In this document: piece after piece, positions 1 through 64,000 of the stretch
Layout of the letters: the number at the start of each line of letters is the position of its first letter
How positions within the stretch are numbered: the stretch's first letter is position 1
Source of the DNA: an uncultured Erythrobacter sp.
Lineage (GTDB): Bacteria > Pseudomonadota > Alphaproteobacteria > Sphingomonadales > Sphingomonadaceae
Direction: 5' to 3'
DNA length: 64,000 bases
Assembly (NCBI GenBank): GCA_947500645.1
Contig: CANMSD010000002.1
Location: forward strand, 372,001-436,000
Program-made: the position numbers and the translations under genes
Notes under the pieces: generated by a model
What the model saw: the letters and a program-made list of their open reading frames with translations, nothing else
Databases searched by the model: none
What the model was told of the DNA's origin: nothing

Positions 1-192
1 CAATTGCGCCACCGCAATGCCTGGCGCGCCCCGCGCTGCACAAGCCGGGGACACATCCACGCGGCAAATCCAAGCGATAATTTGGAGCTTGGCCAGGCGA
101 TTTGCATTCACTGCCAATCGGTGGCCTGATTCGGAGTTAGCGAGGCTAGGCGCATTTGCCAAGCCCTGATCAATTTTAGTCAACCTATAGAA

Positions 193-1017
193 TCAGACCG
201 AATCCAGCACCAATGCACGCGGACGCGAGGCCAGATCGCGGTAAATTTCTGTCGTGAAGTCCTCGACGGCGGCAATTTCGCTGACCGCTTTGGCTTGCTC
301 GGCACCGATTTCCAGCACTGCTTTGCCTATCGGCGTAAGCAGCCCTCTCAACTGGGGAATGATCGTCTTGTAGTCGTCAAGGCCGTCAGTTCCCGCGAAT
401 AGCGCGGATTTTGGCTCAAAATCACGCACATCCGGGTCCAAAATGGCATTCGTTTCCACATAGGGAGGATTGGCAAGGATAAGATCGAATTGGCCGAGAT
501 CATCACTCCAGCCTGCACTGTTCCAATCCGCGATTCTCAGATCCACTCGCCCAGACACCTCAAGGCGCCTTGCATTCTCGGCCGCCACCGCAATCGCCGC
601 GGCAGATTGGTCGATCCCAATTCCTTCCGCGTCAGTCTCAGCTAAAAAGGTCAAGAGCAACGCGCCGCTGCCCACTCCCAAGTCCAAGACGCGTTTTGCA
701 TCGCGTTTTTGGGCAAGCGCGGCCTCAATTACCGTTTCACTGTCGGCGCGCGGGATCAGCACGTCGTGAGTCAGCTGAAATTCCCGCCCGTAAAACTCTT
801 GCACGCCGGTGATGTATGCGACTGGCTCGCGAGCCGCGCGGCGATCAATCAACTCGGCGAACGCCTCCGGTTTAGGCTCCGATGTTTTACGAAGCAGTAG
901 GTCTGAGCGACTGACTCCTAGAGCGTGAGCCATCAAAACTTCGGCATCGAGACGCGCCGTATCGCTTGTCGCAGCCAGCCGCTCGGTGGCAGCGCGCAGC
1001 GCCTCCGAAATCATCAT
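193..1017 (-). CDS. prmC: Peptide chain release factor N5-glutamine methyltransferase
   Basis: SAM-binding [13 protein letters not shown] and NPPY motif ([10 protein letters not shown]); adjacent to prfA. Confidence 0.95.
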
Positions 1018-2108
1018 TCTGACAGTGCGGCGAGCCGCTTGCCCTCGTCTTCGGCAATGAGCGCATCGACCAATTCGTTCAGCCCTGGCCCCGCCAGAAC
1101 ATCTTCGAGCTTGTGCAGGGTGAGGCCAATGCGGTGATCGGTCACGCGTCCTTGGGGGAAATTGTAAGTGCGAATGCGCTCGGAACGATCGCCCGAACCG
1201 ACCATCGCTTTCCGCGCTTCGGCCTCGGCCCCCTGCGCCTCGTCGCGCATCTTTTCGTAAAGGCGTGCACGCAAAACCTGCATCGCTTTCGCGCGGTTCT
1301 TGATCTGGCTGCGCTCGTCCTGTTGCATCACGACCAGACCGGTTGGCAGATGCGTGATCCGCACCGCGCTGTCAGTAGTGTTGACGTGCTGACCGCCCGC
1401 GCCGCTGGCACGGTAGGTGTCGATCTTGAGATCATTGGTGTCGATCTGCACGTCGACCTCGTCCGGCTCGGGCAGAACGGCTACGGTCGCCGCAGACGTG
1501 TGGATACGCCCACCGCTTTCGGTGACCGGCACACGCTGCACGCGGTGCACACCGCTTTCGAACTTGAGCTTGGCGAAAACGCCTGTGCCCGTGATGTTGG
1601 CGACGATCTCTTTGAAGCCACCAACCTCGGAGGCATTCATGCTCACCGGCTCGACTTTCCAGCCCTGTTCGGACGCAAACTTTTCATACATTCGGAAGAG
1701 GTCGCCCGCGAAAAGTGCCGCTTCATCGCCGCCGGTGCCCGCACGGATTTCGAGCATGGCAGGCTTACTGTCAGCGCTGTCGCGGGGAAGCAGGGCGATG
1801 GCTAACCTGCGTTCGGCAGCGGGCAATTGCTCGCGCAATGCGGCCAGCTCCTCTTCGGCCATGGCCTTCATTTCCGGATCGCCAAGCATCTCTTCAAGCC
1901 CGGCGATCTCTTCGCGCATGGCCTTCACTTCGACCGAAAGCTTGGCCACCGGCTCCAGTTCGGCATAGTCGCGGCTGGCCTGCACGAACTCGTCGCCTTC
2001 AAGCGTTCCGCTCGCCATGCGAGCTTCAAGCTCGGCAAAGCGATGCGCGATCTGATCAAGGCGTTCGGCTGGGATTTGCAATTGGGCTCTCGGTGGCGAA
2101 GTTGACAA
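1014..2108 (-). CDS. prfA: Peptide chain release factor 1; non-ATG start (TTG at 2108 or the downstream TTG at LQIPAER)
   Basis: [22 protein letters not shown] (GGQ motif); overlaps prmC by 4 nt. Confidence 0.96.
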
Positions 2109-2276
2109 AGTTGACAGTGTGTCAGGCGGGATTTCGGCGCATCACTCGTTGTTTTTAATGCGAAATAGGACGTTCGGGCGAAGTTGACACTTATCCAACA
2201 CAGTTTGCAGGTGATCGGTTGGTCTCATTGGGGCTGAATAGCGCGGAAATCGCGAGGTAGGAAAGGCCACTCCATC

Positions 2277-2362
2277 CGTCATCCCGACCTACGAGCCGGA
2301 ACCCCGCTTCTTTTCGACTTGCGCCAGAAGAAGCTGGACCCCGGATCAAGTCCGGGGTGACG
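2277..2362. repeat. REP/MITE-like element with inverted ends (CGTCATCCC...GGGGTGACG) and inner ACCCCGGA-tcaag-TCCGGGGT hairpin
   Basis: Inverted repeat read directly; the minus-strand translation [13 protein letters not shown] is the kind of peptide such dispersed repeats produce. Confidence 0.75.
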
Positions 2363-3743
2363 TTTGTCTGCTTGACTGGATAGCGAGCGCCAATGGCGCT
2401 CCCTGAAGGAAGTCGTTCGCACGCTCAAGAATCTTCCCGTCATATCGCTGGGCGAGAATGGAAATAAGCCTGCTACCGAAAGGCCCTCCTTGCGCCTCTC
2501 CTTTGAAGCGCAGATTTGCAACCGCGGCGTCAGAATCGATGATGCCGTCAATCACCAAGATGCATCCAGGCTCTAGTTTTGTCGCTTTGTCGAACCTTTT
2601 TCTCCGCGAACCAGAAGATACAATTTCGACCGAGAAACCATGGCGCATTCCATACTCACCCTCGAACTTCTCGCGTAGTTTTCGGGCCAGCCAAACTGCC
2701 GAGCCAATAACCTCATCGTCTTCCACAACGATTGCGCAATCGAGTCTCTCATCGAGTTGTCCTGCACCAACACCCACCAACATCGCTAACCGCTCTATCC
2801 CCGCAGCCCAGCCAACCGCAGGCGTCGGCGTTCCGCCAAGGCTTTCCATCAGCCCATCATAGCGACCGCCGCCAAGCACGGTGCTTTGCGAGCCGAGTGC
2901 GTCAGCCGACGCGCTGCCTTCATCAGGAATGAACTCGAATGCCGTGTGGCGATAATAGTCGAGTCCGCGCACCAGGCTTTCCGCGCGCACCCACTTAACG
3001 CCGGCTGCATCTAACCCATCGGTGACTGCTTGAAAGAATGCGCGTGCCTCGTCTGACAGAAAATCATCGATCTTGGGCGCATCCGCCAGAAACGGTTTGT
3101 CGCGGCGATCCTTGCTGTCGAGGATCCGCAGCGGGTTCTTTTCAAGCCGCTCTTGCGAATCCTCGCTCAGCTGACCCTTCACCGCGCGAAAGTATTCTAT
3201 CAACGCCCCGCGCCAAGCCTCGCGGCTCTCACCATCACCCAGCGTGTTAAGGTGAAGAGTCACATCATTGATGCCCAGTTCCTTGAGCAACTGATCGGCC
3301 ATCGCTAGCAATTCGACATCGGCCTGCGGCTCGGCAGCGCCGATAATCTCCGCATCGATCTGGTGGAACTGGCGATAGCGCCCCTTTTGCGGGCGTTCAT
3401 AACGAAACAATGGCCCGTGCGTTGCGACCTTCAGCGGAGCATGCTGCTGCCAACCGTTGGTGAGATAGGCGCGCGCAATTCCTGCAGTGAATTCAGGACG
3501 CAGCGTAAGCGAATCCCCACCCCGGTCCTCGAAGGAATACATCTCCTTAGAGACAATATCGGTGGTCTCGCCGATCGAGCGCGCAAACACTTCGGTCTTC
3601 TCGAACACCGGCATTTCGATCCGGCGAAAGCGATAGAGGCGCCGCACGCGCTCGAATGTTTCGACCACGAATGCGAAGGCCTCGGCCTCGGCACCGAAGA
3701 TATCTTGCGTTCCGCGAATGGCTTTGGGTGTGTTTTTGGACAT
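2346..3743 (-). CDS. hisS: Histidine--tRNA ligase; start set at [17 protein letters not shown]
   Basis: RGTQDIFG N-terminus, LGGGRYDGL class II motif; C-terminal tail SSRQTSPRT reads into the repeat. Confidence 0.94.
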
Positions 3744-3850
3744 TTCAGTTTGGCCGATTAGGGGCAACAGCATCTTGCCGCAATAGAGCCGCGCAGCTAG
3801 GGGGCATCCGAGCTCAGGGAGAGGGGCGTTGACACTAGCAGGATAGCAAT

Positions 3851-4381
3851 ATGCGTATCGACAAGATCCCGACCGGGAAGAACCCTCCCGAAGACCTGAA
3901 TGTAATCATCGAAGTGCCGACCGGCGGCGAACCGGTCAAATACGAATTCGACAAGGAAAGTGGCGCGTTGTTCGTTGACCGCATCCTGCACACGCCGATG
4001 CGCTATCCGGCGAACTACGGTTTTATCCCGCATACGCTCAGCCCGGACGGCGACCCGCTCGACGCTCTCGTGATCGCACGCTCGCCTTTCATGGCTGGCT
4101 GCGTAGTGCGCACGCGGCCCATCGGCGTTCTCAACCTGGAAGACGAGCATGGCGGCGACGAAAAACTGATCTGCGTGCCGGTCGACACGACTTTCCCCTA
4201 TTATTCAGATGTCGGCGAAACCAAGGATTTGCCGTCGATCATTTTTCAACAGATCGAGCACTTCTTCACTCACTACAAAGATCTCGAAGCCGAAAAATGG
4301 GTGCGGATCGGGAAATGGGGCGACGCCGCAGAAGCAAGGCAGGTCGTTATTGAAGCGGTCGAGCGCGCGCAGCAGAGTTGA
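3851..4381 (+). CDS. ppa: Inorganic pyrophosphatase
   Basis: [33 protein letters not shown] motif. Confidence 0.97.
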
Positions 4382-5827
4382 TCACTCCACCGGACGGCCT
4401 GGATCGAGCAGGTCCTTAGCCTGCTCGCCATCCGTCTTGCGCTCCTGATCGACCATTTCGCTGATCTCGTTTTCAGGGCGCACGTCTTCTTCTGGCGGCG
4501 CTGCAGAAACCTTTTTCGGCTTGGGCAGTGCCTGCCCGTCAGAAACCTTTGCCGATCGTCCGATTGGCAGAGGATCGGTCCGCCCATCAAAGCGTAGGCG
4601 ATAGATCGGCTCAGGAAGCGCGAAACCTGCATCTTCAAGAGCCTCCTTGACCGACGCGATCGCCAGACTTCGCGACTTGCCCCAGTCCGCCTCTCGTTGA
4701 TCGACCCAGCCGAGAAACAGGATCACGATGTTTGAATCGCCAACCTGCGTAATCCGCGCAGCCGGTTCCGGATCAGACAGCACGAAAGAGAGGTCAGCAA
4801 GAACTTCACCGCCAAGCTTCATAGCTGCCCTAGGGTCATCGTCGGCATCTATGCCCAATTCGAATTCGAACCGGCGCTGAGGATTGCGGGTGAAATTGAC
4901 GATAATCGCTTTGAACACCTGGCTGTTGGGAATCCTCAGATGGTTTCCATCCAACGTCATCAATACGGTTGCCCTGCTGGTTAGGCGGATCACCAGGCCC
5001 TCGCGGTCGTCGATCAATACATGATCGTTCGCCCGAAAAGGCTGGCGCAAGCTGAGCATCAACGAAGCGACATAATTCTCAATCGTGTCGCGCATCGCGA
5101 AGCCGAGAGCGATACCGATAACGCCTGCCCCGCCCAAGACAGCACCTAAAAGCGCTCCAGCACCCAGCATATCAAGCGCGATGACTATCCCGCCAACGAC
5201 GAAAACAAAGCGTATCGCGCTGCGTATGAGTTCGCCAAGAAAGGCGTTCGGAGCAATGCGGTCCCAGAGAAATCCAAGCCCCGCGAGCAAATAGCCAATT
5301 GCGCCAATCGCGAGAGCCGTCAACGTTGCCACGAGCATCAGAGGCAGAGCCGCGAACAAGTCTCTCGCCAAATCCGACATCTTGCCGAAAATCGAGAGGT
5401 TTTCTTCGACTGACAGGTCGCGTTCAAGCTGGTTCTCGACTGTCACCACGCCGGCAACCCGCGCGGCGATATTGGCGGCGCGATCAATCGCTGCGGAAGC
5501 GCCGACCGTACCGCTCAAGGTTACGACGCCCTCGCTCACATCCACCTCGACATCGGCAAAGGCTGGAAGCTCTCCGAATATGCCTTCGATACGCTCAGCG
5601 ATACGTGCATCATCGCCCGCGTCCTGTGACTGTTCGATTGTCTGAGTAACAGGTTCCGAACCTGCGTCGGCTTCAGTTGGAGTGGCGGGCAATAGCGCTG
5701 ATGCAGGTGAAGCGATCAGCAAAGCCAAGAAACCAAGAATACGAATTACGCCGACCAACTGCGATCTCCCCCGCGAGCCTACACTAGCGCGGCGCTTTCG
5801 GCGGCACCGCGTCGATAAAGCGCGCAA
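4382..5827 (-). CDS. MscS-family mechanosensitive channel with N-terminal BON domain
   Basis: BON-like DVSEGVVTLSGTVGASAAIDRAANIAARVAGVVTVENQL followed by MscS core GAVLGGAGVIGIALGFAMRDTIENYVASLML. Confidence 0.88.
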   Translation of the reverse strand: MRALSTRCRRKRRASVGSRGRSQLVGVIRILGFLALLIASPASALLPATPTEADAGSEPVTQTIEQSQDAGDDARIAERIEGIFGELPAFADVEVDVSEGVVTLSGTVGASAAIDRAANIAARVAGVVTVENQLERDLSVEENLSIFGKMSDLARDLFAALPLMLVATLTALAIGAIGYLLAGLGFLWDRIAPNAFLGELIRSAIRFVFVVGGIVIALDMLGAGALLGAVLGGAGVIGIALGFAMRDTIENYVASLMLSLRQPFRANDHVLIDDREGLVIRLTSRATVLMTLDGNHLRIPNSQVFKAIIVNFTRNPQRRFEFELGIDADDDPRAAMKLGGEVLADLSFVLSDPEPAARITQVGDSNIVILFLGWVDQREADWGKSRSLAIASVKEALEDAGFALPEPIYRLRFDGRTDPLPIGRSAKVSDGQALPKPKKVSAAPPEEDVRPENEISEMVDQERKTDGEQAKDLLDPGRPVE

Positions 5828-5886
5828 GCACCCACAAGGGTTCCCTGAGTGGCTATGACATTGTCAGATTGGCGGCCAATTGCGGC

Positions 5887-6276
5887 TTAGAAGGCTGCGG
5901 AGATAGCCTTGAAGCAACCGGTAAAGAAAAACGGGAGCCCGATGGCAAGAAGCCACAGTCCGGTAATGTCACGCCGGAATGCGCCAAGATATGCGACATC
6001 TTGCGCTTGGTCGTCGGACAGGCCAGCCCAACGCTTTTCAAACCAGCGACATGCAGGAATAATGCCAGCGACCAGAACAATCAGGCCCATATATGGCAAG
6101 ATTGAGGAGCTTCCCGTCGTGAGCGCCTTAACGGTGACGAAAATCTGCAGGGCAGTGTAAACCAGCAGCGCATAAGCGACATGATCGCTCATCGATTTGC
6201 GCCAGTCGCGCGCCGCACCACCGCCTTCGCTCGTGTGCAGCTCGCTTGCCTTGGCTCGATGCGCCATATCTTTCAT
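5887..6276 (-). CDS. Conserved hypothetical membrane protein; start uncertain
   Basis: Several hydrophobic segments; no recognised domain. Confidence 0.6.
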   Translation of the reverse strand: MKDMAHRAKASELHTSEGGGAARDWRKSMSDHVAYALLVYTALQIFVTVKALTTGSSSILPYMGLIVLVAGIIPACRWFEKRWAGLSDDQAQDVAYLGAFRRDITGLWLLAIGLPFFFTGCFKAISAAF

Positions 6277-6474
6277 ATTACCGCTCCCCAACGGATTCTC
6301 TCTCCAAGCGACGAGTATTCCAAATTGCGGCAAGGGTTGCAAGCGCGGTAACCAAACGGAAATAATGTTGCGCGAACACGCAAGAGTGCGCCGAAATCCT
6401 AAGCAAGCAAAAATCCTGCCAAATCGGCGCATACCGGCCTTTAATGTCCAGCTTTAGGTGCTAAAGAAACGTCG

Positions 6475-7266
6475 ATGAGCGAGATAGATGCAATTGCCGA
6501 GGCCCAACCAGATGCCTCCGCGGACGCTACCGCGCCGCTCCCAGATGGCGGGTTGGAAGTCATTTCTATAGCCAAGAGCTACGACAAGAGATCGGTTCTG
6601 ACCGACATCTCGCTGACGGTCGGTAAGGGCGAAGTGTTGGGTCTCCTCGGCCCCAATGGTGCTGGAAAAACCACCTGTTTCTACTCGATCATGGGCCTCG
6701 TCAGACCAGATTCGGGCCGAATCCTCATGGATGGCGAGGATGTGACGAAGCTGCCGATGTATCGCCGCGCGATCCTGGGACTTGGCTATTTGCCTCAGGA
6801 AACCAGCATCTTTCGCGGAATGACCGTTGAGCAGAATATCAATTGCGTCTTGGAAATGGTGGAACCCGATGACGAGACGCGGGCACAAGAACTGGAACGC
6901 CTACTTGGCGAATTCGGCCTCACCGAACTGCGCAGCTCACCGGCGATGGCGCTATCTGGCGGTGAAAGACGCCGCTGCGAGATTGCCCGCGCGCTGGCGG
7001 CCAAACCCTCGATCATGCTGCTCGACGAGCCCTTTGCAGGCATTGACCCATTGTCGATCAGCGACATCCGTGATCTCGTGAAGGACTTGAAACGCCGTGG
7101 CATCGGCGTTCTCATTACAGACCACAATGTGCGCGAAACCCTGGATATCGTCGATCGCGCTTGCATCATCTATGGCGGGCAAGTGCTGTTCGCGGGAACG
7201 CCGGAAGCGCTCGTGGCGGATGAAAATGTGAAGCGGCTCTATCTTGGCGAAGGATTTACGCTGTGA
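6475..7266 (+). CDS. lptB: LPS export ABC transporter ATP-binding protein
   Basis: Walker A GPNGAGKTT, signature LSGGERRR, DEPFAGIDP; upstream of rpoN. Confidence 0.95.
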   Translation: MSEIDAIAEAQPDASADATAPLPDGGLEVISIAKSYDKRSVLTDISLTVGKGEVLGLLGPNGAGKTTCFYSIMGLVRPDSGRILMDGEDVTKLPMYRRAILGLGYLPQETSIFRGMTVEQNINCVLEMVEPDDETRAQELERLLGEFGLTELRSSPAMALSGGERRRCEIARALAAKPSIMLLDEPFAGIDPLSISDIRDLVKDLKRRGIGVLITDHNVRETLDIVDRACIIYGGQVLFAGTPEALVADENVKRLYLGEGFTL

Positions 7267-7286
7267 CGAGGCGGCGGACGTAGATC

Positions 7287-8792
7287 ATGGCACTGGGTCC
7301 ACGGTTAGACCTCAGACAATCACAATCTCTGGTGATGACGCCGCAATTGCAGCAGGCGATCAAACTGCTGGCGGCTTCCAACCTAGAAATCGAGACGTTC
7401 ATCAGCGAAGCGCTGGAGGCAAACCCGCTGCTCGAAGCTGGCGCAGTGTCAAGCGAGGATAGAGGGCCGAGCAACGAAGCCGACGATATTCCTCGCGAGG
7501 AATTCACAGCCGACCAGCTGATCGGGCAAGCTCAGGGCGAGAGCGAAGCGCCGCTCGATCTGGACACAGGCGCGCTCGATCGCGACCGGGATACGGGCGA
7601 CGGTGCAAGTGGACCAGCAGCAGCCGACGCGGAATGGGGCGCAGCACCGAGCAGCGGCGCTGGCTCTGACATGCTTCCCGACATCGAACAGACTCAGGCC
7701 GCGGAAACCACCCTGTCGGAGCATCTCAACGAGCAGGTGGGTGCGGTCGCGAAAGATGATCGCGATGCTTTTGCTGCGCGACATCTCATCGGACTGCTGG
7801 ATGAGGCGGGATACCTCCCATTTGACCTGCGCGATGTCGCATATGATCTCGGTATGGAGCTTCGCGACGTGGAACGCGCGCTCAAAGTGGTGCAATCGCT
7901 CGATCCAAGCGGCGTGGGCGCGCGCAGCCTCAGCGAGTGCCTGGCAATCCAGGCACGAGAAGCTGATCGCTACGATCCTTGTATGGCGCAGCTGATTGAT
8001 CACCTTGAATGGGTCGCGCGCGGAGAAGTGGCCAGGTTGAAGCGTGTGTGCGGCGTCGACGAAGAGGACTTCGCCGACATGCTCGCTGAACTGCGCAGCT
8101 ATGACCCCAAGCCGGGCCTCGCTTTTGGATCGAGCGTCGCCAACGCCGTAGTACCGGACATCCTACTGGCCAATAATGGAAAAGGTGGCTGGGACATCAC
8201 GATCAACGAAGAGACCTTACCGCGTCTCGTGGTCAACCGGTCTTACTATGTTGAGCTCAGCGATGGCTCGCCTGATCCTGAAGCGCAAAGCTGGCTCAAG
8301 GAGAAGCTGGCAGATGCGCATTGGCTCATCCGCGCGCTGGATCAGCGTCAGAAGACGATCCTCAAGACCGCGGCCGAGATCGTGAAGAAGCAGGATGGTT
8401 TCTTCCGCAAAGGTGTGTCGGAGCTTCGCCCGCTGACCCTGCGCGAAGTGGCCGAAGAGATCGACATGCACGAAAGCACGGTCAGCCGCGTGACCAGCAA
8501 CAAATTTCTGCACTGCGATCGCGGCTGTTTCGAACTCAAATACTTCTTCACCAGTGGCGTTTCTTCGAGTGACGGCGAAGGCGCGTCCTCCGAAGCGATC
8601 AAGGCGCGGATCAAAGCCTTGATCGAAGGCGAAACGGCCAAGAAGATCCTGTCTGACCAAAAGCTGGTCGACTTGTTGAAGGAAGAAGGTTTCGACCTCG
8701 CTCGGCGGACAGTGGCAAAGTATCGCGAGGCTATCGGCATTGGCAGCAGCGCCCAGCGCCGCCGGCAGAAAAAGCTCGAAGGCTTGGGCTAG
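7287..8792 (+). CDS. rpoN: RNA polymerase sigma-54 factor
   Basis: N-terminal QSLVMTPQLQQAIKLL; RpoN box ARRTVAKYREA. Confidence 0.97.
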   Translation: MALGPRLDLRQSQSLVMTPQLQQAIKLLAASNLEIETFISEALEANPLLEAGAVSSEDRGPSNEADDIPREEFTADQLIGQAQGESEAPLDLDTGALDRDRDTGDGASGPAAADAEWGAAPSSGAGSDMLPDIEQTQAAETTLSEHLNEQVGAVAKDDRDAFAARHLIGLLDEAGYLPFDLRDVAYDLGMELRDVERALKVVQSLDPSGVGARSLSECLAIQAREADRYDPCMAQLIDHLEWVARGEVARLKRVCGVDEEDFADMLAELRSYDPKPGLAFGSSVANAVVPDILLANNGKGGWDITINEETLPRLVVNRSYYVELSDGSPDPEAQSWLKEKLADAHWLIRALDQRQKTILKTAAEIVKKQDGFFRKGVSELRPLTLREVAEEIDMHESTVSRVTSNKFLHCDRGCFELKYFFTSGVSSSDGEGASSEAIKARIKALIEGETAKKILSDQKLVDLLKEEGFDLARRTVAKYREAIGIGSSAQRRRQKKLEGLG

Positions 8793-8889
8793 AGACTCGT
8801 CGCATGGTTCGCGAAAGAGCCATTCTGGCGCACCGATACGATCAGAAATCGTTAGGTAATCATACCTGCGACTCGCCGGAATCCATTGG

Positions 8890-8905
8890 TTTACGGTAAA
8901 TTAAC
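8890..8905 (+). promoter_or_regulatory. CtrA-like box TTTA-N7-TTAAC upstream of ctrA
   Basis: tttacggtaaattaac; one mismatch to TTAA-N7-TTAA(C); about 105 bp before the ctrA ATG. Confidence 0.6.
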
Positions 8906-9008
8906 CTTTTCCGTTCAGAACTTGTGTGGTTAATACGGGGCAACACCTCTTAGCGAGGCGTTACCATGATGCGAAATTGCAACGATCTGGGAATATAGGG
9001 GACCAGTA

Positions 9009-9704
9009 ATGCGTGTGCTCTTGATTGAGGATGAGCCAACCACGGCTAAGGCTATTGAGCTCATGCTCACTACCGAAGGCTTCAATGTCTATTCAACCGA
9101 CCTGGGCGAAGAAGGCTTGGACCTGGGCAAGCTGTATGATTACGATATCATCCTGCTGGACCTGAACCTTCCAGATATGCACGGCTATGACGTGCTGAAG
9201 AAACTCCGCGTCGCCAAGGTGCAGACGCCTGTCTTGATCCTTTCCGGCATTGCCGAAATGGACAGCAAGATCCGCAGCTTCGGCTTCGGCGCTGACGATT
9301 ATGTGACCAAGCCATTCCACCGCGAAGAACTGGTCGCTCGCATTCACGCTGTTGTCCGTCGTTCGAAGGGCCACAGCCAGTCGATCATCCGCACTGGCAA
9401 GCTGGCAGTGAACCTTGATGCCAAGACTGTTGAAGTCGATAGCGCTCGCGTTCACCTTACCGGTAAAGAATACGCCATGCTCGAGCTGCTCAGCTTGCGC
9501 AAAGGCACCACGCTCACCAAGGAAATGTTCCTCAACCACCTTTATGGCGGCATGGATGAGCCCGAACTCAAAATCATCGACGTTTTCATCTGCAAGCTTC
9601 GCAAAAAGCTGAGCCACGCTTGCGGCGGTGAAAACTACATCGAAACCGTCTGGGGCCGTGGCTATGTGCTGCGCGATCCAGATGCTGAGGCAGAGGCCGC
9701 ATAA
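9009..9704 (+). CDS. ctrA: Cell-cycle response regulator CtrA
   Basis: [63 protein letters not shown] is the characteristic CtrA N-terminus; OmpR/PhoB-type C-terminal domain. Confidence 0.95.
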
Positions 9705-9743
9705 GCCTCACGAAATTTTACCAGTCTTCTGGGACGGGATGAG

Positions 9744-9781
9744 ACGCTCGGGATGGAAACATCTCGGGCGTTTTCGTTTTT
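9744..9781 (+). terminator. Rho-independent terminator after ctrA
   Basis: acgctcgggatg-gaaa-catctcgggcgt, 12-bp stem with two G-T pairs and GAAA loop, then ttttcgttttt. Confidence 0.85.
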
Positions 9782-9880
9782 ACATCGTCTGAATAGCCCG
9801 CCTGATCTCAATCTATGCATTTCGTATAGATACACCGCCGCGACGATATGAAAGTTTCGCTGCGTATTGGAGGGATCGCG

Positions 9881-10879
9881 ATGATCAGCGCACCAACGCA
9901 AAACGCCTCGAATGGCACAAATCTCAGAGCGTCCACGCAAACCGGCCAGGCGAGCTACACGATCCGATCAGGCGATACGCTCGGAGCACTGGCCCAACGT
10001 TTTGGGACCGATATCTCAACGCTGGCTCAAGCGAATGGCATCGCCAATCCAAACCGTATCTTTGTGGGTGACACGATTGCCATTCCGCAAGGCAGCACGC
10101 GCTTCCATACGGTGAGCCGGGGCGACACCTTGCATGTCATCGCGCGAAACGCTGGCCTGTCAGTGCGCGAAGTGTTGGAGGCAAATCCGAATATTCGCAA
10201 TCCTGACCGGATCTATCCCGGTGACCGAATTGCACTGCCTGCCGGTTCAATCACAACCGAGACACCAAACCCGCAAACAACGCTTTCAACCCGATCGGTC
10301 GAACCGCCCACGTCGGTAACCTCTGTTTCTGAAACCAGCTTCAACGGCGATACACTCAGCCTAACCCAAGCGGACATCAACAATATCAAGCGCACCCTCC
10401 AAACGGAATGGGTTCCATCCGCCGGTGAGGGTCAAGCTCGCGGGATCATCGATACAATTCTCAACCGCACTGCATCAGGCCGGTGGGGAGATACGGTTTC
10501 GGAGGTTGTGAACGCCCGATATCAGTTCTCCGACATCAACGGACCTGTTTCATGGCGCGACGGTCGCACTTCGGTTGAGCAAATCCCGATGGCTCAGGTG
10601 ACCGGACGCGTTGATCGCTTGGTCGATAGTTACTTGGCGCAACGAGCCAATGGCCAGCCATCATCGATCGGGTCGCATCTCAATTATGCCAACCCCCACT
10701 ACTCCGATGCGAGAAACCTGAGCTGGATCAACCGGCTCGATGGTCCCGTTCTGGGTCGCGGCGATGCCATTCATCGGCACGGTACAGTCCCGGAATTGAA
10801 CAGGCATCGTCCTGGCGAATTCTCGGTCGGCCTTCCTGATAGCGCGCCCATAGGAGTGCCTCACAACCAGCCGCATTGA
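9881..10879 (+). CDS. Double-LysM cell wall hydrolase (SleB/Hydrolase_2-like)
   Basis: Two LysM repeats (YTIRSGDTLGALAQRFG; HTVSRGDTLHVIARNAG) and C-terminal hydrolase domain (GEGQARGIIDTILNR); SD ggaggga before ATG 9881. Confidence 0.82.
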   Translation: MISAPTQNASNGTNLRASTQTGQASYTIRSGDTLGALAQRFGTDISTLAQANGIANPNRIFVGDTIAIPQGSTRFHTVSRGDTLHVIARNAGLSVREVLEANPNIRNPDRIYPGDRIALPAGSITTETPNPQTTLSTRSVEPPTSVTSVSETSFNGDTLSLTQADINNIKRTLQTEWVPSAGEGQARGIIDTILNRTASGRWGDTVSEVVNARYQFSDINGPVSWRDGRTSVEQIPMAQVTGRVDRLVDSYLAQRANGQPSSIGSHLNYANPHYSDARNLSWINRLDGPVLGRGDAIHRHGTVPELNRHRPGEFSVGLPDSAPIGVPHNQPH

Positions 10880-10947
10880 GCGAGGTAGAACTTCCGCGAT
10901 ATCGCTACACGCTGGACAGGAAAGCGCCGGTTTTCTAGCGCGTCGCA

Positions 10948-11649
10948 ATGACTGCGCACAAAGAAGGCGATCCCACGACTCTCAACCGGCTGTACGGTCG
11001 CAGCCAGGGCAAACCACTGCGCCCGCGCCAGCAGGGCTTGGTCGATAATCTGCTTCCAAAAATTGCTGTACCGGCAGAAGGGCCAGTGACGGCAGGGAGG
11101 CTGTTTGGACAAGAGTGCCCACTGCATTTCGAGATCGGCTTTGGCGGCGGTGAGCATCTGGCCTACCGCGCCGATCTGCTGCCCGATCATGGATTGATCG
11201 GCGCCGAACCATTCCTGAATGGTGTTGCGCAGGCGCTAGGCCATGTTGAAGATCAGGGACTGACAAACGTGCGCCTCCACGCTGGCGATGCGTTAGAGGT
11301 TCTGAGCCGCATTCCCGATGGCGCTCTCACAATGGTCTATCTGCTCCATCCCGATCCATGGCCCAAGGCGCGTCACGCAAAGCGCCGGATGATGAATGAT
11401 GGCCCCGTCGCGATGATTGCCAACAAGCTCAAACCCGGAGGTGAATTCCGGTTTGGCACCGATCACGCGATCTATCTGCGACATGCCTTGATGGTGATGC
11501 AGCGCTTCACCGATCGCTTCGAATGGGTGACGGAAGGGCCCTCAAGCTTCCAAAACCGTCCGTCGGGCTGGCCAGAAACTCGCTATGAGAAGAAGGCTCG
11601 TAATGTGTTCGAACACGAGGTCTGGTATTTCCGCTATCGGAAACGCTAG
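10948..11649 (+). CDS. trmB: tRNA (guanine-N7)-methyltransferase
   Basis: FEIGFGGGEHLAYRA and PDPWPKARHAKRR motifs. Confidence 0.95.
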   Translation: MTAHKEGDPTTLNRLYGRSQGKPLRPRQQGLVDNLLPKIAVPAEGPVTAGRLFGQECPLHFEIGFGGGEHLAYRADLLPDHGLIGAEPFLNGVAQALGHVEDQGLTNVRLHAGDALEVLSRIPDGALTMVYLLHPDPWPKARHAKRRMMNDGPVAMIANKLKPGGEFRFGTDHAIYLRHALMVMQRFTDRFEWVTEGPSSFQNRPSGWPETRYEKKARNVFEHEVWYFRYRKR

Positions 11650-11687
11650 ATCGGTACGGTCGAGGCAAAAGGGGGGGAGTCGCAGTC

Positions 11688-12398
11688 ATGGGCAAAACAG
11701 GTTGGTGGATCGGAGGCATCTTCACCCCGATTGGCCTGCTATTTTCCGGTCTCGGCCTTTGGCTCTATCTGAACGATCAGGACCTCGCTGCAAAGGGCGT
11801 GCGAGCGAGCGGGACGGTTATCCAGATCGTAAGCTACCGCGATTCCGATGGAGAAACGATGTATCGCCCGGTCGTCGAGTTTACTGATACGGCTGGCAGC
11901 CGGCGAGAATTCAGCAGCGACGTGAGCAGCAGCACTAGCGAATTCCAGCGTGGCGAGGCGGTCGATGTGATCTACGATCCCGTCGCGCCAGAAAATGCCA
12001 TCATCGACAGCTTTATGGAGCGCTTCTTTCTTCCGCTGATTTTCGGCGGGCTGGGATCAATCTTTGCGCTGGTAGGTGCCGGAATCCTTTTTACGACCAT
12101 CCGCCGCCGCCAGATCGTCGCGGCACTCAAGGAACGAGGTCTGCGGATCAACGCCGAATTCGTAGGTTGCCAATTGGATACATCGATAAAGATCAACGGC
12201 AGAAGCCCATTTCGCGTATTCGCCCAAGCAACACATCCGATGACTGGAAAGCTGGCCAGCTTCGAGAGTGAGCCAATTTGGCTGGATCTCACAGGAGAGC
12301 TCGAACGGCAGCAAGTTCCAGTTCTAATCGATCCAACAAAGCCTAAGAGACACTACGTCGATTTGAGCGAATGGGTACATGAACGCGAACATGCTTGA
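11688..12398 (+). CDS. DUF3592-type membrane protein
   Basis: Two TM segments around a TVIQIVSYRDSDGETMYRPVVEFTD domain. Confidence 0.7.
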   Translation: MGKTGWWIGGIFTPIGLLFSGLGLWLYLNDQDLAAKGVRASGTVIQIVSYRDSDGETMYRPVVEFTDTAGSRREFSSDVSSSTSEFQRGEAVDVIYDPVAPENAIIDSFMERFFLPLIFGGLGSIFALVGAGILFTTIRRRQIVAALKERGLRINAEFVGCQLDTSIKINGRSPFRVFAQATHPMTGKLASFESEPIWLDLTGELERQQVPVLIDPTKPKRHYVDLSEWVHEREHA

Positions 12399-12454
12399 TT
12401 GACCTCGACGGATGAGCGAGCTTCACCATAGGGCAACAGTGTGAGGGTATAACC

Positions 12455-13684
12455 ATGACATCGCGGCGGCAGTTTTTAGGCGGTTTGGCGATCGCCGCGG
12501 GTGCGATTTCGGCGTGCCGCGAGGTCGCTCCGACTGGCGTCGGCGATGACGGACGCAGTAGCAATCCCGACGCGACCACACTCGATGCAGAAGCGCTCGA
12601 GGACGCGCTCGTCGGCAGTTCATATCTCGGCACTGGCGGCGGCGGGAGCCTGTCGGCAGCTCGCGAGCTAGTCGCAGCCGATCTTGCCGCAGGACACACC
12701 TTCACGGTTCTGCCAGTCACGGCGCTGGCCGATACCGACCGGGTCGCCTGTCCCTATGGTCTTGCCAGCCTGGCGGAGACGAGCGAGGAAATGCAGGCGC
12801 AGCTCGACGCGATCGAGAACAAAGTGGAAGAACCAGTGCAGGCGGCGTTCGAAGCTCTGGAGCGCCATCTCGGCCAAAAATTTGCCGGGGTGATCATGGG
12901 CGAGATCGGCCCACTGAGTCTCGCAGAAGGATTGTCGATCGCAGCGCGATTGGGCGTGCCAGCGCTCGATGCCGACACGGTCGGGCGCGCAGTGCCGGAG
13001 ATCAACCAGCACTCGGTCAAGGTTGCGGGCATTCCGCTCACTCCAATCGGCGCAGCAACGCCGTTCGGCGATGAATTGGTGGTGGGCAAGTTGGGCGATC
13101 CGACCCGCGCGGAGGATATCCTGCGCGCGATTGCCGAAGCCAGCCGGGTGTGCGGCGTAGCCGACAGCCCGATCACCGGTGCGCAAGCGAAGCAAGATGG
13201 TACGCTCGTCACCGGCAGCCTGACGCTCGCTCGTACTATCGGCAGCGCGGTGCGCGAGGCAAAGGCGGGTGGCGACGACCCGATTGAGGCCGCGCGAGTT
13301 GCGGGCGATGGCTATCTGCTGTTCACTGGCATGGTCGCCAATACCGAGTGGAAGGATGAGGACGGTTTCCTGCAAGGCAAGGTTACACTAGCCGGAACCG
13401 GCGATTTTGCCGGTCAGCGCTTCGAAACCGACGTGAAGAATGAGCATCTCGTCGCCCGCCGCGATGGCACGGTGGTCGCCACCTGCCCCGACCTGGTCAG
13501 TTTGATCGACCTCGAAACCGCCGACGGCGTGATCAATCCCGGTTACGAGCGCGGACAGGCAGTCGCAGTGCTCGGCTTCCGTTGCGATCCACTGTGGCGC
13601 AGCGAAGCGGGGCTCGCGGTCTTCAGTCCGCGTTATTTCGGCTACGATCTCGACTACATACCGATCGAGGAACTCATTGGCTGA
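12455..13684 (+). CDS. DUF917-family protein with Tat/lipoprotein-like signal
   Basis: SRRQFLGGLAIAAGAISAC followed by DUF917-like LVGSSYLGTGGGGS...GEIGPLSLAEGLSIAARLGVPALDADTVGRAVPEI. Confidence 0.78.
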   Translation: MTSRRQFLGGLAIAAGAISACREVAPTGVGDDGRSSNPDATTLDAEALEDALVGSSYLGTGGGGSLSAARELVAADLAAGHTFTVLPVTALADTDRVACPYGLASLAETSEEMQAQLDAIENKVEEPVQAAFEALERHLGQKFAGVIMGEIGPLSLAEGLSIAARLGVPALDADTVGRAVPEINQHSVKVAGIPLTPIGAATPFGDELVVGKLGDPTRAEDILRAIAEASRVCGVADSPITGAQAKQDGTLVTGSLTLARTIGSAVREAKAGGDDPIEAARVAGDGYLLFTGMVANTEWKDEDGFLQGKVTLAGTGDFAGQRFETDVKNEHLVARRDGTVVATCPDLVSLIDLETADGVINPGYERGQAVAVLGFRCDPLWRSEAGLAVFSPRYFGYDLDYIPIEELIG

Positions 13685-15949
13685 TCAGCCGACCACCCCC
13701 GCACTGGCGAGCACCGCTAGCGTCAGCACATCTGGCGCGATCGCAGTCATCGGCACGATCTGAACCGGCTTCTCCATCCCGATCAACATCGGTCCAACCG
13801 TCGCATTGCCCGCCAGCTCGCGGAGCATTTTGGCAGACAGGTTAGCTGATTGCAGACCGGGCATGACCAATACATTCGCAGGCGCGGACAGGCGGCTGAA
13901 AGGATAAAGCTCCATCACCTTCGGGTTGAGTGCGGCATCGGGTGCCATTTCACCTTCATATTCGAAACCGGGGTCTTCGCGATCAAGGATCGCAACAGCC
14001 TCGCGGATGTTACCGAGCCATTGGCCCGATGGATTACCGAAGGTGGAATAGGACAGGAATGCTACACGCGGCTCATGCCCCATGCGGCGCGCGACTGCTG
14101 CGGTTTCCTTGGCGATATGGGCAAGCTCTTCGGCATTCGGTCGCTCATTAATTGTGGTATCGGCAAGGAACGTCGTGTGGTTCTTGCCGATCATCATGTG
14201 CACACCGAACGGCAGGGAATCCGGCTTCGGATCGAGCACGCGATTGATCTCGCGCGCGGTCTGGGCGAATGTGCGCGTGAGGCCAGAGATAACTCCCTCA
14301 CCATGCCCGAGCGCAACGAGAAGCGCTGCGAACACGTTACGCTCCTGATTCACCATCCGGCGAACATCGCGCTCGGTGTAGCCTTTGCGTTGCAGTCGTT
14401 TGTACAGATAGTCGACCATGGCCGGCACGTGCTCGGACGTGGCCGAGTTCTGGATCTCAAAGCTGCCAGGGTCTGAAACCGACAATTGGTGTAGTTTGTC
14501 GACAACTGCCTTGGTCCGCCCCACCAGCACCGGCGTGCCGTAGCCGAAGTCGCGATATTGAATGGCAGCACGCAGCACGACTTCTTCTTCCGCCTCGGCA
14601 AAAACCATCCGCTTCGGATTGGCCTTTGCCTCATTGTAGACGCCGGTGAGGACGGCAGTCGTCGGGTTGAGGCGCGACTTGAGCGCGTGGCGATAGGCGT
14701 CGAGGTCTTCGATCTTCGCTTGCGCCACCCCTGAATCCATGGCCGCTTTCGCCACTGCCGAAGACACGACTTCGATCAAGCGCGGGTCGAAAGGTGCAGG
14801 GATAATATAGTCTTTGCCGAATTTCTGGTTCTTGCCGTAAGCACTCGCGACTTCCTCAGGCACTCGTTCGCGCGCCAACTCTGCGATAGCCTGGGCTGCA
14901 GCAATTTTCATCTCTTCATTGATCGTCGTCGCTTGGACATCGAGCGCGCCGCGGAAGATGAAGGGAAAACCAAGCACGTTGTTCACCTGGTTCGGGAAGT
15001 CGGACCGCCCGGTGGCGATAATCGCGTCGGGCCGAACCTTCTGCGCTTCATCCGGCATGATCTCCGGCGTCGGATTGGCCATGGCAAAGATGATCGGCTT
15101 GTCCGCCATCTTCTCCACCCAAGCTGGCTTGAGAGCCCCAGCTGCCGACAGACCGAGAAAGATATCCGCGCCGACAAGCGCCTCTTCCAGATCAGTGGCG
15201 TCTGTTTCAACCGCGTGCGCGCTCTTCCATTGATCGACATTGTCGCGACCCGGAGTGATCGGCCCGCTGCGATCGCATACGATGACGTTCTCGTGCGGAA
15301 TTCCCATCGCCTTGATGAGAGCTGTGCAGGCAAGCGCAGACGCCCCCGCCCCGTTCACCACCATGCGGGCATCCTTAAGGTCTCGTCCGGTAAGATGGCA
15401 CGCATTTATCAGGCCAGCTGCCGCGATGATGGCCGTGCCGTGCTGGTCATCATGCATCACCGGTATTTTCATTCGTTCGCGCAAAGCCTGCTCGATAATG
15501 AAGCACTCTGGCGCCTTGATGTCCTCGAGATTGATGCCGCCGAAGCTAGGTTCCATCAGTGCAACCGCCTCGATAAAGGCCTCTGGATCTTCGGTATCCA
15601 GCTCTAGATCGATAGAATCGACATCGGCGAAGCGCTTGAAGAGTACGGCCTTACCCTCCATCACTGGTTTGGAGGCAAGCGCCCCGAGATTGCCCAGGCC
15701 GAGAATAGCGGTGCCGTTGGAGATAACAGCGACCAAGTTGGAGCGCGCCGTATAGCGGGCCGCTAGACTGGGATCTTCGGCGATCGCCTCCACAGGAGCT
15801 GCAACGCCGGGAGAATAAGCCAGGCTCAGATCGCGCTGCGATGCCATTGGCTTCGATGCGACGATTTCGATTTTACCAGGACGAATGGTTTCGTGATAAA
15901 ACAGCGCTTCGCGCGTGGTGAAAGTCACTTGCCGATCTTCGGCCATCAA
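13685..15949 (-). CDS. maeB: NADP-dependent malic enzyme with C-terminal phosphotransacetylase domain
   Basis: LAYSPGVAAPVEAI, HDDQHGTAIIAAAGLINA; PTA-like C-terminus. Confidence 0.93.
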   Translation of the reverse strand: MMAEDRQVTFTTREALFYHETIRPGKIEIVASKPMASQRDLSLAYSPGVAAPVEAIAEDPSLAARYTARSNLVAVISNGTAILGLGNLGALASKPVMEGKAVLFKRFADVDSIDLELDTEDPEAFIEAVALMEPSFGGINLEDIKAPECFIIEQALRERMKIPVMHDDQHGTAIIAAAGLINACHLTGRDLKDARMVVNGAGASALACTALIKAMGIPHENVIVCDRSGPITPGRDNVDQWKSAHAVETDATDLEEALVGADIFLGLSAAGALKPAWVEKMADKPIIFAMANPTPEIMPDEAQKVRPDAIIATGRSDFPNQVNNVLGFPFIFRGALDVQATTINEEMKIAAAQAIAELARERVPEEVASAYGKNQKFGKDYIIPAPFDPRLIEVVSSAVAKAAMDSGVAQAKIEDLDAYRHALKSRLNPTTAVLTGVYNEAKANPKRMVFAEAEEEVVLRAAIQYRDFGYGTPVLVGRTKAVVDKLHQLSVSDPGSFEIQNSATSEHVPAMVDYLYKRLQRKGYTERDVRRMVNQERNVFAALLVALGHGEGVISGLTRTFAQTAREINRVLDPKPDSLPFGVHMMIGKNHTTFLADTTINERPNAEELAHIAKETAAVARRMGHEPRVAFLSYSTFGNPSGQWLGNIREAVAILDREDPGFEYEGEMAPDAALNPKVMELYPFSRLSAPANVLVMPGLQSANLSAKMLRELAGNATVGPMLIGMEKPVQIVPMTAIAPDVLTLAVLASAGVVG

Positions 15950-16059
15950 CGTCTCCTGTCGAATTTCTCTGAGCGCTTAGCCCGCTAAATTCACAAACGA
16001 TAGGGGAAAGGAGCCTTAGGCCAGTTCCGAATCGGCGGACGCCTGTCTAGGCCATTGCA

Positions 16060-18687
16060 ATGGCCGCCAAGACGACACCGATGATGGAGCAGTTTCTCGC
16101 TCTAAAGCAGGAGGCGGGAGACTGTCTGCTGTTCTATCGGATGGGCGATTTTTTCGAGCTGTTTTTTGACGATGCAAAAATCGCGGCAGGTATCTTGGAT
16201 ATCGCATTGACTGCCCGCGGCGAGCACGATGGCGAGCCCGTGCCGATGTGCGGAGTGCCGGTTCACTCAGCTGAAGGCTACCTCGCCCGCCTGATAAAGG
16301 GCGGATGCCGGGTCGCCATTGCCGAACAGGTTGAAACGCCCGAAGAGGCCAAAGTCCGTGCCAAGAAAGAAGGCACGCCATCCTCCAAAGCGTTAGTGAA
16401 GCGAGACATCGTAAGGTTTGTCACCGCTGGTACGCTGACTGAAGAAGCGCTGCTCGAACCGCGCAATGCAAACCTGCTTGTCGCGCTTGCGGAGGTGCGC
16501 GGGACACTCGGCATAGCCAGTTGCGACATTTCGACCGGGATTGTCGCTCTTGAGGAGTGCACTCCAGAAATGCTTGGGGCACATCTGGCCCGGCTGAATC
16601 CGAATGAAGTTGTTGTCCCGGAAGATTGGCCACATGGCCCGGATGACGTGACCTTCAGGCCGCGCGGCGATTTCGCTAGCGATGACGGTGCCGAACGACT
16701 GAAGAAAATCCATGATGTCGCGACGCTGGATGGCTTCGGCGACTTCTCGCGCGCAATGCTGGCAGCAGCAGGGGGCCTTGTCGCCTATCTCGACCATGTC
16801 GGGCGTGGGTCGCTACCGATGCTCCTGCCACCCACGGCGCGCCTCCACGCGTCGGGCATGGTCATGGATGAGGCGACGCGCGCGAGCCTCGAAATCCTAC
16901 AAGCGCAAGACGGATCGCGCGCTGGTAGTCTGATTGCTTCGATTGATCGCTGCGTTACGGGGGCTGGAGCACGGCAGCTCGCGGAAGATCTCGCGTCTCC
17001 TTTGCTTGATCGTCAGGCAATCGAAGAGCGGCTCGCGCTGGTGCAGTTTTGGCGCGACCGACCGATCGATCGCGCAGACCTGCGCGAAACCTTGCGAGCC
17101 CTGCCCGATCTGGGCCGTGCGCTTGGTCGGATCGTTGCCGGACGCGGCAGCCCGCGTGACTTGGGTCAGGTTCGCGACGGACTGAGCGATGCCCGAAAGT
17201 TGCATGATGCGCTGAAGCCTCAAAACGACAAACCTGCGTTGCTCACGCAATTGCTGCCGCATCTGACGGGGCATAGCGAACTTACCGATCTGCTCCATAT
17301 GGCGCTGGTTGCGTCACCTCCGACCGAGCGCGCGAACGGTGGCTATATCGCGGATGGCTACGATGCGGGGCTCGACGAGTTGCGTCAGGTTTCGGGCAAT
17401 GCACGCCGCGCCATAGCAGCGATGGAAGCGCGATATCGCGACGAAACAGGGATTGCCGCACTCAAGATCAAGCACAACGGCGTGCTCGGATATTTCATTG
17501 AAGTGCCAAATCGCCATGCAGATGCTTTGATGGCTCCCGACAGCGGCTTCACACACCGGCAAACTATGAAAGGCGCCGTCCGCTTCAATTCGATCTCGCT
17601 GCACGAGGAAGCGACGCGGATATCTGAAGCAGGAGGACGAGCGCTAGCAGCCGAAGAAGCGCATCTTGAAGAACTGACCAGCAAGATCGTCGGATCGCAG
17701 CGAGCAATTGCCGAAACAGCGGCGGCGCTTGCGCGGATCGATGTAGCGGCAGGACAAGCAGAGCGAGCCGCCGAAGGGGATTGGTGTCGGCCTGAGATCA
17801 TCGACACTTCGGCACTCGAGATAGCAGGCGGACGTCATCCGGTTGTCGAAGCGGCGCTTGCGAAAACGAACGAGCGCTTCGTAGCGAATGATTGCGCACT
17901 TTCCGAGACCAACCGTCTGTGGCTGATTGGCGGGCCGAACATGGGCGGTAAATCGACCTTCCTGAGACAGAACGCCTTGATCGTACTGATGGCGCAGGCG
18001 GGTGGATACGTTCCTGCAAACTCGGCCAAAATCGGCTTGGTCGATCGCCTTTTCAGCCGCGTTGGCGCTTCAGACAATCTCGCGCGTGGTCGCTCAACCT
18101 TCATGGTTGAAATGGTCGAAACCGCCGCAATTCTCTCGCAAGCCACCACTCGCAGCTTTGTAATCCTCGATGAGGTAGGTCGCGGGACATCGACCTATGA
18201 TGGGCTTGCCCTGGCGTGGGCAGTCGTCGAAGCGGTGCATTCGAAAATCGCGTGTCGCTGCCTGTTCGCCACCCACTATCATGAGCTGGCGCGCCTCGCG
18301 GAAAGCTGTGAGGCGCTTTCGCTGCATCACGTTCGCGCACGCGAATGGAAAGGCGATCTGGTCCTGCTTCACGAGCTAGCCGAAGGCCCCGCAGATCGGA
18401 GCTACGGACTTGCCGTTGCGAAATTGGCCGGCGTACCGGCCCCGGTGGTCAAACGCGCTCGCCAAGTGCTTGAGAAGCTGGAGGCAGCGCGATCAGAGAC
18501 TGGCGGTATCGCTGCTGGACTCGGTGAATTGCCATTGTTCGCGGCTGCTTCGCACGAGGAAGAACCTGAGCCGAAGGATGAATTGATCGAGCGACTCAAA
18601 GGGGCAGATATCGATGCATTGTCGCCGCGCGACGCGCTCGATTTTCTCTATGAGCTCAAACGCGAACTGGATGCTACCAAACCTTAA
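16060..18687 (+). CDS. mutS: DNA mismatch repair protein MutS
   Basis: TPMMEQFLALKQEAGDCLLFYRMGDFFELF; Walker A GGPNMGGKST; LDEVGRGTSTYDG. Confidence 0.98.
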   Translation: MAAKTTPMMEQFLALKQEAGDCLLFYRMGDFFELFFDDAKIAAGILDIALTARGEHDGEPVPMCGVPVHSAEGYLARLIKGGCRVAIAEQVETPEEAKVRAKKEGTPSSKALVKRDIVRFVTAGTLTEEALLEPRNANLLVALAEVRGTLGIASCDISTGIVALEECTPEMLGAHLARLNPNEVVVPEDWPHGPDDVTFRPRGDFASDDGAERLKKIHDVATLDGFGDFSRAMLAAAGGLVAYLDHVGRGSLPMLLPPTARLHASGMVMDEATRASLEILQAQDGSRAGSLIASIDRCVTGAGARQLAEDLASPLLDRQAIEERLALVQFWRDRPIDRADLRETLRALPDLGRALGRIVAGRGSPRDLGQVRDGLSDARKLHDALKPQNDKPALLTQLLPHLTGHSELTDLLHMALVASPPTERANGGYIADGYDAGLDELRQVSGNARRAIAAMEARYRDETGIAALKIKHNGVLGYFIEVPNRHADALMAPDSGFTHRQTMKGAVRFNSISLHEEATRISEAGGRALAAEEAHLEELTSKIVGSQRAIAETAAALARIDVAAGQAERAAEGDWCRPEIIDTSALEIAGGRHPVVEAALAKTNERFVANDCALSETNRLWLIGGPNMGGKSTFLRQNALIVLMAQAGGYVPANSAKIGLVDRLFSRVGASDNLARGRSTFMVEMVETAAILSQATTRSFVILDEVGRGTSTYDGLALAWAVVEAVHSKIACRCLFATHYHELARLAESCEALSLHHVRAREWKGDLVLLHELAEGPADRSYGLAVAKLAGVPAPVVKRARQVLEKLEAARSETGGIAAGLGELPLFAAASHEEEPEPKDELIERLKGADIDALSPRDALDFLYELKRELDATKP

Positions 18688-18713
18688 CCAAGAGCAGCCT
18701 ATGTTCTCGCATT

Positions 18714-19184
18714 ATGTCGATGACACTGTTCGAAAATCACAAAGCAGCGCTTGTCTTTGCCGGGGTCACCCTGTTCGGCGCCGCAATTTTTGTGGAATCT
18801 CGCAGCGCTTCAGAACCGAAAGACATAGAAGTCGCAAACAAGGTTGAGCCGCGCGAACAGAAGCCAGCGGAGGTTAGCACGTCGAGTGAGACGCAGCTTA
18901 GTGAATGGTACGAGGGCGATGAGCCTGTCATCGACGATTTCGTCCCGGATGACGAGCTAATCGACGAGGCGAATGGGTTTGATCCAACACCTGAATATGT
19001 TTCGCCCGAGGAAAGCTCAGTGGTCGAAACAGTGATCGTACGGCAAGCCAACAATAGACCGCCAGCCGCCGGTGAGCGTAGCTATCGCGACAATGGAAAC
19101 GGACCGCGCATGGTCCCTGGAAAGCCTAAAGATGGCGGCGGTGGACCGCGCCAACCAATAGTTGCAAGGCAGGACGGCCGGTAA
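18714..19184 (+). CDS. Hypothetical protein with N-terminal TM and acidic linker
   Basis: Single hydrophobic segment then Glu/Asp/Pro-rich sequence. Confidence 0.5.
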   Translation: MSMTLFENHKAALVFAGVTLFGAAIFVESRSASEPKDIEVANKVEPREQKPAEVSTSSETQLSEWYEGDEPVIDDFVPDDELIDEANGFDPTPEYVSPEESSVVETVIVRQANNRPPAAGERSYRDNGNGPRMVPGKPKDGGGGPRQPIVARQDGR

Positions 19185-19211
19185 TTAGCGCAAAGGCGCG
19201 CCACGCACACA

Positions 19212-20081
19212 CTAGCGTGTGGGAACTGGCGCTTCACCGGAGTAATCATAGAAGCCTCGCCCGGTCTTACGACCAAGCCAACCCGCTTCGACGTATTTCA
19301 CTAACAAGGGTGCTGGGCGATATTTCGTGTCGCGGGTCGTCTTATACAACACCTTGATGATATCGAGGCATGTATCAAGGCCTACAAAATCAGCGAGTTG
19401 CAGAGGACCCATCGGGTGGTTGAGACCTAGCCGACAACCCTTGTCGATATCCTCAATGCCAGCTGTTGATTGTCCCAGAACAAATACCGCCTCGTTGATC
19501 ATCGGCAGCAGAATGCGGTTCACCACAAAGCCCGGTTCATCCTGGCTAAGAACAACTTCCTTGCCCAAGCCCCGCGCGAAATCGGACACCCAATCGGTGG
19601 TCGCTTGCGCGGTCGCAAGCCCTGGAATTACTTCGATCAGGCCCATTACCGGGACTGGGTTGAAGAAATGCAAGCCGATGAAGCGCTCCGGGTCGGGCGA
19701 GTAATTTGCCATCCGGGTAATCGGAATTGAGCTGGTATTGCTCGCCATGATTGCGTTTGATCCGAGCACTTTCCCGGCCTCTTCGAAAATCACCTTTTTT
19801 ATCGGTTCTTTTTCGGTCGCCGCCTCGATGATCAGGTCTGCATCTGCCATCGGCTGATAGTCGCCAACGGGCGTAATTTTCCCGAGCAGTGTTTCCGCAG
19901 CGTCTGCCTCGAGCTTGCCGCGTCCAACCAGCTTGACTAGCGATTTCTCGATTGCGGCCTTGCCGGCCTGCGAACGAGCCAAATCTACGTCCGACAGCAG
20001 AACCGACATCCCATGCTGGGCGATCGTCTGCGCGATCCCCGTGCCCATTTGTCCAGCCCCGATGACTGCGATTGTCCGCAT
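19212..20081 (-). CDS. 3-hydroxybutyryl-CoA dehydrogenase
   Basis: [21 protein letters not shown] Rossmann motif; [17 protein letters not shown]. Confidence 0.93.
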
Positions 20082-20140
20082 GACTTTTCCCTTCGCAAGT
20101 GCAGCAAAGCAGGCGTGTTAGCGCCGCATCAGCGCGCTGG

Positions 20141-20716
20141 CTAGCGATTAGCGCCGGGAATCCACTTCACGTCAGCGCGCCCATCGTCATTGAGTACACG
20201 CGCTAGCACAAACAGAAGATCGGACAGGCGATTGATGTACGCCAACGCTGCCGGATTAACCGCATCATGATCGGCAAGTTCAGTCATCGCCCGCTCTGCG
20301 GCGCGAGTTGAGGCGCGAGCGACATGAGTGCGCGCGGCGGCTTCGCTTCCGCCGGGCAGAACAAAGCTCGTGAGCGGTTCCAGCCGTTCGTTCAACTCGT
20401 CGATCTGACCCTCAAGCCAATCAGACTGCGCGGGAACCACGCGCAGCACCATTTCCGACGGGGTGAAATCGCCATTCTCGCTAGGGGTCGCCAAATCAGC
20501 GCCTAAATCGAACAGGTCGTTCTGCACGCGATTGAGCAGAGCGCGGTGGTTTTCGTCGCTAAAAGCACAAGCCGCTAGGCCTATGGCGCTGTTCGCCTCG
20601 TCCACCCGGCCAATTGCAGCAATGCGCGCTGAGTGCTTTGCAGTGCGCGAGCCATCGACAAGGCCGGTCGTGCCATCATCGCCGGTGCGCGTGTAAATCT
20701 TGTTCAGCTTGACCAA
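20141..20716 (-). CDS. Cob(I)yrinic acid a,c-diamide adenosyltransferase, PduO type
   Basis: KIYTRTGDDGTTGLVDGSR; ARASTRAAERAM. Confidence 0.92.
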   Translation of the reverse strand: MVKLNKIYTRTGDDGTTGLVDGSRTAKHSARIAAIGRVDEANSAIGLAACAFSDENHRALLNRVQNDLFDLGADLATPSENGDFTPSEMVLRVVPAQSDWLEGQIDELNERLEPLTSFVLPGGSEAAARTHVARASTRAAERAMTELADHDAVNPAALAYINRLSDLLFVLARVLNDDGRADVKWIPGANR

Positions 20717-20748
20717 AGATCGTTATCCCGCCTGAAATCGCCTGCGCT

Positions 20749-20979
20749 TTAGCGGGCCGCTAGCAGAATGATCGCCACCACCACGATGGCTAAAGCCTGG
20801 TACTTGATCCGCGCAAACATAGCCTTGTTTTGCAGCAATTGCATGTCGGTGGCGGTCTCGCCTTCGCCAGTCTCCAGATCGATTTTCGTGGTTTTCAGAA
20901 ACGCGATCACCCCGCGCACCAACGAGACAACCACAAGGACGCACAGAACGGCCAGCACAGCGACGAGGAAATAAGTCAT
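20749..20979 (-). CDS. Twin-transmembrane (HIG1-like) small protein
   Basis: 76 aa, two TM helices, NKAMFARIKYQALAI. Confidence 0.7.
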   Translation of the reverse strand: MTYFLVAVLAVLCVLVVVSLVRGVIAFLKTTKIDLETGEGETATDMQLLQNKAMFARIKYQALAIVVVAIILLAAR

Positions 20980-20988
20980 GCGGTCTAT

Positions 20989-21819
20989 TTAGGCGCTTTC
21001 CAGAGAGATACCAGCCGGCAAACGTTGCAAGCGGAGTTGCTCTGCCAACAACCGGCCATCTTCACTGGAGTTCCGGAGATCGGACAGCGAGGGGGAATTT
21101 CGCCGTTTAGCTAGCTTCTTACCGTCACTATCGAGGAGCAGGGCGTGGTGATGCCAATGCGGAACTGGCAGGCTCAGCAGTTCTTGTAATAGCCGGTGAA
21201 CATGACTTGCCGAATAGAGGTCCGACCCGCGCGTGACCAAAGTTACCCCGTCGATTGCGTCGTCCAGTGTGGCAGCCACGTGATAACTGGCTGGTTCATC
21301 CTTGCGCACCAGCACCACGTCACCAAAGTCGCGTGGATCGACTATGACAGCGCCAGAAAGCTCATCGGTCCAGGCTATCTCACCTGCCTGGCCCATGGCT
21401 TTCTCGAGATCGAGCCGAAGCGCAGCTGGTTTCGATTTGTCAATCACAGCATTCTTGCAGGTCCCCGGATAGATTGGGCCTTCCGGACCACTCGCCGGCT
21501 GTGCCTGTCTGATATCCGATCGCGTACAAACGCACGGATACAACAATCCTCGCTCCAGCAATTGCTGCGCTGCGTGCTCGTAGCTTTCAAGGCGTGTTGA
21601 CTGAGCAGGAACTTCGTCCCACTCGAGGCCAAGCCATTCCAGATCATGGCGAAACTCATCGGCCAGCTCGGGCCTAGAGCGCGCACCATCAATGTCCTCG
21701 ATCCGCAAAAGGAAACGGCCATTACCCGCCTGCGCTAGGTCATGTGCTACAATTGCGGAATATGCGTGACCGAGATGCAAATGCCCATTTGGGCTCGGGG
21801 CGAAACGCGTTACGATCAT
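20989..21819 (-). CDS. gluQ: Glutamyl-Q tRNA(Asp) synthetase; start set at MIVTRFAPSP
   Basis: TRFAPSPNGHLHLGHAYSA and KLAKR motifs. Confidence 0.92.
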   Translation of the reverse strand: MIVTRFAPSPNGHLHLGHAYSAIVAHDLAQAGNGRFLLRIEDIDGARSRPELADEFRHDLEWLGLEWDEVPAQSTRLESYEHAAQQLLERGLLYPCVCTRSDIRQAQPASGPEGPIYPGTCKNAVIDKSKPAALRLDLEKAMGQAGEIAWTDELSGAVIVDPRDFGDVVLVRKDEPASYHVAATLDDAIDGVTLVTRGSDLYSASHVHRLLQELLSLPVPHWHHHALLLDSDGKKLAKRRNSPSLSDLRNSSEDGRLLAEQLRLQRLPAGISLESA

Positions 21820-21952
21820 CGTGTCGCTCCAATGCCACAGCGCTCTACACTGCGCGACCCTTCTGAAAATCCTTGTGGAAAGCGCGACTGTCATGGCTTT
21901 GACTCTTTCCATTGCCACGGCATTCTCGATTTCATCAGGGAGGAGCACCCGA

Positions 21953-22561
21953 GTGTTCAAAGCCGAACTGATTGAAAAAGCCGCGCGTTTTCGCAGCGCC
22001 GATGAAGATCCGACACGCAACCCGTCGTCGTGCCCTGCGCTCGTGCTCAATGCAGACTATACGCCGCTTTCATACTACCCGCTAAGCCTTTGGCCTTGGC
22101 AGACCGCGATCAAGGCAGTTTTCCTCGACCGTGTGGACATTGTCGCGAGTTACGATCGCGAAGTGCACTCTCCCTCGTTGGACATGAGGATCCCGAGCGT
22201 GATCGCGCTCAGGCAATATGTGAAGCAGAGCGAGTTTCCCGCGTTCACTCGCTTCAACCTGTTCCTGCGCGATCGCTTCCAGTGCCAATATTGCGGCAGC
22301 GGGCAAAACATGACCTTCGACCACGTCATTCCACGACGACTTGGCGGCAAAACCACGTGGGAGAACATCGCCACCGCCTGCGCGCCCTGCAATATGAAGA
22401 AAGGCGGGCGTACGCCAAAGCAGGCGAACATGAGCCTTAGGATGAAGCCGATCAGGCCGACCAGCTGGCAATTACAGCAATATGGGAAGATGTTCCCGCC
22501 GAACTATCTGCACGAAACGTGGCGGGACTGGCTTTATTGGGACATCGAGCTCGAAGAGTGA
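21953..22561 (+). CDS. HNH endonuclease; probable GTG start with SD agggaggag
   Basis: CQYCGSGQNMTFDHVIPRRLGGKTTWENIATACAPCNMKKG. Confidence 0.85.
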   Translation: MFKAELIEKAARFRSADEDPTRNPSSCPALVLNADYTPLSYYPLSLWPWQTAIKAVFLDRVDIVASYDREVHSPSLDMRIPSVIALRQYVKQSEFPAFTRFNLFLRDRFQCQYCGSGQNMTFDHVIPRRLGGKTTWENIATACAPCNMKKGGRTPKQANMSLRMKPIRPTSWQLQQYGKMFPPNYLHETWRDWLYWDIELEE

Positions 22562-22600
22562 GCTAGAGTTGATGTGCTCGATCAAGCGCTTCCAGGCCGG

Positions 22601-23017
22601 TCAGCCTTCGATTACCCGTGTTTCGGGATAATGCTTGTCGAGATGCTTGATGATAATCCGCAGATTCTTCGAATTCGAGCGATACAGAAAGTCTGCCGCG
22701 TCGCCGACGACTGGGACAAGTCCCAGCGCGGTATCGAAAGCGACATTGATACCCATGCGCCAAAGCTTCCACTTTGGAATTTTGAGGTTGCGAGCTTCCC
22801 ACACGATATAAGCGCCCAACGCGGTAGTAACCAAATCGCCAACCACCGGGATCAATCCGACCAACGCATCAAGACCAATCGGTACATTTACACCGGGAAT
22901 TCGAAAACTGCGCTCCAGCAGTGTCTCCATCGCCACCACGCGTTGCCGCACCGATGCCGGATCTGTACCTGTCGGCAGTTCAAAACTGACCGCCTGAGGG
23001 CGTTGAGGCCCTTCCAT
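22601..23017 (-). CDS. DUF4112 domain protein
   Basis: GLDALVGLIPVVGDLVTTALGAYIVWEARNLKIPKWKLWRMGINVAFDTALGLVPVVGDAADF. Confidence 0.85.
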   Translation of the reverse strand: MEGPQRPQAVSFELPTGTDPASVRQRVVAMETLLERSFRIPGVNVPIGLDALVGLIPVVGDLVTTALGAYIVWEARNLKIPKWKLWRMGINVAFDTALGLVPVVGDAADFLYRSNSKNLRIIIKHLDKHYPETRVIEG

Positions 23018-23036
23018 AATTTTCTCCTTATGCCCT

Positions 23037-24500
23037 CTAAATGGTAGGTTGAGAGAGTGGGAACAAGGGGTGCAGCCCCCATTGGTTGGGTTGATAAGCG
23101 TTGATAGTGCCGCGAACCAGCGACCAACGCACCGGTACTCCAAGCGGAATGAAAATCTCTTCGCGCACCAAAATCGAGTGCGCCTCCGCAAATAGGAGCG
23201 CCTTGGCGCGCGGATCGCGCGTTGTGAGCGATTGGGACACAAGCGCGTCTGCTGCCTCTGAGCAGAGACCGATATCCAACTCGCAATTGAACTGGTTCAG
23301 GAACCATCGCGGAGAGGAATAGCGCGCCAGCCGATCGCGGAGCTCCAAGTCCGACCGCTCGCCAAGGTCAACGCGCTCGATTGTCAACCCGATATCGCGC
23401 CAATCGGCCGCGATCTGTTCGAACATCAAATCGCTTCCCGGGCCTCGCGGTAATGCGAGGGTCAAAATTGCCTCCTCGCCGCTTTCGCTTTCCCAGGCAG
23501 CAATACGACGCGCCGCGATGCTGCGCCTTTCCGGCATGGAAAGGTCCTGCCAACGTTCATCGCCAGTGGTCACGGGTTCGAGCAGCTCAAGCGGAACAAT
23601 CCAAGTGGTCGATTGCCAGCCCCCAAGTCCAAATGGCGCGATCATCTCTTCCCGGTCGACGGCCATGGAGAGCGCCTCACGCCTTTGAGGGTCGGCCAAG
23701 ACCCCGTCATCGTTGCGAATGACGATACCGAACAGGCCGAACGCGGGGTCTATCCTGATGTTCCCCTGAGAAAGCGGGCCCAGCTGAGCGGACGGGAAAT
23801 TGGCCAATTGGCCATTCAACAGAATATCCGCGTCACCATTCGCAAATGCAGCCACCGCTTCATCTTCGGGCAGCGACCTGACTGTCATCGGGCGGGATGT
23901 CTCTTCCCAATCCTGCCTTGCCGGTAGCCCGCGCTCTTGAGGAGGCAGCGCACTCAATCGTCCCAATTGTTCCTCGCGAGCAGCGATCATGGGGCCAGCG
24001 CCGCCGCCATCCCGAATCAGGCCCATTTCCGGCTGAGCCAACAGCCGCAAGAATTCAGGCATTGGGGCAGACAAGCGAACCTCTACGACACGGCCCGTCA
24101 TCGCTCTGACTTCAGTCACCTTGGCGAGGTCCAAGCCCAGCGAAGTGCCTCGCAGGCGTCGCAAATTATCATTGAGCAGTACACGCACGTCAGCAGCGGA
24201 TATCTCTTCGCCGTCAGGCCAAGTGGAATCGCGCAGTCTGAAAATATAGCTTTGGCCATCATCGGTGATGATCCAACGCTCTGCAATTGCAGGGATAACC
24301 TGACCAGACGCATCGAGCGCGACCAACCCCTCATGAGTGGCAGCACGCAGATGCTGAGCGGCGGGGGCGAGCCTGACACCTTCCTGGAAGAGGCTTTCTG
24401 GCTCGCCGATGATCACGACATCAACCGGCCCATCATCGACTGACGAACCACATGAAGTTAGCGCCAGAGCGCACAGAGTTAGAGTGCAGAATCGCATCAC
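23037..24500 (-). CDS. ABC transporter substrate-binding protein, family 5, lipoprotein
   Basis: Lipobox LTSCGSS; SBP_bac_5-type sequence FRLRDSTWPDGEEISAADVR. Confidence 0.85.
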   Translation of the reverse strand: MMRFCTLTLCALALTSCGSSVDDGPVDVVIIGEPESLFQEGVRLAPAAQHLRAATHEGLVALDASGQVIPAIAERWIITDDGQSYIFRLRDSTWPDGEEISAADVRVLLNDNLRRLRGTSLGLDLAKVTEVRAMTGRVVEVRLSAPMPEFLRLLAQPEMGLIRDGGGAGPMIAAREEQLGRLSALPPQERGLPARQDWEETSRPMTVRSLPEDEAVAAFANGDADILLNGQLANFPSAQLGPLSQGNIRIDPAFGLFGIVIRNDDGVLADPQRREALSMAVDREEMIAPFGLGGWQSTTWIVPLELLEPVTTGDERWQDLSMPERRSIAARRIAAWESESGEEAILTLALPRGPGSDLMFEQIAADWRDIGLTIERVDLGERSDLELRDRLARYSSPRWFLNQFNCELDIGLCSEAADALVSQSLTTRDPRAKALLFAEAHSILVREEIFIPLGVPVRWSLVRGTINAYQPNQWGLHPLFPLSQPTI

Positions 24501-24558
24501 GGCAATTCCGCTTAGCAGGTTGATGGAGCCCGGTCAGCGCGCAACCACCCAGAAATTA

Positions 24559-24936
24559 TCAGACTTTACGAAGGGTCCGCGGACTAGGCGCCGGGGGCGC
24601 ACGATGGGCTGGAGACCGGTCAAGAATATCAGCCGGTGCATTTTGACTGGAATCTGTCGGCTTGCGCGCGGCCTGAGAGTCGATTTCTTCGTCGAATGCA
24701 ACGCCGAAACGGTCATCTTGAACCCATGCGACGGTACCCGCAACCGAACCGACGTTGCGGAGCTCGATGTCCAAACGGTTTCCGCGTTGGACACGCAAAT
24801 TGCCTTCACCCATCATTCCGCCATCGGAAAGATTGCGCACTTTCACACGGTGAGTATCCGCCTCTTGCTCGATCCGAATGCCGGCGAGCAAAAGGAGGCT
24901 GTCGCGCGACACACTCCTGGTCTCAACACCCGTCAT
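24559..24936 (-). CDS. PilZ domain protein
   Basis: HRVKVRNLSDGGMMGEGNLRVQRGNRLDIELRNVGSVAGTVAWVQDDRFGVAFDEEID. Confidence 0.8.
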   Translation of the reverse strand: MTGVETRSVSRDSLLLLAGIRIEQEADTHRVKVRNLSDGGMMGEGNLRVQRGNRLDIELRNVGSVAGTVAWVQDDRFGVAFDEEIDSQAARKPTDSSQNAPADILDRSPAHRAPPAPSPRTLRKV

Positions 24937-25051
24937 CTTTGGTAGTCTCCTGCGCCCTTAAGTCATCTGTTTTTCGCTCATTGCGCGGGTAGCGCGTTAA
25001 GCATTGATCCGCGCTTTTTCAGCGCATGGAAGGCGGGCTATGCCTCAGGAA

Positions 25052-25066
25052 CTAACGATTGTTTAA
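25052..25066. promoter_or_regulatory. CtrA-like half-site pair CTAA-N7-TTAA upstream of the PilZ gene
   Basis: ctaacgattgtttaa; one mismatch to TTAA-N7-TTAA. Confidence 0.4.
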
Positions 25067-25125
25067 GGAAGGGCGGGACTGCATCTGCAAAAATAGGGCC
25101 GTCCCAAATTGGCACTTTTCGTGCC

Positions 25126-25584
25126 CTAATCGTCTCTGGATATCTTTTCTTTGCGCTCGTGAGCCTCTTGAGCTTCGACCGTCATGGTGGCGACGGGGCG
25201 TGCGATAAGGCGTTTCAAACCAATCGGATCGCCAGTGACTTCGCAATAACCATATTCGCCTTCGTCAATTCGGCGCAGCGCGGAGTCGATTTTTGAAACC
25301 AGTTTGCGCTGGCGATCGCGAGTCCGAAGCTCGATACCCCAATCCGTCTCGCTCGATGCGCGATCATTGAGGTCAGCTTCGCGAATGGGGCCATCCTGCA
25401 GCGATTGCAGGGTCTGATCGGCAGCGTCATGGATCGAACGTTTCCATTCAATCAGCAGCATGCGAAAATAGTTCTGCTGCTGCTCGCACATATACTCTTC
25501 GCCGTCGCTCGGAACATATCCTGGCGGCAACATGCGCTTGGCTTTTGCTAGAATATCGATGTCATCAGTCGCCGCAGTGGCCAT
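25126..25584 (-). CDS. dksA: DksA/TraR-family transcription factor
   Basis: Length and C-terminus GEYGYCEVTGDPIGLKRLIARP. Confidence 0.92.
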   Translation of the reverse strand: MATAATDDIDILAKAKRMLPPGYVPSDGEEYMCEQQQNYFRMLLIEWKRSIHDAADQTLQSLQDGPIREADLNDRASSETDWGIELRTRDRQRKLVSKIDSALRRIDEGEYGYCEVTGDPIGLKRLIARPVATMTVEAQEAHERKEKISRDD

Positions 25585-25804
25585 GTGGTCCTCTTAACCC
25601 AATCAGTTCCCGCGAGACTTCCAAAACCCGAGCCTGGATCTTTCCAATGGCTACGCCGACCCCCCAAAAGCCAACGCTTGAGCGGGCCTATAGGCGTGGG
25701 ACTGTATGCACACAAGCCGCTTTCCATATTGCTAACGCCAATCATGCAAAATCCGGTGGGATGGAGGCTTTCTTGTCGTCGCGAGCGAAAAAATAAGATC
25801 GTCG

Positions 25805-25819
25805 TTAACGAATTGTTGA
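25805..25819. promoter_or_regulatory. CtrA-like TTAA-N7-TTGA upstream of the Sel1-like gene
   Basis: ttaacgaattgttga; one mismatch; about 70 bp before the ATG. Confidence 0.4.
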
Positions 25820-25886
25820 CCATGATTGGCGACTTCTCCGTCAAGCGATCCAGCCGGGGGGCGTTGGATACGCGGTTAAACGGGGT

Positions 25887-26225
25887 ATGAAGAACATGGA
25901 ACTGAAGCCGATTGATGGTGGTGCAGCCACGAAATTGGACAAGACGCAAAACGATCTGATCGTTGCGCAATATCTGGCAGCTGCCGCAAACGGGGACGTA
26001 TCAGCGCATTTCGATCTTGGCGTGTCGTTCTCGACTGGCAGCAACGGCGCTGATTGTGATCTCATCGAAGCGCACAAATGGTTCAACCTTGCTGCCGCTC
26101 AGGGCCATGAAGAGGCATCCTGGTGTCGCGCGGATATCTCGGAAGAAATGACAGCCCGCGAAATCGCCGAAGCCCAACGCCGCGCACGACAATGGCTGGC
26201 AGATGGACGTCGAAAGGTTGCCTAA
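25887..26225 (+). CDS. Sel1-like repeat protein
   Basis: AHKWFNLAAAQGHEEA and AHFDLGVSFSTG repeats. Confidence 0.7.
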   Translation: MKNMELKPIDGGAATKLDKTQNDLIVAQYLAAAANGDVSAHFDLGVSFSTGSNGADCDLIEAHKWFNLAAAQGHEEASWCRADISEEMTAREIAEAQRRARQWLADGRRKVA

Positions 26226-27358
26226 CCCTTCTTGAAGGGCGTTCTCGCATCAAGCAGTAGTTGATCGGTGGAAACGCCGTCGCGTTCTCGCTCGAGGAAG
26301 TCGGCAACAGCTGCGCGAAAGCCCGGATCAGCAATCCAATGCGCAGACCAGGTTTGGACAGGCTCATAGCCGCGAGCAAGCTTGTGACCGCCTTGAGCAC
26401 CCGCTTCGACCCGCTGAAGGCCGAGCTCAATGGCGATCTCAATCGCCTGATAGTAACAAAGTTCGAAATGCAGGAAGCGCACGTCGCGAGTGCAACCCCA
26501 ATAGCGGCCATAGAGAGCGTTTTGGCCGATAAAGTTGAGCGCTCCCGCGATCGGTTGCTCGCCATCGAGCGCGAGCAGTAGAACCAGCCGCTCTCCCATC
26601 CGTTCACCCAATAGCGTGAACGCTTCGCGCGTGAGATAGGGCGTTCCCCATTTTCGCGCGCCGGTGTCTTGATAAAACACCCAGAATGCATCCCAATGCT
26701 CTGGCTTAATCTCGTCTCCGGACAGGCGCATAATGCTTACATCGGCTTGCGCGACCGCGCGTTCTTTACGGAGGTTCTTGCGCTTTCGAGAGGACAGCGC
26801 CGTCAGAAAATCATCGAAAGAAGCGTAGTCGCGGTTGATCCAATGAAACTGGATATCGTTGCGAACCAGCCAGCCTGCATCCTCGAATAGATGCAACTGG
26901 TCCTGATCGATGAATGTGGCGTGCGCCGATGAGAGGCCGCTTTGCTCACAAACCAATTCCGCACCTTTCAAGAGGTGCGGCGCGAAAGCATCGTCCGATA
27001 GGAGCAAGCGTGGTCCATTCGCGGGCGTGAACGGTGCAGCAATCTGCAGCTTGGGATAGTAACGTCCACCAGCGCGTTGATAGGCATCTGCCCAGCTGTG
27101 ATCGAAAACATATTCGCCTTGACTGTGCCCCTTGGCGTAGCTGGGCATGGCCGCAAGTAATTTCCCGTCAGCATCAGTGATAGTGATCGGCACCGGATCC
27201 CAACCCGTGCCCTCCCCCACACTGCCGGAGTCCTCCATCGCAGTCAGAAATTCGTGACTGACAAAAGGATTGTCCTTTGGATTGAGCGCATTCCAGGCAT
27301 CGGCCTTTAGCGAACCGACAGACGGCACGAGCCTTACGGTGAGCTCGCTCTCACTCAT
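26222..27358 (-). CDS. GNAT/FemAB-like N-acyltransferase
   Basis: LRKERAVAQ..., ALYGRYWGCTRDVRFLHFELCYYQAIEIAIELGLQRVEAGAQGGHKLARGY. Confidence 0.85.
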   Translation of the reverse strand: MSESELTVRLVPSVGSLKADAWNALNPKDNPFVSHEFLTAMEDSGSVGEGTGWDPVPITITDADGKLLAAMPSYAKGHSQGEYVFDHSWADAYQRAGGRYYPKLQIAAPFTPANGPRLLLSDDAFAPHLLKGAELVCEQSGLSSAHATFIDQDQLHLFEDAGWLVRNDIQFHWINRDYASFDDFLTALSSRKRKNLRKERAVAQADVSIMRLSGDEIKPEHWDAFWVFYQDTGARKWGTPYLTREAFTLLGERMGERLVLLLALDGEQPIAGALNFIGQNALYGRYWGCTRDVRFLHFELCYYQAIEIAIELGLQRVEAGAQGGHKLARGYEPVQTWSAHWIADPGFRAAVADFLERERDGVSTDQLLLDARTPFKKG

Positions 27359-28083
27359 CCAATGCCCTCGCCTTCGGCAATCGGTGCGTCGATCAAGCCA
27401 ATCGCCTTCTCACGCAATTCGCGGCTGCGGATGGTCCAGCTTAGCAAGGGCTTTCCTGTCTCACGCCATAGCGAACAGATCGAATTGGGTAGATCGCGGA
27501 TATCCATTGCAAGGAAATCTGGCTGGGCCGCTTCCAGCGCGCCTGCCTCCCTCCACGCTCCAAGAAAGCCGAGGTCCAGCGTATCGGTGCAAACGAGGCC
27601 TCGCGTTGTGCCAGGGGCATTCTGAGCGAACCATCCGCCGACGCGCGGGTCGAAACTCATCACTGCATGCTCGCCGCGATAGCTCTCCAAGGCAGCGCTG
27701 ACCAAAGCGCAACTGCGTTCGACATCATAGCCCGGTTTCGACTTGATTTCGATCAGCAGTGGGACCTGCCCATCTACGATCTTGAGAAAAGCCGACAATG
27801 GAATCGGCGTGTGTTCGGTGCCGAGCAGCGAAAGCTGCTCAAGCTCCGCCGCGCTCGCATTCTCAGTCGCGCCTACGCCGGTTGTCAGACGTTCCAGTTC
27901 CCAGTCGTGGAACACCATTGGGCAGTTATCGTGGCTCAGCTGGATGTCACATTCTATTCCCATACCAGCGGAGATTGCCGCCCGCGCCGCAGCCACAGAG
28001 TTCTCTGGCACGCCTTCACCGTGCAGGCCGCGATGCGCGTATGACCAATTGGTCAGCCAGTCCGGAATAGATCGATCATTCAC
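27355..28083 (-). CDS. Glycerophosphodiester phosphodiesterase; probable GTG start
   Basis: AHRGLHG.PENSVAAARAAISAGMGIECDIQLSHD. Confidence 0.88.
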   Translation of the reverse strand: MNDRSIPDWLTNWSYAHRGLHGEGVPENSVAAARAAISAGMGIECDIQLSHDNCPMVFHDWELERLTTGVGATENASAAELEQLSLLGTEHTPIPLSAFLKIVDGQVPLLIEIKSKPGYDVERSCALVSAALESYRGEHAVMSFDPRVGGWFAQNAPGTTRGLVCTDTLDLGFLGAWREAGALEAAQPDFLAMDIRDLPNSICSLWRETGKPLLSWTIRSRELREKAIGLIDAPIAEGEGIG

Positions 28084-28537
28084 CGGAGATTGCGATGATT
28101 GCGTCGACCTCCACCGCCGCTCCAAGGGGCAGAGCCGACACACCGACAGCAGCCCGCGCGTGACGGCCAATGTCGCCGAATACTTCGAACATCAGATCGG
28201 AGGCACCATTTGCCACTTTAGGTTGATCGGTAAATTCAGGGGTGGAGTTGACGAATGCGCCGAGCTTCACAATTCGAGCGACCTGATCGAGCGGAATATC
28301 AGTGGCTTTCAACTGCGCGAGGATCATCAATCCGCATGCCCGTGCAGCCGCCATACCGTCTTCCACTGAAACGTCTTCACCAAGTCGCCCCGTCACCAAC
28401 TCGCCATCGATAAACGGCAGCTGGCCAGAAACATGCGCGAATCCGTTTTGCACGACAACGGGCACATAACTTGCAACCGGAGCAGCAGCTTCAGGCAAGG
28501 TAATTCCCAGCTCCATCAAACGCGCTTCGATATTCAT
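28076..28537 (-). CDS. RidA family protein
   Basis: GFAHVSGQLPFIDGELVTGRLGEDVSVEDGMAAARACGLMILAQLK. Confidence 0.88.
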   Translation of the reverse strand: MNIEARLMELGITLPEAAAPVASYVPVVVQNGFAHVSGQLPFIDGELVTGRLGEDVSVEDGMAAARACGLMILAQLKATDIPLDQVARIVKLGAFVNSTPEFTDQPKVANGASDLMFEVFGDIGRHARAAVGVSALPLGAAVEVDAIIAISGE

Positions 28538-28546
28538 GGGAAACTC

Positions 28547-29164
28547 CTAGTCCAATTGATCCAACAGCCATGGCAACGCCTGCGACCATTGGTCGATCCG
28601 GGCATCAGCATGGCCAGCTTTGTGGGCACAGTCGATATGGCTTGCGATCATCGGCTCGCCGCAAAGGTGCAGACGAACTGTGTCTGGTACAATCTCGGCA
28701 GCGGACGCATGGTGTTGGGCCAAATCGTCAATGAAGATCGCCTTGCTCGGCGCATATTCGTCGATGATCGCTTGTAGAGCGGGACCCTTAGGCCCTTGGT
28801 TGGTGAACACGCGAGCATGAACGTCACAAGCAGCCAATTGCTCAGCTCGACGATCGCGCCGCTCGTCTACAAGATTTGTGAGGATCACAACATCGGCCTG
28901 CTCAGCCAGCCGATTGATGCCCTCCACGGCGCCGGCGATGGGCGATTGTCGATCCATTTCGGTATCGAAAAAGCCGCCCAGAAAGCGCCAGATGTCTTTC
29001 TGTTCCAGCACTTCGCCTGAATCCTGCCAGCGCAAGGCATTGGCAAAGTTGTTCCCCTCAAGGGCGAAGTTTACGCCTTGGCTATCCTCCAGCCAGTCCT
29101 TGAAATGCGTGACCATATGCAGGATCACTTCGTCGCAATCGCTGATGATAAGCGGACGGCTCAC
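28547..29164 (-). CDS. HAD-family hydrolase; GTG start overlapping upstream stop (GTGA)
   Basis: ISDCDEVILHMV, VVILTNLVDERRDRR, KAIFIDDLAQH. Confidence 0.8.
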   Translation of the reverse strand: MSRPLIISDCDEVILHMVTHFKDWLEDSQGVNFALEGNNFANALRWQDSGEVLEQKDIWRFLGGFFDTEMDRQSPIAGAVEGINRLAEQADVVILTNLVDERRDRRAEQLAACDVHARVFTNQGPKGPALQAIIDEYAPSKAIFIDDLAQHHASAAEIVPDTVRLHLCGEPMIASHIDCAHKAGHADARIDQWSQALPWLLDQLD

Positions 29165-29511
29165 GCGCTAAGCTCCTGCCGCGCCGCGATCAGTTCCTCG
29201 GGCGTTACAGCCAGTGCTTCTGCTGCCCGCACCAGGTCCGGTTCGTGATTGGCGAGGAAATCGAGCACTGACCCCAGCATCGTAGGGTCATTCAGCCCGG
29301 TCCGAAGCGTGTCAGGATCGAGGCCGGTCAGCGTGAGGTATCGATGGGCCCGATCATCATCTTCAAGCACCCAACCGAGCACGGCAAGCGCCAGGGTTTC
29401 AGGGCTAAGCGCCTTCGGTGCATCTTGAGCGGAATCGTGATTTTGAATTGTAGTAACCTCTTGGCCGCGGTAGTCAGTCTCTCGCGAGGGGAGCGCAAAG
29501 GTCAGTGGCAA
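29161..29511 (-). CDS. DUF3572-type protein; start uncertain
   Basis: LSPETLALAVLGWVLEDDDRAHRYLTLTGLDPDTLR. Confidence 0.75.
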   Translation of the reverse strand: MPLTFALPSRETDYRGQEVTTIQNHDSAQDAPKALSPETLALAVLGWVLEDDDRAHRYLTLTGLDPDTLRTGLNDPTMLGSVLDFLANHEPDLVRAAEALAVTPEELIAARQELSA

Positions 29512-29867
29512 AGCGAATCTTGGTTGTCGAGGATAATGACCTTAATCGGAAATTGTTCTGTGATGTATTGAAGGCGAACGGATACGAAGTCGATCCGGTC
29601 GCGGATGGCGAACAGGTGCTGGACATGGCTCGTACGGTCGTGCCCGACCTGATTATCATGGACATCCAGCTGCCCGGCATTTCAGGCGTAGATTTGATCG
29701 AAGCTGCCAAACGCGACACGTCGCTGTGCGAAATCCCGGTATTGGCTGTCACCGCCTTCGCTGGCAAAGGCGATGAAGAGCGTATCAGATCGGCTGGTGC
29801 TGCAGGATATCTGTCAAAACCCGTTTCAATCATGCCCTTCATGAATGCAGTGAAAGCGTTGGTCTGA
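29505..29867 (+). CDS. divK: Single-domain response regulator DivK
   Basis: MAKRILVVEDNDLNRKLFCDVLKANGYEV...DLIIMDIQLPGISGVDLI. Confidence 0.92.
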   Translation: MAKRILVVEDNDLNRKLFCDVLKANGYEVDPVADGEQVLDMARTVVPDLIIMDIQLPGISGVDLIEAAKRDTSLCEIPVLAVTAFAGKGDEERIRSAGAAGYLSKPVSIMPFMNAVKALV

Positions 29868-29982
29868 TCTGCGAAGAGCGTCTGGCAGCTTGTTTGTCGG
29901 TCGTTTGCCCACCATCTAAACTTGACATTGAGGCGGAAGAACCGCTTTTCATCATGAAAATGCCAAGCCTTCCGGCACCATA

Positions 29983-30270
29983 ATGCAGCCCAAGCCGCTG
30001 CGCGCGAAAGAAAGTGAGCCCCTTCCAATGGACCCAGCCGCAGTTGACGAGCGTATTCGCACCCTGATCGAGCCGTTCAATAAGAAGGGCGTCGAAATCA
30101 CGGATGCCACGACATTCCAGAACGATCTGGAATTCGACAGTCTGACGGTGATGGATTTCGTGGCTGAGATTGAAGACGAGTTCGATGTCATAATCAGCAT
30201 GAACCAACAGGCCGAAATCGAGAATTACGGTCAACTGGTCGCAGCAGTGCACAAACTTCAGGATAGCTGA
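29983..30270 (+). CDS. Acyl carrier protein, presumed sphingolipid-dedicated
   Basis: EFDSLTVMDFVAEIEDEFDV; precedes the SPT gene. Confidence 0.85.
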   Translation: MQPKPLRAKESEPLPMDPAAVDERIRTLIEPFNKKGVEITDATTFQNDLEFDSLTVMDFVAEIEDEFDVIISMNQQAEIENYGQLVAAVHKLQDS

Positions 30271-30284
30271 TAAAGGCTCATCCC

Positions 30285-31514
30285 ATGACTGAGAACGCTA
30301 CCGCTACCGTTGAACGAGCAGATCTGTTTGCGAAGTTCGACCCCATCATCCAGACCCGTGAAACTCTGCTCGCTAGCGGCGTCGAAGACCCATACAATCT
30401 GGTAATGGAAAAGGTGCTGTCGCCGACCCGGGCAATATGCAACGGGCGCGATACGATCCTGCTCGGCACATATAATTACATGGGCATGACGTTCGATCCC
30501 GACGTTCTGGATGCGGGCAAGCAAGCACTCGCCGACTATGGCTCCGGTACCACCGGGAGCCGCGTTCTCAATGGCACGTATCAGGGTCACAAAGAGTGCG
30601 AAGACGCGCTCAAGGAATTTTACCGGATGGACCATGCGATGGTCTTCTCGACCGGCTATCAGGCGAACCTGGGGATTATCTCAACCATCGCAGGTAAAGG
30701 CGATTACATCGTCCTCGACATCGATAGCCATGCTTCGATCTATGATGGCTGCGCCATGGGCAAGGCCGAGATCGTGCCGTTCAAACACAACGATATCGAA
30801 GCGCTCGAAAAGCGGCTTCGACGCATTCCGGAAGGCGCAGGCATCCTGGTTGTGCTTGAAGGCGTCTATTCGATGATGGGTGACGTTGCTCCGCTCAAAG
30901 AGATGGTCGCCATCTGCAAGAAATACGGCGCGATGGTGCTGGTCGATGAAGCGCACTCAATGGGCTTTATCGGTGAGAATGGACGCGGCGTGTGTGAAGA
31001 ACAGGGCGTGATCGATGATTGCGATTTCATCATCGGCACCTTCTCCAAGAGCGTCGGAACGGTCGGTGGCTTTTGCGTTTCCAACCACCCCAAGTTCGAC
31101 ATTATGCGGCTTGTTTGCCGCCCCTATGTCTTCACAGCCAGCCTGCCGCCAAGCGTGGTCGCGACCGCAGCGACATCGATCCGCAAGCTCATGCATGGAT
31201 CAAACAAGCGCGCGCATCTTTGGGAGAATTCGAAGACGCTTCATAGAGGGCTCCTCGACCTCGGATTCGAACTGGGAACGGATGAGCCACAGAGCGCGAT
31301 TATCGCCGTGATCATGCCCGATCTCCAGCGCGGCGCGATGATGTGGGAAGCGCTGCTTAAGGAGGGCCTCTACGTAAATCTTGCCCGTCCACCGGCGACA
31401 CCCGCAAACATGACGCTACTGCGATGCTCTCTATGCGCCGAGCATTCATCGGAGGAGGTCAAAACGATCCTCTCAATGTTTGAGCGGGCGGGCAAAGCAA
31501 CCGGGATTATCTGA
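30285..31514 (+). CDS. spt: Serine palmitoyltransferase (alpha-oxoamine synthase)
   Basis: NYMGMTFDPDV, DEAHSMGFIGENGRG, GTFSKSVGTVGGF; adjacent ACP. Confidence 0.9.
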   Translation: MTENATATVERADLFAKFDPIIQTRETLLASGVEDPYNLVMEKVLSPTRAICNGRDTILLGTYNYMGMTFDPDVLDAGKQALADYGSGTTGSRVLNGTYQGHKECEDALKEFYRMDHAMVFSTGYQANLGIISTIAGKGDYIVLDIDSHASIYDGCAMGKAEIVPFKHNDIEALEKRLRRIPEGAGILVVLEGVYSMMGDVAPLKEMVAICKKYGAMVLVDEAHSMGFIGENGRGVCEEQGVIDDCDFIIGTFSKSVGTVGGFCVSNHPKFDIMRLVCRPYVFTASLPPSVVATAATSIRKLMHGSNKRAHLWENSKTLHRGLLDLGFELGTDEPQSAIIAVIMPDLQRGAMMWEALLKEGLYVNLARPPATPANMTLLRCSLCAEHSSEEVKTILSMFERAGKATGII

Positions 31515-31546
31515 CGCAAGGAATTGCGCCGCAGATCGATAACTAG

Positions 31547-32239
31547 TCAGATTTGATCGAGTGAGGTCACTTGGTCACAACGGTTGTCTGATCCGGCGTC
31601 ATCGTCGTTCCCCGCCAACTGTGTGACTGCAAGAAATCCACCGACCACCAACACCACGAAAATTGTGGTCACCGTACCAAGATACTTGTCGATGACCCGC
31701 TTTATGGGCGCGCCGAAAAGCTGGAACAACACCCCGACCACCATGAATATCAGCGCTCGCCCTGCGATCGCAGCGAGCGTGAAAGTGAGCAGGTTCATCT
31801 CAATGAAGCCCGCAGTTATGGTCATAAGCTTGAACGGAATAGGCGTGCCCGCCGCGAAAAATACCGCAAGCGCGCCTTGCTCACGGATGTAGCAGGCAGC
31901 GACTGGAAAACTCTCGGTCAGGCCCAGCGCGCCGAGCAGCCAAGCACCAACAGCTTCATATAAGAAATAGCCGATCGCATAACCTAACAGTCCGCCCAGG
32001 ACTGACGCGATCGTCGCAATTGCGGCAAAGCGGATGGCCTTCTTGGGTTCAGCCAGACACATGAGGCCAAGCAGCGGGTGCGGCGGAATTGGAAAGAAAC
32101 TGGACTCGATGAAACAGAAAAACGCCAGCCAACCCTGCGCATGCGGGTGCGAGGCCTTATCCATTGTCCAATCATAAAGACTGCGAAGCCATGCCACTCG
32201 AGGGGCCCTTTCCAGGTCACGCGATGCCTGGACCGGCAC
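31547..32239 (-). CDS. YqaA/DedA-like (SNARE-associated) membrane protein
   Basis: FFCFIESSFFPIPPHPLLGLMCLAEP; AAGTPIPFKLMTITAG. Confidence 0.85.
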   Translation of the reverse strand: MPVQASRDLERAPRVAWLRSLYDWTMDKASHPHAQGWLAFFCFIESSFFPIPPHPLLGLMCLAEPKKAIRFAAIATIASVLGGLLGYAIGYFLYEAVGAWLLGALGLTESFPVAACYIREQGALAVFFAAGTPIPFKLMTITAGFIEMNLLTFTLAAIAGRALIFMVVGVLFQLFGAPIKRVIDKYLGTVTTIFVVLVVGGFLAVTQLAGNDDDAGSDNRCDQVTSLDQI

Positions 32240-32313
32240 CTAAGCCGTGCCCGCCTAATGCACCGGGACGAACCGCGCAATATGAAAAAAGAAACCTATT
32301 TGGCACTTTTTTA

Positions 32314-32341
32314 TTGACATTGTCACGCTCTTTGGTTAGAA
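32314..32341 (+). promoter_or_regulatory. Predicted promoter of the GTA-like operon: TTGACA-N16-TTAGAA
   Basis: Read directly; AT-rich upstream segment with AAAAAAG...CTTTTTT inverted repeat (32285-32312). Confidence 0.55.
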
Positions 32342-32374
32342 GAACTCAACATCGCGATAGTGTGAGTCGGGAGC

Positions 32375-32398
32375 GGGGCTGAAACAGAGTTCAGCCTT
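32375..32398 (+). promoter_or_regulatory. Leader hairpin GGCTGAA-acagag-TTCAGCC in the predicted GTA 5' UTR
   Basis: 7-bp perfect stem at 32377-32383/32390-32396. Confidence 0.5.
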
Positions 32399-32467
32399 GC
32401 GACCAGGCATTCTCTCTTTCGGTCTCACCGCGTTGTTCTTTTCAACTCGACCGAACGGAGACAAGCG

Positions 32468-32926
32468 ATGGCGGAAATGCCGCGCAAATGCGCAACCAAA
32501 AGCAAACCACGAAAACGTGTCAGTCCACGCTGGCGCGATCGCTTCATCGAAGAACTTGCTCAGTCCTCGAACGTCAGTCGTTCTGCTGATCTTGCAGGAA
32601 TCACGACCAGTGTTGCATATCGCACTCGGACCAACGAGCCGGAATTTGCACGACGCTGGCTAGCGGCGCTTTGGGAAGGATACGAGCACCTGGAATTGGA
32701 AGTCTTGCGGCGCCTGCGAGAAGGCGATCAGCAGGCAGGAGATACATCGAAATACGACTTCGCCAACGCCATCCGGCTTCTCAACGCACACCGTGACAGT
32801 GCCAGCAAGGCTCAAGCAGAGCAAAGAAACGTAAGTGCTGCTGAAATCCGCGCTTCGATCGATCGCAAAGTCGAAGAAATTCGTTCGCGGATTCAGCAGG
32901 AAAAGAGCCGTAAGGCAGGCATCTAG
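32468..32926 (+). CDS. GTA/phage terminase small subunit-like protein (gp1 position)
   Basis: HTH-like RDRFIEELAQSSNVSRSADLAGITTSVAYRTR; immediately upstream of terminase large subunit. Confidence 0.75.
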   Translation: MAEMPRKCATKSKPRKRVSPRWRDRFIEELAQSSNVSRSADLAGITTSVAYRTRTNEPEFARRWLAALWEGYEHLELEVLRRLREGDQQAGDTSKYDFANAIRLLNAHRDSASKAQAEQRNVSAAEIRASIDRKVEEIRSRIQQEKSRKAGI

Positions 32927-34251
32927 TGAAAGAGCCGAACGACTGGCTGGCGGAAGCGCCGGCGGCAGCTCGCGAAGAACTGATCCGCGCTTTGAATGAC
33001 GAGGAGCGTGCAGAATTCGACTATCATTGGCGTATGTTTGCCCGGAAGGCGCAGCTGCCTCCTGAAGGCCAATGGCGAATCTGGCTCATCCTGGCCGGAC
33101 GCGGATTTGGGAAGACTCGTGCCGGGTCCGAGTGGGTGCGTTCAATTGCTGAAAGCAATCCGCAGGCGCGGATCGCCCTGATTTCCGGTTCACTGGCCGA
33201 GGCACGCGCTGTCATGGTTGAAGGTGAAAGTGGAATAATCTCGTGTTGTCCGCCAGAGCGACGGCCCATTTTCGAGCCGTCATTGCGGCGTTTGCGGTTT
33301 CCCAATGGGTCCCAAGCGTTGCTCTACTCGGCGGCAGAACCTGAATTGCTTAGAGGCCCTCAGCATTCGCACGCCTGGTGTGACGAAATTGGCAAGTGGC
33401 CGCTCGCCCATGAACGCGCCACGAGATGTTGGGACAATTTGCTTATGGGCCTTAGGCTTGGAGCAGATCCGCGAGTTGCCGTGACGACGACACCGAAAAG
33501 CGTTCCGCTGGTCATGCGACTGCTCGATCAGGAAGAGTCAGGCGCGACCGCAGTAGCGAGAGGTTCGACATACGATAATTCGGGCAATCTCCCGCAGCGG
33601 TTCCTGGCCGCTATAGAAGATGAGTTCGCCGGAAGCCTACAGGCACGCCAGGAAATTGGCGGTGAGTTGCTGACCGATGTGGAAGGCGCCTTATGGGACC
33701 GTACACTGCTTGAGCGAGCTCGCGAGCGTGCAGATAGGCCTGCTGATTCGAGGATGGTAGTAGCCGTTGATCCACCAAGCTCGGCCAAGGGCGATGCGTG
33801 CGGAATTGTGGTCGTGGCCCTTGGGATTGACGGTATCGGTCGTGTCTTGGCCGATTGCTCGGTCGAGAAAGCCAGCCCAGAAAAATGGGCTAGGCAAGTT
33901 GCCGCTGCTGCGACCGAATGGGGTGCAGACCGCGTGGTCGCAGAAGCCAATCAGGGCGGCGCCATGGTGGAGAGCGTCTTGCGCGCCGCCAGCAGCGATC
34001 TGCCGATCAAGCTGGTTCACGCCAGCCGATCAAAGGTGGCGCGGGCCGAACCCGTCGCTGCGCTATACGAAACTGCAAGAGTGAAGCATTGCGGGCACTT
34101 CCCGCATCTCGAAGATCAATTATGCGGCCTTAAGGCAGGCGGCGAATATGTCGGCCCAGGTCGCAGCCCGGACCGAGCCGACGCGCTTGTTTGGGCACTT
34201 ACTGAACTGATGCTCGGTCGTGCACGCAGACCGCGCGTGCTGCCCATCTGA
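32926..34251 (+). CDS. Terminase large subunit (RcGTA gp2-like)
   Basis: Walker A LILAGRGFGKTRAGSEWVR; nuclease-domain-like VVAVDPPSSAKGDACGIVVV. Confidence 0.95.
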   Translation: MKEPNDWLAEAPAAAREELIRALNDEERAEFDYHWRMFARKAQLPPEGQWRIWLILAGRGFGKTRAGSEWVRSIAESNPQARIALISGSLAEARAVMVEGESGIISCCPPERRPIFEPSLRRLRFPNGSQALLYSAAEPELLRGPQHSHAWCDEIGKWPLAHERATRCWDNLLMGLRLGADPRVAVTTTPKSVPLVMRLLDQEESGATAVARGSTYDNSGNLPQRFLAAIEDEFAGSLQARQEIGGELLTDVEGALWDRTLLERARERADRPADSRMVVAVDPPSSAKGDACGIVVVALGIDGIGRVLADCSVEKASPEKWARQVAAAATEWGADRVVAEANQGGAMVESVLRAASSDLPIKLVHASRSKVARAEPVAALYETARVKHCGHFPHLEDQLCGLKAGGEYVGPGRSPDRADALVWALTELMLGRARRPRVLPI

Positions 34252-34268
34252 ATCCAAAAGGAATTTTC

Positions 34269-35426
34269 ATGGCATTGCTAGAAACGATCGCCGCTGCCTT
34301 CAAAGGCAGCGCGACTGCTCGTGTGCCGCTCGCACCGAGCTTCATCTCCACCTGGACTCCGGCCTATGAGGCGTCCGGTAACTCGCGAAACTACGACTAT
34401 CAAAGGGCCATTCGCGAAGGTTTTCTGGCGAACCCCATCGCTCAGCGAGCTGTCAGAATCGTCGCAGAGGGAGTGGGACAATCGCCGATCTCATCAAACG
34501 ATGATGAACTCAAAAATTTGGTAACCGCAACGAGTGCCGGCCAATCACTAGTCGAGACAATCACTGCCCATGTCGTGCTTCACGGCAACAGCTTCGTTCA
34601 AATCATCAAGGACGGCGCTGGTAGTCCTGTGGAATTGTTCGCGCTGCGCCCTGACCGCGTAAAAATCCTCTCGGGGTCTGATGGCTGGCCCTGCGCCTAT
34701 GAATATAGAGCGGGCGATCACCCGTCGCGTATTGCAGCAGAAGACGAAAATGGATGGCCCAGCGTCATCCATATCAAAGCGATGCATCCAGTCGAAGATC
34801 ACTACGGGGCAGGCTCGCTTGCTGCTGCACATGAAGCAATTGCCATTCACAATGCAGCAGCTGAGTGGAACCGCACGCTTCTGGAGAATGCAGCTCGTCC
34901 TTCCGGTGCGTTGGTTTACGATGCTGGCGAAGGAGCGGGCCTCTCGGCGGATCAATTCGATCGCCTCAAGGGCGAGCTCGCGACGGCATTTTCGGGCTCG
35001 ATCAATGCCGGACGCCCAATGCTCCTAGACGGCGGCCTGAAGTGGCAGAGCATGGCACTCTCTCCAGCCGACATGGATTTCGCCACACTAAAGAGTTCTG
35101 CGGCGAGAGACATAGCACTCGCCTTCGGCGTCCCACCGATGCTCTTGGGCCTGCCCGGCGACAACACATACTCAAACTATCGCGAAGCCAATCGCGCGCT
35201 GTGGCGACTGACCCTTCTTCCTCTCGCCGAGAAACTGTTCTCGGCCTTGAGCGAAGGGCTTTCGCCGTGGTTCGCAGAGGGTGAACTCAGCGTCGACTTG
35301 GATCGAATTCCAGCTTTGTCGGAAGATCGCGAACGTCTTTGGAAGCAGGTGTCAGATGCGGAATTCCTGACGCGAGCCGAGAAGCGCGACATGCTCGGCC
35401 TCCCCCCTGAGGAGACAGCACGATGA
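34269..35426 (+). CDS. Phage portal protein (RcGTA gp3-like)
   Basis: AFGVPPMLLGLPGDNTYSNYREANRALWRLTLLPL (HK97 portal). Confidence 0.95.
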   Translation: MALLETIAAAFKGSATARVPLAPSFISTWTPAYEASGNSRNYDYQRAIREGFLANPIAQRAVRIVAEGVGQSPISSNDDELKNLVTATSAGQSLVETITAHVVLHGNSFVQIIKDGAGSPVELFALRPDRVKILSGSDGWPCAYEYRAGDHPSRIAAEDENGWPSVIHIKAMHPVEDHYGAGSLAAAHEAIAIHNAAAEWNRTLLENAARPSGALVYDAGEGAGLSADQFDRLKGELATAFSGSINAGRPMLLDGGLKWQSMALSPADMDFATLKSSAARDIALAFGVPPMLLGLPGDNTYSNYREANRALWRLTLLPLAEKLFSALSEGLSPWFAEGELSVDLDRIPALSEDRERLWKQVSDAEFLTRAEKRDMLGLPPEETAR

Positions 35427-35731
35427 GCCGTGAAGACATGCTTGCCAGCCTTATGGTTCAGGCAAATGAGGAGGGTGCAGACATCGTCACCTTGCGCGCA
35501 ATGATTGAGGAGGCAAGCGAGCTCGCCGCCGAGAAGGTTTTGGATCGACTTGGCCTAGGTGACGCTAGGGCCGAGGGTGATCTCGGAGAATTGCGCGAGC
35601 TCCTCAAAGCATGGCGAGACGCCAAGACAAGCGCTTGGAAAGCCTTTATCGGTTGGGTCATCCGCGCAGCGCTCGCGCTGATTCTGATCGGCATCGCCGT
35701 TCGTCTTGGCGCGTCGGATCTATTGTCATGA
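35423..35731 (+). CDS. Small membrane protein in the g3.5 position
   Basis: C-terminal TM FIGWVIRAALALILIGIAVRLG; ATGA overlaps both sides. Confidence 0.7.
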   Translation: MSREDMLASLMVQANEEGADIVTLRAMIEEASELAAEKVLDRLGLGDARAEGDLGELRELLKAWRDAKTSAWKAFIGWVIRAALALILIGIAVRLGASDLLS

Positions 35732-36132
35732 CTAAGCAAACCATCCGATTTGCCGGATATGCAGGTCTATTCGATATCCCAGATGCAGCGCAGGATACGA
35801 TCCGACGCGGCGCGTTTGAGCAGACCGTCGCGAGCCGTAGCGAACCCTTGCCGCTTCTCTGGCAGCATCGTCCCGATCAGAAGATCGGAGTGATCGAGGA
35901 GATATCGGAGGATAATCGCGGCCTGCGCGTCATCGCCCGGATCGACGCTAATAGCTCCCGCGGTGCAAAGATGCTCAAAGATGGCACGGTCGACGGCTTG
36001 AGCTTTGGCTACCGGGCGCGCGAATATCGAAACTCAGACAAAGGCCGCGAGCTGCTTGCTATCGATCTGTTCGAAGTGAGCCTCGTCACACACCCACTTC
36101 AACACGGCGCGCGAGTGCACTTCGTCGCCTAG
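35728..36132 (+). CDS. HK97-family prohead protease (gp4-like)
   Basis: FAGYAGLFDIPDAAQDTIRRGAF...LSFGYRAREY...DLFEVSLVTHPL. Confidence 0.92.
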   Translation: MTKQTIRFAGYAGLFDIPDAAQDTIRRGAFEQTVASRSEPLPLLWQHRPDQKIGVIEEISEDNRGLRVIARIDANSSRGAKMLKDGTVDGLSFGYRAREYRNSDKGRELLAIDLFEVSLVTHPLQHGARVHFVA

Positions 36133-36158
36133 CCAACCCAAAACCCAATTTCCCAAAT

Positions 36159-36183
36159 GGCCGCCAGCGGGGCGGTCTTTTTT
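36159..36183 (+). terminator. Intrinsic-terminator-like hairpin between protease and capsid genes
   Basis: GGCCGCC-agcgg-GGCGGTC then TTTTTT. Confidence 0.7.
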
Positions 36184-36210
36184 ATGCTCAACAGAAAGGT
36201 TGCATGCCCC

Positions 36211-37359
36211 ATGGAAAGCACTCCCGTCCCTACTCCCAAACCAGCCGAGCAGCTTGAAGAAAGCTTCGATATTGTCGCGCGCCAAGATCAAGCTGAAGCT
36301 GAAATCAAAGGCCTTCGCGGCGACGTTGACGAAGTAAAAGCTCGTCTCGACAAGGTTTCCCGCGCAGCGTCGCGTCCAGCAATTGGCGGTGGAACCGCAT
36401 CAAGCGAAGTCAAAGGCTTTGTCGACGGCTATCTGCGCCGTGGCAATGAAAGCGAAATCAAATCGATCAGCGGCGCTGTACCGTCAGATGGTGGCTACGC
36501 AGTACCGCGTGAAATCGACGCGCTCATCGCCAGCGAACTCGCGGAGATCAGTCCAATTCGCAGCATCGCCCAGGTGGTCCAGACCGGCAGCGCAGGTTAT
36601 CGCAAGCTGGTATCGACCGGCGGCACCGCGTCGGGCTGGGTTAGCGAAACCGCTGCACGCCCTGAAACTGATGCGCCAGAATTCGCCGAGATCGCGCCAC
36701 CTACGGGAGATCTTTACGCCAATCCAGCGGCCAGCCAATCGATGCTGGATGATGCCGGTTTCAATCTCGAGGCTTGGCTCTCCAGCGAAATTGCGAGCGA
36801 ATTTGCTCGTGCAGAAGGTGCAGCCTTCGTTTCTGGCACAGGCACGGATCAGCCTGAGGGCTTCCTAACGGCGCCCAATGGCACCGGTGATGATGGCGTT
36901 CGCGCGTTCGGCACGCTCCAATATGTCGGATCGGGCGATGCCAATGGCTTCGACACTGCTCCCGACGCGAAGCTGATCGACCTCATTCACACTATGAAGT
37001 CGGGTCACCGCCAAGGTGCTAGCTTCGTGATGAACTCGGCCACTTTAGCCGAAGTGCGCAAGCTCAAAACCGCTGATGGTGCGTTTCTGTGGCAACCAGG
37101 AATGATCGAAGGTCAGCCTGATCGCCTGCTGGGCTATCCAGTGGTCGAGGCTGAAGACATGCCAGACATTGCATCAGGCACATTCCCGATCGCTTTCGGC
37201 AACTTCCGCCACGGCTATCTGATCGCCGAACGCAGCGCCACTCAAGTCCTGCGCGATCCGTTCACAAACAAGCCGTTCGTCCACTTCTACGCCACCAAAC
37301 GAGTCGGCGGCAAAGTGCTCGACAGCAACGCGATCAAACTCCTGAAGATCGAGGCCTGA
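36211..37359 (+). CDS. Major capsid protein, HK97 fold (gp5-like)
   Basis: Coiled-coil delta domain then PSDGGYAVPREIDALIASELAEISPIRSIAQVV. Confidence 0.95.
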   Translation: MESTPVPTPKPAEQLEESFDIVARQDQAEAEIKGLRGDVDEVKARLDKVSRAASRPAIGGGTASSEVKGFVDGYLRRGNESEIKSISGAVPSDGGYAVPREIDALIASELAEISPIRSIAQVVQTGSAGYRKLVSTGGTASGWVSETAARPETDAPEFAEIAPPTGDLYANPAASQSMLDDAGFNLEAWLSSEIASEFARAEGAAFVSGTGTDQPEGFLTAPNGTGDDGVRAFGTLQYVGSGDANGFDTAPDAKLIDLIHTMKSGHRQGASFVMNSATLAEVRKLKTADGAFLWQPGMIEGQPDRLLGYPVVEAEDMPDIASGTFPIAFGNFRHGYLIAERSATQVLRDPFTNKPFVHFYATKRVGGKVLDSNAIKLLKIEA

Positions 37360-37409
37360 TCCTCTCCCGGCGAGGTTGAGTTAGCCCCTGACTCCCTCGT
37401 CGGCACCCC

Positions 37410-37461
37410 GCACCCGCGCCGCGCTAGGCCATCCTCCCGCCTGATGCAGCGGCGCGGGTGC
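37410..37461. repeat. 13-bp perfect GC-rich inverted repeat downstream of the capsid gene
   Basis: GCACCCGCGCCGC (37410-37422) / GCGGCGCGGGTGC (37449-37461). Confidence 0.85.
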
Positions 37462-37492
37462 ACCCCTTGTTCTTGATTATTGGGAGACCGCA

Positions 37493-38038
37493 ATGCAGCG
37501 GACTATTGTTATTGCGGCAAACCTTGGTGGAGCCGCACTTGATGATCTGAAGGCTTGGCTAGGCATCACCCGTCCCAATGAGGATAAGATGCTCGTCGAC
37601 CTGCTGCGCACAAGCTCAGCCATGTGCGAAGCCTTCATCGGCCAAAGTCCGGTTGAAGTGACCTTGGAAGAGAGTCTGCCGGTAGAGGCTGCTCGCTCCC
37701 GAATGGCTTCGCGCCCAGTTCAGACGATCATGTCGATCGAAGCGCTTAGCGACGATGGCACCCGAAGCACAGTAGACACTGACCGGTACAGCATCGAAGT
37801 TGATGGATCTGGTTCCGCTTGGGTAACGATCAAGTCATCGCTCGACGCGCGCGCCATCATTGTGCGAGCAACCTGCGGATTGGCACAAGATTGGAACGAC
37901 GTTCCCTCATCACTACGCCATGGGATCATACGTCTTGCAGCCTATTATTATCGTGATCGCGACCATGAAGGCACACTTGAACCGCCAGCGAGCGTAAGTG
38001 CCCTGTGGCGCCCATGGCGCGACATTAGTCTCACATGA
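37493..38038 (+). CDS. Head-tail connector (gp6-like)
   Basis: LDDLKAWLGITRPNEDKMLVDLLRTSSAMCEAFIGQ; ...HGIIRLAAYYYRDRD. Confidence 0.88.
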   Translation: MQRTIVIAANLGGAALDDLKAWLGITRPNEDKMLVDLLRTSSAMCEAFIGQSPVEVTLEESLPVEAARSRMASRPVQTIMSIEALSDDGTRSTVDTDRYSIEVDGSGSAWVTIKSSLDARAIIVRATCGLAQDWNDVPSSLRHGIIRLAAYYYRDRDHEGTLEPPASVSALWRPWRDISLT

Positions 38039-38202
38039 TCGCTCGCCCTCAGAACCCCGCCAGCGACCTCATCCAGGGCCTCAGTTCTCGAGCACGCATC
38101 AAGGGCGAGCGGCGAGCAATTGGCTTGCGCGAACAAAAGCGAGCGAACGGGCATTTTTGGCGATCGGCAAACGCACTCTGGCCAGAACTTACGGTGAATT
38201 GA
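38035..38202 (+). CDS. 55-aa ORF in the gp7 (head-tail adaptor) position; absent from supplied ORF track
   Basis: ATGA-coupled to gp6; MIARPQNPASDLIQGLSSRARIKGERRAIGLREQKRANGHFWRSANALWPELTVN*; stops 4 nt before the next ATG. Confidence 0.6.
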   Translation: MIARPQNPASDLIQGLSSRARIKGERRAIGLREQKRANGHFWRSANALWPELTVN

Positions 38203-38206
38203 CTCT

Positions 38207-38593
38207 ATGGAAAATCTCTTGCGCACCGCGCTCATCGAGTGGCTGCGAAACGATCCGGCTCTGGGCAGCATAAACGCGATCGAGGAGGAAAGCCCTCTTG
38301 GTTCTAGTCAGCCCTGGCTTGGAATTGCCGCAAGCGGCTCGACAGATTGGGGCACCAAGGACAGGCGCGGCCGCGAAGTTCGCATCGCTCTCGAATTGGA
38401 AAGCCGAACCGATGATCCTGCCGCCGATGCCGCATTAGTTGAAACGATCGAGCAGCGAATCTCCAGCCTGCCGCGCGAACAGTCTGGCTTCGAGGTAGCC
38501 GCCTCACGCTTTCTTCGCGCGCGAAGCGAACGGCGTCCAAACAACCTGCGCGGCACATTGCTCGAATATCGATTTCGCCTCTTAAACCTCTGA
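38207..38593 (+). CDS. DUF3168 tail completion/terminator protein (gp8-like)
   Basis: LRTALIEWLRNDPALGSIN...YRFRLLNL; position. Confidence 0.85.
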   Translation: MENLLRTALIEWLRNDPALGSINAIEEESPLGSSQPWLGIAASGSTDWGTKDRRGREVRIALELESRTDDPAADAALVETIEQRISSLPREQSGFEVAASRFLRARSERRPNNLRGTLLEYRFRLLNL

Positions 38594-38606
38594 CGGAGTA
38601 ACCTTC

Positions 38607-39014
38607 ATGCCTGCACAAAATGGCTCTGCATTTCTGCTCAAGATCGGCGACGGTGGATCGCCTCTAACCTACGATACAGTCGCCGGTCTCAGGACCACAC
38701 AAATGTCCATCAACGGGGATACGGTCGTCGTCACTCACAAGGATTCGGGCGGTTGGCGCGATCTTCTTTCAGGCGCTGGAACACGGTCCGTGTCGGTTAG
38801 CGCGGCCGGGATATTCCTAGGCAGTACAGCAGAAGCCTCGGTGCGTGCTCATGCTCTGGCTGGAACCATCGATGACTATGAACTGTCCTTTGAGGACGGT
38901 GAAAAGCTGCGTGGACGATTTCTTGTCCAACGTCTGGACTATTCCGGCGATTTCAATGGTGAGCGCAACTATACGATGCAGCTCGAAAGCTCAGGACCGG
39001 TAGTGCCCGCATGA
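38607..39014 (+). CDS. Major tail (tube) protein (gp9-like)
   Basis: MPAQNGSAFLLKIGDGGSPLTYDTVAGLRTTQMSINGDTVVVTHKDSGGWRDLL. Confidence 0.92.
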   Translation: MPAQNGSAFLLKIGDGGSPLTYDTVAGLRTTQMSINGDTVVVTHKDSGGWRDLLSGAGTRSVSVSAAGIFLGSTAEASVRAHALAGTIDDYELSFEDGEKLRGRFLVQRLDYSGDFNGERNYTMQLESSGPVVPA

Positions 39015-39325
39015 GCGCGACCGCCAACTCGTTGAGGGGCGAGGCCGAAATAGTCATCGACGGCAGACCATTTGTTCTACGTCCGAGTTTCGAAGCCCTG
39101 GTTCTAGCGGAGAAAGAACTCGGTTCGCTTTTTGCACTGGTCGAGAGAGCGTCCGAGGGCGCGCTAACAATTTCGGAAATGACGGGCCTGGTTTGGCATT
39201 GCCTTCCCGATGACAGGCGGCCTCCTCGTGAAGAGGTGGGGCGGAGCATTCTTTCGATCGGCCTGCTTGAGGCCGCGAAGCCTGTCAGGTCGATTTTGGC
39301 GCAAGTCCTGAAAGGGCAAAAGTGA
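39011..39325 (+). CDS. GTA gp10-like tail chaperone
   Basis: NSLRGEAEIVIDGRPFVLRPSFEALVLAEKELG. Confidence 0.85.
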   Translation: MSATANSLRGEAEIVIDGRPFVLRPSFEALVLAEKELGSLFALVERASEGALTISEMTGLVWHCLPDDRRPPREEVGRSILSIGLLEAAKPVRSILAQVLKGQK

Positions 39326-39519
39326 CCCAGCAATTCCGGGAAAGCATCCCGGAACTCTGCGGCATTGCCTCAGCCTTCTTGCGTTGGTCCCCGACTGAAT
39401 TCTGGCAGGCCACACCAGAAGAGCTGGCCATGGCGCTCCACAGCCCAAACTCAGATGCAACGGCATCGCCCACGCGCGAGCAGATCGCACAGATGATGGA
39501 AGATGATCGTCATGGATGA
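39322..39519 (+). CDS. Tail assembly chaperone (gp10.1-like); GTG start overlapping the gp10 stop
   Basis: IASAFLRWSPTEFWQATPEELAMAL. Confidence 0.85.
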   Translation: MTQQFRESIPELCGIASAFLRWSPTEFWQATPEELAMALHSPNSDATASPTREQIAQMMEDDRHG

Positions 39520-40081
39520 CAATATTGAAGAACTCGTCGTCGACGTGCGCGCCACAACCGATGGCTTCACCAGCGATCTTGAGAGCATGCGAGGCGCACT
39601 AGACACGTCTCTGCTCGATGGGTTCGAAAAGGCCGGTAACGTGCTCGAGCGAGGGCTATTATCTGCCTTACGCAATGGCAGCCTCGGTTTCGATGACCTC
39701 AAGAAGACAGCGCTAAGCGTGCTCGATCAAATTGCTTCCCACGCGATCAAAGCCGGGATCGGTTCGCTGTTTGGCGGCTCCTCGTCCGGGTTTGGTGACA
39801 TTGTCGGACAATCACTCGGCGCATTGCTCGGCCTGCCTGGCCGCGCGACTGGCGGCCCCGTGAGTCCGGGAAGCAGCTATTTGGTCGGCGAACGCGGCCC
39901 GGAAGTGTTCGTTCCGACCAGCTCAGGACGGATCGAACCCAATGGCAGCGACTCACAATCTCGCGATGTCCGGGTTGCCATCCAGGTGGCATCGCCGCGC
40001 GGGACCTCGGCGCCAGTCGCTATGCGCCGTTCATCACGGCAAGTCGCCAGCGCCGTTCGGCGTGCACTTCAACAAACATAA
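39503..40081 (+). CDS. Tape measure protein (gp11-like)
   Basis: ATTDGFTSDLESMRGAL...ATGGPVSPGSSYLVGERGPEVFVPTSSGRI. Confidence 0.88.
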   Translation: MIVMDDNIEELVVDVRATTDGFTSDLESMRGALDTSLLDGFEKAGNVLERGLLSALRNGSLGFDDLKKTALSVLDQIASHAIKAGIGSLFGGSSSGFGDIVGQSLGALLGLPGRATGGPVSPGSSYLVGERGPEVFVPTSSGRIEPNGSDSQSRDVRVAIQVASPRGTSAPVAMRRSSRQVASAVRRALQQT

Positions 40082-40093
40082 AGGGCGAGCACA

Positions 40094-42418
40094 ATGGCAT
40101 TCTGGTTGGCACGCGAGCGGCGCGGGCAGGAATCGAGCTATCTCCAACGGTTCGACCCGCGGTTCTGGACGATTGATTTTCCCCGTCCTGCGATGGGATC
40201 GATCGTCACCACGTCGGCTGATAGCTTCAAAGTGGACGTCGAACTGCATCATGAAGGTGAGTTGGTCGGACTGATCTGGGACAGTGTCAATGCGTTCGAT
40301 CACCCCTTGCTCGCGTACGAGACAAGCCGCGATTACTCTCACACGACCCTCAGTTTCCGTTGGCAGTCCAGCGGGGTGGCGACGCTGGACCAGGCCAATG
40401 GCCCAACTCTTACGATCGAGGGCCGGGACGCGTCAGGCCAGCCGAGAACTTGGTATGTCAGACTTTGGAACTACGCCAACGGCTCACCAACGAATGCGAT
40501 CATTACTCTGCCGTTTTCCAACCTCGAAAGCGGCTGGGTCTTGCCTGGTGAACAAGTATGGCCGTCCGATATCGACCGAATGTTCATTTCGATCGCCGCG
40601 CCAAACTTCGTTTCTCGAAGCAGTGAACCACTTGCCTCTCGTCTGAATGGAAGCGTTACCGTTTCAGGCATCGCTTGCGACGGAAAGAATTCGATGCTCG
40701 AATTGGGCGACATTCGACTGCCGCCCCATCAAGAGCGAATGGCGACCGCGTATGACGACGCCTACAATCAGACACCTGCACGCCTTCTTCGGAATATCGT
40801 TGGCCTAGGGTATCGAACCGAGATCTTGCATTATGTCGGGATGAGTCACTTCATGCAGCTTGAAGCTGATGGAGGCGGCGAACTGAAAGTGATCGATGGC
40901 GGGCCGCTTAGTGTGCCTGCAGAGATATGGCACGAGAGCTTCTTCGAACATTGCAGCAAGAACGGCTTCGAAGCGATTTCATCAATCTCATACGAGTTAT
41001 TCGACGCGTATTGCCCGGAGGCCTGGAAGCAGCGCACCGCGAGCGGTGCGCAAGCGCTTACTGGCTGGGTGCCACCTTCCACATTGCTTTCACCGGCCAA
41101 CGCCGACGCGATGGCATGGCTGCAAGCGAGCGCAGTCAATTTCATCGAACTTATGCAAGACGCGCAACTGCCCGTCCGATTCCAGATCGGGGAACCCTGG
41201 TGGTGGATCACGCCAGCGGGCGAGATATGCCTTTATGATGATGCCGCAAGGACAGAATTTGGCGGTAGTCCACCGACGATCTCCGATGTCCGGGCCCCTC
41301 TGAATGACAGTCAAAAGGCACTGCTTGATGAAGCCGGTGCATTGCTTGCCCAATCCACTGCAGACTTGAGCCAAGCTGTACGCAATGCAGCAACCGGCAG
41401 CGCGGAGATCTTGCTACTCGCGTTCACGCCGACAATTCTCGATGCGGAAACTCCCGAGCTCTATCGAGCAAACCTGCCCATTGGCTGGGCTCATCCCGCC
41501 TTCGACCGGTTGCAACTGGAGGATTATGACTGGTTGACCACTGGCGCTGACGCCGATCGCCGCCGAGCCTATGCCTTGGTCGATACAAGGTTGGGATACC
41601 CCGTTGACCAGCAAGACTATCTATCAGGCTTCGTCCTGCTCGAGACAAATGCCGAGGTGATGTGGCCCCTAATCGACATGGGGCTCGATGAAGCAAAAGA
41701 GCGTGGCGTCGAACGCCGGTTCGTCTGGGCCCTGCCGCAGGTCGCTCGCGATGGATACACACGCCTCCCCAAAAACCACGAGGAACCCATGCAATCATTT
41801 GATGATGTTCTATACCCGTTTGCCCTCGGGCGAGACACGGCGGTCGCACCGGAATTCTCCACGTCAGTTGCGGTCATGGCCTCCGGCCACGAACGGCGGA
41901 ATTCTCTTTGGAGCGATGCCCGAATTCATTTCGATGTCGGACCAGGTATTCGCTCGGAAAGTGAACTGGCAGAACTGATTGCGTTCTTCCGGGCGCGCCG
42001 TGGAGCTGCTCGAGGGTTCAGAATATCTGACCCGTTCGACAACAGTTCGAATGGCATGACGGGCAGTCCAGGAACTTCAGATCAGCTGATTGGCATGGGT
42101 GATGGGCTCAAAGCAGACTTCCAACTCGTGAAGACCTACGGCACTGGCGATGACCAACAGAAACGCATTATCACCAGACCACGCCCAGAGACGGTTAAGA
42201 TCAGCGTTGGAGACTACGAAAGCACTGACTGGACTCTAAGCGAAAAGGGCGTCGTACAGTTTGCGCAAGCCCCTGCAGCTGGAGATGAAGTGCGCGCTGG
42301 CTTTCTGTTCGATGTACCCGTCCGTTTCGCAGACGATCGCATAGACGTCTCAGCTGTCAATTTCGAAGCCGGTGAAGCGCCCAGTATTTCGCTGATCGAA
42401 ATTCGCGAGGCATCGTAG
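40094..42418 (+). CDS. DUF2460/TIGR02217-type distal tail protein with about 560-aa N-terminal extension (gp12-like)
   Basis: C-terminal RRGAARGFRISDPFDNSS...GDGLKADFQLVKTYG...VRFADDRIDVSAVNFEAGEAPSISLIEIR. Confidence 0.88.
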   Translation: MAFWLARERRGQESSYLQRFDPRFWTIDFPRPAMGSIVTTSADSFKVDVELHHEGELVGLIWDSVNAFDHPLLAYETSRDYSHTTLSFRWQSSGVATLDQANGPTLTIEGRDASGQPRTWYVRLWNYANGSPTNAIITLPFSNLESGWVLPGEQVWPSDIDRMFISIAAPNFVSRSSEPLASRLNGSVTVSGIACDGKNSMLELGDIRLPPHQERMATAYDDAYNQTPARLLRNIVGLGYRTEILHYVGMSHFMQLEADGGGELKVIDGGPLSVPAEIWHESFFEHCSKNGFEAISSISYELFDAYCPEAWKQRTASGAQALTGWVPPSTLLSPANADAMAWLQASAVNFIELMQDAQLPVRFQIGEPWWWITPAGEICLYDDAARTEFGGSPPTISDVRAPLNDSQKALLDEAGALLAQSTADLSQAVRNAATGSAEILLLAFTPTILDAETPELYRANLPIGWAHPAFDRLQLEDYDWLTTGADADRRRAYALVDTRLGYPVDQQDYLSGFVLLETNAEVMWPLIDMGLDEAKERGVERRFVWALPQVARDGYTRLPKNHEEPMQSFDDVLYPFALGRDTAVAPEFSTSVAVMASGHERRNSLWSDARIHFDVGPGIRSESELAELIAFFRARRGAARGFRISDPFDNSSNGMTGSPGTSDQLIGMGDGLKADFQLVKTYGTGDDQQKRIITRPRPETVKISVGDYESTDWTLSEKGVVQFAQAPAAGDEVRAGFLFDVPVRFADDRIDVSAVNFEAGEAPSISLIEIREAS

Positions 42419-43227
42419 TGCGTGTCTTTTTCGACCGAGAGCTGGACAATGTAGCCACATTTTGGCGCGTGTTTCGGCGTGACGGTGTCACGCTCGGCTT
42501 CACCAGCCATGATCGCGACTTGTACTTCTCTGGCATCGTACACCAATCGGCACCAGGAATGGTGCCGTCCGCGATCCGGCGCACAATAAATGTAGATGAT
42601 GATGACGCTGAGGTCGAAGGTGCGCTAAGCCATGATTCAATTCGAGCCGACGAGCTTGCGACAGGTCTCTACGACGCAGCATCGATAGAAATCGGAGCGG
42701 TGGATTGGGAAGCGCTCGATCACCATGTTTTCTACAATGGAAAACTCGGCACGATTGAAGACGACAACCACAGTTTTTCAGCCCAATTGAAGTCAGCAAA
42801 AGCAATTCTGGAAGAAGATCTGGTACCGCGGACAAGCCCGACCTGCCGGGCAGAGTTCTGTGGCAAGGGATGCTCTCTATCGGCTGCGACGTTTACCTCG
42901 CTTCGATCGGTGTCAGCGCTAGATCTTGATGCCAACTCAGTGCAATTTCCCGGCATCACCATGGATGACTTCATCGATGGCCAGCTACGTTTTCTGGATG
43001 GCCCTCAAACGGGCCTCACCTTCGGGATTGTGGCCAGTGGCGCAGAGGGACTGACACTTGATCGCCCCCTCGTCGCTGGGACCGCAGTCGGTACAATGGT
43101 AGAGCTACGAGAAGGCTGCGATCATACATTTGCCTCGTGCCAAGGTCGTTTCGGCAATGCCGAGAACTTTCGCGGTGAGCCGTTCTTGCCCGGCAATGAC
43201 CTTCTTGCTCGTTACGGCAAGTCATAG
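42418..43227 (+). CDS. DUF2163/TIGR02218 baseplate hub protein (gp13-like)
   Basis: FWRVFRRDGVTLGFTSHDRDLYFSGIVHQSAPGMVPSAI; LREGCDHTFASCQGRFGNAENFRGEPFLPGNDLLARYG. Confidence 0.95.
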   Translation: MRVFFDRELDNVATFWRVFRRDGVTLGFTSHDRDLYFSGIVHQSAPGMVPSAIRRTINVDDDDAEVEGALSHDSIRADELATGLYDAASIEIGAVDWEALDHHVFYNGKLGTIEDDNHSFSAQLKSAKAILEEDLVPRTSPTCRAEFCGKGCSLSAATFTSLRSVSALDLDANSVQFPGITMDDFIDGQLRFLDGPQTGLTFGIVASGAEGLTLDRPLVAGTAVGTMVELREGCDHTFASCQGRFGNAENFRGEPFLPGNDLLARYGKS

Positions 43228-43230
43228 ATA

Positions 43231-43650
43231 GTGAAAAGGGACGTTGAGCTGCTGGTAGCAGCGGCGACAAGTTTGATCGGCACACCCTTTCGACTTCATG
43301 GGCGCGATCCTAGCTCGGGCGTTGACTGTGTTGGAATGCTGGACTGGTGCTTGCGCGAGATCGGCCAACGGCCATCACTGCCGCGCGGGTATCGCTTACG
43401 CAATTCAAGCGTTGATATGTGGTTTGAGTGCGCGAAATCTTGCGGTTTGCGGCCTGTCGATGGCGCAATCCGTGTGGGGGACATAATTCTCGTGTCGCCG
43501 TCGCCCGGCCAATTCCATTTGATGATCGCTGAGGCGAGCGACACTTTCATTCACGCACATGCCGGGCTGAAGAAAGTGGTCAGGGAGAGGGGCCCCTTGG
43601 CTTCAGGGCCAACCAAGCACTGGCGCCTAGCACCCGGATTTCAGGACTAG
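43231..43650 (+). CDS. NlpC/P60 cell-wall peptidase (gp14-like)
   Basis: LIGTPFRLHGRDPSSGVDCVGMLDW; FHLMIAEASDTFIHAHAG. Confidence 0.92.
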   Translation: MKRDVELLVAAATSLIGTPFRLHGRDPSSGVDCVGMLDWCLREIGQRPSLPRGYRLRNSSVDMWFECAKSCGLRPVDGAIRVGDIILVSPSPGQFHLMIAEASDTFIHAHAGLKKVVRERGPLASGPTKHWRLAPGFQD

Positions 43651-43655
43651 AACAA

Positions 43656-45827
43656 ATGGCAACCATTATTTTGACGGCCGTCGGATCAGCTCTCGGCGGG
43701 CCTATCGGTAGCACAATTGGTGCAATCATCGGACAGCAGGTCGACCAAGCGATATTTGGTAGCGGAACACGGGAGGGGCCGAGGCTAAAAGAGCTATCGG
43801 TGACGACGTCCAGTTACGGCCAGCCGATGGCGCGAGTATTCGGACGAATGCGTGTGCCAGGTACGATCATTTGGTCGACTGACCTTATTGAAAGCTCTGA
43901 GAAAAGTGGTGGGGGAAAGGGAAAGCCATCGACAAAGACCTACAGCTATTCCGCATCATTCGCCGTCGCCCTTAGCAGTTCGCCCATCTCATCTCTGGGA
44001 AGAATTTGGGCCGACGGTGAGCTTCTTAGAGGTGCTGCCGGCGACTTGAAGGCAGAGGGGGGACTCCGCATTTACAATGGGCGTGGGGATGATCCCGTAG
44101 ACCCGCTCGTTGCAGCCGATAAAGGTGGCAACGCTCTGGCATTTCGCGATTGCGCATACGTCGTCTTCGAAAATCTTCAGCTGGCCGATTTCGGCAATCG
44201 GATTCCGGCCCTTACTTTCGAAATCATGGGCGAGGACAATGCTTCCGTTCATCTCGCGGATGTAGTTCCGAGCGCAGATCATTCGAGTACAGCCTCTTCA
44301 CTACCACACTTGCGAGGCTTCGCGGACGAAGGAGGCCCGTTATCGTCAACCTTGTCCGTGATCGGGCAGGTATTTCCGATCGTCTGCGCTACGGACGCCA
44401 GTGATCTGCGCGTCGCTCAGATTGAGAATGCCAGCGCTGACGTGACCGCACTGCCAGAGAAGCTGGTTGATAGGGAACAGGAGGAGAAGGAGCATCGCCG
44501 AGTTGAGAGGGTCGGCAAAGAACCACTCGCCATGCGATATTACGATGAGAGCCGAGACTATCAACCTGGTGTTCAGCGCGCGATCGGCGGTCGTTCGAAT
44601 GGACGCGAAAGAATACTGGATATGCCAGGCACTCTTCTAGCAAACGGCGCGCGGGCGATTGCCAATGAAACGGCCCAACGCGCAAGGTGGTACCAGGAGC
44701 AAGTTTCATGGCGAATGGCTGAGCTTGATCCAATGGTCAAACCAGGCGAGATTGTCCAAATCCCCGGCAAGCTAGGGAAATGGCTAGTCCGGAGATGGGA
44801 ATGGCTTGATCGCGGAGTGGAATTGGACCTCGAGCGGATTCCGCCAGAATTCAACAACACACCGCTTGAAGAACTGGCTTTTGATAACGCACCACAAGAT
44901 CTACTTCCAGGCTCGACCATACTGAACGTATTCGAGGTCCCACCTGACCTTGCTGCATCCCAATCGGATCCGATCATTCTCGCGGCAACTTCTTCCGAAA
45001 ATTCTGCATGGCGCGGTGCGGCTCTCTATGTCGAACAGGGTCAAGGACTTATTCCAATTGCTTCATCAAACCGCTTGCGCTCAATCACGGGCTACCTCGC
45101 TCAAGACTTAGCGGGTTCCTCATCGACATATTTGCAGACCCAGGCCTCGCTCTTGGTGCAACTGCCCGCTCACGACCTCACGTTCACAGAAACAGATATC
45201 TCAGGCCTCGCGCTTGGCGCGAACAGGCTCTTGGTTGGCGCTGAAGTGTTGCAATTTCTTGAGGCTGAGCCGCTAGGTGGCGGCTTGTGGAGGCTTAGCG
45301 GGCTGCTACGCGGGCGCGGTGGAACTGAAAATACAGCAATCGAAGGTCACGTCGCCGGCACTTCAGTGGCTCTGATTGATGAGCGCCTGACCGTGCTGGA
45401 CGCCTCGCTGGTTCAATCGAACGCTGCAACTCGCATTGGTGCGATCGGACTTGGCGACATCGATCCAGTTTTCGCAAGTCTCCAAAATGCTGGCATTTCT
45501 AGACGCCCGTTGTGTCCAGTCCATCCTCGAGTTCTTGAAGCACCAGATGGCACTTGGGAATTCTGTTGGACGAGGCGCGCGCGCGGCCAATGGCTATGGG
45601 AAGATGATGTCGATGTCCCGCTGGTAGAGGAAGTGGAATCGTATGTGATCGGTTACGGGCCGATCGAAGAGCCCTTCGCGACTTGGTCAGTTGCGACAAC
45701 ACAGATCGCGCTTTCCGAAGCTGAGCGAAACGCATTGCTTGCCAACTATGGCTCCGGCGACCTGTGGGTCAAGCAAGTCGGAACCTTTGCAAATTCGCCA
45801 GCGACCTTGATCGCACAGATTACGTAA
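43656..45827 (+). CDS. GTA gp15-like tail tip/host-specificity protein, short form
   Basis: ALGGPIGSTIGAIIGQQVDQAIFG...YGQPMARVFGRMRVPGTIIWSTDL; Phage-tail_3-like body. Confidence 0.9.
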   Translation: MATIILTAVGSALGGPIGSTIGAIIGQQVDQAIFGSGTREGPRLKELSVTTSSYGQPMARVFGRMRVPGTIIWSTDLIESSEKSGGGKGKPSTKTYSYSASFAVALSSSPISSLGRIWADGELLRGAAGDLKAEGGLRIYNGRGDDPVDPLVAADKGGNALAFRDCAYVVFENLQLADFGNRIPALTFEIMGEDNASVHLADVVPSADHSSTASSLPHLRGFADEGGPLSSTLSVIGQVFPIVCATDASDLRVAQIENASADVTALPEKLVDREQEEKEHRRVERVGKEPLAMRYYDESRDYQPGVQRAIGGRSNGRERILDMPGTLLANGARAIANETAQRARWYQEQVSWRMAELDPMVKPGEIVQIPGKLGKWLVRRWEWLDRGVELDLERIPPEFNNTPLEELAFDNAPQDLLPGSTILNVFEVPPDLAASQSDPIILAATSSENSAWRGAALYVEQGQGLIPIASSNRLRSITGYLAQDLAGSSSTYLQTQASLLVQLPAHDLTFTETDISGLALGANRLLVGAEVLQFLEAEPLGGGLWRLSGLLRGRGGTENTAIEGHVAGTSVALIDERLTVLDASLVQSNAATRIGAIGLGDIDPVFASLQNAGISRRPLCPVHPRVLEAPDGTWEFCWTRRARGQWLWEDDVDVPLVEEVESYVIGYGPIEEPFATWSVATTQIALSEAERNALLANYGSGDLWVKQVGTFANSPATLIAQIT

Positions 45828-45843
45828 ACGCTAAGGAAGCATC

Positions 45844-46293
45844 ATGCCCGCACCAACCGACTTTCCATCAAGCACCTCGAACTTTTCTCTGCCATTGCTC
45901 TTCGCAGGACAATCGCAAAAAGAGTTCTTTGTGAACGAAGCTATCGCTTTGATCGACGCCCACCTTCATCGGACTGTAGTTTCTTCGCAGCCAACACCGC
46001 CAGCAATCCCCAACGAAGGTGAAGCATATCGCGTGACCAGTGGCGTCGACGATTGGTCCGGGCAAGACGATACCATTGCCGTGTTTATAGGAGGGACCTG
46101 GCGCTTCCAGTCACCGGTTTCTGGTATGACGATCTTTGACCGAAACGCAGGCCAGTTCCTGCACTTTTCAACGACATGGTCTTCGGCTGCTGAGCCAGCG
46201 TTGCCGCAAGGGGGGGCAGTGGTCGACTCAGAGGCGAGGACCGCAATCGAAGCGTTGATCCAAGCGCTCAAAGTTGTCGGAATTCTGATCTGA
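45844..46293 (+). CDS. DUF2793 protein at the end of the GTA cluster
   Basis: LPLLFAGQSQKEFFVNEAIALIDAHLHRTV. Confidence 0.88.
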   Translation: MPAPTDFPSSTSNFSLPLLFAGQSQKEFFVNEAIALIDAHLHRTVVSSQPTPPAIPNEGEAYRVTSGVDDWSGQDDTIAVFIGGTWRFQSPVSGMTIFDRNAGQFLHFSTTWSSAAEPALPQGGAVVDSEARTAIEALIQALKVVGILI

Positions 46294-46482
46294 CAAGCCT
46301 CGCCAAGCCAACTTGCGTCTAGCGCAACTCAGCAAGATTCTGATGAGACCTGCCTTTTTTGCGACCAGTTCAGCCAATAGCGACTTTATTGCAACAGTTT
46401 GAGTTGATTGATTGCTTGCCACGCCGTGGGGGAAAAGTTAGAGACAGCGCAGCTCCAAATAACGCTAAAAGGGGATTATGGA

Positions 46483-47610
46483 ATGCGCAAACTCGTCATA
46501 GGAATGGCGATGGCTTCAACGGCGCTTGCAGCGCCTGCAATGGCTCGAGAGGGCCAATGGTACATCCAAGCCGATGGTGGAGCCATGCTGGTCGAAGACA
46601 TTGCCTTCGACGTAAACGAAGCTTCGAACGAAGTAGAAGGTGAGTATGACTCTGGTTATGACTTCGGCGCCGCCGTTGGTTATGACTTCGGTGCTTTCCG
46701 CCTTGAGGCAGAAGCGAGTTATCGCGCTGCTGACCTTGATGAATTGGTAGTTGGTACAACCGGTGTCCCGGGAAATCGGATCAGCACTGTTGCAAGCAAC
46801 GGCACTTTCCCTGCCTCTGGTGAAATGAACGCTTTGAGCTTTATGCTCAACGGCCTGTTTGATTTTGGCTCGGACGATGGCATTCAGGCCTTTGCTGGTG
46901 CTGGCGTTGGCGTCGCACGCGTCGACCTTGATGCAACGGTCGCCTCTTTCGGCCCAGGTGCATATGACGATTCGGACACTGGCCTTGCTTGGCAACTTTT
47001 GGCAGGTATTCGGGCGCCTCTCAGCGACAGCTGGGATGTCGGGGTGAAGTATCGTTATTTCAATGCGGTTGACGTGAATATCGTCGATACGCTTGGTAAC
47101 GATTACAGCACCGATGTGAGCACTCACTCGATCCTTGGTTCGGTGATCTACAACTTTGGCGGCGAGGCTCCACCACCACCTCCGCCACCACCACCTCCGC
47201 CACCACCACCTCCACCACCTCCGCCACCTCCGCCACCACCACCACCGGTAGCGGCACCGTGTAACACTGGCCCATACATCGTCTTCTTCGATTGGGATGA
47301 GTCTGTGATTACGCCAGAGGCGGCAACAATTCTCGACAATGCGGTTACCGCATATGCGGATTGTGGTTCGGCGAACGTTATGCTGGCAGGTCACACTGAC
47401 CGTTCCGGCAGCGTGACTTACAACATGGGTCTTGCTGAGCGTCGCAACGCTTCGGTCCGTGGGTACCTTGCTGGTCGCGGTGTGCCAGAAGCACGCATCA
47501 CCGGTGAAGCGTTCGGTGAGGCTCAGCCTCGCGTTCCGACCGCTGATGGTGTTCGCGAACTGCAAAACCGTCGTGTTGAAGTCACTTACGGTCCAGGTTC
47601 GGGCATGTAA
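46483..47610 (+). CDS. OmpA-family outer membrane protein with beta-barrel, 26-Pro linker and OmpA domain
   Basis: Signal peptide; GHTDRSGSVTYNMGLAERRNASVRGYLAGRGV. Confidence 0.93.
   Translation: MRKLVIGMAMASTALAAPAMAREGQWYIQADGGAMLVEDIAFDVNEASNEVEGEYDSGYDFGAAVGYDFGAFRLEAEASYRAADLDELVVGTTGVPGNRISTVASNGTFPASGEMNALSFMLNGLFDFGSDDGIQAFAGAGVGVARVDLDATVASFGPGAYDDSDTGLAWQLLAGIRAPLSDSWDVGVKYRYFNAVDVNIVDTLGNDYSTDVSTHSILGSVIYNFGGEAPPPPPPPPPPPPPPPPPPPPPPPPPPVAAPCNTGPYIVFFDWDESVITPEAATILDNAVTAYADCGSANVMLAGHTDRSGSVTYNMGLAERRNASVRGYLAGRGVPEARITGEAFGEAQPRVPTADGVRELQNRRVEVTYGPGSGM
47170..47247 (+). repeat. Proline codon tract, partly 15-bp tandem unit CCACCACCACCTCCG
   Basis: 26 consecutive CCN codons counted in sequence. 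Confidence 0.9.
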
Positions 47611-47635
47611 GAGCGACTAACGCGCTATCAACTCG

Positions 47636-47667
47636 AGAGGGGTCAGAGCAATCTGGCCCCTCTTTTG
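47636..47667 (+). terminator. Rho-independent terminator after the OmpA-family gene
   Basis: GAGGGGTCAGA-gcaa-TCTGGCCCCTC then tttt. Confidence 0.85.
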
Positions 47668-47706
47668 TTATGCGTTGCTAAAGCTACTGTTTCCAAAGGT
47701 GTCTCG

Positions 47707-48282
47707 ATGTCTCGTTTTGCTTTTCTGAACCTCGCTCTTGTAGGGCTTGCCATTTCTGCATGCTCAGATTCCACTCAGAATTTGGCCCCAGCAGGTGAAG
47801 GTAGTGTCGAGCATGATTCTAACGCGAAAGTCATTGCGACCGCCGAGGTGAGGACTCCTGCCGGTGAGCAGCTCGGAACCGTTGAGCTCCAGGAAACCAC
47901 CGGACGGATTTTCATCGCTGCAGTTTTCGAGGGACTTGACCAAGGCGAATATGCATTTCATCTGCACGCGACCGGTTTGTGCGACGCACCTGATTTCAAA
48001 TCAGCTGGCGGGCACCTGAATCCACTAGGCAAAACTCATGGGAAGCTAAGCGAAGGAGGAGCGCATCTCGGCGATCTTCCGAATTTGATCTTCAACGAGG
48101 AGCAGATGTCTGAAGCGACGGTCGCGATCGAAGGAGAGGCTTCCAAGTTATTTGGAGAGATATTCGACGAAGACGGCACGGCGGTCATGCTGCACTCTGG
48201 CCCTGACGATTACGTCAGCGATCCAGCTGGTGCCGCTGGCCCACGAATTGCCTGCGGCATCCTAGTTAGAGCAGACGACTAA
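47707..48282 (+). CDS. sodC: Cu/Zn superoxide dismutase-family lipoprotein
   Basis: FHLHATGLC, AGGHLNP, GAHLGDLPN, MLHSGPDDY; lipobox AISAC. Confidence 0.88.
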   Translation: MSRFAFLNLALVGLAISACSDSTQNLAPAGEGSVEHDSNAKVIATAEVRTPAGEQLGTVELQETTGRIFIAAVFEGLDQGEYAFHLHATGLCDAPDFKSAGGHLNPLGKTHGKLSEGGAHLGDLPNLIFNEEQMSEATVAIEGEASKLFGEIFDEDGTAVMLHSGPDDYVSDPAGAAGPRIACGILVRADD

Positions 48283-49895
48283 ATCATCTCTTCACCCGCT
48301 GCTTTCGCTCGCTCAACGACGCTCTTAGAAGCGCTTGGCACCAGCTTGAGGGCCGCGATAAGCAGGGCGAAGCCCAGTGGTGCGACCACCAGCGTTGAAA
48401 GCACTCCAGTAGAAAGATCGTCACCATTAGTCGCAGACACATAGCCGGCCATAAACGGTCCCAGCCCCAAGCCCACTAGGGTAGTGGCCAAAAAGAATGT
48501 TGCAGTGGCAACACCCCTCATTCGCGGCAAAACCAATGCCTGGCTCGATGCAGCGGCAGCACCTAGAGCGGACGCTGAGAGCATGTTGGCAAAGAAGCTC
48601 ATGACGTAGAAAACCCCCAAGCTTTCCGTCGAGTACGCGACCACCAAAGCCGGGATGGGCGACAAGAGCCCAAATAGAATTACCCAGACACGGCCATTCG
48701 CTCTGCGTTCCTGCAGGTAATCCGCCATCCTTCCCCCAAGAATGACACCAAGAAAACCGGCGACGGCAGAAGGTGCACCTAGCAGCAACCCAAGGTCCGA
48801 CTTGTTGGCCCCCAAGGCCCGCTCTGCATATGGAGCTCCCCAATATGCAGCCGAATAGGCCATGAAGGCGACCATCCCATATCCGAGGATCACACTCATG
48901 AAGGCGGGCGACCCCCATGTTAGCTTGAACGTTGGTAGGTCGCGTGACTTCAATCCCATCGCCCAACTAAACACTGCGTAATAACCGACCCCCAAGAACA
49001 GCCATTGGTCGGAAATCGCGAATGAACCAACGAGTGCTGAAGTCAGAATATTGGATGACGCTGGAACCACTTGGGAAAGCAGCCAGGCCAGAACCGCGAA
49101 ACCGGTCAGCCCGACCAAGTTGGTGATCAGAGCTGTTTGCCCGCGCGCTGCTGCGCCGAATATAGTGAACGGCGGGATGACCTGAGAAAGCTCACGGAAG
49201 AACCCTTTGAAAGGTTCGGGGTCTTCCGGTGTTTCCAGACCGTCGATTGCTCCACGAATAGGCTCCTTCAAAGTAAGAACCCAAAGAGCGAGAATCAGGC
49301 CAGGAATACCCACCGACAAGAACGCGGCCTGCCAGCCGACAATTCCGTTCCAGCCGTCGGGAAAAGCCTCGTTCCAGTTCTCGACAATCAGCCCGCCAAT
49401 CAACAGCGATACGCCGCCACCAATATATAGGCCCGATGAATAGATCGCGAGGGCCGTCGCGCGAAGCCTGGCAGGGAACCAGTCTGAGATCAGCGAATAG
49501 GCCGAGGGACTAGCCGTGGCCTCGCCAACCCCGACGCCAATCCGCGCGACCGTAAGCGTAGCGGCATTTTTGGCGAACCCGGAAAGAGCGGTCATCGTCG
49601 ACCACAGCGTCAAGCCAATCGCCAGAAGCCTGATCCGTTTCCAACTGTCCGCGAGCTTTCCGAGTGGAATCCCAAACAGCGCGTAGAAGACCGCAAAAGC
49701 GGTTCCATAGAGGAAACCAAGATAATCATCGCCGACTCCCAGGTCCGCTTTGATATCATTGGCAAGGATCGACAGGATCTGGCGATCAATGAAATTGAGC
49801 ACGTAGACAATGACGAGTACAAACAGCGCATACCAGGAATAGGCTGGCACCTTCTGATTTTCAGATGACGCTGGTGCGCTTGGACTATCGCTCAA
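48279..49895 (-). CDS. MFS transporter (spinster-like)
   Basis: LNFIDRQILSILANDIKADLGVGDDYLGFLYGTAFAVFYALFGIPLGKLAD. Confidence 0.9.
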   Translation of the reverse strand: MSDSPSAPASSENQKVPAYSWYALFVLVIVYVLNFIDRQILSILANDIKADLGVGDDYLGFLYGTAFAVFYALFGIPLGKLADSWKRIRLLAIGLTLWSTMTALSGFAKNAATLTVARIGVGVGEATASPSAYSLISDWFPARLRATALAIYSSGLYIGGGVSLLIGGLIVENWNEAFPDGWNGIVGWQAAFLSVGIPGLILALWVLTLKEPIRGAIDGLETPEDPEPFKGFFRELSQVIPPFTIFGAAARGQTALITNLVGLTGFAVLAWLLSQVVPASSNILTSALVGSFAISDQWLFLGVGYYAVFSWAMGLKSRDLPTFKLTWGSPAFMSVILGYGMVAFMAYSAAYWGAPYAERALGANKSDLGLLLGAPSAVAGFLGVILGGRMADYLQERRANGRVWVILFGLLSPIPALVVAYSTESLGVFYVMSFFANMLSASALGAAAASSQALVLPRMRGVATATFFLATTLVGLGLGPFMAGYVSATNGDDLSTGVLSTLVVAPLGFALLIAALKLVPSASKSVVERAKAAGEEMI

Positions 49896-49921
49896 TTCTC
49901 ATCCCCATATGGCGCGACAGC

Positions 49922-50617
49922 TCAGGCCGCATATCTGGTGCTATCGGTTAGACCTGCTTCGGCAAAGCCCTTCAGTCGTAACCTGCATGAATCGCATTTG
50001 CCGCAGGCGCTGCCATCGTCGGCTGGATCGTAGCAAGACCAGCTCCATGCTGGATCAAGGCCAAGCCGCTCACATTCGCGCGCAATATCTGCCTTTGTCA
50101 TATTTTGAAGCGGTGTGTGAATTGCAAACGGGGCTCCTCCAACACCAGCCTTCGTGCCAAGCCGAGCTGTCTCAGCAAAGCTGGCAATGAACTCCGGTCG
50201 GCAATCGGGATAGCCCGAATAATCGAGTGCATTCACGCCAATAAAGACATCTCGCGAACCCGCCGCTTCCGCAAAAGCAATCGTTAGCGCAAGGAACACG
50301 AGATTGCGCGCCGGTACATAGGTGACTGGTATGTCGTCACCCACCCCTTCCTTGGGTACGTCAATATCTGCAGTAAGGGCCGAACCCCCAAAGGCTCTCA
50401 TATCGAGGGCGAGCTGGACTTGATTGTCGAGACTCAATTGGCCAGCAATGCGCTTCGCAGACTCAAGCTCTCGTCGATGCCTCTGACCATAATCAAGAGT
50501 TAGCGCCTGAACCGAAAACCCGCGCTCTTTGGCGATGGCAGCTGTAACCATGGAATCAAGCCCACCGGACAGCAACACTACAGCGGTTGCGCGCTCTTCC
50601 TTTTGCTCAACACTCAT
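49922..50617 (-). CDS. queC: 7-cyano-7-deazaguanine synthase; start set at MSVEQKE
   Basis: VVLLSGGLDSMVTAAIA; SCYDP...CGKCDSCRLR. Confidence 0.95.
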   Translation of the reverse strand: MSVEQKEERATAVVLLSGGLDSMVTAAIAKERGFSVQALTLDYGQRHRRELESAKRIAGQLSLDNQVQLALDMRAFGGSALTADIDVPKEGVGDDIPVTYVPARNLVFLALTIAFAEAAGSRDVFIGVNALDYSGYPDCRPEFIASFAETARLGTKAGVGGAPFAIHTPLQNMTKADIARECERLGLDPAWSWSCYDPADDGSACGKCDSCRLRLKGFAEAGLTDSTRYAA

Positions 50618-50677
50618 TGAAGATCGGCTTAGCGGGCTTGCAGCATTAAGCAATCCAAACCGGCAATTCTCGGCGCG

Positions 50678-51091
50678 TCAGCAGGAGCCTGTGCGACGTG
50701 CCTCTGCAGTCACTTGGAACGGCAATCCATCGCTAATGCCCTGGCTTTCGAGCTGAACCAGTGAGCCGGTTTCACGCCGGATGTTGGTGCGGCCATAGCC
50801 ATTACCGGGGCAAGTGTACTGGACCGTCACTTCCGAAGCGCCATCTTCCACGACAAAGCGACTGCAATTCGGTTGGGAATGGCGAAGCTGGATGAGTTCA
50901 CGTCCACTGCGCACGCAAATTTTCCGCGAGGCAGCGCCGCTACGGGGCGTAATTGTCCATTCGCCTTTGGATAGACCTGCCAACATGGCCAAGCCATCAG
51001 ACTGAGCGGCGAGCGGAACAGCACCTGCGGCGATCACGAGCGCCACGCCGATCAGGCCATTTCGGCCAAAATTTTTCACGCGCTTTTGCAT
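50678..51091 (-). CDS. Secreted DUF3617-like hypothetical protein
   Basis: Signal peptide; GEWTITPR.....RKICV..GREL. Confidence 0.55.
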   Translation of the reverse strand: MQKRVKNFGRNGLIGVALVIAAGAVPLAAQSDGLAMLAGLSKGEWTITPRSGAASRKICVRSGRELIQLRHSQPNCSRFVVEDGASEVTVQYTCPGNGYGRTNIRRETGSLVQLESQGISDGLPFQVTAEARRTGSC

Positions 51092-51176
51092 GCTTTCACC
51101 TCGCCACAGAATCTTCCAACTCGATTGTATCTCTTAGCCATATGTCGATGACCCGTTCATTAATAGCGATGAATTG

Positions 51177-52088
51177 TTAAATCGCTAAGACATATTGCTT
51201 CGAACAAAACGCGCAATCGACAACGATTTCCCCATCGGCATTGCGCATTTCGTCCTGCTCATCGGCCGGAAAGCGCGCGACCACATTATTGTAATGCTCG
51301 GCGCTACACCGGCAACCACGCTCCAATTCAGTGCCGGGTTGCACGCGGATCTGATCTTCTTCGTGGAACAGGCGCCAAACGATCCCCTCCATCGAGAGCG
51401 CTTGATCAAGCAGTTCGTCGTGACTGATGGTAGTGGCAAGCGCGAGAATATGCTCCCAGTCGGGATGGTCGAGCCGTACATGCAGCCGCTCCCGCCCCTC
51501 TTCGCCGTCCGCGAGATGCTGGATCAGAATTCCCGCTGCCTGGCGGCCGTCTTTGCCCGAACGGCTGGCAACTCGAATGAGGGTCGGCACCTGTTCAGAT
51601 TGGACGAAATAGTTCTCGCACGCCTCTGAAAGAGTATCGCCTTCAAGCGGCACAATACCCTGATATCGCTTGCCCGCGCCGGTCTCGAAGGTGATTGCAA
51701 GATAGCCTTCGCCAAAAAGCGCTGAGAGCACTGGATTTGCGCCCAACTCTTCAAGTTGGGCGTCTTCGAATTCGGCATAGCCGCGCATGATCCCGCCGCG
51801 ATAATCGCAAACGAGCAATTGCACCGGACCAGACTTGGTCTGAGCCTGCATAGTCAGCTGGCCATCTTCGCCCTTCAGCAATCCGCCCATCAAGGCGCCA
51901 AGGACGAGCGCTTCCTCCAGCAGATGTGTGACAGGGGCGGGATAGGCATGTGCAGACAGTACGTCCTCGACCACCCTATAAAGGCGCACCACCCGCCCGC
52001 GAGCATTACGCGCAGGCAGTGTGAAACCGAGTAGCTTGTCAGAAAACGTCTCGGGGGTCTGATCTTTGGTATTCTGAGCTTGTTCCAT
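51177..52088 (-). CDS. hslO: Hsp33 redox chaperone; start set at MEQAQNTKD
   Basis: C-terminal CRC...CAFC zinc motif; length. Confidence 0.94.
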   Translation of the reverse strand: MEQAQNTKDQTPETFSDKLLGFTLPARNARGRVVRLYRVVEDVLSAHAYPAPVTHLLEEALVLGALMGGLLKGEDGQLTMQAQTKSGPVQLLVCDYRGGIMRGYAEFEDAQLEELGANPVLSALFGEGYLAITFETGAGKRYQGIVPLEGDTLSEACENYFVQSEQVPTLIRVASRSGKDGRQAAGILIQHLADGEEGRERLHVRLDHPDWEHILALATTISHDELLDQALSMEGIVWRLFHEEDQIRVQPGTELERGCRCSAEHYNNVVARFPADEQDEMRNADGEIVVDCAFCSKQYVLAI

Positions 52089-52152
52089 CACCGCCATATA
52101 TGGTGAGCGCGACGCGCAAAGGAACCCCACCTCAGATGCGACACACTGTCGC

Positions 52153-53085
52153 TCAGCCTAGCAGGCCAAAGCTCCACAAGAGTACCGATTTCTGCGCGTG
52201 GATGCGGTTCTCCGCTTCGTCAAAGACTACAGATTGCGAGCCTTCGAACACGTCTTCGCTCACCTCTTCGCCGACGTGAGCAGGCAGGCAATGCAGGAAG
52301 ATCGCATCCGATTTCGCCTCAACCATCAATGTCGAATTGACCTGGAAAGGCTCCATCGCCGAGCGTTTCTCCGCAGCGTCGGCCTGCCCCATCGAAATCC
52401 AGGTGTCGGTGACCAGCACGTCTGCCCCTCGCGCCGCCTCGCTCGCATCACTGGTTAGCGTGACGGTCGCTCCGCCAGCACGCGCCATTTCGACAAACTC
52501 CGAATCAGGCTCGAAGCCAGCAGGCGTCGCCACACGGACGTTGAACTTCATCAAGCCTGCAGCCTCAAGAATGGAATGCAGAACATTGTTGCCGTCGCCG
52601 AACCAGGCGAGCTCCAGGCCGGGCAGCGCCTTGCCATGCTCAATTACAGTAAGCAGATCGGCCACAATCTGGCAGGGATGCGACCGATCCGTCAGGCCGT
52701 TGATCACTGGCACGCTCGCATGGCGAGCCATCTCCTCGATCTTCGCATGATCGTCAGTCCGCAGCATGATCGCATCGACCATCCGGCTCAGCACACGGGC
52801 AGTGTCAGCGATCGTTTCCCCACGACCCAACTGGCTTGAGCTGCTGTCCAGAAACAGGACTGTGCCACCCAGCTGCCGCATTGCGATATCAAAACTAACG
52901 CGGGTACGGGTCGAGTTCTTCTCAAACACCAACGCAATGACCTTACCGGCCAGGGGGGCATCCCCGTCAGGCTGGCCCTTACCCCATCTCGCTCGCACTG
53001 CTTTGCGATCAATCGCGTCGTTGATCATCGCAGCAATTGCGTTTGCTCCCGCATCACTGAGGTCGAGGAAATGTTGGTATGTCAT
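52153..53085 (-). CDS. argF: Ornithine carbamoyltransferase
   Basis: [34 protein letters not shown]. Confidence 0.97.
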
Positions 53086-54284
53086 CAGGCAGGCTCTGGT
53101 ATCTTGTAGCTCGCTGCACCGGCAGAAAGTTTCTCGAAGAACTCTTCGATTTCTGCGTCGCCGATCACCAGCGGTGGCAAGACACGCAAAGTGTTGTCTC
53201 CAGCAGCGACCGTAAGCAGCTGATGATGGTCGCGCAGGTGGACAAAGAACGGCCGGCTTTCGACCTTCATCTTGATACCAAGCATCAGTCCCTTGCCGCG
53301 CACCAGTTCAAACAGCTCCGGGTAGTTTCCAATAAACTGCTCGAGACGGGTACGCAGGCGGTCACCCTTCTCCCGCACCGATGCGAGAAACTCTTCATTG
53401 GCGACCGCATCCATCACCGCACAACCTGCGGCCATGGCAAGCGGATTGCCACCATAGGTCGAGCCATGCGTGCCGAAGGTCATGCCGCGCGCCGCCTTCT
53501 CGGTGGCGAGACAGGCGCCGAACGGGAAGCCACCGCCGATACCCTTTGCCGTTGCGACAATATCGGGCGTAATGCCATATTGTTCATAGGCATAGAGCGT
53601 GCCGGTGCGCGCGACACCGCATTGCACCTCGTCCAGAACCAGCATCAGATCGTGCTCGTCAGCCAGCGCCCGCAACCCCTGCATGAATTCCTGCGAAGCC
53701 GGCCGAATGCCACCCTCGCCCTGGATCGGCTCGACCAGGAAGCCTGCCGTGTTTGGCCCCATCAGCGCCTTGGCCGACTCCAGATCATCAAACTCGGCAT
53801 ATTTGAAGCCCTCGAGCATGGGTGAGAAGCCATGGTGCATCTTCGTCTGGTTCGATGCGCTGATCGTCGCCATCGTGCGGCCGTGGAAAGCATTGGCAAA
53901 GGTGATCAATTCGTATTTGTCCTTGTCGCCTTCATCGCCTGCATTCTGATGATAGGCGCGCGCAGTCTTGATCGCGGTCTCAACCGCCTCTGCGCCCGAG
54001 TTGGTGAAGAAGACCGTGTCGGCAAAGGTATTGTCGACCAGCTTCTGCGCCAGCTTCTCGCCTTGCGGACTGCCGTAGAGGTTGGAGACATGCATCAAAG
54101 TCGCAGCTTGCTCCTGAATCGCACTGATCAACCCTTCATGCGAATGGCCGAGCAGGTTCACCGCAATGCCGCTAGCAAAATCGAGATAGCGCGTGCCGTC
54201 CTCGTCGATCAGGTGACAATGCTCCCCTCGCACCGGCCGGACACCGCAACGAGGATAGACAGGCATAAGCGGTGTGATCGACAT
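53085..54284 (-). CDS. argD: Acetylornithine aminotransferase; start set at [12 protein letters not shown]
   Basis: [35 protein letters not shown] overlap with argF. Confidence 0.96.
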
Positions 54285-54307
54285 CGATTGATCCTTGAAA
54301 AATGCAG

Positions 54308-54347
54308 TTGCGAAAAGAAATGGCGGCCTGTTGAGAGCCGCCATTTC
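54308..54347 (-). terminator. Rho-independent terminator between the cold-shock gene and argD
   Basis: GAAATGGCGGC / GCCGCCATTTC 11-bp stem (54317-54327/54337-54347), then ttttcgc on the minus strand. Confidence 0.85.
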
Positions 54348-54406
54348 CGAATTTGGATAAGGCCGCTCGCGTGTTCGGTCAAACGGCCTCGATATGAAGA
54401 GCAGGA

Positions 54407-55174
54407 CTATCCCTGCGCTGGCACCAGATTGACCGCAGAATGTTTGCCGCGTCGATCCACTTCGAGATCGAACTCGTAGCGTTCACCTTCATTGATACCT
54501 TGCAGGCCAGAGCGCTCAACCGCGCTGATATGCACGAATGCATCCGGCTGGCCGTCATCGCGCACCAGGAAGCCAAAACCCTTCATCGAATTGAAGAATT
54601 TAACAGTTCCTGTGGCTTTCTCGCCAGTCAGTTCACGCTGAGGTGGACCATCATCGCGCTTCTCGACCGCAATCACGTCACCGACGATCTGAAGATCCTG
54701 GGCGGAAACCTTTCCGCCACGATCGACCAGATTAAACTCTAGCTCCTGCCCTTCAGCAAGCCCTTCGAGCCCGGCGCGCTCAACCGCACTGATGTGGACA
54801 AACACGTCTTCGCCACCGCCCTCTTGAGCGATGAAGCCGAAACCTTTTTGTCCATTGAAGAATTTCACTTGGCCTTTGCCGGTGCCAACGACCTGAGCAG
54901 GCATGCGGTTGAAACCGCCACCACCACCGCCGCTGCCGCCACCGCGCGGACCACCGCCGCCGCCACGATCGCGATCGCCGCCGAAGCGGTCTCCACCGCC
55001 TCCGCCGCCACCATAACGGTCACCACCGCCGAAGCGATCGCCGCCGCCATTCCGATCATTTCCGAAATTGCCTGGAGGTGGGAACTCTCCACCGCCGCCA
55101 AAAGGATCGTAGCTGTCCTCGCCGAATCCGTCGCGCTTATCCCGGCCGCGCCGACGGCCTCTATCGTAACCCAT
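54407..55174 (-). CDS. Double cold-shock-domain protein with Arg/Gly-rich N-terminus
   Basis: Two CSDs ([64 protein letters not shown]); about 90-aa [15 protein letters not shown]-terminus. Confidence 0.94.
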
Positions 55175-55205
55175 AACTCAAAACGTACCTTACCAGACTG
55201 CCCAT

Positions 55206-55274
55206 CCTCCTATGCGTCGGTGCAGGGACAGCAAGCCGCAGCCGACGCAGGAGTTACTCCAACAAAGTCGGAGT
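55206..55274 (-). promoter_or_regulatory. Nested inverted-repeat leader upstream of the double-CSD gene (candidate RNA switch)
   Basis: Minus strand: ACTCC / GGAGT / ACTCC-TGCGTCGG / CCGACGCA-ta-GGAG(G). Confidence 0.55.
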
Positions 55275-55465
55275 CCCACCTCGTAGAATCGGGTCATAGC
55301 GCACAAAGATGAGCTTTGCGAACGATTTAAGCCGACATACATCTTATCGTTTGGAATTGTGACACTTTCGAACCGCATAGCAACTTGCCTTGGCCGAAGC
55401 AGTTCGCCATGAAACTGAGTGATGATGGGTCCAAGCGGTCCACCAGCATGAGGAGATTCTGAACA

Positions 55466-55906
55466 ATGAGCGACTTTCGCGAACTCTCCGCATCTGTACT
55501 GGCCAGCCCGCAAATCACATTGGACGACATTGCCGCAGCCAAAGCAGCTGGCGTTACGCTGATAATCAACAACCGACCCGACGGCGAAGACCCGAACGCA
55601 CCACAAGGTGCTGACATTGAAGCTGCGGCAGAGGCAGCGGGCTTGACTTATAACGCCATCCCGATCGGCCATTCAGGCTTTAGCGAACCGCAAATCGAGC
55701 AAATGCAGGCGATGCTTGCTAGCAGTGAAGGCAAAACGCTCGCCTATTGTCGCTCAGGCACCCGCTCCACGTTCTTATGGGCTTTGGCGCAGGCGAAGAG
55801 CGGGGCAGCTCCCGACGAAATAGTTCGTGCGGCAGCAGGCGCGGGCTATGACGTTACCCCTGTGCGCCCGATGCTCGATATGCTGTCAGGGCAGGCAAGC
55901 GCTTGA
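55466..55906 (+). CDS. TIGR01244/DUF442 (BLH)-type phosphatase or sulfurtransferase
   Basis: LIINNRPDGEDPNAPQGADIEAAAEAAGLTYNAIPI; CRSGTRS. Confidence 0.85.
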   Translation: MSDFRELSASVLASPQITLDDIAAAKAAGVTLIINNRPDGEDPNAPQGADIEAAAEAAGLTYNAIPIGHSGFSEPQIEQMQAMLASSEGKTLAYCRSGTRSTFLWALAQAKSGAAPDEIVRAAAGAGYDVTPVRPMLDMLSGQASA

Positions 55907-55921
55907 GCGCTTAACCTCAAC

Positions 55922-57364
55922 CTATTTGCGATAATCGAGCGGCGGAGCGCGGTCGCCCAGCAATGACTTGTACTGGTAGTTCGGCCCGCGAGCTTGGTCG
56001 AACTCGGCCCGCGCCGCGGCGCGCAATTCAGGATTGGTGTAAAGCTCAGCAGCCATCAGCGCCATCGCCTTAGCTGCCACCTGTGCGCCTTTATGGCCGA
56101 TCGAGTGCCCGCTGGCGGCCACGGCCTGCCAACTATGTGCGGAGGTACCCGGAACCCAGGTCGCAGTGCGAACACCAACAGTGGGCGTCGCCCAAGAGAC
56201 ATCGCCCACATCGGTCGAGCCGTAACCCAGGCTTTTGCTATATGCGCCAATCTCACCAGCGCTTTCGAGCGGTTTGGCGGCATCGCCCAGCGATTTCTGG
56301 ATTTCCTCGGCCCACGCACGTTCTTCAGCGTCGTATTCGACCCCGCCGACCATACGCAATTTGGCATCCATCGCTTTGGCGAGCGTCTCATTCACCAACA
56401 GCGGATTGTTGCCGTGAATAACCTCCCAAGTGACCTCGGTGCCGGTGCCCATAGCCGCGCCCTGCGCCGCGTTTTCCAGCCGCTTCCATATCTCCTCCAC
56501 GCCGTCAGGCTCAGGGTGGCGGACATAGTAAAACACTTCGGCAAAATCGGGCACGACATTGGGCGCATTGCCGCCTGAGGTGATGACATAGTGCATGCGT
56601 GCGTCCTGCGGCACGTGCTCATGCAGCATGTTCGCCATCATATTCATCGCCTCTACGCCGTCGAGCGCCGAGCGACCGCGCTCAGGCGCGCCGGCAGCAT
56701 GAGCGGAAATACCAGTGAAGCGGAATTTGGCCGAGCGATTGGCGAGACTCGTTTGAGCCGCCGCGCTGTTCTCGTCATCGGCGTGCCAATGGATCGCGAT
56801 ATCGACATCATCGAACATGCCGGCGCGCGTCATGTAGACCTTGCCAGACCCGCCTTCCTCGGCGGGCGTGCCATAGAAACGGATACGGCCGGGAGTGCCC
56901 GTCGCCTCGAGCCACTGCTTGATCGCAATTGCAGCGGTCAGCGACGCGGCGCCGAACAGGTTGTGGCCGCAGGCATGACCCGCATGTTTGCCATCGATCG
57001 GATCGCGCGTAGCCGCAGCTGACTGGTTGATACCGGGAAGCGCGTCCATTTCTGCTAGGATTGCGATGATCGGTCCGCCATCACCCCATTCGGCAACAAA
57101 GGCGGTAGGGATTTCGGCAATGCCCGGAGTGATATCGAACCCTTCGCCCGCAAGCTCAGATTGCAGCAAGGCGGTGGACTGGGTCTCGAGATAGCCAACT
57201 TCCGCCAACTCCCACAGTTCTTGTGCAACGCGAGCGGTACGCTCCTTTTGCGCTGCCACCTTTTCGGCTGGATCATGCCCATCTGCGGAGAGCGGAGACG
57301 CTCCCATCAGCAGCAGTGCAACTGTTGCCCCGGAAACAAGAACACTGCGACCAAACAATTTCAT
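55922..57364 (-). CDS. M20-family amidohydrolase with signal peptide
   Basis: HACGHNLFGAASL; YGTPAEEGGSGKVYMTRAG. Confidence 0.92.
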   Translation of the reverse strand: MKLFGRSVLVSGATVALLLMGASPLSADGHDPAEKVAAQKERTARVAQELWELAEVGYLETQSTALLQSELAGEGFDITPGIAEIPTAFVAEWGDGGPIIAILAEMDALPGINQSAAATRDPIDGKHAGHACGHNLFGAASLTAAIAIKQWLEATGTPGRIRFYGTPAEEGGSGKVYMTRAGMFDDVDIAIHWHADDENSAAAQTSLANRSAKFRFTGISAHAAGAPERGRSALDGVEAMNMMANMLHEHVPQDARMHYVITSGGNAPNVVPDFAEVFYYVRHPEPDGVEEIWKRLENAAQGAAMGTGTEVTWEVIHGNNPLLVNETLAKAMDAKLRMVGGVEYDAEERAWAEEIQKSLGDAAKPLESAGEIGAYSKSLGYGSTDVGDVSWATPTVGVRTATWVPGTSAHSWQAVAASGHSIGHKGAQVAAKAMALMAAELYTNPELRAAARAEFDQARGPNYQYKSLLGDRAPPLDYRK

Positions 57365-57406
57365 ATCACTCTCCTTGCGCTGCCTGCTTGCCGCAAAGTG
57401 AGGCTC

Positions 57407-57832
57407 ATGCCAATCCATCAGATTATGGAGATAGATCCTCGTCTGATTCAATTCGGTGGCTCGCTTGTCGCGATTATCGTGCTCGCATGGCTAGCGTTGG
57501 CCTTGCGGCTGGGGCCCAAGCCCGGGCTAGAAAACGCACAACAGGCCGCAAACGCAGCCAGCGAAGTCCATGACGGATTTGTGCCGGTCGAAAGCGCGGT
57601 CGCGCGTGACGGCAGCGCCGCTGTGCTGCGCGATGACGCCGGTCAGGTGATGCTGATCAAGACCCATGGCACCAAATTCGCCGGTCGTATTCTCTCCAGC
57701 TCCGCTAGCGCCACGGTTAGCGACACTATGCTTGTTATCGACACCGGAGAGGCGCGTTTCGGCCAAGTGACGCTCGATCTGGACTCACCCGATGCTTGGG
57801 CGGACGCGATCAATCGGCTAGGAAGCGCTTGA
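57407..57832 (+). CDS. Hypothetical single-TM protein
   Basis: N-terminal TM; ends 1 nt before the desaturase ATG. Confidence 0.6.
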   Translation: MPIHQIMEIDPRLIQFGGSLVAIIVLAWLALALRLGPKPGLENAQQAANAASEVHDGFVPVESAVARDGSAAVLRDDAGQVMLIKTHGTKFAGRILSSSASATVSDTMLVIDTGEARFGQVTLDLDSPDAWADAINRLGSA

Positions 57833-57833
57833 G

Positions 57834-58820
57834 ATGCTCGACCTGCCAGACTTTTCCGTAACCCAGATCGCCGTGCCGCTGTTCGTAGTTGCGGTGCTGG
57901 CCGAAATGATCTGGTCCAAGTTGCGCGCACCGCAAGCCTATGAGCCGAAGGATACGTTAGTGAGCCTTGCATTCGGGCTCGGTTCCACGGTCGCTGGCGC
58001 TTTGTTCGGCGGATTCGCGCTCGCCATTTTCATCGCCGCTTACGAGTATCGCCTGTTCGACATCAGCGAGAATTGGTGGGGGCCGCTTTGGGCCTGGCCT
58101 GTCGTGTTCGTACTCGATGATCTCAAGTATTACTGTGTCCACCGCGCGGGGCATCGCATCCGCTGGTTCTGGGCCGCGCATGTGAACCACCATTCCAGTC
58201 AGCACTATAACCTCTCGACCGCCCTGCGGCAAAGCTGGACTGGCGCGTTCACATTGGGCTTTGTTTTCGCCCTGCCACTCGTGCTGCTTGGCTTCCATCC
58301 CGGTATGATTGCGGTCTGCGCGGGTATCAATCTTGTCTACCAATTCTGGATTCATACCGAGGCGATAGACAAGATGCCGCGCTGGTTCGAAGCGGTCTTG
58401 AACACACCAAGCCATCACCGCGTCCATCATGCCACCAACCCTCGCTACCTAGACCGCAACTATGCGGGCGTTTTCATCATCTGGGACAAGATGTTCGGCA
58501 CGTTTGAGCCGGAACGCAGTCTCGAAGAAGGCGGCGAACCTATCCGCTACGGGATTGTAAAGCAGTTGGGCAGTTTCAACCTTCTGTGGGCGGTGTTTCA
58601 CGAATGGATCGGCATGATCGGCGACATCTGGAGCGCGCCGTGGAAACACAAGCTGTCTTACCTGCTGCGCGAGCCGGGCTGGACTCACGATGGCAGCCGC
58701 GAAACCTCCGATATGATCCGCGCAAGATGGCGCGCGCGCATGGGAAAGGAGCCTGATCAGCCACGAGCCGATCCGGTGGCGGATCGAAACTCGATTGAAA
58801 GCCACGGCGAAGCTGCCTAA
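57834..58820 (+). CDS. Sterol desaturase/fatty acid hydroxylase family protein
   Basis: HRAGHRIRWFWAAHVNHHSSQHYN; HHRVHHATN. Confidence 0.93.
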   Translation: MLDLPDFSVTQIAVPLFVVAVLAEMIWSKLRAPQAYEPKDTLVSLAFGLGSTVAGALFGGFALAIFIAAYEYRLFDISENWWGPLWAWPVVFVLDDLKYYCVHRAGHRIRWFWAAHVNHHSSQHYNLSTALRQSWTGAFTLGFVFALPLVLLGFHPGMIAVCAGINLVYQFWIHTEAIDKMPRWFEAVLNTPSHHRVHHATNPRYLDRNYAGVFIIWDKMFGTFEPERSLEEGGEPIRYGIVKQLGSFNLLWAVFHEWIGMIGDIWSAPWKHKLSYLLREPGWTHDGSRETSDMIRARWRARMGKEPDQPRADPVADRNSIESHGEAA

Positions 58821-58844
58821 CACTCCTCCTCAAGAGGAGAAATC

Positions 58845-60431
58845 ATGGAAAGCTTTGATTATATCGTCATTGGCGGCGGCAGTGGCGGCAGCGCAGTTGC
58901 CGGGCGTCTCGCGGTCGATGGGACAAAGCGCGTGTGCGTGGTCGAAGCCGGTGGGCGCAACGACAATTTCCTTATCAAGACGCCGGGCTTCATGCCCTTC
59001 ATCCGCAATTCGGCGAACTACAAATTCGATACGGTCCCGCAAAAAGGGCTAAACGGACGGATTGGTTATCAACCGCGGGGCAAGGGCCTGGGCGGCTCAT
59101 CCGCAATCAACGCGATGGTCTATATCCGCGGCAATGCCTGGGACTATAACAATTGGGCTGAGATGGGTTGCACCGGCTGGGCCTACGACGATGTACTCCC
59201 CTATTTCAAGAAGGCCGAGGCCAACGAACGCGGCGCGGATGAGTATCATGGCGAAGGCGGACCTCTCTTCGTCTCTGACCTGATCTCGCCCAACCCCTCC
59301 AGCCACGCTTTCGTCGAGGCTGCGGCGGAATTGCAGCTGCGCAAGAACGATGATTTCAACGACGAAAGCCAGGACGGCTTCGGCCTTTATCAAGTGACGC
59401 AACGCAATGGCGAACGCTGGTCCGCCGCGCGCGCCTATGTCGAGCCGATCCGCGCCCAGGGCAATTTCTCGATCCGCACAAACACGCTGGTCGAGAAGCT
59501 GGTCATCGAACAGGGCCGCGTGACGGGCGTTCGCGTAAAACGCGGTCGGCGCAGCGAGATGCTCTACGCGAAGCGCGGCGTGATACTCTCGGCTGGCGCC
59601 TTCAATTCCCCACAAATCCTGATGCTGTCAGGCGTCGGTCCCGGCGAGCACCTGAAGGAGCACGGCATTGATGTCGTACTCGACCGGCCAGCGGTGGGCG
59701 CGAACCTTCAGGATCATCTCGACTATGTGTCTGCTTGGCAAACGGAGAGCGATGTGCCGATCGGCGGCACGCTGAAAGGCACCATGCGCATGGCCGCCGC
59801 CATGCTTGAACATCGCAAGAACCGCACCGGGGCGATGACAACTTGCTATGCGGAGGCAGGCGGTTTCTGGACAGTCATGCCAGACGCGCCCGCGCCAGAC
59901 ATCCAATGGCATTTCGTTCCCGCAGTTCTGGAGGACCATGGCCGCGAAAAGGTGAAGGAGCACGGCTTCTCCCTCCATGCCTGCGTGCTACGCCCCGAAA
60001 GCCGGGGGACTGTGCGCCTAGGCTCGTCAAAGGCGGACGACGCGCCCGTGATCGACCCCAACTTCCTCGACGATGAGCGTGATTTGGCTGTCCTGCGTGG
60101 CGGTATTCGCCTGTCACATCGGATCGTCGACGCGCCTGCCTTGCAGGAGTACGGCCCGACCGATCGCTATCCGATCGACCTCGACGACGATGCAGCGCTC
60201 GATGAGCTTATCCGCAGTCGCGCAGACACCGTCTACCACCCGGTCGGCACATGCAGGATGGGCGCCGATCAGAACAGCGTGGTTGATCCGACGCTCAAGG
60301 TGCGCGGGCTCGACGGGCTGTGGGTGGCAGATGCCAGCGTCATGCCGAAGATTGTCAGCGGCAATACCAACGCGCCGAGCATCATGATCGGTGAGCGCTG
60401 CGCTGACTTCGTAAAAGCTGCGACCCAATAG
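58845..60431 (+). CDS. GMC-family oxidoreductase (choline dehydrogenase-like)
   Basis: [46 protein letters not shown]. Confidence 0.95.
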
Positions 60432-60441
60432 GGCCGAACTA

Positions 60442-61284
60442 TTACTCTGGTGGAGGCGGCAATATCAGCAGCATCGCGCGGCGATAGACCTCTGGCAACG
60501 AGGCTGCGTGTGTTCCGCCTTCGATATCGAGAAATTGCGCACGCCAAGGCAGATCGGTTCGCGTAGCGAAGGTGTCAGCCCATTCCAGCGCAGTCCCACG
60601 CAGATAATCGCGATCTCTCGAACCGGAGGCCAACACCAGCAGTCCGTCCGTTCTAGCGTCTGCCATGGCCTGGCCCATCCCATAGAGCTCTCTGCCTGGA
60701 TATTCGCGGCCTGGATTGCTGGCGACATAACCATGGAAAAGTGCAGGTCTTTCGACAGCTGCATAGAGGACAAACGACCCACCTCGGCTTTGTCCGACGA
60801 GTATTCTTTTGCCTGGATCGCTCCTGTAGTCCCGTTCGATCTCGGGAATGAGCTCGCCTTCTAGCATGGCGAGAAACGCCGCAGAGCCGCCTTCACCGCC
60901 GCCCTCAAGAACCGGGCGGAAATCGTGGCCTCGCCGGTTGATCTCGCCAAAGCCGCCATACGCGATCCCGACAATAATCGCTTCGGGAAGTCGTTCATCG
61001 TAATGCAGAAAGAGGTGCTGCGGCGCGAGCATCGGAAAAGTGGAATCGCCATCGAGCAGGTAAACCACCGGCCAGGTTTTCTCGGACTGCTCCGCATACC
61101 CCTCGGGTAGTCGCACAAAGATGTGATAGCGACTCTCGGTCGCTTCGGAATCGAGTGCGAAATAGTCGCCGGCAAGTGCAGGCAGATAGGCGAGTGGCCC
61201 AAGTTCGTCTTGAGCTTCCGCCGTACCGCTCGGGACAGCAGTCATGCAGAAGAGGCTCGCCAAGAACAGCATAAGCTTACGCAT
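60442..61284 (-). CDS. Esterase D-like alpha/beta hydrolase, secreted
   Basis: Signal peptide; VVYLLDGDSTFP; nucleophile elbow GQSRGG. Confidence 0.85.
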   Translation of the reverse strand: MRKLMLFLASLFCMTAVPSGTAEAQDELGPLAYLPALAGDYFALDSEATESRYHIFVRLPEGYAEQSEKTWPVVYLLDGDSTFPMLAPQHLFLHYDERLPEAIIVGIAYGGFGEINRRGHDFRPVLEGGGEGGSAAFLAMLEGELIPEIERDYRSDPGKRILVGQSRGGSFVLYAAVERPALFHGYVASNPGREYPGRELYGMGQAMADARTDGLLVLASGSRDRDYLRGTALEWADTFATRTDLPWRAQFLDIEGGTHAASLPEVYRRAMLLILPPPPE

Positions 61285-61324
61285 TTCGCATCTCCTTCGG
61301 TGAGCACGCTACGCAATTGGCTCC

Positions 61325-61360
61325 GAAAGAAAAAGGGCCGGAGCATCGCGCCCCGGCCCT
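61325..61360 (-). terminator. Rho-independent terminator after the TonB-dependent receptor
   Basis: AGGGCCGG / CCGGCCCT stem, then tttttcttt on the minus strand. Confidence 0.85.
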
Positions 61361-61383
61361 CCGACTTTCTTAGATCAGCGAGA

Positions 61384-63795
61384 TCAGAACGATTGGCGCG
61401 CCGTAACCCCGAATGTGCGCGGATTGCCAATCCGATAGCCCAGGCGAGCACGCCCGCCACGTTCGCGGTCGAATGAAAGCAACGCATTCTCATCGAACAC
61501 ATTGTTGGCATAAACAACGACGCTCAAGCCGCTCTCGAAGTCGATGCCGGCGCTCAGATTGACCAGCTGGTAATCGTCGAGCAGCAGATCGACCGTAGTT
61601 GCAGCATCTGCAGGCGCACCGCCAAATGGCAAACCATGCACAAAGGTGCGCGGGTTGTTCTCCTGGTCGGCAGGCTGAGTGAAGCGCGACCCGACATGAG
61701 TGACAGAAGCGGAGATATACGCCTCTGCACTGTCCGAGATCGGCCATTCATAGCTGCCGCTGGCTGAGAACTGGAACTCCGGAACGGAAGGCAGGCGATT
61801 GCCCTCGCGAATGCCAGTTGCTTCGGCGAGCGGCCCCGGCAATGTCGTGTCGAATTCCGCTTCGATCCAGCTTCCCGACAGGTTGAAGTTGAGGCCTTCG
61901 AATGGGCTGATACCCAGCTCTGCCTCAATCCCGGCCGAATGCGCATCGGGCACATTGAACACGATGCGCGATGAGCAACTGCCCGCATCCAACGTCACCT
62001 GAAGGTCGCTGATGTCGTTGTAGAAGCCAGCGGCGTTGAACGTGAACCCATTGCCCTGAGCTTTGACGCCGATCTCATAGTTCCACAGAGTTTCGTCGTC
62101 ATAGTCCTGGAAACCGCCGAACAGCGCGAGATCGTCTGCGTTGCAGAGCGGCACGTTGAGCGGATCGTTGACGCCGCCGAGGCGGAAGCCCTGCGAAGCC
62201 TGTGCGTTGATGGTCAGGTCCGGGCTCAGCTCATAACTGAGTAGGAAGCGAGGCGTGAAACCATCCGACGCTGTCTCATCCACGAGACCCGCATCGCCAT
62301 TGGCAAACAGGCCGCCGGTCGTGATCGTGCGGGTTTCCTCAAAGTCGTAATACCGGCCACCTGCGGTGAATGTCAGCGCGTCGGTGATCTCCCAACTAGC
62401 CTCACCGAAAATCGCAAGCTGCTCGATATCATACGGCAGATCGGAATTGAACGGAGAGTCGAGGTTGTCGAAACCGTTGGCAACCGCAGCCGATGTTCCC
62501 GCGCCAAGAGTTGCGTCGGTGAAAGCGGCATAGCCCGGTGTGGGCAGGCGCTGGCGATAGAAGCGATCGGTTTCCGAATAGAAACCACCGATAACCCATT
62601 GGATCGGGCCATCGTAATCGGAGGCAAACCGGATCTCTTGCGTCAGGGTCTCGAGATCGGTGGTATCGCGCAAGTTCGAAGGCAGCAGCACCGCTTCGTC
62701 AGGAAAACCAAGATCGACCGAAACCGAGCCCGACAAGGCGCTTGCATCACGGCTGACCAGAATATCGCGGTTCGAATAGGAGCTGACCGAGGTCATCACC
62801 ACTGGCCCCAAGTCGGCCTCCACGACGAGGTCGACAATCAGCGTCTCGTCCTCAAATGCTTCGCGTAGCAGCAGGAATTGCTCGCGCTCACCCAGTTGGA
62901 CCGCAGGCCGAGTGGTGGTGAACGGATTTGCGAACAGGCTGAAAATCTCCTGCCGGTTAAAGCCGTCAGCCTTGACCTTCTGGTAAACAACCCGCGGAGT
63001 AATGCTGAAGCCCTCGCCCGTATCGAGCGTGAAGGCGAGACGGCCACCATAGCGCTCACCGCCATTGATATCCTCGCCGCCGGCCGGGCCGATAGCATCG
63101 ATAAAGCCGCCGTATTGCGTATAATAGCCGACCGCGCGAACTGCAGCGACATCGCCAAGCGGCAGGTTGACCGCGCCCTTCAGATGCCAACCCAAATCGT
63201 CCCCATCGACCAGGTTCACATTACCTTCGACCAGACCTTCAACCACACCTGGCTCGGGCTGATTGGTGATGTAGCGGATTGTACCGCCGACCGATCCCGA
63301 ACCGAACAGCGTGCCCTGCGGGCCGCGCAGGGTCTCGACACGGTTGAGGTCGAACAGGTCAAGGTCGGGCGTGAACAGCGAGAGCGAGATCACCGACTCG
63401 TCGAGATATACGCCAACCTGCTCCTTCACGCCCGGTTGGTCGCGAACCACCTGACCGGCGGACACACCGCGCACCGAGACCTGGCTTTGGCCCGGCCCGA
63501 GGTTCTGCACGGAGAGGCCTGCAACATTGCGCGAAAGATCTTCAAGCGTCACCGCACCGGAACGCTGAATGTCTTCCTGTGTCTGCGCGTTAATCGAGAA
63601 GGGAACGTCCTGAATCGTCGTGTCACGCTTGGTTGCGCTCACAACGATAACATTGCCGGTCGCAGGAGCGTCTGCGGTTTCATCCTCATCCGAATCTTGC
63701 GCCACTGCGGGGGTCGCGCTTAGCGAAAGGGCGCAGCTCGCCAGAAGAACACTGCGAAAAGGGGTAGCCGAAAGAAGCTTGGGGGAACGCATCAT
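61384..63795 (-). CDS. TonB-dependent receptor; start set at MMRSPKLLS
   Basis: Signal peptide; plug SVRGVSAGQVVRDQPGVKEQVGVYLDE; VETLRGPQGTLFGSGSVGGTIRYITNQP; C-terminal F. Confidence 0.93.
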   Translation of the reverse strand: MMRSPKLLSATPFRSVLLASCALSLSATPAVAQDSDEDETADAPATGNVIVVSATKRDTTIQDVPFSINAQTQEDIQRSGAVTLEDLSRNVAGLSVQNLGPGQSQVSVRGVSAGQVVRDQPGVKEQVGVYLDESVISLSLFTPDLDLFDLNRVETLRGPQGTLFGSGSVGGTIRYITNQPEPGVVEGLVEGNVNLVDGDDLGWHLKGAVNLPLGDVAAVRAVGYYTQYGGFIDAIGPAGGEDINGGERYGGRLAFTLDTGEGFSITPRVVYQKVKADGFNRQEIFSLFANPFTTTRPAVQLGEREQFLLLREAFEDETLIVDLVVEADLGPVVMTSVSSYSNRDILVSRDASALSGSVSVDLGFPDEAVLLPSNLRDTTDLETLTQEIRFASDYDGPIQWVIGGFYSETDRFYRQRLPTPGYAAFTDATLGAGTSAAVANGFDNLDSPFNSDLPYDIEQLAIFGEASWEITDALTFTAGGRYYDFEETRTITTGGLFANGDAGLVDETASDGFTPRFLLSYELSPDLTINAQASQGFRLGGVNDPLNVPLCNADDLALFGGFQDYDDETLWNYEIGVKAQGNGFTFNAAGFYNDISDLQVTLDAGSCSSRIVFNVPDAHSAGIEAELGISPFEGLNFNLSGSWIEAEFDTTLPGPLAEATGIREGNRLPSVPEFQFSASGSYEWPISDSAEAYISASVTHVGSRFTQPADQENNPRTFVHGLPFGGAPADAATTVDLLLDDYQLVNLSAGIDFESGLSVVVYANNVFDENALLSFDRERGGRARLGYRIGNPRTFGVTARQSF

Positions 63796-63931
63796 CTCTC
63801 TCCTATTTGTTGGGCTTTTACCCATGACGGAGCGAATCAACGCCTCGATTGTACCAATTGCAAGCCGATGTCGTTTTTCGGCCAGAAGAAACACAGCGAC
63901 TGTAACACACTGGCCACACGCAAGAATCGCG

Positions 63932-63968
63932 AAAAAAAGGGGCCGGAGCGCTTGTCGCGGTCCGGCCC
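63932..63968 (-). terminator. Rho-independent terminator, minus strand, for a gene beyond the right edge
   Basis: GGGCCGGA (63940-63947) / TCCGGCCC (63961-63968), then T7 on the minus strand. Confidence 0.75.
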
Positions 63969-64000
63969 ATCACAAGTTGAATGTTCGCAGGAGGAACATT

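Follow-up and report, generated by a model that had tools for sequence, protein, structure and literature searches.

A Sphingomonadales-type gene transfer agent cluster with a fused distal tail protein, and its repeated loss among close relatives

The locus studied here, a block of head and tail genes in an Erythrobacter-like Sphingomonadales chromosome, raises the question of whether it is a gene transfer agent (GTA) inherited with the chromosome or a prophage, and, if the former, how its particles would recognize recipients and why close relatives lack it. The last point has a wider bearing: GTA loss and 'cheaters' have been discussed in the literature (PMC10883770), it is still not understood how GTAs persist even though producers die, and lineages of GTA-less 'cheaters' have so far been treated mainly in theory.

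Gene content and promoter

In the window (the whole 64-kb stretch analyzed), the open reading frame table and family scans revealed a contiguous head-tail cluster at 32,468-46,293, with all genes on the + strand and all frames intact. Its gene set corresponds to g1-g6 and g8-g15 of the Rhodobacter capsulatus GTA (RcGTA), in RcGTA order. The head part begins with gp1 at the small-terminase position (32468..32926), an intact frame with homologues in relatives that matched no Pfam or NCBIfam family, followed by gp2, the large terminase TerL (32926..34251; Terminase_6N, 1.4e-15; Terminase_6C, 1e-20), the gp3 portal (34269..35426; PF04860, 4e-71; TIGR01537 above cut-off), the DUF6127 protein gp3.5 (35423..35731; PF19622, 7e-26), the gp4 prohead protease (35713..36132; PF04586, 4e-26), the gp5 HK97 major capsid protein (36157..37359; PF05065, 5e-88) and the gp6 head-tail connector (37493..38038; TIGR02215, 3e-19, above cut-off). 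The capsid gene is single copy in the genome (estimated 99.98% complete), and its product is 46% identical to its best phage relatives.

The tail part comprises gp8 for tail completion (38207..38593; PF11367, 8e-12), the gp9 tail tube (38607..39014; PF06199, 5e-43), gp10 of the GTA-gp10 family (39011..39325; PF11836, 1e-18), gp10.1, a tail assembly chaperone (TAC; 39322..39513; PF09550, 5e-11), the short tape measure gp11 (39503..40081), placed by position and by a weak match to RcGTA_tape (NF058675, 26.8 bits against a 220-bit cut-off), the gp12 fusion protein (40094..42418; PF23844, 6e-88; PF23845, 2e-166; PF09343, 2e-72) and the gp13 baseplate hub (42418..43227; PF09931, 4e-37; PF09356, 2e-22; RcGTA hub 6tba_7A, 2e-27). 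These are followed by gp14, an NlpC/P60 peptidase by position (43231..43650; PF00877 at 1.7e-4, just under cut-off, and TIGR02219 also below), the short megatron gp15 (43656..45827), which aligns with the ends of the RcGTA megatron and scores 346.8 of 800 bits with NF048004, and a DUF2793 protein (45844..46293; PF10983, 4e-19). Among the GTA-specific models, PF11836 (GTA-gp10), TIGR02217 (Rcc01695) and PF23666 (Rcc01698_C) exceeded their curated cut-offs, and the megatron and tape models stayed under theirs. The cluster thus resembles RcGTA in gene order, HK97 head, short tail, distal tail domain, hub, peptidase, megatron ends and a single upstream promoter, but RcGTA has g7 and no g7 follows gp6 here. 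According to a published survey, a missing or replaced g7 is a known variation among Sphingomonadales GTAs (PMC9765227), and the same holds for the RcGTA-like clusters described from this bacterial order (Kogay et al., PMC6821227, PMC9765227); the cluster type itself is not new.

An earlier note on this DNA had proposed a complete RcGTA-like cluster at 32314-46293 between housekeeping genes. Its gene order, intact frames and flanks (YqaA/VTT on one side, OmpA on the other) held up, and family models matched the ordered GTA genes, although not every model exceeded its cut-off; the absence of g7 corrects the word complete. The start given there is the first base of the TTGACA of a putative promoter (32293..32339, + strand), which consists of a half-palindrome, AACC-N5-GG(TT), and the core TTGACATTGTCACGCTCTTTGGTTAG (32314-32339). 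Across relatives the core reads TTGACAT(T/C)GT(C/G)ACGCTCTTTGGTTA. The promoter was near-invariant in 15 GTA-carrying relatives, where dS was saturated, and was largely kept in eight GTA-deleted relatives. Its motif model had only one match in the 64 kb, and neither the rest of the window nor the DUF6456 and holin loci described below contained a second copy. We take the cluster to be transcribed from this one dedicated, conserved promoter. The same note had pointed to nearby CtrA (9009) and DivK (29505) as a hint of GTA control; both are indeed response regulators at these places, but their nearness is not evidence of regulation, and no CtrA-type TTAA-N7-TTAA site was present anywhere in the 64-kb window.

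The search for activator and lysis genes elsewhere in the genome, which had also been proposed, succeeded only in part. We take DUF6456 to be a marker of GafZ, in agreement with the match obtained in the Caulobacter control. The Caulobacter GafZ protein is equivalent to the C-terminal portion of GafA (PMC11150451). On another contig we found one DUF6456 (GafZ-like) gene (C3:707531), in divergent orientation to an HTH regulator, and, about 9 kb away, one gene of the GTA-holin family (C3:698579). However, both occurred in 12/12 GTA-carrying and 12/12 GTA-less genomes of the same genus, so their link to the GTA is unproven and we rejected their co-occurrence as support for it. A search for a GH108 endolysin gave no match in the genome, with the controls likewise silent.

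Loss of the cluster and the recurrent scar

Of the 24 congeneric genomes sampled, 12 lacked the gp12 gene. When 40 genomes were placed on a SecDF tree, the presence or absence of the GTA had to change at least 12 times. In 14 relatives without the GTA, 12 of them congeneric and two from other genera, we inspected the sequence at the homologous site. Deletion scars lay in place at 12 of these sites; at the other two (G446 and G476) no GTA sequence was left. In the scars, the promoter and gp1 were followed by fragments of terL or other genes that varied between genomes, and then usually by DUF2793. Thus, the absences reflect loss and not phage mobility, and among close relatives the entire cluster is lost again and again, often by the same nucleotide-precise deletion.

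This common junction was present at six of the 14 sites, where terL sequence ending in GPQHSHA is followed, with identical nucleotide spacing, by the AGQAQKE part of DUF2793. It joins terL codon 150 (33373-33375 in the window), just before a Walker-B-like CDE, to DUF2793 codon 20 (45901-45903 in the window), with about 12.7 kb removed. A pattern search, in which only the exact spacing can be found and young scars are favored, recovered the junction in 17 of 301 genomes from seven genera, and the reversed pattern had no match in the same 301 genomes. On a quick tree of gp1 and the TerL N-domain, with uncertainty over the long-branch rows G303 and G504, the junction trait changed 14 times, at least eight of these changes being forced by well-supported branches. 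The losses share one site and have left scars that can be read, many of them with an identical breakpoint, so that the rate, age and spread of non-producers become measurable.

Two explanations of the recurrent junction were weighed. Possibly, and in our estimate with a little less than an even chance, GTA-carrying Erythrobacteraceae repeatedly turn into non-producers through one preferred, precise deletion of about 12.7 kb, while constraint continues on what is left, namely the promoter, gp1 and the N-domain of TerL. If so, there would be either a built-in switch (a site-preferred deletion) or a GTA-borne non-producer allele, and in both cases the scars would directly document, at the molecular level, how 'cheaters' arise in a public-goods system. 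Alternatively, the scars may descend from one old deletion allele that was spread by recombination, perhaps by the GTA itself, instead of from many independent deletions. One fixed register would simply explain the identical breakpoints, a scar of about 1.5 kb fits a GTA particle while the 14-kb cluster may not, and T follows GC at the junction in 9 of 17 scars compared with 5 of 69 intact genes. However, scar flanks were no more similar to each other than to intact sequences, even within 12 nt, which disfavors import of a deletion allele. In addition, in three pairs (G383/L117, G460/L114 and G447/G526) identity to the intact sister reached both breakpoints, G447 and intact G526 have in common a private QFSHA codon four codons from the junction, and the junction codons matched local alleles in some genomes. 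We therefore regard a single spread allele as rather unlikely. Both the identity with sisters up to the breakpoints and the lack of extra similarity among scars favor repeated deletion in place. Extended homology between the two breakpoints was considered as the cause of the deletion and discarded, as none is present in the joining register.

In five sister comparisons, the TerL N-domain had accumulated 13 nonsynonymous and 61 synonymous changes on scar branches, compared with 23 and 51 on intact ones, which suggests either that the deletions are very recent or that the fragment has retained a function. In one genome with another junction, six nonsynonymous and two synonymous changes were counted.

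Inheritance and identity of the cluster

The surroundings of the cluster were constant in relatives of the same and other genera (DivK-ACP-SPT-YqaA / GTA / OmpA). Distances based on eleven concatenated GTA proteins were correlated with those of the unlinked SecDF (Mantel r 0.66, 0/2000 permutations), so that the cluster follows a host-gene tree; a comparison with the host phylogeny had been proposed in the earlier note. Its suggestion that the intact frames reflect selection for function agreed with purifying selection in six close pairs: wherever dN/dS could be estimated as a finite value, it stayed below 1 for all genes and pairs. Five pairs had values mostly of 0.02-0.3, and in the sixth they rose to about 0.4 at most. 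Its statement that no integrase lies beside the cluster was also borne out, and neither replication nor immunity genes were found there. Sporadic presence in close relatives, which it had named as an argument against a GTA, is true by count, but the sites bear the marks of loss. These observations support the GTA reading: the cluster is a vertically kept GTA and not a prophage. Overall, we are highly confident that it is a Sphingomonadales-type, RcGTA-like structural cluster with one dedicated promoter, chromosomally inherited, whose gp12 most likely binds a glycan. By analogy with RcGTA, it would form particles with small heads and short tails, in which host DNA is packaged and carried to kin.

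Another explanation is that this conserved cluster has stopped making DNA-carrying particles and that its structural proteins are kept for a different purpose, for example as a killing device of the tailocin kind. Two observations fit this idea: the cluster has neither a lysis gene nor a dedicated activator tied to it, and deleted relatives retain the promoter, gp1 and the TerL N-domain. However, a tailocin would have no use for capsid, portal, protease or TerL, all of which are intact and constrained here, and we consider this explanation improbable. Least probable is that the cluster is a GTA-like prophage, whether defective or ordinary. All its genes are phage-derived, presence within the genus is patchy and IMG/VR lists such clusters as viral contigs. 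However, the cluster shares one site across several genera, tracks a host-gene tree and adjoins no integrase, replication or immunity genes, and its absences are accounted for by deletion at the site. The IMG/VR matches are contigs of 4-17 kb, which is roughly the cluster's own length, and the best 80 of them include no longer phage genome.

Tail architecture and recipient recognition

The protein gp12 has 774 aa, compared with 210 aa in RcGTA (PMC7296036), and combines an NCTSP_N sheath domain (17-205), a PgaB-like TIM barrel, TIM-barrel_NCTSP (210-555), and a distal tail domain (570-771). The last, with a sequence match to Rcc01695, is an RcGTA-type distal tail protein. The other two, which RcGTA gp12 lacks, correspond in sequence to gp65 and gp64, the sheath proteins of phage N4 (PDB 9lc0, 9yf4; PMC12633501), with about 30% identity to gp64. 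Both N4-type domains are thus present, but N4 has two separate sheath proteins, gp64 and gp65, forming a heterodimer on a podovirus tail, whereas here the domains lie in one polypeptide, fused to a siphovirus-type distal tail protein. Residues 14-558 are also homologous to phi92 gp142 and Acinetobacter phage Loki gp17 (about 32% identity), which are separate tail proteins; the Loki gp17-type gene follows the distal tail protein gene, so that the two are unfused neighbors. In a confident AlphaFold model of gp12 (mean pLDDT 85), the barrel matched the fold of N4 gp64 (E 4e-23) and, more weakly, the C-terminal domain of PgaB, which is involved in poly-GlcNAc processing (PDB 4p7n; E about 1e-8); for this common fold, the TM-score was 0.57 on the target and the identity 13%. 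The matched PgaB structure was solved with glucosamine or GlcNAc.

In N4, gp65 is a receptor-binding sheath (PMC12633501, PMC12892993), and gp64 has been grouped with predicted poly-GlcNAc deacetylases (PMC8594841). From these two roles we infer that the N4-gp65-like sheath and PgaB-like barrel of gp12 most likely recognize, and perhaps trim, a glycan on the recipient's cell surface or in its biofilm. The fusion is therefore a concrete candidate for recipient recognition by sphingomonad GTAs, distinct from that of RcGTA.

The other difference concerns gp15, which has 723 aa, compared with 1304 aa in RcGTA. It aligns to aa 1-212 and 1023-1246 of the RcGTA megatron with nothing between, and carries a Phage-tail_3 stretch at 231-383. 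As the peripheral domain of the RcGTA megatron spans 230-744 (PMC7296036), this domain, with GTA_TIM, is missing here. Sampling across the class gave GTA_TIM in 24 of 240 genomes, and none of 301 Sphingomonadales genomes had it above cut-off. Conversely, gp12 was matched in 168 of these 301 genomes, in most of them at full length, and NCTSP-TIM in 3 of the 240; the two architectures did not overlap among the sampled genomes. Profile comparison detected no homology between the gp12 barrel and GTA_TIM, so we rejected a move of the gp15 domain into gp12 and regard the change as replacement instead of relocation. RcGTA may assign the glycan-related job to the gp15 peripheral domain, and that the gp12 barrel takes over this job is functional guesswork.

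The 'ancient prophage' study of Viswanathan et al. 2017 reportedly deals with this cluster. That study aside, we found no description of the gp12 fusion, the missing gp15 domain or the recurrent junction in the portions of the literature covered. Finally, in-frame gp12 stops in relatives at first resembled programmed read-through; except in one broken gene, they proved to be the terminal stops, which the search had included in its count.

Recurrent deletion of the GTA cluster

Identical deletion breakpoints in the gene transfer agent (GTA) cluster, joining terL codon 150 to DUF2793 codon 20, were found in 17 of 301 genomes from 7 genera by a pattern search that detects exact spacing only (stretches L256-L272, junction near 1521); the homologous positions in the window are 33375 and 45903. 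As a separate observation, one relative (G146, stretch L189) had lost nearly all GTA genes, yet retained gp1 and an intact full-length TerL (441 aa).

Possible regulatory and lysis-related genes outside the cluster

On another contig of the source genome, a DUF6456 (GafZ-like) gene is divergent from an HTH regulator (G000:C3:706747-707920; L149:3747-4920), and this gene adjoined SecDF in all 40 of the 40 genomes read, with or without GTA. The GTA_holin_3TM-family gene of the same contig (G000:C3:698549-699004; L148:8549-9004) adjoins aroQ-accB-accC and was also found in GTA-less relatives; it possibly serves a role other than GTA. Immediately 3' of ctrA, a protein with two LysM domains and a cell-wall hydrolase domain (PF07486; window 9848-10879) may be a lysis enzyme.

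Wider occurrence of gp12 domains and GTA sequences

A genome of the same class with another family code (G160, f28; L004) carried a 919-aa open frame with NCTSP-TIM, and thus the domain was not limited to this order sample. In IMG/VR, many sphingomonad GTA clusters were classed as viral, on contigs roughly 4-17 kb long (L273-L352, best 80 matches). Finally, the human stool scaffold MT840053.1 (L145), labelled 'Bacteriophage sp.' and unverified, showed 47% identity to the N-terminal part of gp12 and may be a GTA fragment.
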